Program-made: the position numbers and the translations under genes
Notes under the pieces: model-generated
Databases searched by the model: none
What the model was told of the DNA's origin: nothing
What the model saw: the letters and a program-made list of their open reading frames with translations, nothing else
DNA from: a virus
Strand: one strand, 5' to 3'
Length of the DNA stretch: 25,488 nucleotides
Virus record (IMG/VR): IMGVR_UViG_3300010373_000123
Coordinates: 1-25,488 of that record
In this document: positions 1 through 25,488 of the stretch, piece by piece
How positions within the stretch are numbered: the stretch's first letter is position 1
Layout of the letters: each line of letters starts with the position of its first letter

Positions 1-166
1 AAAGTTGTTGTAATTGTTGTTCGCATTCTATCTTAGGCTCGGTGTTAACGAACATACTAGAAATGCCGCGAACAGCACGATACACCGGATACCAGCGCAA
101 TTGCATCGTTGGTTCCCAATACAATTGATCTTTGACAATCATGTTATCTGGTTTACGAAAATACAT
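1..166 (-). CDS. Unknown protein, 3' end outside window
   Basis: The reading frame starts at ATG 166 and runs off the left edge after 55 codons. The start is well supported: a strong AGGAGG ribosome binding site overlaps the stop codon of the RNase H gene (TAGGAGG, then GGTT, then ATG), so the two genes are translationally linked. The visible N-terminus begins MYFRKPDNMIVKDQLYW and is rich in Trp, Tyr and Arg, with no signal peptide or membrane segment. I do not recognise the family. It is the last visible gene of the minus-strand run that starts with the GapR-like gene. Confidence 0.7.
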   Translation of the reverse strand, partial: MYFRKPDNMIVKDQLYWEPTMQLRWYPVYRAVRGISSMFVNTEPKIECEQQLQQL

Positions 167-174
167 AACCCCTC

Positions 175-1068
175 CTAGAACTCATTAGCGGCTTCAAGCA
201 ACTTCCTCATCTTATTCTTAATTAGATAATTCATTATGCGATTACGTCGCTTACCGGCCTGCGATTCATAACTTTCTCGAATTTCTGTTCTTATGCTTTG
301 TGGTGTTCTGCTCAAATCGATCAACAGAGAATTTCGTTTGAAGTATTTCAGATGATCTTCTTCACCGACACCATTTGGCAGATCGATCTTGAATTGCTCC
401 AATCGACTTGCGGTCATTGGTTTTTGTCGTATCTTTTCAACGAAAGTGTTATCTGGCATCATGACATTCGGGATATCGTCGCCATCATCGCCTTTGATGA
501 TCTTTTCCAAGAGAAATCTGTCTGGATCAGTCTCTTGCAATTCAATTTTGCGAATCGGATCATATTGTCGAACATTCGTGCCGATAGCTTTTTGTAATTG
601 AAGCAAGTCGTGATCGGCAGATACGATCATGACGTCTTCATCTGGTGATTTATATCGGACCAATTCAGCGATCACATCATCGCCTTCGGCACCATTAACA
701 CCAACAACTCGATACGGCATGTTTTCATAAATTTCATCCTTCACTTTGTCGATGAAACCATGAACAACCTTCCAATCTATTTTCGAATCGTCTCTGGTTT
801 TTTTTCTTCTTGCCTTGTAATAAGGAAAGTGATCTTTGCGCCAATAATGTTTGGAATCTATCGCGACGACAAGTTCGCCGTACTCTCGACCAAACTGGAC
901 TACAGTTTTTCGAATTGAATCGAGAATAAGATGGCGAATCATTCCTTCCGAAATTTCGCCGCCATCTTCATCGAATGCATCAGCTAAACTCGATCTTCGC
1001 ATTTTATACGGGTTGAACGCCACAGCAACCGATGAGTGGACCGTCCCCGAAAAATCTAGAATTAACAA
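175..1068 (-). CDS. rnh: RNase H (T4 Rnh, FEN-1 family 5'-3' exonuclease)
   Basis: This 297-residue protein matches the T4 RNase H type of 5' nuclease, which removes RNA primers and flap DNA from Okazaki fragments. Visible metal-site motifs are LILDFSG (Asp5), AIDSK near 69-73, the Arg/Lys helical-arch segment YWRKDHFPYYKARRKK (75-90), AEGDD (127-131), SADHD (150-154) and KGDDGDDIPN (192-201). It ends in ANEF, close to the INEF end of T4 Rnh as I recall it. The start is TTG: an in-frame TGA lies three codons upstream, and the next ATG falls after the catalytic Asp. A TGAGG ribosome binding site overlaps the previous gene's stop. Length is near T4 Rnh (about 305). Confidence 0.93.
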   Translation of the reverse strand: MLILDFSGTVHSSVAVAFNPYKMRRSSLADAFDEDGGEISEGMIRHLILDSIRKTVVQFGREYGELVVAIDSKHYWRKDHFPYYKARRKKTRDDSKIDWKVVHGFIDKVKDEIYENMPYRVVGVNGAEGDDVIAELVRYKSPDEDVMIVSADHDLLQLQKAIGTNVRQYDPIRKIELQETDPDRFLLEKIIKGDDGDDIPNVMMPDNTFVEKIRQKPMTASRLEQFKIDLPNGVGEEDHLKYFKRNSLLIDLSRTPQSIRTEIRESYESQAGKRRNRIMNYLIKNKMRKLLEAANEF

Positions 1069-1074
1069 GAAACC

Positions 1075-1293
1075 TCACTCATTGTATATCTTCGGCATAT
1101 CATGCCACTTGGCTAATCTACTTTCTGGAAACGCATTATTCTTACCAGACCAAGGATATATTCCATCATCACCATTCCACCAAACAATGACCGGTTCGAA
1201 GAATGCATTGTTGTCAAAGAGAGCGATGATGTATCGTCCATCTCTGGGCGCATCATCCATGTCTTTCCATTCTGAGCAAAGAGTTTCCATCAT
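1075..1293 (-). CDS. Small Trp-rich protein, DUF551-like
   Basis: This 72-residue protein has the pattern of small phage proteins of the DUF551 type: W-x-M-D-D-A-P-R-D-G near residues 9-18, a hydrophobic strand (YIIALF), paired tryptophans (VWWNGDD) and a closing W near residue 63 (AKWHDMP). The function of that family is unknown. The start overlaps the previous stop as ATGA, with a second ATG immediately after, so the exact start may be one codon later. It sits in the minus-strand operon just before RNase H. The family assignment is by pattern memory only. Confidence 0.7.
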   Translation of the reverse strand: MMETLCSEWKDMDDAPRDGRYIIALFDNNAFFEPVIVWWNGDDGIYPWSGKNNAFPESRLAKWHDMPKIYNE

Positions 1294-1607
1294 TCAGACA
1301 CTTTCAATGTTGCTACTGATGCTTTGATAGTCAGGATGCCGGGAGTTTTTTCATCGAAGTAATGATCGGAAAATTCTTGAAATGGATGTTCTTTGTTATT
1401 CAAACTGTAGGCCAATGAACGAATCGCTTCCACGATCATTCCTATTTGTTTGTTTGAATGGCTCAAATCATAACCCATTTCTTGAAAGTTGGTAATGACA
1501 TTCGAACTAATCGAATCGATTAGAATATCGATTTCATTGTCTGAAAGACTTTCTGGTTCTGGATTAGGTGCTTTGATGGGAAACAAGACGATGTTATTTT
1601 CTGACAT
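1290..1607 (-). CDS. Conserved hypothetical protein
   Basis: This is a 105-residue acidic, probably helical protein beginning MSENNIVLFPIKAPNPEPE. I chose ATG 1607 because GGAGG lies five bases upstream; an ATG at 1622 would make the ribosome binding site part of the coding sequence. After a short hydrophobic and proline-rich N-terminus come an acidic helix (residues 20-35), a region rich in Asn, Gln and His, and a C-terminal strand-like stretch (GILTIKASVATLKV). No catalytic motif is visible. It overlaps the next gene by four bases (ATGA). The function is unknown. Confidence 0.75.
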   Translation of the reverse strand: MSENNIVLFPIKAPNPEPESLSDNEIDILIDSISSNVITNFQEMGYDLSHSNKQIGMIVEAIRSLAYSLNNKEHPFQEFSDHYFDEKTPGILTIKASVATLKVSE

Positions 1608-1636
1608 GCTACCTCCATACACAAATACTCACCTAC

Positions 1637-2641
1637 TTATGCTCGGTAGTTGAACATTTGTTTTTCAACCTCAAATTCGCGAGGTTCATTGAGAAGCGAT
1701 TTCAGGAAATTCTCCCATTCAATTTTTCTCAAATTCCAGTTGTAGAAGACATTCGCATAACCAGCTTGGCTTTCGAGTTGTCGATACAGACGTTCGTTAC
1801 TGTCATCGACGGCTTTGATCGCCTGCTCAAGAATGCTATGGAAACGACCGGCATGTTGCGATGGTTCCTCATGAAACTGATACATGAAGGTCCAATTCGC
1901 GGCAGTTTCCGGCAAAGCACCAAGATTCGGATGGACACAAACCAATCCAGCCGACATGGCTTCCATCAAGCAAAGACAGGACGTCTCTTCCCAAATGGAA
2001 GGATATGCGAAGATATCCGATTGCCGAATTGCTTCACGGACTTCATCCTGAGAAACCGATCCATGATTTGTTGCATTCGGAAGAGATTCGATATCTTCAA
2101 ATACCTTCTTGTATTGCTCGTCTCTTTCACCCCAACCATATAGATTGAAACTAGAATAGACGTCCAGATGAAGGTTGTATCTCTCCGACAATCTCTTGAA
2201 GACTGGAACAAGAATTTCCAATCCTCTATGCGGAGTAGAATGATAAATCAATCTCACCGCTGGTCCGACAGTTTTTGGTTCGTAATTAGGTTTAAGAGGC
2301 TCAATAGCATTCAACAGAACATGACAACGTCCCCAAGGAATGTTGTATGTCTTGATATAGGCTTGCATTTGCCAATTCGATACAAACACAAGCCGATGAT
2401 ACTTTCGCCAACCACCATTCTTGAGTTGATCCGATTCTGGATCACCCGGCAAGTCATGAGCTACAAAGATTCGAATCTTCGTTTCATCCAGATCGTTTCT
2501 CAATCTGGAATGAACAATGTGAAAATTCTCCAACAGATCGGACGGTAATGTCAGCATTCTTTGGGCCATCAATTCAGTGCCGCCCATAGCATTCTTGCTG
2601 ACATCACTTCTAATCAGTTTTCCGCCGATAATTTCAGTCAT
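1637..2641 (-). CDS. Glycosyltransferase, GT4-like (GT-B fold)
   Basis: This 334-residue protein has the features of a retaining GT-B glycosyltransferase. The N-terminal half carries NAMGGTELMAQRM (17-29), a common donor-loop start, and VFVSNWQMQAY (85-95). The C-terminal Rossmann-like half carries LIYHSTPHRGLEIL (131-144), an S-D-I-F-A-Y-P-S segment (208-215), and the E-x7-E motif (Glu219 and Glu227) followed by AMSAGLVCVHPNLGALPE. It would transfer a sugar from a nucleotide sugar to an unidentified acceptor, possibly phage DNA, a virion protein or a host surface glycan. Similar enzymes are common in T4-like phages of cyanobacteria and rhizobia. Its start overlaps the preceding gene by 8 bases. 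Confidence 0.88.
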   Translation of the reverse strand: MTEIIGGKLIRSDVSKNAMGGTELMAQRMLTLPSDLLENFHIVHSRLRNDLDETKIRIFVAHDLPGDPESDQLKNGGWRKYHRLVFVSNWQMQAYIKTYNIPWGRCHVLLNAIEPLKPNYEPKTVGPAVRLIYHSTPHRGLEILVPVFKRLSERYNLHLDVYSSFNLYGWGERDEQYKKVFEDIESLPNATNHGSVSQDEVREAIRQSDIFAYPSIWEETSCLCLMEAMSAGLVCVHPNLGALPETAANWTFMYQFHEEPSQHAGRFHSILEQAIKAVDDSNERLYRQLESQAGYANVFYNWNLRKIEWENFLKSLLNEPREFEVEKQMFNYRA

Positions 2642-2858
2642 TATATCTCGTTACTTTTTGTTGTTGGCAAGGAACATAATAATCATGCCTGACATTCCAC
2701 CATGCTTTAACATCTGGTTCAAATCTAAACATCCATGTTTTTGTCTTAGAATCAAACCAGAACGCTTTTAGCATATCTGCATTTTGTTCATGATTATGAT
2801 AAACCGTTAGATAATATCCAGATTCATTTGGCAATCCAGACAACCATTCGGCCATCAT
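2634..2858 (-). CDS. Small Trp-rich protein, DUF551-like
   Basis: This 74-residue protein begins [20 protein letters not shown] and contains spaced aromatic residues ([24 protein letters not shown]). The W...LP-x-x-x-G-x-Y layout resembles DUF551-type small phage proteins and the other Trp-rich protein at 1075-1293, so the operon may hold two distant relatives. The start overlaps the stop of the GapR-like gene as ATGA; a second ATG follows directly. No function can be assigned. Confidence 0.7.
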
Positions 2859-3073
2859 GCACCTAGCGCATTCAGATACGTTTCCATGAGGGCTTCCTGT
2901 TCGTCGCGTTCTGCCTTATCTAGCTTGCGAAGACGCACGACAGCCCGCAAAGCCTTCTTATCAAAACCCGATCCTGCGGCCTCTGCATAAACGTCCTTGA
3001 TATCATCAGAGATTGCCTTCTTCTCTTCTTCAAGACGTTCGATTCGTTCCACGATTGATTTCAACTGTTCCAT
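2855..3073 (-). CDS. GapR-like DNA-binding protein (DUF2312)
   Basis: About 72 residues match the GapR/DUF2312 family almost throughout: [19 protein letters not shown], then [22 protein letters not shown], then [21 protein letters not shown]. From memory, Caulobacter GapR shares the QLKSIIERVERLE, EVYAEAKGNGFD and VVRLRK segments. Cellular GapR is an alphaproteobacterial DNA-clamping protein that binds overtwisted AT-rich DNA and aids replication. The phage copy is shorter at the N-terminus and consists of the coiled-coil DNA-binding core. Three in-frame ATGs (3085, 3079, 3073) compete; 3073 has GGAA at a workable distance. It is the first gene of the minus-strand operon, divergent from the spanins, and is the best host clue in the window. 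Confidence 0.9.
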
Positions 3074-3123
3074 TTTCATTTCCATAATGGGTTAGAATGT
3101 TCTTCATCAAACATTGCTCAGAG

Positions 3124-3140
3124 TAAATAACAAGAACAAT
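3124..3140 (+). promoter_or_regulatory. Putative late promoter and leader for the spanin genes
   Basis: TAAATAACAAGAACAAT lies 14 bases upstream of the preferred i-spanin start. The first part matches the 3' portion of the T4 late promoter core TATAAATA (six of eight bases in this context, AGTAAATA). The same 17 bases occur upstream of the virion gene at 13929-14489 on the other strand, which argues for a conserved promoter and initial transcribed region. No promoter of bacterial type is obvious here. Confidence 0.55.
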
Positions 3141-3153
3141 CAGAGGAATGAAA

Positions 3154-3540
3154 ATGTTAGCCCTTCTCGCGTTTTTTGAATCACCACTCGGCAAACTTGC
3201 CGGATATGTCATCATTGCAATTTTGGCGGCTGGCGTCCTGTTTGGTGGGTATTATGCATGGAAGGTCCATGTTCAAAATCAAGCCATGCAAGAATTCAAT
3301 CAGAAACAGACGGAACAGGCCGACAAAGACCGCAAGGTGTTTGAAGAGAAGATGCAGAAAATCGAAGCGGTCCAAAATCAGATTCTCGGCAGCTTGCAAA
3401 AGCAACTCGATACTGTTAATGAGCAGTCCGATATTCTCCAAGACTACCTCGATTCAGACGAAGCAAAGGCTTCTGATCGCGAATCTTCTGCGGTCTTGAA
3501 AGAGACAGTTAAAAGACTGGGTGAGAGAGCAAAGAAATGA
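3154..3540 (+). CDS. Inner-membrane spanin (Rz-like)
   Basis: This 128-residue protein has one N-terminal membrane segment (about residues 13-34, LAGYVIIAILAAGVLFGG), then a long charged, Gln/Glu/Lys-rich periplasmic coiled coil. That is the architecture of Rz-type i-spanins, which join the o-spanin to disrupt the outer membrane at the end of lysis. AGAGGA lies seven bases before ATG 3154, so I prefer that start over ATG 3148, which abuts the ribosome binding site. The stop overlaps the o-spanin start (ATGA), a classic spanin gene arrangement. The host is therefore Gram-negative. Confidence 0.82.
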   Translation: MLALLAFFESPLGKLAGYVIIAILAAGVLFGGYYAWKVHVQNQAMQEFNQKQTEQADKDRKVFEEKMQKIEAVQNQILGSLQKQLDTVNEQSDILQDYLDSDEAKASDRESSAVLKETVKRLGERAKK

Positions 3541-3809
3541 GAAATCTAATTGTTGGCTTCGCCATGCTTGGTTTGTGCGGTTGTACAAGCCCAATGCTTA
3601 TCACTCAGAAAGCGGTCACTCCGAAAATCTCAAATGACTTTTTCAAGGACTGCAAGGTCGTCGACAAATATCCAGATTTCAGGAAGCTTACTGACACTCA
3701 AGTCGGCAAGCTATTGGACACTCTCGATACAAACAATCGTAAGTGCAAAGTGATTCTGGATGCCGTTCACGACTATCTGCAAAAGGCAGCGTTAATCACC
3801 AACGAATAA
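3537..3809 (+). CDS. Outer-membrane spanin lipoprotein (Rz1-like)
   Basis: This 90-residue protein starts MRNLIVGFAMLGLCGC and contains a signal-peptidase II lipobox LCGC with acylated Cys16. The Cys at the second lipobox position is less usual. The mature part is about 75 residues, with two more cysteines in the middle (DCKVV and NRKCKV) that could form a disulfide. Together with the preceding coiled-coil membrane protein, with which it overlaps as ATGA, it forms a two-component spanin. The assignment rests on lipobox, size and context rather than sequence identity. Confidence 0.8.
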   Translation: MRNLIVGFAMLGLCGCTSPMLITQKAVTPKISNDFFKDCKVVDKYPDFRKLTDTQVGKLLDTLDTNNRKCKVILDAVHDYLQKAALITNE

Positions 3810-3822
3810 AGATTTCGGGAGA

Positions 3823-4050
3823 CTATGCTTGACCGCCATTGTGAAGGTCTAGCGCACATGCAAAACAGATTTTCTGAGGTTTCTTAGGCGCGGTTGGCCT
3901 AAAGATAATCGCAGCATTGCAATGAGCACAATTGCCGGTTTCGTTGTCTGTAAATGGCGTGTCAGTGCCTTCAAGAGCACAAACAACGAAATCCGATTTC
4001 TCAGCCTCTTCCTGAGAAACTACCTTCACGTTTTCCAGAATATTTTTCAT
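3823..4050 (-). CDS. Small zinc-ribbon protein
   Basis: This 75-residue acidic protein has two CxxC knuckles, CAHC near residues 41-44 and CFAC near 62-65, separated by about 17 residues, as expected for a four-cysteine zinc ribbon. AAGGA lies eight bases before ATG 4050. It is convergent with the o-spanin gene (13-base gap, no clear terminator seen). No function can be assigned; many phages carry small zinc ribbons that bind host RNA polymerase or nucleic acids. Confidence 0.75.
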   Translation of the reverse strand: MKNILENVKVVSQEEAEKSDFVVCALEGTDTPFTDNETGNCAHCNAAIIFRPTAPKKPQKICFACALDLHNGGQA

Positions 4051-4078
4051 CGCATAATCCTTTCCAAGAAAGAGGCAA

Positions 4079-4228
4079 CTACCTTACCCGCCGATAGGTC
4101 TCTTTATTCGTCTCGCAGATTTTCATCTGTGACCAATTCTTTCCGTAGGCTTTGCGTCGCAAGTCTGTTTCTTGCACAAATCCTCTTCCTTGGAAAGGAT
4201 ATAAATTGATAGATTCAGTTTGCTTCAT
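4079..4228 (-). CDS. Possible small basic protein
   Basis: An open frame of 49 codons starts at ATG 4228, directly after the 3' CCA of tRNA-Pro, and ends at TAG 4079. The C-terminal half is basic (TDLRRKAYGKNWSQMK and YRRVR). ATG 4228 has no ribosome binding site because the tRNA precedes it. An internal GTG at 4177 has GGAAGAGG four bases upstream and would give 32 residues, so that is the likelier start if the gene is real. I do not recognise the protein. Confidence 0.4.
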   Translation of the reverse strand: MKQTESINLYPFQGRGFVQETDLRRKAYGKNWSQMKICETNKETYRRVR

Positions 4229-4231
4229 GTT

Positions 4232-4309
4232 TGGTCGGAGTGGCAGGATTCAAACCTGCGGCCCCTCGCTCCCAAAGCGAGTGCTCTGATCGGGCTGAGC
4301 TACACTCCG
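4232..4309 (-). tRNA. tRNA-Pro (anticodon TGG)
   Basis: On the minus strand the cloverleaf is complete: acceptor CGGAGTG/CACTCCG (7 bp), D stem GCTC/GAGC, anticodon stem CTCGC/GCGAG with loop TTTGGGA, and T stem GCAGG/CCTGC with loop TTTGAAT. The discriminator A is followed by an encoded CCA. Anticodon TGG reads CCA and, depending on modification, other proline codons. It lies five bases downstream of the CAT tRNA and probably shares its transcript. Confidence 0.93.
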
Positions 4310-4314
4310 AATTT

Positions 4315-4392
4315 TGGTAGCGGGTGAGGGAGTCGAACCCTCGTAATTGGCGTATGAAACCATGCTGGAAACCACCTCCAGTCCAACCCGCA
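4315..4392 (-). tRNA. tRNA with anticodon CAT (Met or Ile2), slightly atypical
   Basis: On the minus strand there is a perfect T arm (GAGGG, loop TTCGACT, CCCTC), acceptor GCGGGT/ACCCGC with a T1-T72 mismatch, discriminator A and encoded CCA. The anticodon loop is TTCATAC (anticodon CAT). The anticodon stem has three or four pairs (T-G wobble next to the loop, A-A mismatch at the far end). The D arm is best paired as CTGGA/TCCAG with loop GGTGGTT, leaving extra linker bases. CAT could be methionine or, if the C is modified to lysidine, isoleucine ATA. It could also be partly degenerate. Confidence 0.72.
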
Positions 4393-4399
4393 TTTGCTA

Positions 4400-4427
4400 C
4401 TTATACAGAAACCTAAGATTCGATCAA
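4400..4427 (-). promoter_or_regulatory. Sigma70-like promoter for the tRNA pair
   Basis: On the minus strand, TTGATC and TATAAG are separated by 16 bases. The -10 matches five of six consensus bases and the -35 four of six. The -10 ends seven bases before the first base of the CAT tRNA, so transcription would start at or next to the mature tRNA 5' end. Confidence 0.55.
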
Positions 4428-4447
4428 AAGAAATCTCTAAATAATCG

Positions 4448-5170
4448 ATGCATAGGTTCAGATTTTTCATCAACGAATTCGACTCGACTCTCGAATATCA
4501 TACTATCCTCAACCCGCTGTTGTGGAAGAATGAAAAATTGCGTCGTGCCATCAGAAAGAAACTTCTGAATTTCGGCAAGGTCTATGCTCAGTACAACAAT
4601 GTTCCCGGCAATATCATCGAAGACATCATCATGGTCGGTGGCGCTGCCGGATACAACTACACAAAATTTTCCGACATCGACGTCCATGTTTTGATCGACA
4701 AAAAGAAGATGGGCGAACAAAAACTCGTTGATGAAATCTTCAAAGACAAAAAGAAGCTTTGGGGTTTGGAACATGATATCAAGGTAATTGGATTTCCTCT
4801 GGAAGGATACATCCAAGACATCAGCGAAGAACCACCGAAAAGCCAAGGTGTTTACTCTCTGGTCCGCAATGAATGGATTCAGAAACCAGCATTACCGCCA
4901 AAACTCGATCCAAAAGACTTGGGATATGCTGCAAAAGTAACAGCATGGATCGATAGAATCAATCACTTGATTGACAATGATGCCCCGATTTCTCAATTCA
5001 AGAAAATGAAAAAGCGGTTGTCTCAACTCCGCTCATCTGCTCTCGAAAAAGGTGGCGAGTTTGCTGAAGGCAATCGTGTATTCAAAGAATTGCGAAATGC
5101 TGGTATCTTCGACAAAATGAACAAGTTGTTGATTAAGAAACATGACAAAGCATTGTCTTTGGAGGACTAA
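4448..5170 (+). CDS. Nucleotidyltransferase-fold protein with capsid-targeting-like N-terminus
   Basis: This 240-residue protein carries the polymerase-beta superfamily signature: GG (64-65) followed by Asp76-x-Asp78 (GGAAGYNYTKFSDIDVHV), with a probable third acidic site near FPLEGYIQD (116-124). Such enzymes transfer a nucleotide to a protein, RNA or small molecule; the substrate here is unknown. The C-terminal half is helical and basic. The N-terminus MHRFRFFINE resembles the T4 capsid-targeting signal MKTYQEFIAE and ends in I-N-E, a fit to the gp21 protease site. An in-frame TAA lies just upstream, forcing ATG 4448, which has no ribosome binding site. It overlaps the Nudix gene as TAATG. 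Confidence 0.8.
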   Translation: MHRFRFFINEFDSTLEYHTILNPLLWKNEKLRRAIRKKLLNFGKVYAQYNNVPGNIIEDIIMVGGAAGYNYTKFSDIDVHVLIDKKKMGEQKLVDEIFKDKKKLWGLEHDIKVIGFPLEGYIQDISEEPPKSQGVYSLVRNEWIQKPALPPKLDPKDLGYAAKVTAWIDRINHLIDNDAPISQFKKMKKRLSQLRSSALEKGGEFAEGNRVFKELRNAGIFDKMNKLLIKKHDKALSLED

Positions 5171-5772
5171 TGAAACCATTCAAAACATTCATTACAGAAG
5201 ATGATGAAGGCACCATTTCATTTTCTCATCCCAAAGATCGACGTACTGGCAAACCGATCAATGAAAAGCCTATCGGACATCAGGCCGATCATATCAACGG
5301 AATCGCTCTGAAAAGCTACAAGCCACCGCGCGATTGGAGTAAAGTAGAAGGTCAGAATCACAGCATCAAAGAACCACCTTTACCGGATTTGAAAGGCAAG
5401 AAACTGTCTTCGGGTCTTATCATGAGAGAGAAAGATGGTCGCACTTGGTTGACAAAACCAACCAATGGATTTGGTGGTTACAAACACACTTTCCCGAAAG
5501 GCGGCGTTGAAAGAGGTTTGCATCCTCAAGCAAACGCCATCAAGGAAGCTTATGAAGAAACTGGTTTGAAAGGTCGCATCACCGGTTATGCTGGCGATCA
5601 TCATGGTGATACATCAGTCACTAGATACTATCATGCTGAAAGAGAAGGCGGACATCCCAATGATCATGGTTGGGAAAGTGAAGCCGTTGTGCTCGCCAAG
5701 AAACATGACTTACATCATTTATTGAATCGCGAACGCGACAAAGAAATTGTTAAACAACATATCAAGGATTAA
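5170..5772 (+). CDS. Nudix hydrolase-like protein with variant box
   Basis: This 200-residue protein contains a Nudix box at about 112-133 (GGVERGLHP then ANAIKEAYEETGL). The catalytic helix core keeps Glu126, Glu129 and Glu130, but the Glu expected after G-x5 is Leu117 and the usual Arg is Lys125. PTNGFGGYKHTFPKG just before it is typical of phage Nudix proteins. Nudix enzymes cleave nucleoside diphosphate derivatives; the substrate is unknown. The N-terminus MKPFKTFITE fits the T4-type capsid-targeting signal with an I-T-E cleavage site, followed by a long spacer before the domain. GGAGG five bases upstream supports the start, coupled to the preceding gene. Confidence 0.87.
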   Translation: MKPFKTFITEDDEGTISFSHPKDRRTGKPINEKPIGHQADHINGIALKSYKPPRDWSKVEGQNHSIKEPPLPDLKGKKLSSGLIMREKDGRTWLTKPTNGFGGYKHTFPKGGVERGLHPQANAIKEAYEETGLKGRITGYAGDHHGDTSVTRYYHAEREGGHPNDHGWESEAVVLAKKHDLHHLLNRERDKEIVKQHIKD

Positions 5773-5773
5773 A

Positions 5774-6451
5774 ATGTACAAACTGACAATTACTTCAATG
5801 CGATTGATTTTCCCACATGCCCCGAGTGAAGTCTTGGAAGCTTTCGTGGACAAGCAAGAGATTCTGGCAAAGGCCGGAATCAATCAAACCAAGACAAGAT
5901 TGGCTTATTACTTCGCCAACATCGAACATGAATGTGGTGGTTTCACTATCAGGAATTTGACCGAAAACATTTACTACACACCACAAAGAATGGCGGCGGT
6001 ATGGCCTAATCGTTTTCGTTCTGCTCAAGATGTTATCAACAAATACGGAAGTGGATCAGGCTGGCAGTTAAGAGCCTTTGATGACATCTACGGCAACAGA
6101 ATGGGAAACCGTCCCGGCACCTCGGATGGATCACGATACATTGGTCGTGGCGGACCACAAGTAACCGGACGTGATGGATACAAGGAAGTAGGGGATCGCT
6201 GTAATATCGATCTTGTAACCAACCCTGAGTTTGCAAGCCGCCTAAATCTTCAACCTGAAATTTGCACAGCTTTTTGGTCTTGGAAAAACCTCAACCAGTT
6301 TGCCGATCAGGGAGATTTTGTTGGTTGTGTCAAGCGGTGGAATGGCGGGACCAACGGATTAGCGGATCGTAGAGCCCTCATGGCTGGCAACGATCCGATC
6401 CTCCGCAAATTGGATAATGTGGAAGATATCCAACACGCCTTAGTGTCCTAA
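5774..6451 (+). CDS. Endolysin, glycoside hydrolase family 19
   Basis: This 225-residue protein is a chitinase-like GH19 lysozyme that would cut peptidoglycan glycan strands. The catalytic pair is probably Glu53 in NIEHECGGF and Glu64 in NLTENIYYTP. RYIGRGGPQVTGRDGY (about 126-141) is the substrate-loop signature of this family, and the C-terminal CVKRWNGGTNGLADR is also typical. I chose ATG 5774 because AAGGA lies six bases upstream; an earlier ATG at 5747 lies inside the Nudix gene. There is no signal peptide, so release should depend on a holin. It overlaps the convergent gene at 6440-6601 by 12 bases. Confidence 0.92.
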   Translation: MYKLTITSMRLIFPHAPSEVLEAFVDKQEILAKAGINQTKTRLAYYFANIEHECGGFTIRNLTENIYYTPQRMAAVWPNRFRSAQDVINKYGSGSGWQLRAFDDIYGNRMGNRPGTSDGSRYIGRGGPQVTGRDGYKEVGDRCNIDLVTNPEFASRLNLQPEICTAFWSWKNLNQFADQGDFVGCVKRWNGGTNGLADRRALMAGNDPILRKLDNVEDIQHALVS

Positions 6452-6601
6452 GTGATATCCGTTGCAAAACGGACAGCGATAAACATGCATTGGTCCAAAA
6501 CGAAGTTTGTTACTTCGAAGTGCGGCCAATGCATGTACTTTTTTGTCATGTCTCACTTTCTTTGAGCAAGACCGACGACGGAGTCTTCGCTTACTAGCCA
6601 T
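6440..6601 (-). CDS. Small basic zinc-finger protein
   Basis: This 53-residue protein starts at ATG 6601 as MASKRRLRRRSCSKKVRH and ends YRCPFCNGYHLGH. The CPFC plus two C-terminal His residues suggest a zinc site, and the N-terminus is strongly basic, so it probably binds nucleic acid. Short phage proteins with a KRR-rich start and a Y-x-C-P-x-C-x-x-x-H-x-G-H end are frequent in phages of alphaproteobacteria, as I recall. Longer frames upstream (to 6712) overlap the preceding gene and are not needed. Confidence 0.75.
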   Translation of the reverse strand: MASKRRLRRRSCSKKVRHDKKVHALAALRSNKLRFGPMHVYRCPFCNGYHLGH

Positions 6602-6608
6602 TGTTGAC

Positions 6609-6983
6609 TCAAGAAAATGCAATCGCCCAATCAGTGTCGTGATTTGTTCGGACGGTTTCATTACCATCGTACTCATCAATACGATAAGCTGTCCCATCTC
6701 GAACTTCTTCAATTTCTAATTTGGCACATTCTCCACTAGCTCTTTCAGAACCAAGTTGTTCCACAACTTTCACCAAGATTGGGTCATGTCGCGGAATTTC
6801 ATGATCAACAAACCCAAAATCATGTTCGCATGGAGTGGTTGTTCCGTCTTTTTCTTCGTAAAGATCACCTTTGATGGTGACTCCACCCCATTTCGGATTG
6901 CCCGACAATTCGCGAGCTAACAAGATAGCCTCTCTTGAAAGAGAAAAGCCGCCATAACAGTTATTGAAAACAATCTTCGCCAT
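6609..6983 (-). CDS. Conserved hypothetical phage protein (CYGGF family)
   Basis: This 124-residue acidic protein begins MAKIVFNNCYGGFSLSREA and contains IPRHDPILVKVVEQLGSE, CAKLEIEEV and a YRIDEYDGNETV segment. I recognise this combination (N/R-x-C-Y-G-G-F at the start, I-P-R-D-D-P in the middle, IEEYDG at the end) as a conserved phage and prophage family of unknown function. TAGGA lies upstream of ATG 6983. A hydrophobic YGGFS turn near the N-terminus is its main invariant; no catalytic motif is evident. Confidence 0.8.
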   Translation of the reverse strand: MAKIVFNNCYGGFSLSREAILLARELSGNPKWGGVTIKGDLYEEKDGTTTPCEHDFGFVDHEIPRHDPILVKVVEQLGSERASGECAKLEIEEVRDGTAYRIDEYDGNETVRTNHDTDWAIAFS

Positions 6984-6992
6984 TTTTCTTTC

Positions 6993-7475
6993 CTATTGCA
7001 TCGCCAGTGATGTATGTGGTCTTCGCCACGCAATCACTCTATGAGTTGAACGTACTCTAGTTCTTACAGCACGACCATCGTTACCCGAAATCGCCAGTAC
7101 CTTACCGGGACCAACGACGCGAACAACTTCAAAAACATGGTGAGGCTGTACACCAATACAACCTTCACATGGACCAGAAGCCGCAGAACCAAAATGAGCC
7201 CATTTACGGGCCAGATTGTAGGATCGATCTGCAACATGATATCGTTGTCGCATCCACCAACCACACCATGCGCGAGGACGTGGATCACGAATAAATCTGG
7301 AAATTGTAGTTGCTGTCTTTCTTACTACTCGTTTAGTTTGTTCTCCTATTTCACACAAACCAAAAAAGCAATCTTGAGTTTGAACCACTTGATGGTGTTG
7401 GTGGTGTTTCGGTCGGGCATTTGCCATTGTTGCAGTGCTTGCCACAATAACAGCGGCCAAAAGGAAACGTCGCAT
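6993..7475 (-). CDS. Secreted protein with CHAP/NlpC-like domain, possible host-derived moron
   Basis: This 160-residue protein has an N-terminal signal peptide (MRRFLLAAVIVASTATMANA, cleavage after ANA near residue 20). A His-rich linker follows, then a domain with PRAWCGWWMRQ (about 68-78), NLARKWAHFG and a closing SGNDGRAVRTRVRS...AWRRP. I recall this layout from short secreted proteins of rhizobia, where Cys72 would be the nucleophile and the HHVFEVV His the partner of an NlpC/P60 or CHAP-like hydrolase. Activity on peptidoglycan is an inference. AAGGA precedes ATG 7475. The operon is bounded upstream by a terminator at 7533-7564. Confidence 0.7.
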   Translation of the reverse strand: MRRFLLAAVIVASTATMANARPKHHQHHQVVQTQDCFFGLCEIGEQTKRVVRKTATTISRFIRDPRPRAWCGWWMRQRYHVADRSYNLARKWAHFGSAASGPCEGCIGVQPHHVFEVVRVVGPGKVLAISGNDGRAVRTRVRSTHRVIAWRRPHTSLAMQ

Positions 7476-7532
7476 TATTCCATCCTTGGATTGTTAAGGG
7501 AGAGGCATTTTAACCTCATAACCTCATTTGTC

Positions 7533-7564
7533 AAAAAATTATGGGCAGGATTTCTCCTGCCCAT
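7533..7564 (-). terminator. Rho-independent terminator with GAAA tetraloop
   Basis: On the minus strand a perfect 10-bp stem ATGGGCAGGA/TCCTGCCCAT closes a GAAA tetraloop and is followed by AATTTTTT. It lies downstream of the winged-helix gene (7602-7802) and before the secreted-protein gene. The U tract is on the minus-strand side, so it terminates leftward transcription. Confidence 0.92.
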
Positions 7565-7581
7565 GGATCGTAATGTGAAAT

Positions 7582-7600
7582 AGATTTCGTAATGAAATCT
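7582..7600 (-). repeat. Short inverted repeat after the winged-helix gene
   Basis: AGATTTC and GAAATCT (7 bp) flank a five-base loop immediately after the stop codon of the winged-helix gene. It has no U tract of its own and lies 18 bases before the main terminator hairpin, so it may protect or shape the mRNA 3' end. Confidence 0.5.
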
Positions 7601-7601
7601 C

Positions 7602-7802
7602 TTAAACCACAGCGTACTTATTCAGGCCGCTATTGGTCTCGCCCTTGACAACAATCTTGATGCCACGACGACGCGCGGCGGACATCACTGAAGTCACGGA
7701 GGTATGACCGACGAAACCACAACGCCGTGTAATCTGCGGAATGGTCAGTGCTTCCTTACGGAGAAGGGTCAGCATCTTGTCAGTCTTGCTCTTTGTAGCC
7801 AT
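7602..7802 (-). CDS. Small winged-helix/HTH DNA-binding protein
   Basis: This 66-residue basic protein begins MATKSKTDKMLTLLRKEALT, then IPQITRRCGFVGHTSVTSVMSAARRRG forms a helix-turn-helix (about 21-47), and a short wing-like end follows (IKIVVKGETNSGLNKYAVV). It probably binds DNA as a regulator. AGGAG precedes ATG 7802 by eight bases. The upstream region carries a 14-base palindrome (7820-7833), a candidate operator, although its distance from any promoter is unknown. It is the last gene before a strong terminator. Confidence 0.75.
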   Translation of the reverse strand: MATKSKTDKMLTLLRKEALTIPQITRRCGFVGHTSVTSVMSAARRRGIKIVVKGETNSGLNKYAVV

Positions 7803-7819
7803 ATAATATTTCTCCTATG

Positions 7820-7833
7820 AATGATCAATCATT
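7820..7833. promoter_or_regulatory. Palindrome upstream of the HTH gene, candidate operator
   Basis: AATGATCAATCATT is an inverted repeat with 6-bp arms and a two-base centre, 18 bases upstream of the HTH gene's ATG. Its size and place fit an autoregulatory operator, but only one copy is seen. Confidence 0.35.
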
Positions 7834-7857
7834 AAACGATTGTGTATACTACTTATC

Positions 7858-7872
7858 ACGCTTTTTAAGCGT
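7858..7872. repeat. Inverted repeat after the GIY-YIG gene
   Basis: ACGCTTTTTAAGCGT has 6-bp arms around three bases and lies 11 bases past the GIY-YIG stop codon. There is no U tract on either strand, so it is a weak candidate for a terminator; it may instead be an mRNA 3'-end hairpin or protein site. Confidence 0.4.
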
Positions 7873-7883
7873 AGGAAGAACAA

Positions 7884-8279
7884 TCAACGCTTGAATCGAT
7901 GAATCTTGGCTGCGACCCATAAGTTGTAGTAGTCGTCGCGAAGAATAGCATCAACTGCCATCTGTTCTTTCAACTCATAATAATTGCATTCTGATTTTGT
8001 TTTACACAGATGCAATATTTCCCGAGTGAAATTTTCAGGACCATGAGTTTCGACATCTTCCAACAGATATTTGTTGGACCCATAATACGATTCCCAATCA
8101 CTTGAGATTTTCGTATGACGTCGTCTTGCGCTGTTTTTGATTTTCTTGGTTCGGGAAAATTTGAACAGTTTTTTCCCAATATATTTTTTGCCATTGAGTT
8201 TGTTGGTAATCAGATAAACGAAACCAACAAACTCTTCGGCTTGGTCGGAAGTAAAAGGCTTCCCTTCAAACAACCACAC
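7884..8279 (-). CDS. GIY-YIG domain protein (putative nuclease)
   Basis: This 131-residue protein has a GIY-YIG-like core: GFVYLITNKLNGKKYIGKK (about 19-37), with the GIY half as F-V-Y and YIG intact. Basic segments follow (RTKKIKNSARRRHTK), then DWESYYGSNKYLLEDV, HGPENFTREIL and NYYELKEQMAVDAI. This is a conserved T4-phage protein type, usually annotated as a putative endonuclease. The start is GTG at 8279, overlapping the preceding stop as TAGTG, with no strong ribosome binding site of its own, so translation is probably coupled. Whether it acts as a homing nuclease or in repair is unknown. Confidence 0.82.
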   Translation of the reverse strand: MWLFEGKPFTSDQAEEFVGFVYLITNKLNGKKYIGKKLFKFSRTKKIKNSARRRHTKISSDWESYYGSNKYLLEDVETHGPENFTREILHLCKTKSECNYYELKEQMAVDAILRDDYYNLWVAAKIHRFKR

Positions 8280-8428
8280 TAGTCTTCGTAGTCCTCTGAT
8301 TCATCCTCATCTTCTGAATCAGAATCGTCCAGCAACGAACCACAAGCAGGACAATTTGTAATTTCGTCGTCGGTGATCGGAATCACCTCAAACTTGGCGG
8401 GACATTCGTTGCAGACTGTTACTTTCAT
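8279..8428 (-). CDS. Small zinc-ribbon protein with acidic tail
   Basis: A 49-residue frame starts at ATG 8428 with GGGAGA four bases upstream. It encodes MKVTVCNECPAKFEV, then NCPACGSLL, then a very acidic C-terminus of Asp, Glu and Ser. The two CxxC pairs (Cys6/Cys9 and Cys26/Cys29) form a zinc ribbon. The acidic tail could mimic nucleic acid or contact a basic surface; that is speculation. It is tightly coupled to the GIY-YIG gene (one-base overlap). Confidence 0.8.
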   Translation of the reverse strand: MKVTVCNECPAKFEVIPITDDEITNCPACGSLLDDSDSEDEDESEDYED

Positions 8429-8437
8429 TTGTCTCCC

Positions 8438-8713
8438 TTATGATGGAAGTTTGAACCCTAATTCAATTAATTGATTTTCGATATCTCGGATCATCTTTTC
8501 CACATAATCTATGGCATACTGATATGGAACCGGAAAATGCAACCCTTCCATATAATCATTCCAACCAACATTAATCACATCTGATTTCGATTCAGTATTA
8601 TACTGGATTAAATGTGATTTATGATTTTTCCATATCTCCAATCTTTTAGCTACTTTCAATGCAATTTCTGCATCTGATAAAGAACGCATAGATGGATCAT
8701 CGTTCACTGACAT
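8438..8713 (-). CDS. Hypothetical acidic helical protein
   Basis: This 91-residue protein begins MSVNDDPSMRSLSDAEIALK and is predicted helical throughout, with aromatic residues in the centre (VINVGWNDYMEGLHFPVPYQY) and an amphipathic C-terminal helix (AIDYVEKMIRDIENQLIELG). I chose ATG 8713 because GGAGG lies five bases upstream. ATG 8725 also has an acceptable AGAGG, so the start is uncertain by four codons. No known family is recognised. Confidence 0.75.
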   Translation of the reverse strand: MSVNDDPSMRSLSDAEIALKVAKRLEIWKNHKSHLIQYNTESKSDVINVGWNDYMEGLHFPVPYQYAIDYVEKMIRDIENQLIELGFKLPS

Positions 8714-8740
8714 TGAATCCTCCATTCTTGTTACCTCTAC

Positions 8741-9232
8741 TTATGCATTTTCTTTGTCTTCGACAAATCTATCAAGATTCTTAATCTGATAAATCCTACC
8801 GCTAGATATTCCATACTCCATAGCAAGTTTCTTTGCTGATTCTCCTGCACGAACTCTATCGAATATATCTTGTCGTTCGCTTTCTGTTATTTTTCCTCTT
8901 CGACCGATATAATTTCCATTATCAGTCCTATCCCTACAATTTTCTTTTGGGGTATCCCACCTTAAATTTGAGAGTTGATTGTTGTCTTTATTATCATCGT
9001 TATGACAACCATGCATTCCTTCTGGGCGAGGACCAACAAAGGTTTCCAAAACAAGATTATGCAAACGATGTTGCTTTCGTTCTATTCCCAATGAAATGAC
9101 ATGATAACCACTATAATTTCGGGTAGTTTTCATCAAATGAACGCCACCAACGCCACGAAATTTCAACGAACGGACTTCGCCATTTTCTGAGATTTCATAA
9201 CGACCTTCATAACCAACTAGAGGCTTCCACAT
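8741..9232 (-). CDS. HNH homing endonuclease (NUMOD4 + HNH + HTH)
   Basis: This 163-residue protein starts MWKPLVGYEGRYEISENGEV, a NUMOD4 module. It continues into an HNH_3-type nuclease (HRLHNLVLETFVGPRP, then HGCHNDDNKDNNQLSNLRW) and ends with an HTH (ITESERQDIFDRVRAGESAKKLAMEYGISSGRIYQI) for DNA recognition. The start is ATG 9232, overlapping the NrdJ stop as TGATG. Such free-standing nucleases cut alleles lacking them and spread by repair. Its place directly behind a ribonucleotide reductase gene fits the known habit of T4-phage homing nucleases of sitting at nrd genes. Confidence 0.92.
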   Translation of the reverse strand: MWKPLVGYEGRYEISENGEVRSLKFRGVGGVHLMKTTRNYSGYHVISLGIERKQHRLHNLVLETFVGPRPEGMHGCHNDDNKDNNQLSNLRWDTPKENCRDRTDNGNYIGRRGKITESERQDIFDRVRAGESAKKLAMEYGISSGRIYQIKNLDRFVEDKENA

Positions 9233-11586
9233 CAAACAACCTCTTTTACATCATCTCTGTTTTCATTGAATGAAATAGGACAGGCACCAGAACTACAATC
9301 GATATGAGCAAAGTCGATATCCTCTTCAATCTCGACCTTGATATTGCGAAGCATGTCCTCATACTCACCCTTCGAAATAATCGATTCTGGGACGTATTCG
9401 TATGAAGTGACTTCCTCTTGTGGCATCACAGAACAAGCACGAATTGTTCTCTGATACTTCTTGATCATCTCACCAAATTCCTTGATACCAACGATCTTGG
9501 GATCATACTTCAATGTATAAGAGATTTGGTTTCCACGATCTTCACCTTGTCCAATGATCCAATACTTTTCGCCTAACTGAAGCCAAATGTATTGTTCCTC
9601 TGGTGTCGCCTCGGCAGCGGTGACAAGCTTATCGTCCATGCCAAGTGTCGAAATAATCGGTGCTGTTGGAAATCCAACGACTGTTGTTCCTTCGTAAGTC
9701 TTCAATTCCTTGGTCGGATATCCGTTGTCTCTGTATGTTTCGACAAGAGGATCATCGGAACGGAATTGAACCCAACGCAAATAGAACCGCATTGAAGGAA
9801 GATGCCAACCTTCGGTAAGACCGAATAACTTAGACGTCGTTCCGGCTGGTTTGATTGTCGTCATTGTATGAGGCACGACCGTACCAAGTTTCTTGGCATA
9901 TGCTGCAGCCTCTTCCTTCACGACAGCATTGAACCATTCCAGTGTTTTCCAGAATGCAGCGGCACGAATGGCTGGATCGGCATGTTCACGGATTTCATTG
10001 ACATCCGATGTTTCTTTCGCAATCTCTTCGTAACCTGAGAAATTCGGAGCGATCATGTCGCGGAAACCAACACCAAAGAACTTCCATGCAAACTCATGAA
10101 CGCCGGTCATTCCGACGCCGATACGGTTTGTTCGCTTGTCTTCGACGCGATATAACGAGTCCATGGTGTTGACGCGAATAAGAGCCCTTGTGGCAACACG
10201 GAAAGCATCTTCCGCATCTTCAAGTGTTTCACAATGGAAAGGTACGATATCAGCAATCGTGCAATAACCAGAAAGAACAGAAAGACAAATTTCGCCGCAA
10301 GGATTGACGATGTAGTTGTACTTTTTCTTCTTCGCTCTCTTGGCGAGACGCGCCATGTAAAGTTCTGTCTCTTCTCTGATTTGATACTTGTCAGAGCCGA
10401 CATAATTTCCGCCAGTCAATGTATCCCAGCCTTCATCATTCTTGTGAAGCTTATCCACATTCAGAATGCCGGGTTCGCCAGTACCATCGCCATAACTACA
10501 AGCAAGCAATTCTTTCCAAACCTTGCGAGCATGTTTCGCAATCGGATCATTGAATTTTTCGTCGCTTCTCTTCAGATCGATCAAGTCCCAAAACTCTTTA
10601 TCGACAGCGACAGAGTTATTGGACGACCAAAGGAAGCTAAAGGTATTCGGATTCTTTGCACGGTAATCAATGACTTGTTCGACATTCATTCCGTTGAATT
10701 CAATCGGTCTCTTGACTTGAATGAATTCGATAATGTCTTTGTCTTTCCAGAACTTGGTTGACATACGAGCGGCACGACGAGCACCACCAACGAGAACACA
10801 TTCCGCAAAGTAGTGATCGGTATACATTGCTTGACGCCATGGCGCGATGCCAGAACCTTTCAGAGCAGCGGCTTTCATGAAAGCATTCATAAGCGGAACC
10901 GGACCTGATGAAGGTCTGTTTTGCATTCCTCCGATAGCAGCACCCTTCGGTCTCACATCAGAGAAATCCAGAATCAGCATCTTGTTGGCATGAATTTTTT
11001 CGAATGCAGCAACTTCCCATAGTTCCAGTGCATGAGCCCAACCCTCACGACTATCAGGAACCTTAAACCACATTACATTCTTGGAATCAGGACCGTACTT
11101 GTGCAAAGCATCGCGAACACTTTCATGAGCGGACCAATCGAAATCTGCATGTTTCTCTGACAACACGACACGAAGATTCGGCGCATTGTCCCAGTCAACG
11201 AGAATAAGATCGTCATCATAACAACGACCAACACCACTTCCATTCAAGAGAAGATAAAACAAAGCATAAGACGTCGCACTCGTGCTACAATTCACAAACA
11301 CTTCTTTATTGCGAGTTGGTTGAGTTGCATCGCCATGTTGCAAATGACGACCACTCATGAGAATCGACGCCTGCGAAATATGTCTCTTCAGCGATTCGTA
11401 TTCTTCGAATTGATCATCGACTGGAGCCAAGAGCGAATTTCCGATAGCAACACGCTCAGCAACATCCCCCCAATCTTCAAATTTTCCGTTTGGCTTGTGA
11501 CGTAAAATGGTTCGTTCGGCAACAGCTTGTCCCATTCCCTTATGAAGCTTACGGACAAATAAAGACGACGAGACAGCTTGCGACAA
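9232..11586 (-). CDS. nrdJ: Adenosylcobalamin-dependent (class II) ribonucleotide reductase
   Basis: This 784-residue enzyme reduces ribonucleotides to deoxyribonucleotides with a B12-derived thiyl radical. Visible sites are Cys100 in FVNCSTSATSY, the radical motif N-P-C-G-E (Asn428, Cys430, Glu432) in VNPCGEICLS with Cys442 nearby, and the C-terminal redox pair Cys764/Cys769 (CSSGAC). Size and single-chain form fit the monomeric class II type seen in cyanophages and some rhizobial T4-like phages. The start is TTG with AGGAG seven bases upstream; an in-frame TAA upstream and no ATG before residue 18 support this. A sigma70-like promoter lies at 11636-11664. No nrdA/nrdB genes are in the window. 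Confidence 0.95.
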   Translation of the reverse strand: MSQAVSSSLFVRKLHKGMGQAVAERTILRHKPNGKFEDWGDVAERVAIGNSLLAPVDDQFEEYESLKRHISQASILMSGRHLQHGDATQPTRNKEVFVNCSTSATSYALFYLLLNGSGVGRCYDDDLILVDWDNAPNLRVVLSEKHADFDWSAHESVRDALHKYGPDSKNVMWFKVPDSREGWAHALELWEVAAFEKIHANKMLILDFSDVRPKGAAIGGMQNRPSSGPVPLMNAFMKAAALKGSGIAPWRQAMYTDHYFAECVLVGGARRAARMSTKFWKDKDIIEFIQVKRPIEFNGMNVEQVIDYRAKNPNTFSFLWSSNNSVAVDKEFWDLIDLKRSDEKFNDPIAKHARKVWKELLACSYGDGTGEPGILNVDKLHKNDEGWDTLTGGNYVGSDKYQIREETELYMARLAKRAKKKKYNYIVNPCGEICLSVLSGYCTIADIVPFHCETLEDAEDAFRVATRALIRVNTMDSLYRVEDKRTNRIGVGMTGVHEFAWKFFGVGFRDMIAPNFSGYEEIAKETSDVNEIREHADPAIRAAAFWKTLEWFNAVVKEEAAAYAKKLGTVVPHTMTTIKPAGTTSKLFGLTEGWHLPSMRFYLRWVQFRSDDPLVETYRDNGYPTKELKTYEGTTVVGFPTAPIISTLGMDDKLVTAAEATPEEQYIWLQLGEKYWIIGQGEDRGNQISYTLKYDPKIVGIKEFGEMIKKYQRTIRACSVMPQEEVTSYEYVPESIISKGEYEDMLRNIKVEIEEDIDFAHIDCSSGACPISFNENRDDVKEVV

Positions 11587-11635
11587 TTCTTCGCTCCTAT
11601 TCTTAGTATGTGTGGGGTTTGTTTAGTCTAGATGT

Positions 11636-11664
11636 ATTGTATATTTATGATTGGTCGTGGTCAA
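11636..11664 (-). promoter_or_regulatory. Sigma70-like promoter upstream of nrdJ
   Basis: On the minus strand TTGACC and TACAAT are separated by exactly 17 bases, each matching five of six consensus bases. The spacer ends in CATAAATA (11642-11649), a seven-of-eight match to the T4 late core TATAAATA. The same 79-base gap may thus carry an early or host promoter and a late one. The leader to the TTG start is about 45 bases. Confidence 0.7.
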
Positions 11665-11665
11665 T

Positions 11666-12685
11666 TTAATTCGTTTTCGCCCATGTCGATAAAGATAATT
11701 CGGCACTCAATCCTTTGTGAACGTTGCTCTTGATAGTCGTCCAAATTTGATAAGACGATTCATCAATACCTAGATTGATTCGTTTAAGAACCATGTCATT
11801 CACATCTTTTTCTTTTATGGACTCCGGCCACACACAAACAGAAAAATCTCTATTGATGGCCTTTTCCATTTTCTTGATAGTGGCCTTGGCACGAGGTTCG
11901 TTGTCGTAAACGATAATGAATTGATCACGATCAATACCAAGTTTCATTAAATCACTTGTGATATCAGAACCACAACAAGCGATTGCATTTGGTAGGAACA
12001 TCGCATCCAATGGACCTTCCAGAACTAAAATGTGTCGGTCTTTGCGAATTCTGTTCAATCCCCATATCAAAGGAACATCTTCATCGAGTTTAATTGAAAT
12101 GTATTTCGCTCCCTCGTTCGTTGACAGTTTTCTTCCTTGAAAAGCCGTGATCTCACCTTGTTCGTTCCTGAGCGGAATGATCAGACGATCTTCATCGTAT
12201 GGAGGGATTTTAAATTGGCCGGGAACTATTTCGGATGCCCATGTGAAGAACTTTTCGACATAGAACAAATCATCATAAGGCAACATTCGTTTTTGTACGA
12301 ACAACATGCAAGGATGGTTTGAATCCAAATCCTCGACTCGTTTCAAACCATCAAACGGACTTTTCTCTCGCTTGATAATTTTCTTGGCAGGGAGTTTCGG
12401 AAGTTCTTCTTGTTCTCGCGGTCTGTACAATTCCAACCGCATCTCTTCATACAAAATAGGATCGAGTTTTTTGATGAAGTTAGAAGCCGACATACCGGCT
12501 GTGCATTTATGACAGAAGTAATTCAGATTTTCTTTTTTCTTGTAGATGTAACCACGCGCCTTTTTCTTGTGACGAAGCGAATCGCCACAGAACGGGCAGG
12601 AAAAATTAAATGTATGGGCATCAACCTGTCTGAAATTTCTCAGGCGAGAAGACAGATATCTAATATACTTTTCTTCAATCCACAT
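11666..12685 (-). CDS. 61: DNA primase (T4 gp61-like)
   Basis: This 339-residue protein synthesises RNA primers with the gp41 helicase. It has the N-terminal zinc-binding domain (Cys30, Cys33, Cys58, Cys61), a basic middle linker, and a TOPRIM domain with Glu223 in LVLEGPLDAMFLP and Asp261 in IIVYDNEPRAK, followed by a KDVNDMV acidic motif. Length is near T4 gp61 (342). ATG 12685 has only a weak GAAAG upstream. It sits after the small membrane-protein genes rather than next to gp41, so the primase and helicase genes are separated here by virion genes. Confidence 0.93.
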   Translation of the reverse strand: MWIEEKYIRYLSSRLRNFRQVDAHTFNFSCPFCGDSLRHKKKARGYIYKKKENLNYFCHKCTAGMSASNFIKKLDPILYEEMRLELYRPREQEELPKLPAKKIIKREKSPFDGLKRVEDLDSNHPCMLFVQKRMLPYDDLFYVEKFFTWASEIVPGQFKIPPYDEDRLIIPLRNEQGEITAFQGRKLSTNEGAKYISIKLDEDVPLIWGLNRIRKDRHILVLEGPLDAMFLPNAIACCGSDITSDLMKLGIDRDQFIIVYDNEPRAKATIKKMEKAINRDFSVCVWPESIKEKDVNDMVLKRINLGIDESSYQIWTTIKSNVHKGLSAELSLSTWAKTN

Positions 12686-12704
12686 CTTTCGACGTGTTAA
12701 ACGA

Positions 12705-12824
12705 TTAGTGGCAAACCGTCAAGAGAATATTATTAGCTGGCATCAAAAAAAATACTACGGTCGGGACCACTATCGTCAGACAAAAAATCGCAGCGCATAG
12801 ATGGCAAGACAAACGTTTCTTCAT
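12705..12824 (-). CDS. 39-residue single-membrane-span protein
   Basis: The frame starts at ATG 12824 directly after the stop of the preceding gene (TAAATG), with GGTGGA five bases before it. It begins MKKRLSCHLCAAIFCLTIVV and continues as a hydrophobic stretch to PTVVFFLMPANNILL, giving one membrane span or a signal anchor after a basic start. Coupling to another small membrane protein suggests a joint role, such as holin or antiholin, but nothing in the sequence proves this. The cysteines at 7, 10 and 15 are unusual for such a small protein. Confidence 0.6.
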   Translation of the reverse strand: MKKRLSCHLCAAIFCLTIVVPTVVFFLMPANNILLTVCH

Positions 12825-13037
12825 TTATTTCCACCAAATAAAATTTCTGACTACTTCGAAAACACTATAAGTAGCGATGACAGTACCAGAAATCCAAGTC
12901 GCCCAAACGCGCAATGATCCCCAAAACCATTGCAAGCGATCTTCTTGAACAATCAGTTTTCGAAGCTTCTTTCGTTCTTCCGGGGTAAAAGTTCTGTAAT
13001 CATCCTCAACGAAATCCTCAGTCTTTTTTACGGGCAT
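12825..13037 (-). CDS. Small membrane protein, holin-like candidate
   Basis: This 70-residue protein starts at ATG 13037 (AAGGA nine bases upstream). It has a charged cytoplasmic half (PEERKKLRKLIVQEDRLQ) and one membrane span (about 45-65, WATWISGTVIATYSVFEVV) flanked by W-F-W-G-S-L-R-V-W and ending FIWWK. The layout, with basic helix, EDR-x-x-W-x-W-x-x-L-R and a single span, is common to small membrane proteins near T4-phage virion genes, some annotated as holins. It overlaps the 54-residue gene by 20 bases and abuts the next small membrane gene. Longer upstream frames are artefacts of that overlap. Confidence 0.68.
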   Translation of the reverse strand: MPVKKTEDFVEDDYRTFTPEERKKLRKLIVQEDRLQWFWGSLRVWATWISGTVIATYSVFEVVRNFIWWK

Positions 13038-13182
13038 CTTTCTTATCCTTTTTCTTACGTTGAGAAGGAAGTATACCGGGTGGCTCGCCAGCGGGACCAA
13101 TGCCGACAGACGCGATTTGTCCACCGCCGACGTTATTAACAGCAACACCATCTTCCTGTAAGAAATCGATAAAGCTTTTCAT
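13018..13182 (-). CDS. 54-residue protein with capsid-targeting-like N-terminus
   Basis: The frame starts at ATG 13182 (TAATG overlap with the preceding stop; GGGGA five bases upstream). It encodes MKSFIDFLQE, then DGVAVNNVGGG, then QIASVGIGPAGEPPG, ending in a very basic tail (QRKKKDKKDARKKD). The first ten residues fit the T4 capsid-targeting signal with an L-Q-E protease site. The NNVGGG and GIGPxGEPG segments match a short protein widespread in T4-like phages near virion genes. The basic tail could contact packaged DNA. The function is not known to me. Confidence 0.82.
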   Translation of the reverse strand: MKSFIDFLQEDGVAVNNVGGGQIASVGIGPAGEPPGILPSQRKKKDKKDARKKD

Positions 13183-13586
13183 TATATTCCCCGCAAAAAA
13201 GTTATTATGTTATGATCCATACCTATGCCATCGGTATAAATTTTATTTGTTTCCCCAATGTTGAAAACAACATCAGGCCATATATTAAGAAAAACCATGA
13301 ACGGTTTTACGAAGTTTAGTTGTCTTTCCAATCGCAAAAATACCAAACGAGACAATACATAAGGACCAAACACATTATTCAAAATCACGATATGATTCAG
13401 AACCAATCTGCATGAATGATCTGATATCATTCCGCTCGTTTCATATTTTGTGTAAGCCTTTTTGATGTACTTGAATCTTTTGACGTCTTCAAAAAATTCC
13501 TTCACATCATGACAAGAAGGATTCGAATAATGTTTAGCAGCATAAAGAACCCAATTTTTTTCGGTTATTACTTGAGGTTCAATCAT
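13182..13586 (-). CDS. Conserved T4-phage protein of unknown function (DUF7207-like)
   Basis: This 134-residue protein has W-V-L-Y-A-A-K-H-Y-x-N-P (about 12-23), FFEDVKRFKYIKKAYTKY (31-48), a LVLNHIVILNNVFGPY helix and a closing FMVFLNIWPDV. I recall this order (ILYAAKxYDNP, DLKRFKYIKRL, LILNHLIxxYNVFG, FLVFLNxxPD) from many T4-like phages, where it lies near tail or neck genes and has no known role. No ribosome binding site is obvious at ATG 13586. It is in the minus-strand virion operon. Confidence 0.82.
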   Translation of the reverse strand: MIEPQVITEKNWVLYAAKHYSNPSCHDVKEFFEDVKRFKYIKKAYTKYETSGMISDHSCRLVLNHIVILNNVFGPYVLSRLVFLRLERQLNFVKPFMVFLNIWPDVVFNIGETNKIYTDGIGMDHNIITFLRGI

Positions 13587-13597
13587 GCACGATAATC

Positions 13598-13918
13598 TTA
13601 AAAGTTATTAGAGCCTGTAAATCGAATCCAACTATTGTTTGCTACACACAAATACAAATTACCAGAATCCCAAACAAACTGCCCCTGAATTCCATTTGAA
13701 GTAGAATTTGCAGGAGCAGAGTTCGAATAACGAATGATCAAGTTAGCTGATGAAAGTGCATGATTTCCATTAGTGACATAATCGACATTTGAATTCGAAA
13801 ACAAAATAGTTGTGTTGACGGTATAGTTGTTACCGGAAGATAACAGAGCAAATCTATCGCTCCCGGCAACACCAGTTAAAATACCAAGACTACTGAAAGT
13901 TTTTTCTTCACCAGCCAT
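13598..13918 (-). CDS. Virion-associated protein, tail fibre-like
   Basis: This 106-residue protein is rich in Asn, Ser and Gly and ends GIQGQFVWDSGNLYLCVANNSWIRF. That G-Q-x-x-W-D-x-x-x-L-Y-x-C-V-A-x-N-x-W-x-R motif is found at the C-terminus of many phage fibre and structural proteins. The first half (SSLGILTGVAGSDRFALL) is neutral and strand-like. AGGTGA precedes ATG 13918. Context with the next gene upstream supports a structural role, but the exact particle location cannot be given. Confidence 0.72.
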   Translation of the reverse strand: MAGEEKTFSSLGILTGVAGSDRFALLSSGNNYTVNTTILFSNSNVDYVTNGNHALSSANLIIRYSNSAPANSTSNGIQGQFVWDSGNLYLCVANNSWIRFTGSNNF

Positions 13919-13928
13919 GAATCACCTA

Positions 13929-14489
13929 TTATGGAAGAGTTCCCGGCGATCCGCTCGTCATGCCCTTCAAGGCAACCAATGTCTCATAATGGACACGACC
14001 GGCTCGACCGCCAAGAGTCACCGTAAACACCGCATTGGAACCGGCAGAAGCACCGCCGCTAGAGTTTGTGACCGCTACATTGGCCGCAGAAACGCTAGAA
14101 AAGCCTTTTCCGGGGCTTGTAATGGTCAGGGAGGTGATACCCCCAGTCGCATTGGTTGTAACCGTTCCAGTGGCGTTTACAGTGCCGCCAGAGACCTTGA
14201 AAAGGTCCGTATTGGCATACCCGGTTCCGCCAGCGGAAAAAGTTACTGTTTTGACCGGTCCGGTTCCCTGTCTGACAAGGTGCCAACCAACAGTCGGAAC
14301 TTTGTCATTAGAGGCTACTTCGGATGCATTGGCACCAAAGACGCCAACCGCCATGTTGTTATGAAAGGCGCTGACTGTTGTGTTGTTAAACAACGGACCA
14401 GTACCAACCGCGTTGTTAGCATCAGCATTTTCAAGCACCTTGTATTTTGGAGCCTGAGAGCTTTGATTGTTACTTCCCCACAATGACAT
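13929..14489 (-). CDS. Virion structural protein with glycine-rich beta repeats
   Basis: This 186-residue protein begins MSLWGSNNQSSQAPKYKV and ends with GRAGRVHYETLVALKGM, a start and end I recall from T4-like phage virion proteins of marine and rhizobial hosts. Between them (about 80-155) are two related modules: TVTFSAGGTGYANTDLFKVSGG and, one module later, SLTITSPGKGFSS. Both have the T-x-x-x-G-x-G-F/Y pattern of beta-helical surface repeats. AAGGA precedes ATG 14489, and a late-type leader lies upstream. Such repeat modules are usually exposed and variable; a decoration or neck/fibre role is plausible but unproven. Confidence 0.82.
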   Translation of the reverse strand: MSLWGSNNQSSQAPKYKVLENADANNAVGTGPLFNNTTVSAFHNNMAVGVFGANASEVASNDKVPTVGWHLVRQGTGPVKTVTFSAGGTGYANTDLFKVSGGTVNATGTVTTNATGGITSLTITSPGKGFSSVSAANVAVTNSSGGASAGSNAVFTVTLGGRAGRVHYETLVALKGMTSGSPGTLP

Positions 14490-14503
14490 TTTTTTATCCT
14501 TCT

Positions 14504-14522
14504 ATTGTTCTTGTTATTTAGA
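14504..14522 (-). promoter_or_regulatory. Putative late promoter upstream of the MSLWG virion gene
   Basis: On the minus strand TCTAAATA (seven of eight with the T4 late core) overlaps the stop codon of the preceding gene. It continues as TAAATAACAAGAACAAT, identical over 17 bases to the region before the spanin genes. An AAGGA ribosome binding site and the ATG follow within 15 bases. Confidence 0.6.
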
Positions 14523-15600
14523 ATTTCATTAGCTTTTCTGGATTGTCCAGCGCATCATATGAACGTCGTTTAAACTCAATCGCTTTCTTACGATGAGCCT
14601 CGGCTTTAGCCATATCGCCGTTTCTCAAATACATCTGATAACGGTTTGTGTGTTGTCGATACCAATAATTTGCCCTACCAGATTTTTCCTGAGCAATAGC
14701 CGTTTCATCAAGAGATTCTTTGACGTCTTTCTTGTTACTGAGACCAAGATGCTTGTGCAAACGAGCAGCTAGAGAACCATTAAAATTGCGATTAATGGCT
14801 TCGGAAGGGTCCATACCATTTTTGATATGTTCGGTTGTTCTCTGCACGGCACCAAGATATTGAGGCAGTGCATAAGGGTTGTAGTACGATTTCTTTTCTT
14901 GTGTCCGATCATATTGAGTAACTGAATGAATCATTCTATGATGATGACTATCGGCACTATCATCCAAGGATGGAAACATTTTTGCTTCGGTCAATTCTTC
15001 ATCAGTCTTTGACCATTTCTTAGATGGTCCTGTCTCTACATCCTTGCCATTGTTTGTGGCACCACCACCAACTTTAACTTTCGGACCTTTGCGAGGAACA
15101 TTCTTCTTGGTGATTGGATCATAAACATAACCCATGCTGTTCTCTTCAAGGTCTTCATCTTCCTTGGCAAGTTCTTGTTGACCTTTTTGCTTCATGGTCT
15201 GAATTTGTTTCTGAGCCCGCTTTTGCTGAAGCTGAAGACGAATCTGAGCCTTTTGTTTTTGGAGTTGCTGTCTCTGAGCAGCTAATTTTTGCTGCAATGG
15301 ATTAGTTTCGGTATCGATGTCTTCAACGATTTCGACTTCGTCGGTCATTGCTGTATCCTCTTCCTCGTTTTTCTTTTTGTTCTTCTGCAACAAGGTTTGT
15401 ATCCGATTCCATGTTGTCTGGTCATCAAATACAAAATCTAATAAATCATCCAACAATTCCGCCACATACCCTCTCAACTGAGGATTTGTTACGGATTTGA
15501 CAGGATCGGTCACAGCTTGCCGATAATATGTCAGTTTGTCTTCAGATTTCCCCAATCCGAGACGGATCAAATAATCAATTTTGGCAATGTTACGCGACAC
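14518..15600 (-). CDS. Probable virion-associated protein, coiled-coil and helical
   Basis: This 360-residue protein has an N-terminal helical part (MSRNIAKIDYLIRLGLG then LLDDLLDFVFDDQTTWNRIQ, 1-70), an acidic segment, and a Gln/Lys/Arg-rich coiled coil (about 100-150). A low-complexity linker (GPKVKVGGGATNNGK) follows, then a C-terminal domain with YALPQYLGAVQRTTEHIKNG, SLAARLHKHLGL and a Tyr/Arg/Lys-rich end. The place just upstream of virion genes and a late-type control hairpin suggest a particle or assembly protein. I cannot name the family. The start is GTG 15600, chosen for GAGGTG five bases upstream, inside a hairpin arm. Confidence 0.72.
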   Translation of the reverse strand: MSRNIAKIDYLIRLGLGKSEDKLTYYRQAVTDPVKSVTNPQLRGYVAELLDDLLDFVFDDQTTWNRIQTLLQKNKKKNEEEDTAMTDEVEIVEDIDTETNPLQQKLAAQRQQLQKQKAQIRLQLQQKRAQKQIQTMKQKGQQELAKEDEDLEENSMGYVYDPITKKNVPRKGPKVKVGGGATNNGKDVETGPSKKWSKTDEELTEAKMFPSLDDSADSHHHRMIHSVTQYDRTQEKKSYYNPYALPQYLGAVQRTTEHIKNGMDPSEAINRNFNGSLAARLHKHLGLSNKKDVKESLDETAIAQEKSGRANYWYRQHTNRYQMYLRNGDMAKAEAHRKKAIEFKRRSYDALDNPEKLMKF

Positions 15601-15644
15601 GAAAACACCTCATTCGCCCTAGTCCAATTATTTAGCGAATGAGG
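15600..15644 (-). promoter_or_regulatory. Ribosome-binding-site hairpin with embedded late promoter
   Basis: On the minus strand CCTCATTCGC (15644-15635) pairs perfectly with GCGAATGAGG (15617-15608), 10 bp, around a 17-base loop. The 3' arm contains the GAGG ribosome binding site of the gene starting at GTG 15600. The loop starts with TAAATA (15634-15629), a late-core-like motif whose start site would fall in the loop, giving transcripts without the 5' arm. The alternative is a weak terminator for the FkbM gene: the hairpin is followed only by TGTTTTC. Confidence 0.68.
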
Positions 15645-15653
15645 CGGGTTGGC

Positions 15654-16295
15654 TTATGGAATCGCGAATAAACGATCAGCCGCATTCGTATCGTATTGCT
15701 GATATCCAAAATTGGTCAGAAAATTGAGCACGGTTCCTGATGGATTTTCCACAACGATTATTGGTTTGAATTTTTCGATTGTCTTCTCGGCACCTTTCAA
15801 GACATTGAATTCGTAACCTTCGACGTCGAGTTGCATGACGTCACATGCTGAAAGGTTCAAATCATCGATAAGTATAACTTGGACCTGTACAGAATCTTCG
15901 CCTGTTTTGTTGGTTGCTACCTGATGCATCCCGACATTTTGTTTGTTATCTCGTTGATTCAACCAGATCATGCCGCGCTCACGGCCAAGAGCAGCATTGA
16001 ATTTATGTATCCTTTCTGACTGACAATTGTTTACCAGACAATGGAAACTCAGCGGATCAGGCTCAAAAGTGTAAACAGTCTCGAATTTTTCGGACCACAA
16101 CCTCGGATACATTCCACAACATCCGCCAGATTGGACGATTACATTTCGTCCTTTTGCTCGCCTCAATACCTTGTCTTGCAAACCTTCATACTCATTATGA
16201 GGGCCTTCCCAAGCGCCTGTATCTTCCTTCGGCCAAAGCCAAGGACCGACGCCGCATACTTTGGTTTCTCTTAAATAGACTTGATTATCGAACAT
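15654..16295 (-). CDS. FkbM-family methyltransferase
   Basis: This 213-residue protein is a class I SAM-dependent methyltransferase of the FkbM type. Motifs are NVIVQSGGCCGMYPRLW (about 46-62, the SAM loop, with an unusual double Cys), VYTFEPDPLSF (72-82, E-P-x-P), an N-A-A-L-G segment, the V-I-L-I-D-D-L strand, and MQLDVEGYEFNVLKGAE (about 155-171), a hallmark of the family. FkbM enzymes O-methylate sugars or small molecules, so glycan modification is likely. ATG 16295 is preferred; a TTG at 16310 would add five residues. It faces the alpha/beta hydrolase gene, with only 16 bases between the two starts. Confidence 0.88.
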   Translation of the reverse strand: MFDNQVYLRETKVCGVGPWLWPKEDTGAWEGPHNEYEGLQDKVLRRAKGRNVIVQSGGCCGMYPRLWSEKFETVYTFEPDPLSFHCLVNNCQSERIHKFNAALGRERGMIWLNQRDNKQNVGMHQVATNKTGEDSVQVQVILIDDLNLSACDVMQLDVEGYEFNVLKGAEKTIEKFKPIIVVENPSGTVLNFLTNFGYQQYDTNAADRLFAIP

Positions 16296-16311
16296 GGGAT
16301 ATTTACTCAAA

Positions 16312-16878
16312 ATGAAAGTGGTTCTGATTCATGGTGCTGGTGCGACTCCTGTCTCATGGGCTACGGTAGCCGTCAGGATTCCAATCACTTTCACAATCCC
16401 AACATACAATATCCACGATAGCTTCGATAAAATCATGAAGGATGTCGAAAAGTCGATTGACGACCAGCCGACTATAGTTATCGGACATTCATTCGGTGGA
16501 ATCGTCGCCTATCACTTGGCACAAAAACATCCGAACATCAAAATCGGAATGAGCATTGCTACACCATGGGAAGGTTCTGTAATGGCTCAGATTGGTTCTA
16601 TGTTCTGGCACAATTATCAATTCTTTCGTAACATCGGAAAGTATGAAAACCACATCAAATTCATACGAAACAATCCTGTGAACATTCCTTGGACGAACGT
16701 CATTACCACAAGAGGTTTGTTCAATAATGAATATGATGGAGTCGTTTCAATTGCCAGTCAAAGACAACTACAACCCATCGACAAGATCAAAACTGTAGAA
16801 CTCAACTACACACACAACGAAGTTCTGCACAGTGAAGAACTAATCAAAGAAATCTTGAACACCATTTATTCTAGTTGA
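16312..16878 (+). CDS. Alpha/beta hydrolase
   Basis: This 188-residue protein has a complete alpha/beta-hydrolase triad: MKVVLIHGAGATPVSW (oxyanion His-Gly at 7-8), the nucleophile Ser60 in VIGHSFGG, an acid in NEYDGVV (about 142-148), and a His in YTHNEVLHSEEL (about 170). It is lipase- or esterase-like; the substrate is unknown. ATG 16312 is preferred because the HG loop is normally near the N-terminus; an ATG at 16294 adds six residues and overlaps the FkbM start. Small hydrolases of this kind occur in T4-like phages. It overlaps the end of the convergent gp41 gene by 8 bases. Confidence 0.87.
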   Translation: MKVVLIHGAGATPVSWATVAVRIPITFTIPTYNIHDSFDKIMKDVEKSIDDQPTIVIGHSFGGIVAYHLAQKHPNIKIGMSIATPWEGSVMAQIGSMFWHNYQFFRNIGKYENHIKFIRNNPVNIPWTNVITTRGLFNNEYDGVVSIASQRQLQPIDKIKTVELNYTHNEVLHSEELIKEILNTIYSS

Positions 16879-18262
16879 ATTTTTCGAAGTTGGGTTTCTT
16901 CTTCTTCGTTTTCAACTTGGACATTGGGCTATCGCTGGATTTTTCGTCTGGTGCTTCATGCGATAAGGTTTCTTGCGTCTCGTTTGGAAGATCATAGAAA
17001 CGCATTTTCGGTTTATCGAGACCAAGCAACCAATGGGCTCTGAAATTCTTGTCATTCCAACGGTTCTTCAAGTGATGCACCAACACTTGGCCCAAGGCAT
17101 CCAGTTCCTTGCTTGTCGTGATCGCAATGTAAAAATCGGCTGTCATAGGCAAACCAAACGAATCGGAAGTATCATCCAAATCCAATTCGGAAGAGTTATA
17201 ACCACCTCGATTTGTTTGTGTCGCTGTCACCAAAGGAAGATCGAAATCAACTGCAATAGCTCTTAATTCTTCGGCAACCATCTTCACATACGAATAGGTA
17301 TTGACATTGTTGTTGTTTGTAAAACGAGTGGAAATACACAAGTTGATATAATCGACATAAATGATGTCTGGAACGAAATTCTTCTTAATACGCAATTCAT
17401 CCAACACCAAACGAAAATGGTGGGCACCAACGGTTGTCGGAGCGTATCCTTTTACGATCAACTTTCCAATATGATTTGCTTTGATCCGCTCAATCTTTCT
17501 AGTGAACGAGTCTTGTGGAATGTCTCGGATCATACCAACATCGATATCCATGAGGTTAGCATCGATACGTTCCGAAATCATGTCTTCCGATAATTCCATT
17601 GTCAGATACAAGACATTCAAACCCGCCATAAGATGGTGAGCAGCACAATCCGCCATGAAAATAGATTTACCAACGCCGGTCGGTGCCATAAGAACCATTA
17701 AAGATTTCTTCGGCAGTCCGCCTCTCGTCAGTTTGTTTAAATGATCGAGATGGAATGGAATTCGTGCAGAATTTTCATGATACAATTCAAACCTAAATTG
17801 AGCATCCTCAATATAATCATGGCCGATTGTTGTGTTGAAACTGACATTCAAGGCATCTTGAAGAAGGTCTGGAACAACATTCTTCGAAAGTTTCTTTTCC
17901 TTGCCATCGATGATGGCGATGCTCTTTTGCAAGGCGAGTTCGATAGCTCTATCCTGACAAAATTCTTCGGTGATATCAACCAAGTAATCTAATTCAAGTT
18001 CTTCTTCCGGCTCATTGAAATCGATTAACATCTCTTTGCATTCATCAAAGAGATCGGTATCAGCATCGCTGTTAGACAACTCGATTGCAATTGCTCTTAG
18101 ATTCGGAAAATTATTGTATTTCTCCACATAATCCTTGATGATTTTGAAAATGAATTTGTCGGCACTTTCCTTGAAGTATTCCTCTTTCAGATAAGGAATT
18201 ACCTTTCGTCCAAATTCATCATTCTTAACAAGACTATGAAGAATAGTTTTGGCAACACTCAA
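16871..18262 (-). CDS. 41: Replicative DNA helicase (T4 gp41-like, DnaB family)
   Basis: This 463-residue protein is the hexameric 5'-3' helicase that unwinds the fork and recruits gp61. The N-terminal domain (1-150) is helical. The RecA-like domain has Walker A APTGVGKS (193-200), an acidic LYLTMELSEDM segment, Walker B in IIYVDYINLC, and the ATQTNRGG sensor. The C-terminus is Lys-rich (KLKTKKKKPNFEKF). The start is TTG: an in-frame TGA lies four codons upstream and no ATG occurs for about 80 codons. GAGGTGG sits seven bases before it. A terminator hairpin lies only 14 bases upstream of the start. Confidence 0.95.
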   Translation of the reverse strand: MSVAKTILHSLVKNDEFGRKVIPYLKEEYFKESADKFIFKIIKDYVEKYNNFPNLRAIAIELSNSDADTDLFDECKEMLIDFNEPEEELELDYLVDITEEFCQDRAIELALQKSIAIIDGKEKKLSKNVVPDLLQDALNVSFNTTIGHDYIEDAQFRFELYHENSARIPFHLDHLNKLTRGGLPKKSLMVLMAPTGVGKSIFMADCAAHHLMAGLNVLYLTMELSEDMISERIDANLMDIDVGMIRDIPQDSFTRKIERIKANHIGKLIVKGYAPTTVGAHHFRLVLDELRIKKNFVPDIIYVDYINLCISTRFTNNNNVNTYSYVKMVAEELRAIAVDFDLPLVTATQTNRGGYNSSELDLDDTSDSFGLPMTADFYIAITTSKELDALGQVLVHHLKNRWNDKNFRAHWLLGLDKPKMRFYDLPNETQETLSHEAPDEKSSDSPMSKLKTKKKKPNFEKFN

Positions 18263-18275
18263 ACAACCACCTCAC

Positions 18276-18304
18276 AAAAAAAGTGTAGGTCGTTGCCTAC
18301 ACTT
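18276..18304 (-). terminator. Rho-independent terminator between uvsX and gene 41
   Basis: On the minus strand AAGTGTAGG/CCTACACTT (9 bp) closes a six-base loop and is followed directly by seven T residues. It begins about 30 bases after the uvsX stop and ends 14 bases before the gp41 start, so gp41 expression needs read-through or a promoter inside this short region. Confidence 0.88.
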
Positions 18305-18334
18305 CTTTGTCCATTGACGTCCATTACAATCCGA

Positions 18335-19411
18335 TTACTCTTCTTCGGCTTCTCCGCTATCACCTTCAACCGATCTTCCATACATGAACAAGTTTTGAGC
18401 AGCTTCGTTGATATCATCAAGGATTGGCTTGGTGAAAATTTGTTCTGGATTTTGATTAATTTCTTTACCCCAAACCTTCGTACCATCAGGAAGAACATAA
18501 CGAGTAGAGACTTTCTTAATCACACCACCGCGTTCTGCAATATCAAGCAAGCCATAATAACGATCCAAACCAGTCGTGTAAGATAGCTTCATCTTCACTT
18601 CCTGATTTTTCTTGGTCAAACGACTCTTGTAAGTGTTACCAATAATATAAACACCATCACGTCTGGCGTCTTTATCTTCAAGTTGATTAGTTCTGAAATT
18701 CACGATCAAGTCGCCAGCATAAATGAGACCACTTCCACCAGAAATAATCTTTCTCTTGGAGTTGTCCATCGCTTCGTAGACGTGATTTGTAACAATCATT
18801 GGAACATGAACCTTCGCCATTCTCTGTCTCAAGACTCTAAACAATCCCTTCAACAATTGAGACTTCGTCATATCCTTGGTTTCGCGTTCTTTTTCGACCG
18901 TGGACGCCGTGTCAGCAATTTCTTTAACAGATGACAAAGCACCAAGAGAATCCAGAACCATTAACATCGGGTTGGCTTCTCTCTCGGATTCCTTGATGTT
19001 ATCGCGATAAGCATCAAGGAAACGAATGGCAACAGTACGAAAATCTTCAATAGTGATCGGTTCTGTTCTCATGACGCGAGAAGGATCAATGCCACGATCA
19101 ATCAACATTTGCTTGCGGACAGCGGCTTCGGTATCAGCATAAAACACGCCCGCACTTTCCGATGCATTTTCAAGAAAGAATTTCACAACAGACATGGCAA
19201 TGTATGTCTTACCAACCGCAGACTCGCCAACGAAAGCAGTACATTGATTGTTTGGAATGCCACCATAAATCTGGCCTGAGCAAAGAGCATTCAGAGCATA
19301 ACAACCAGTATCGATACAACCAGTATATTCAGCCGATCCGAGACCTTCCGTCATCATTGTAGTATCTTCGTCCTTCAATTGCTCGACGAACGAATTTAGA
19401 AAATTAGCCAT
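18335..19411 (-). CDS. uvsX: RecA-like recombinase UvsX
   Basis: This 358-residue protein matches T4 UvsX, which coats single-stranded DNA and drives strand exchange for recombination-dependent replication. It has Walker A GESAVGKT (62-69), an acidic YADTEAAV strand, Walker B in PMLMVLDSLGAL, the MIVTNHVYEA segment and the SGGSGL loop. The acidic C-terminal tail (GDSGEAEEE) is a UvsX/RecA feature. Length is slightly below T4 UvsX (about 391). GGAGG lies five bases before ATG 19411. It follows the polymerase gene by 11 bases and precedes a strong terminator. Confidence 0.96.
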   Translation of the reverse strand: MANFLNSFVEQLKDEDTTMMTEGLGSAEYTGCIDTGCYALNALCSGQIYGGIPNNQCTAFVGESAVGKTYIAMSVVKFFLENASESAGVFYADTEAAVRKQMLIDRGIDPSRVMRTEPITIEDFRTVAIRFLDAYRDNIKESEREANPMLMVLDSLGALSSVKEIADTASTVEKERETKDMTKSQLLKGLFRVLRQRMAKVHVPMIVTNHVYEAMDNSKRKIISGGSGLIYAGDLIVNFRTNQLEDKDARRDGVYIIGNTYKSRLTKKNQEVKMKLSYTTGLDRYYGLLDIAERGGVIKKVSTRYVLPDGTKVWGKEINQNPEQIFTKPILDDINEAAQNLFMYGRSVEGDSGEAEEE

Positions 19412-19422
19412 ATAACCTCCGA

Positions 19423-20781
19423 TTAAGAAAAGAAAGCTTCAAGAGAAGCACCGCCGCGTTCATGCTTCCATCCGATAACGGACAAAATGTTTTTCACTGG
19501 TTCCAAGAAACACTTCTCAAATTGTGTCTCTCTATCCAATTTATCATCAAGTTTAAATTCCTTGGGCAAAATCGTTGCTACCGATATCACATTTGATTTA
19601 AGAGCATTCGGCATTTGTAAGTAGCAATACTTGACTTTATCACCATCAAAAATAGGCGGAATATTTTTGATACCAAAATCGTCCAAGGCTTTGTTGTAGA
19701 CCAAGGCACCGCGAACTTGAATTGGTGTCCCGGATTTGAAGATCGTGTCATCATCAGCATACTTCTTCATGCCTTTGATACCACGCGGAGAGGCTATTTC
19801 ATCAAATGGAAGTGTCTCAAATTCCTTTTTGTAGTTCTCGATAAACGTAAGGACAGTTTCTTCATCCGTGTTCATAATGAGTTTGGATACTTCTTTGATC
19901 CTTTCTCGACATGACGATGGCGTCGAAGATCGAACAGACTCCAGACCTGTGATGCTAATCTTTGGTTCATGGAAACGAACGTCTTCCTTGTCCCATACAT
20001 TCAGAATGTATCGTTTCTTGCCGGTCCAAATACCCTTTTCACAGATGGATTCTCGCTTCATGATCATCTTTTGTTGAACAGCATTCATACGAACGCGAAG
20101 TTCTTCATACGATTTAGAAATAACCGATTGGAATTTGACCTTCACACTTTCGTTGATGAATTCAATAATGTCTTCTTTGGAATCGTCTTCATCGAAGATA
20201 GTTTTGATCAGTGGTCCGAAATTCAAATAAACCGAATCCGTATCTGCATAGATGACATAATCAACATTCTTGGTTTTCAAAACCTTGTTCATATATGCAT
20301 TCAGTTTCTTTTCAATCCAACGAATCGAAAGTTGACCGCCCATGGTAATTGCTTCGGCATTGTCGAAGTTATAGAAACGGAAATATTCGTTTGTCAGCAC
20401 ACCATAAGCGGCGTTGAGTAAGATTTTCTTGTTCAACTGAGCATTATGCTGTTTGGCAATTTCGTTCTTCAATGCCTCTTGTTCTGCCGGATCGTTGCAA
20501 TCTTCAAGCTTGCGCTTGGCTTGAAGCATCAGGTTCTTATTTTCGACACGACCATTATAGAGTCTTTCCATCATCTTTGGAAAGAAACCCTCTATTTCAC
20601 GATTGTAAAGACAACCATTCGCCGCCACGATGCAATTCAATTCGCGAGCAACAGAAGTATCAATATCATCATTCAAAAATTTATCGACACTGGCTGAATT
20701 CATATCATCTAAGAATTTTTCCAAGCGATTTATTTCGTCAAGTTTTTCTTGACGAGTCATTTCTTCAATTGGTCTAAACAT
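19423..20781 (-). CDS. 43B: DNA polymerase, C-terminal chain (gp43B)
   Basis: This 452-residue protein is the C-terminal half of a T4-type family B polymerase. It holds the palm remainder, fingers and thumb: NGCLYNREIEGFFPKMM (about 55-71), motif B KKILLNAAYGVL (118-129), motif C YADTDSV (178-184), KKRYILNVW, and the C-terminal clamp-binding end GGASLEAFFS. The first Asp (motif A) is on the other chain. ATG 20781 overlaps the HNH gene by 25 bases; ATG 20760 overlaps the HNH stop as ATGA, the coupling style of this genome, and would remove only seven residues. Conservation of motifs suggests it is functional, not a decaying fragment. Confidence 0.94.
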   Translation of the reverse strand: MFRPIEEMTRQEKLDEINRLEKFLDDMNSASVDKFLNDDIDTSVARELNCIVAANGCLYNREIEGFFPKMMERLYNGRVENKNLMLQAKRKLEDCNDPAEQEALKNEIAKQHNAQLNKKILLNAAYGVLTNEYFRFYNFDNAEAITMGGQLSIRWIEKKLNAYMNKVLKTKNVDYVIYADTDSVYLNFGPLIKTIFDEDDSKEDIIEFINESVKVKFQSVISKSYEELRVRMNAVQQKMIMKRESICEKGIWTGKKRYILNVWDKEDVRFHEPKISITGLESVRSSTPSSCRERIKEVSKLIMNTDEETVLTFIENYKKEFETLPFDEIASPRGIKGMKKYADDDTIFKSGTPIQVRGALVYNKALDDFGIKNIPPIFDGDKVKYCYLQMPNALKSNVISVATILPKEFKLDDKLDRETQFEKCFLEPVKNILSVIGWKHERGGASLEAFFS

Positions 20782-21317
20782 TTATTATGTTTCCGTCTAT
20801 TTTCACTCATTGTAAGATACTGTAAATTATTTGGATGATGTTTTCCACCGCGAGACAAAGGAACGATGTGATCAACCTCATACCCTTTCGGACAATTCAA
20901 ATAAAAATCTCTAATAGTTGCTCGTTCTTGCTCTGTTAAATCTACAGAAGCATTTTTCAAACGAGCACGTCTTCTGGCAGCAACATCATTCAACATTTTG
21001 CGCTTATGATCATAACCTAGAAACCTATAATCATAAGAACATTTAAACGAACAGAATTTGATCTGCCATTTACCATCATTTCTGAATCTCGATACTTCAA
21101 AAACACCACCACAATTCAGACAAATTTTTTCTACTCTTCGTTTTCTATTCTCATTCTCTAATCGTTTTGGTTTCTTAATTCCGAACTTAGCCAACAACTG
21201 TTTTACTCTGACATCAGAACAACCCAATTTGTTTGCAATGTCTTTGCGTCTAAAATTTTGATCGATATACCAATTCTTCAGTTCTTGTTCTGTTACAAAG
21301 ATTCTTTTAATTGGCAT
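20757..21317 (-). CDS. HNH homing endonuclease inserted in gene 43
   Basis: This 186-residue protein has an N-terminal helix-turn-helix (about 9-48, with DIANKLGCSDVRVKQLLAKFG), a four-cysteine zinc knuckle (CLNC and CSFKC with spacer, 66-95) and a C-terminal HNH nuclease: YEVDHIVPLSRGGKHHPNNLQYL then ENRRKH. It lies between the two polymerase chains, overlapping both by 25 bases, and is in a different frame from each. The insert is essentially only this gene. Base composition looks more AT-rich than the polymerase halves. It is probably a free-standing homing nuclease that targets uninterrupted gene 43; the cut site is not shown. Confidence 0.93.
   Translation of the reverse strand: MPIKRIFVTEQELKNWYIDQNFRRKDIANKLGCSDVRVKQLLAKFGIKKPKRLENENRKRRVEKICLNCGGVFEVSRFRNDGKWQIKFCSFKCSYDYRFLGYDHKRKMLNDVAARRRARLKNASVDLTEQERATIRDFYLNCPKGYEVDHIVPLSRGGKHHPNNLQYLTMSENRRKHNKCLDQLKK
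20761..21314. repeat. Imperfect short repeat bounding the HNH insert
   Basis: On the minus strand CCAATTAAAAGAAT (21314-21301), inside the start of the HNH gene, resembles CCAATTGAAGAAAT (20772-20759) at the start of the second polymerase chain, with 11 of 14 bases identical. AGA also precedes both insert junctions. The two copies mark the probable insertion boundaries. Confidence 0.5.
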
Positions 21318-22564
21318 ATTCTATCTTGAATAACTTTCTTGTTCACCATCGTTTCGGGTGAGATTCCATATTGCATGATCAAATGTGGATACAGAGAATT
21401 CAAATCGAAAGAAACAACCCACTCATGCATTCCAAGGATTGGATTCTTGACGTGACCGCCAACCAAGCTGTCTTTTTCATTGTCGAAATAAGAACCTTTC
21501 AGCTTTGGCGGGAAGACGATGTTTTGTTTCATCAACTCGCCATAGGATTTAATTTCCCATGGTTTGACCGATCCCAGCATGTCTTCGAAGTTGCACTTCG
21601 CTTCATAGGCCATGGAGAATATCAACTCCAAAAGCCGCAATTTGTTTTCTAGGCGATCCACCAGTCCGACGTCACGGACGTTATATTCCATGAATAATTG
21701 ATGGTTCTCTCGATAGAGACCTGTAAGGTTCTGATACTCGGAATAATCCAGCTTACGTTCGCCCAACTCAATGAAAGCGATGTAATCGAGTTTGTAGGAT
21801 TCTCTCGGTTCGAATGTCAGTTTCTTGTAGACCAAGAGATAATCGAGAAAAGCGACACCGACCGGAAAGAAGTATTCTTTCACGATGCCACGATAGAAGG
21901 TTCTCTTCTCGGATAACATTCTCCATGGTGAAAGACGTTGAGCAGATTCGACATTAAGAATGCGAACGATACGATTTACAATGTAAGGAATATCGAAGCC
22001 AACAATGTTCCAACCAGTGTAACAATCAGGTTGGAAATGCTCCACGGTATCGAGAAATTTGAGTAACATTTCTTCTTCAGTGTCGCACTGAATATAAGTT
22101 ACGTCATCTTTCGGAACAAACTCCCTGAGACCGAATGCGACAACCATTCCACAACACTTAATTGTGATGGCAGTTATTGCCTTATCGGCTTCATCGATAT
22201 CCGGCATTCCTTCATCTGAAACCGTTTCGATATCGATATTTGCTATCCTGATTAAGGATTGATCATATTCAATGTCTTCCCTATATTCATCAAAAATATA
22301 TGTGTAAGGAAATGATTCGAAGCCATAGAGTTTTGAATTGCCGATATCGGCATATTTCTTGATGGCCTGTCTAGCTTCATAAATCGAATCATAGACCTTC
22401 GGCGCGACACTCAAACCTTCCAGCGTTTTATATTCGCTTGGTTTGTTCGTCTTCATATAAAGAGTTGGTTTATACCTCTCTTTATGGAAGAATTGCTTTC
22501 CATTATCATAACCACGGACGAGCAAATTGTTGCCGCTTTGAACGACATTTGTGTAAAACTTCAA
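21293..22564 (-). CDS. 43A: DNA polymerase, N-terminal chain (gp43A)
   Basis: This 423-residue protein is the N-terminal half of a T4-type family B polymerase. It has the N-terminal domain (FYTNVVQSGNNLLVRG aligns with the T4 start), the complete 3'-5' exonuclease (Exo I Asp111-Ile-Glu113, Exo II GWNIVGFDIPY at 184-194, Exo III YNVRD at 294-298) and palm motif A FDLNSLYP with Asp387. The frame stops about 30 codons after motif A, with an eight-residue tail (ICQLKESL) that comes from the insert. The start is TTG 22564 with AGGA six bases upstream; the next ATG is at residue 37. The proofreading site looks intact. Confidence 0.94.
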   Translation of the reverse strand: MKFYTNVVQSGNNLLVRGYDNGKQFFHKERYKPTLYMKTNKPSEYKTLEGLSVAPKVYDSIYEARQAIKKYADIGNSKLYGFESFPYTYIFDEYREDIEYDQSLIRIANIDIETVSDEGMPDIDEADKAITAITIKCCGMVVAFGLREFVPKDDVTYIQCDTEEEMLLKFLDTVEHFQPDCYTGWNIVGFDIPYIVNRIVRILNVESAQRLSPWRMLSEKRTFYRGIVKEYFFPVGVAFLDYLLVYKKLTFEPRESYKLDYIAFIELGERKLDYSEYQNLTGLYRENHQLFMEYNVRDVGLVDRLENKLRLLELIFSMAYEAKCNFEDMLGSVKPWEIKSYGELMKQNIVFPPKLKGSYFDNEKDSLVGGHVKNPILGMHEWVVSFDLNSLYPHLIMQYGISPETMVNKKVIQDRICQLKESL

Positions 22565-22575
22565 ATATAATCCTA

Positions 22576-22767
22576 TTAATAAGATTGAGAATGATTTTTA
22601 CGAGGACAGATTGGACTTTCGCATGTCTTCTCAGATGTTGGCGGACAAATACAACCCATTGGAGGACCAAACGATGGTATTTGATTCATAGCTGGTATGA
22701 AATTCTTCATACCGCAAAAACGACAATTGCCGCCAGAATCCATTTTACATGGACCATAACACGTCAT
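22576..22767 (-). CDS. Small cysteine-rich protein
   Basis: This 63-residue protein begins MTCYGPCKMDSGGNCRFCGM and contains eight cysteines (3, 7, 15, 18, 39, 41, 49 and 54) in about 50 residues. That suggests two metal sites or a disulfide-free zinc cluster in the cytoplasm. Proline and glycine are abundant (PSFGPPMGCICPP). Its start overlaps the MazG-like stop (TAATG). It sits between RegA/MazG and the polymerase, an operon position not held by such a protein in T4. I recognise no family. Confidence 0.72.
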   Translation of the reverse strand: MTCYGPCKMDSGGNCRFCGMKNFIPAMNQIPSFGPPMGCICPPTSEKTCESPICPRKNHSQSY

Positions 22768-23105
22768 TAACGATTGTCTCCAGAACCCTTCAAAACATTT
22801 CGTTCCTTACGATCCATCAATTTTCTGATATTGTCGGTAGCTACTTGACTCAATCTAACATCAAGAGCATCGGCAAGAACAGCGAGATACCAAAGAACAT
22901 CACCCAACTCAGCAGCAAGGTCTTTCTTTGCAACTTCATCAAATTCCTTATCGCCACGAAGAATTTTCTTCACTTTGTTTGCGATTTCACCAGCTTCTCC
23001 AGACAATCCTAGAGTCAAATATTCTAGTTCGGCCTTCTTCGGATAAATGGCAGTATCAACAGCAGATGATTGATAATAATTTAATGTTTCGATATCATGA
23101 ATCAT
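22767..23105 (-). CDS. MazG-like nucleotide pyrophosphohydrolase
   Basis: About 112 residues form a MazG/all-alpha NTP-PPase domain: YLTLGLSGEAGEIANKVKKILRG has the G-E-x-x-E metal-binding helix, and KDLAAELGDVLWYLAVLADALD carries the second E-x-x-D. These enzymes convert NTPs to NMPs and pyrophosphate; in phages they are proposed to affect host (p)ppGpp or nucleotide pools. ATG 23105 is preferred: AAGGA lies about 11 bases upstream, and the first residues (MIHDIETLNYYQ) are typical. An ATG at 23159 adds 18 unlikely residues inside regA. It is co-transcribed between regA and gene 43. Confidence 0.9.
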   Translation of the reverse strand: MIHDIETLNYYQSSAVDTAIYPKKAELEYLTLGLSGEAGEIANKVKKILRGDKEFDEVAKKDLAAELGDVLWYLAVLADALDVRLSQVATDNIRKLMDRKERNVLKGSGDNR

Positions 23106-23505
23106 TCGAACGTTTTTCCTTTTTCCAGAAATGATATTTGGCTTCAAGATTCCAATCATTCTTCTCTTTGAAATTCAGAATCTTGATGAATTTTACAGGA
23201 ACCTTGTCTTCGATCTTGGAAGGATCGACAATTTCAATCAATTCCCATTGCTTCAATAGATCAACGATGGTGTTTCTTCTAGCCAAATCATGACTTGTTA
23301 CTTTGGATTTTTTTCCATCGAAAGCATACAATTCTTTGTAATGAATGATGACATAGCGACCTTGCTTGTGAAGAATATGACAGGCTTGGTATAAAACCTT
23401 GTCTTTGCTATCACCCATCCGAGTGAGTGTTTCTTTGATCTTCAAAAAATCTTCTGGGCTTTTCAATCGAATCTCAACACCATACCCATTAAAAATATCA
23501 TTCAT
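23095..23505 (-). CDS. regA: Translational repressor RegA
   Basis: This 136-residue protein aligns with T4 RegA over its length: VEIRLKSPEDFLKIKETLTRMG, DKVLYQACHILHKQGRYVIIHYKEL, the WELIEIV strand and the Trp/Lys-rich C-terminus. RegA binds start regions of early mRNAs and limits their translation, including clamp and clamp-loader genes. It is slightly longer than T4 RegA (122), with a few extra N-terminal residues. The order gp62-regA-43 is as in T4, except that two small genes separate it from gene 43. The start overlaps the gp62 end by 8 bases. Confidence 0.96.
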   Translation of the reverse strand: MNDIFNGYGVEIRLKSPEDFLKIKETLTRMGDSKDKVLYQACHILHKQGRYVIIHYKELYAFDGKKSKVTSHDLARRNTIVDLLKQWELIEIVDPSKIEDKVPVKFIKILNFKEKNDWNLEAKYHFWKKEKRSNDS

Positions 23506-23962
23506 TCAATACACCGCCTAACTCATTCATCTTGCTTATAATGTTGTTTATCTGTTGTTTGGTGAGGACAGACAGCACTTCGTTTGCCCGCAATCGATTA
23601 TAATTATAGTATTTCTGAATGAACGGTAGGCGATCATCTTCAATTCTCTTCGGCCACTTCCTTTTAGTTCTTCTGCCTTTCACGATAGTCTTCATCAAGA
23701 AATCGTATCTCGTTCTCGGAGAAAACCTTGTCAGTTTATTTGCTTCGTTGCAAAGATGGACACAATCTGGGTAGAAAGAGACTGCCTTGGTGATAATGAA
23801 GATTGCTTTATTCAACCACTCATCATCTAAAACCAATTCCTCTTTCGTCTCTGTTATCGCTTTGATGCTATCAAAAACCTTTTGCATGAAGTTGTCTTCG
23901 ACGATGACTTGTTCTTCAACAGGCTCACTGACATCCAGAACCCTATGGGCTAGTTTTGTCAT
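23498..23962 (-). CDS. 62: Clamp loader small subunit (gp62)
   Basis: This 154-residue protein fits T4 gp62, the single subunit that joins four gp44 subunits in the clamp loader. The best aligned stretch is AVSFYPDCVHLCNEAN followed by DFLMKTIVKGRRTKRKWPKR, which corresponds to SQFPECMPAVYAMN and YLMAAVPRGKRYGKW in T4. It is shorter than T4 gp62 (187), mainly at the C-terminus. It is encoded after gp44 but separated from it by a zinc-ribbon gene. It begins with ATG overlapping that gene's stop (ATGA). Identity is low, so position in the operon is part of the evidence. Confidence 0.9.
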   Translation of the reverse strand: MTKLAHRVLDVSEPVEEQVIVEDNFMQKVFDSIKAITETKEELVLDDEWLNKAIFIITKAVSFYPDCVHLCNEANKLTRFSPRTRYDFLMKTIVKGRRTKRKWPKRIEDDRLPFIQKYYNYNRLRANEVLSVLTKQQINNIISKMNELGGVLNE

Positions 23963-24156
23963 GGAAGGTCTCGCGCTTGTTCATCCAAAATATCTGCACA
24001 TGCAGAGCACACTTGCATCTCTGCATGTTCAAGTTCATGAGTTTCTTCATTTTGAAATTTGTATTGGACAAAGGCTGGTTTACCTTCAATCTTTCCGCCA
24101 CACAAACCACATGGCTTATCGGTCTTTTGGGTAAAGAGAGCCTTCAGTAAATTCAT
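23959..24156 (-). CDS. Small zinc-ribbon protein between clamp-loader genes
   Basis: This 65-residue protein has CGLCGGKI near 16-23 and VCSACADIL near 49-57, two CxxC knuckles about 29 residues apart separated by Glu/His-rich sequence. It overlaps both gp44 (before) and gp62 (after) by four bases (ATGA each), so it is translated in the middle of the clamp-loader unit. T4 has gp44 and gp62 adjacent. The role is unknown; an interaction with the loader or RNA polymerase is possible but unsupported. Confidence 0.8.
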   Translation of the reverse strand: MNLLKALFTQKTDKPCGLCGGKIEGKPAFVQYKFQNEETHELEHAEMQVCSACADILDEQARDLP

Positions 24157-25109
24157 TTGAATTCTTTCTCACAATCGGCCATGATCGAAATCAAACCAGC
24201 CGCCATATTGATTTCTTGGTTGATGACAAATGCCGCAGAATATTCATACTCTTTCATAAGTACCAACATCTGAGCTATTCCAGCCGGTTTCAAATAATCT
24301 TCCGACACATCATACATCAACCTGAATACGTCACCGATATTCAAGGAAGAATTTTCAGCCGACCACTTACGGACAGCATTAAAATCCTTCTTCACCATCA
24401 ATGAAAACAACTCACGAATATTGGCTTCGCTATGGGTTGAAGAAAGAATGCCAGAATCGATTTTACCGTCTTTGTTTGCATATCCTTGCAATTGATTGAG
24501 GCATTTTCTCCAGTCTGGATAATAATTTCCAATCAATTCAGCGACGACTTTGGAGTCATAATCGATGCTTTCATTCTTGAGAATTGCACACGATCTTTTG
24601 TAGAATTGGTTGGCAAGCTTATCGATATCATCAAGATTAGAAAAATCGATGACAGTGCAACGAGACTTCAATGCCGGTATGATCTTTGTCGGCGTGTTGC
24701 ATGTCAGAATGAAACCCGTAGACTTGGAAAACTCTTCCATGAAAGAGCGCAAGGCCGGTTGAGTTGCATGAGACAAGTAATCAGCCTCATCCAGAATGAC
24801 ATATTTTCTCTTGCCATTCATGGAAACGGATGAAGCATATCCTTGAATATCAACTCTCAGGGTATCGATACCACCATTCAAAGAACCATTGATGAAGTAG
24901 TAATCCGCTCCAATTTCCTTACACATGGCAATGGCAACGGTTGTCTTTCCACAACCGGGACCACCACACAAAAGAAGATTTGGAATGAAATCTCCATCGA
25001 CATAGCCTTGAAACATACTCTTCAAGTTGTCAGGAAGAATAACGTCCTTCACTTGAGTAGGACGATACTTTTCCACCCACAAAGCTTCGTCTTCTTTATA
25101 CTCAACCAT
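24153..25109 (-). CDS. 44: Clamp loader ATPase subunit (gp44)
   Basis: This 318-residue AAA+ protein opens and loads the gp45 clamp. It begins WVEKYRPTQVKDVILPDNLK, a standard clamp-loader box, and has Walker A GGPGCGKTT (49-57), Walker B ILDEAD (105-110), sensor 1 near TGFILTCNT, and the SRC arginine-finger motif in LKSRCTVIDF. The C-terminal collar domain follows. Length equals T4 gp44 (319). ATG 25109 overlaps the end of the 71-residue gene by 8 bases. It is the core of the conserved 45-44-62-regA cluster. Confidence 0.97.
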   Translation of the reverse strand: MVEYKEDEALWVEKYRPTQVKDVILPDNLKSMFQGYVDGDFIPNLLLCGGPGCGKTTVAIAMCKEIGADYYFINGSLNGGIDTLRVDIQGYASSVSMNGKRKYVILDEADYLSHATQPALRSFMEEFSKSTGFILTCNTPTKIIPALKSRCTVIDFSNLDDIDKLANQFYKRSCAILKNESIDYDSKVVAELIGNYYPDWRKCLNQLQGYANKDGKIDSGILSSTHSEANIRELFSLMVKKDFNAVRKWSAENSSLNIGDVFRLMYDVSEDYLKPAGIAQMLVLMKEYEYSAAFVINQEINMAAGLISIMADCEKEFK

Positions 25110-25317
25110 TCAACACACCAAATCTTTGTTCGAATTCTGCATCCGCGTCTACTTCATCATAAAATACATCAATGAACGTTCGATCAGAGGGAACCATAAG
25201 AACTGGATATTTCGTAGTATCATAAACAGCCTTATATTCTTCTAAACGTTTAGCAATCTCAGCCTCCGCCTTTGTCGAAGGCAAATTAGTCACATCAACG
25301 TAATAAATTGTTCTCAT
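25102..25317 (-). CDS. Hypothetical protein between clamp and clamp loader
   Basis: This 71-residue acidic protein begins MRTIYYVDVTNLPSTKAEAE, then a helix (IAKRLEEYKAVYDTTKYP), then VLMVPSDRTFIDVFY and an acidic tail. It resembles a single alpha/beta unit. AGGA precedes ATG 25317 and overlaps the clamp gene's stop codon, so it is coupled to gp45 translation. T4 has no gene of this kind between 45 and 44. No function can be assigned. Confidence 0.75.
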   Translation of the reverse strand: MRTIYYVDVTNLPSTKAEAEIAKRLEEYKAVYDTTKYPVLMVPSDRTFIDVFYDEVDADAEFEQRFGVLNG

Positions 25318-25320
25318 GTT

Positions 25321-25488
25321 TTATCCTACTGTTGAAGAGGTTTCCACGACGATGAAGTATTCAACGTCCTTACCAATGAATTGAGCGACCTTCTTGAAGC
25401 TAATCTTCACTTCATAATCATCAGGCAGAACCTTCAAGTTATCAACCTTGAATATCATCTTGAATGGCTTGGTTCCGCCCTTGAATGT
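25321..25488 (-). CDS. 45: Sliding clamp (gp45), C-terminal end only
   Basis: Fifty-five codons are visible before TAA 25321; the start lies beyond the right edge. The translation includes FKMIFKVDNLKVLPDDYEVK, and ends VEYFIVVETSSTVG. This fits the T4 gp45 end as I recall it, with a NMDNM-K-x-x-PxDY strand pair and a YVVALEADST closing strand. gp45 is the trimeric ring that holds the polymerase on DNA and activates late transcription. Its position just upstream of gp44 supports the call. Confidence 0.88.
   Translation of the reverse strand, partial: TFKGGTKPFKMIFKVDNLKVLPDDYEVKISFKKVAQFIGKDVEYFIVVETSSTVG

Follow-up and report, generated by a model that had tools for sequence, protein, structure and literature searches.

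In the window, which is the entire 25.5-kb fragment of an IMG/VR viral record, the gene for a T4-type DNA polymerase (gene 43, product gp43) is present in two pieces with an endonuclease gene between them. The locus raises the question whether the two pieces still make up one polymerase, whether this enzyme is produced as one chain or as two, and how the interruption came about. The window has no close relative, the closest gp43 showing around 50% identity.

Organisation of the interrupted gp43 locus

A first-pass annotation, made on the letters of the DNA, had proposed that gp43 is split into two chains by an HNH endonuclease gene between positions 19423 and 22564. Three open reading frames with the corresponding Pfam matches were indeed identified at these positions. 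All three are encoded on the minus strand, each in a different frame, and the nuclease ORF shares 25 nt with 43A and 25 nt with 43B. The genes of the locus are the following:

23505-23095, minus strand: regA, upstream of 43A
23159-22767, minus strand: MazG-like gene, between regA and 43A
22564-21293, minus strand: 43A, the N-terminal chain of gp43 (exonuclease, start of the palm, motif A), 423 aa with a TTG start; Pfam DNA_pol_B_exo1 and DNA_pol_B; T4 gp43 residues 3-427
21317-20757, minus strand: free-standing HNH endonuclease gene, 186 aa; Pfam HNH
20781-19423, minus strand: 43B, the C-terminal chain of gp43 (fingers, remaining palm, thumb, C-terminal end), 452 aa; Pfam DNA_pol_B; T4 gp43 residues 450-898
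19411-18335, minus strand: uvsX, directly downstream of 43B, with RecA-like Pfam matches; the order is that of T4-like phages and cyanophages, as in P-SSM4
18262-16871, minus strand: gp41-type helicase, downstream of uvsX

Genes for gp62 and gp44 accompany regA upstream of the split gp43, while the RecA-like UvsX and the gp41-type helicase follow downstream. As these are gp43-type neighbour genes, and as the same 43A-nuclease-43B arrangement was seen again in dozens of related contigs, the split is not a chance event.

Pfam analysis of 43A revealed the DNA_pol_B exonuclease domain (4e-20) and the beginning of DNA_pol_B (3e-7), and the remainder of DNA_pol_B was detected in 43B (4e-13). The polymerase motifs were located by translation and alignment:

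21383..21406, minus strand: motif A, DLNSLYPH (D387 to H394), in 43A; translation and alignment
20401..20427, minus strand: motif B, KILLNAAYG, in 43B; alignment with T4 gp43
20233..20250, minus strand: motif C, YADTDS, in 43B; alignment with T4 gp43

The distribution of motifs agrees with the first-pass annotation, which had placed the exonuclease and motif A with Asp387 in the first chain, motifs B and C with the C-terminal end in the second, and had considered all catalytic motifs intact. The Pfam matches and DLNSLYP, which begins at residue 387, are found in 43A; KKRY and the C-terminal SLEAFFS are also within 43B; and translation together with the T4 alignment confirmed that no catalytic motif is damaged. 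The break had been assigned to a region after motif A. Since 43A and 43B align on T4 gp43 as given above, the break is located in the linker after motif A, between residues 427 and 450. With the exonuclease motif, motifs A, B and C and the gp43 gene neighbours all present, two adjacent cistrons jointly encode one complete T4-type gp43 (a family B polymerase).

The nuclease and its counterpart at the same site

The middle ORF gave a Pfam HNH match (3e-6) over residues 147-179. The protein consists of a helix-turn-helix (HTH) part, a Cys4 zinc-ribbon-like part and the HNH domain, which is complete in the window with its HNH residues intact:

21168..21296, minus strand: HTH module, also present in the GIY-YIG nuclease that occupies this site in loci L103 and L264
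20781..20879, minus strand: HNH catalytic motif, EVDHI ... GGKHHPNNLQ ... N; Pfam, and invariant in the HNH alignment

EVDHI is retained in 55 of the 56 split loci with an HNH motif. In locus L042 the nuclease is mostly deleted and EVYHI replaces EVDHI, yet gp43 is still split. Loci L103 and L264 carry a GIY-YIG nuclease at the same gp43 site, fused to an HTH module that resembles the one of the HNH protein; LEM-3-type Pfam matches were obtained for both (1e-8 for L103; 3e-5 for L264, just below the curated cut-off). The catalytic domain behind the common HTH module thus appears to be replaceable, either HNH or GIY-YIG. No cultured phage record was found with the HNH protein over at least 80% of its length.

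Distribution of the split among relatives

Scans with gp43 profiles delivered 160 loci, the majority with an intact gene and several with a split at the site of the window. A search of viral contigs with the HNH protein of the window alone gave no match, and an alignment was required as query: the scan of IMG/VR with the HNH alignment found 98 relatives, of which 80 were kept. In all 80, 43A lies directly upstream of the nuclease, and 43B follows downstream except in four loci whose contig shows no 43B. The protein of L264 retrieved 19 GIY-YIG loci, with the same tail of 43A and head of 43B (described below) wherever the contig shows them. Comparison of the junction in relatives, which the first-pass annotation had suggested as a check, gave the same gp43 site in 80/80 HNH loci and in 19/19 GIY-YIG loci, the latter where contig ends allow. 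The site is therefore the same position of gp43 in related genomes, in which uninterrupted alleles also exist, and the window appears as one member of a widespread family of split gp43 loci. From the letters of the window, the first-pass annotation could not reveal that the element is common and mobile, that it brings tail and head segments and that it has a GIY-YIG counterpart.

In the cultured Synechococcus phage S-CAM7, gp43 is one uninterrupted chain (about 868 residues) that contains YAISPET, and its long linker is reminiscent of a tail joined to a head. The IMG/VR locus L262 is in a similar state. Both look like the scar of a split gene that has been re-fused. Four states of the gene can thus be recognised from the sequences: an intact gene, a split gene whose nuclease is apparently complete, a split gene whose nuclease has decayed and, as it seems, a re-fused gene.

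Some candidates did not belong to the family. L019 and L152 were first read as possible long-linker or partial relatives and proved to be short-linker genes in which no split is seen. The multi-piece gp43 annotated in metaG-MbCM1 is probably due to assembly frameshifts, as uvsX and a neighbour are fragmented too. As to the host, the marker psbA gave one weak partial match at a contig edge among the large split contigs.

Transfer and co-conversion

The linker columns were left out for the gp43 trees. On these, split alleles are scattered among intact ones, and the supported branches force at least 16 changes (FastTree) or at least 12 (IQ-TREE), counts which do not separate gains from losses, some of the patchiness possibly representing losses. 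One single clade of split alleles was rejected (AU test, p 5.65e-95). The split locus L228 and the intact L116 share mostly 73-96% DNA identity over 43A, whereas beside the insert L228 resembles distant split alleles, the identity reaching 93% over the initial 60 codons of 43B. Among 33 split loci, the donor-like share of informative sites on the upstream side was 0.33 far from the insert and 0.74 in the last 15 codons to SPET; on the downstream side it was 0.69 in the first 15 codons after ANG and 0.37 far away, the comparisons with donor and sister not being independent of each other. The cassette (nuclease, tail and head) displays dS values of 0.52-0.67, i.e. about half the value of 1.1 obtained for the polymerase cores, which is near saturation. 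Taken together, the intermixed alleles, the L228/L116 pattern, the donor-like shares and the low dS of the cassette establish, as far as comparison of sequences in the relatives goes, recurrent transfer into the gp43 site with co-conversion of the flanks.

Tail, head and the motif A asparagine

Both polymerase chains carry additional sequence at the break, and one residue of the motif A block is altered:

21296..21349, minus strand: tail of 43A, residues 406-423, MVNKKVIQDRICQLKESL; its type is conserved in split loci and absent from the intact gp43 of close relatives
20692..20781, minus strand: head of 43B, residues 1-30, MFRPIEEMTRQEKLDEINRLEKFLDDMNSA; start conserved as M[FW][RKN], with a helical extension absent from intact gp43
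21365..21367, minus strand: Gly400, at the place of the Asn in the motif A block (YNISPET)

In every non-redundant split allele examined, SPE[TN] is followed by a 43A tail and 43B begins with a head of approximately 30 residues; the intact alleles (n=109) have only a short linker. In the main lineages the head follows the pattern M[FW][RKN]....M[ST]..E; L242 and L103 have a head of another kind. The dN/dS of tail and head is around 0.2, which indicates that they evolve as protein.

AlphaFold2 was applied to the read-through of L042, the halves of which happen to share one frame. The model (pLDDT 87, pTM 0.82) has a TM score of 0.83 to RB69 gp43, an overall fold that was to be expected because the alignment included rows of intact gp43. 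It displays a tail helix at residues 413-431 and a head helix at 495-514 (head pLDDT >90), with a disordered stretch in between.

Of 186 intact alleles, 185 have the Asn of YNISPET. Among 59 split alleles, 58 carry Ser, Ala, Gly or Cys instead, and the GIY-YIG locus L103 is the exception; L242, outside this count, also kept the Asn. The replacement codons are various and unrelated (TCA, TCC, GCA, AGC, GGA), suggesting selection for a small residue and not one inherited base change. The replacement may reflect either structural accommodation or protection from the nuclease.

From these observations the following mechanism is proposed. A free-standing homing-endonuclease cassette would have inserted in gene 43 just past motif A. 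The polymerase, formerly one chain, would since be translated separately as two, which assemble to one enzyme with a composite active site that takes motif A from the first chain and motifs B and C from the second. The mobile unit would comprise the nuclease gene and the DNA for the new C-terminal tail of 43A and the new N-terminal head of 43B. Where a co-infecting phage carries gene 43 without the insert, the nuclease probably cuts this gene in its conserved motif A region, and the donor, serving as template for the repair, would then pass on the nuclease, the tail, the head and part of the adjoining polymerase sequence. Tail and head may be helices that aid the docking of the chains. If so, each invasion would bring the repair kit for its own damage. 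That a mobile cassette created a two-chain gp43 enzyme is considered very probable, with the pair presumably active as a polymerase. The role of tail and head as docking adaptors is put forward with less assurance, as the somewhat favoured interpretation. A similarly cautious preference is given to a class of homing elements that would carry their own assembly adaptors, as reflected in the matched tail and head, the Asn change and the swap of nuclease with target and adaptors kept.

The docking step alone is disputed by a different interpretation, otherwise compatible with this mechanism, in which tail and head are neutral by-products, namely an insert-borne stop codon and start region, and the halves assemble by the normal gp43 fold. 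The split pair of the Aeromonas phages is active though broken elsewhere (PMC2988022), and the dN/dS of tail and head is above that of the cores, both of which count in favour of by-products. On the other hand, both segments have been conserved between split lineages that are far apart, intact gp43 lacks them, the head helix is predicted with high pLDDT, and the assembly domains of the Aeh1 NrdA were reported as derived from the mobile element (Crona et al. 2011, cited in PMC3267527). The neutral origin is therefore seen as a real possibility, which we nevertheless rather doubt.

Two probable chains of a presumably functional polymerase

A split polymerase could also be a dead relic in a genome replicated by another polymerase. 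The window is only a fragment, and the Asn of the motif A block is replaced in HNH-split alleles, both of which leave some room for this explanation. It is contradicted by the retention of all catalytic motifs and by purifying selection on both halves, with dN/dS values of 0.098 (43A) and 0.125 (43B) computed over the relatives. A second intact polymerase gene had been named by the first-pass annotation as a finding that would speak against its reading. Neither another PolB nor a PolA was found in two split relatives of near-genome size (202 kb and 174 kb), the window itself covering 25.5 kb. A relic is thus quite unlikely.

Production of a single chain by splicing or frameshifting had likewise been named. 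The evidence for two chains starts with 43B, which has its own ATG at the same aligned place in 41/41 non-redundant loci, preceded by a Shine-Dalgarno-like 4-mer in 19 of the 41 vs 12% at random positions. The distance and the frame between 43A and 43B vary among 87 split loci (near-copies included), and in several relatives 170-1000 nt of extra DNA or additional ORFs lie between the nuclease and 43B.

The insert could be a group I or group II intron that contains a nuclease ORF and splices itself out, the polymerase then being one chain. There is precedent, as phage 25 carries a group I intron in its gene 43B, and polymerase-gene introns with HNH nucleases exist, e.g. I-PfoP3I of cyanophage Pf-WMP3 (PMC3428280). 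With the Rfam models, however, no intron was identified in the window, nor in the 15 split relatives analysed; the phage 25 intron, included as a control, was recovered with 64 bits. Moreover, about 25 nt of each chain are inside the nuclease ORF and little room is left outside of it. The extra DNA before 43B, its conserved ATG and the evolution of tail and head as protein also argue against splicing, and an intron is regarded as very improbable.

A split intein that ligates the chains after translation can practically be dismissed: 43A has only 18 residues after SPET and 43B about 30 before its conserved part, which is too short. An intein has a size of around 130 residues. Pfam found no intein domain in the window, and tail and head are unlike any block quoted for the jumbo phage MIJ3, where such a fractured gene was proposed for PolB and where two PolB ORFs with intein blocks flank an HNH ORF (PMC6892783). 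Joining of the halves by ribosomal frameshifting or bypassing has its model in T4 gene 60, with a bypassed insert of 50 nt that may be connected with how the homing endonuclease next to it has spread (PMC5009743), but is scarcely credible for a gene-containing gap of about 0.2-1.6 kb that differs in length and frame between relatives and is followed by a chain with its own start.

As neither intron nor intein was detected, spacing and frame are variable and 43B has its own start, the split gp43 is most likely translated as two separate chains. The two-chain polymerase with a composite active site, as anticipated by the first-pass annotation, remains the best reading of open halves under purifying selection.

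Comparison with known split genes

Split gp43 genes had been mentioned in the first-pass annotation for T4-related Aeromonas phages, correctly so (Petrov, Ratnayaka and Karam 2010, reviewed in PMC2988022), with a break elsewhere than in the window. In phages 25 and 44RR, as in the window, a T4-type gp43 is encoded in two chains by separate cistrons, and in phage 25 a homing endonuclease gene is located between 43A and 43B. The two chains of phage 25 co-purify and polymerise (PMC2988022). The Aeromonas break is situated in the fingers at around T4 residues 500/512 (in 44RR between 500 and 512), while that of the window (427/450) is about 70 residues earlier. In phage 25 the nuclease is a Seg protein of the GIY-YIG type, and in 44RR nothing but an untranslated spacer separates the cistrons (PMC2988022); the window has an HNH nuclease. 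Recurrence, co-conversion and a conserved tail and head, as in the family of the window, were not reported for the Aeromonas split (PMC2988022).

The closest mechanistic precedent is the NrdA of Aeh1, in which a free-standing HNH nuclease gene (mobE) splits the gene of an essential enzyme with no intron, the product being an active two-chain enzyme (PMC2988022). Its assembly domains are said to be derived from the mobile element (cited in PMC3267527), comparable to the role proposed for the tail and head of the cassette; it concerns a ribonucleotide reductase reported for one phage, and the window a polymerase. In T4, mobA and gene 39/60 also represent a gene split by a homing nuclease with accessory sequence nearby (PMC5009743), but gene 60 relies on a 50-nt bypass, while the window has a protein-coding tail and head and no bypass. 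The PolB of MIJ3 shares with the window the HNH ORF between two PolB ORFs (PMC6892783) and differs by its putative split intein halves, which are absent here.

In the openly accessible literature searched, no description was found of this site, of the breadth and recurrent spread of the element, of the supplied ends, the Asn substitution or the nuclease swap. What is already known is the split of gp43 in Aeromonas phages, elsewhere in the gene; the site, the recurrent mobility, the supplied ends and the nuclease swap are new.

These loci indicate that a replicative DNA polymerase can be split within the palm, repeatedly and in many lineages, with neither intron nor intein to mask the damage. 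If tail and head dock, they would represent a third way, beside introns and inteins, for homing elements to reside inside essential genes, and would offer natural, tested adaptors for building split polymerases. With close pairs of a split and an intact allele (e.g. L228 and L116), the cost of splitting can be measured directly, and the swap of nuclease at one site provides a natural experiment to find which portion of a homing endonuclease determines its target.

A break in what is apparently the corresponding region of the fingers, i.e. of the Aeromonas type, was also observed in two cyanophage-like loci (L147 and L164), with no nuclease between the halves.

Probable exchange and decay of the nuclease at the gp43 break

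At the gp43 site of the HNH cassette, a GIY-YIG nuclease was identified in L264 (3435-3971) and L341-L359, loci from related contigs. This nuclease also carries the HTH module of the HNH element, and the extensions encoded around it, the 43A tail and the 43B head, are those of the HNH loci. As judged from sequence, these loci point to a swap of the catalytic domain. In L042, a decayed HNH remnant (3777-3989), in which EVYHI replaces EVDHI, is flanked by intact 43A and 43B, indicating that the gp43 split persists longer than its nuclease. Additional DNA separates the HNH gene from 43B in L239 (~1 kb, 4019-5060), and shorter stretches were seen in L021, L025, L201, L205 and L212.

Other forms of gp43

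A single-chain gp43 of ~868 residues with the sequence YAISPET is encoded in Synechococcus phage S-CAM7 (L260, 1202-3805) and in L262. Both have a long linker resembling the 43A tail fused to the 43B head, which looks like a re-fused scar left by the cassette. The cyanophage-like gp43 of L147 (3965-6806) and L164 (4001-6624) is broken in the fingers, apparently in the same region as that of Aeromonas 44RR/25, and no nuclease gene lies between the halves.

Other genes in the window

7884-8279, ORF matching phrog_447 (label: NAD synthetase)
8741-9235, second HNH endonuclease gene (phrog_59)
9232-11586, near-full-length ribonucleotide reductase gene (phrog_367)
22576-22767, Cys-rich ORF of 63 residues between the MazG-like gene and 43A

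The Cys-rich ORF gave no Pfam or PHROG match. Several homing endonuclease families also matched the phrog_447 ORF, and the second HNH gene overlaps the end of the ribonucleotide reductase gene by 4 nt.
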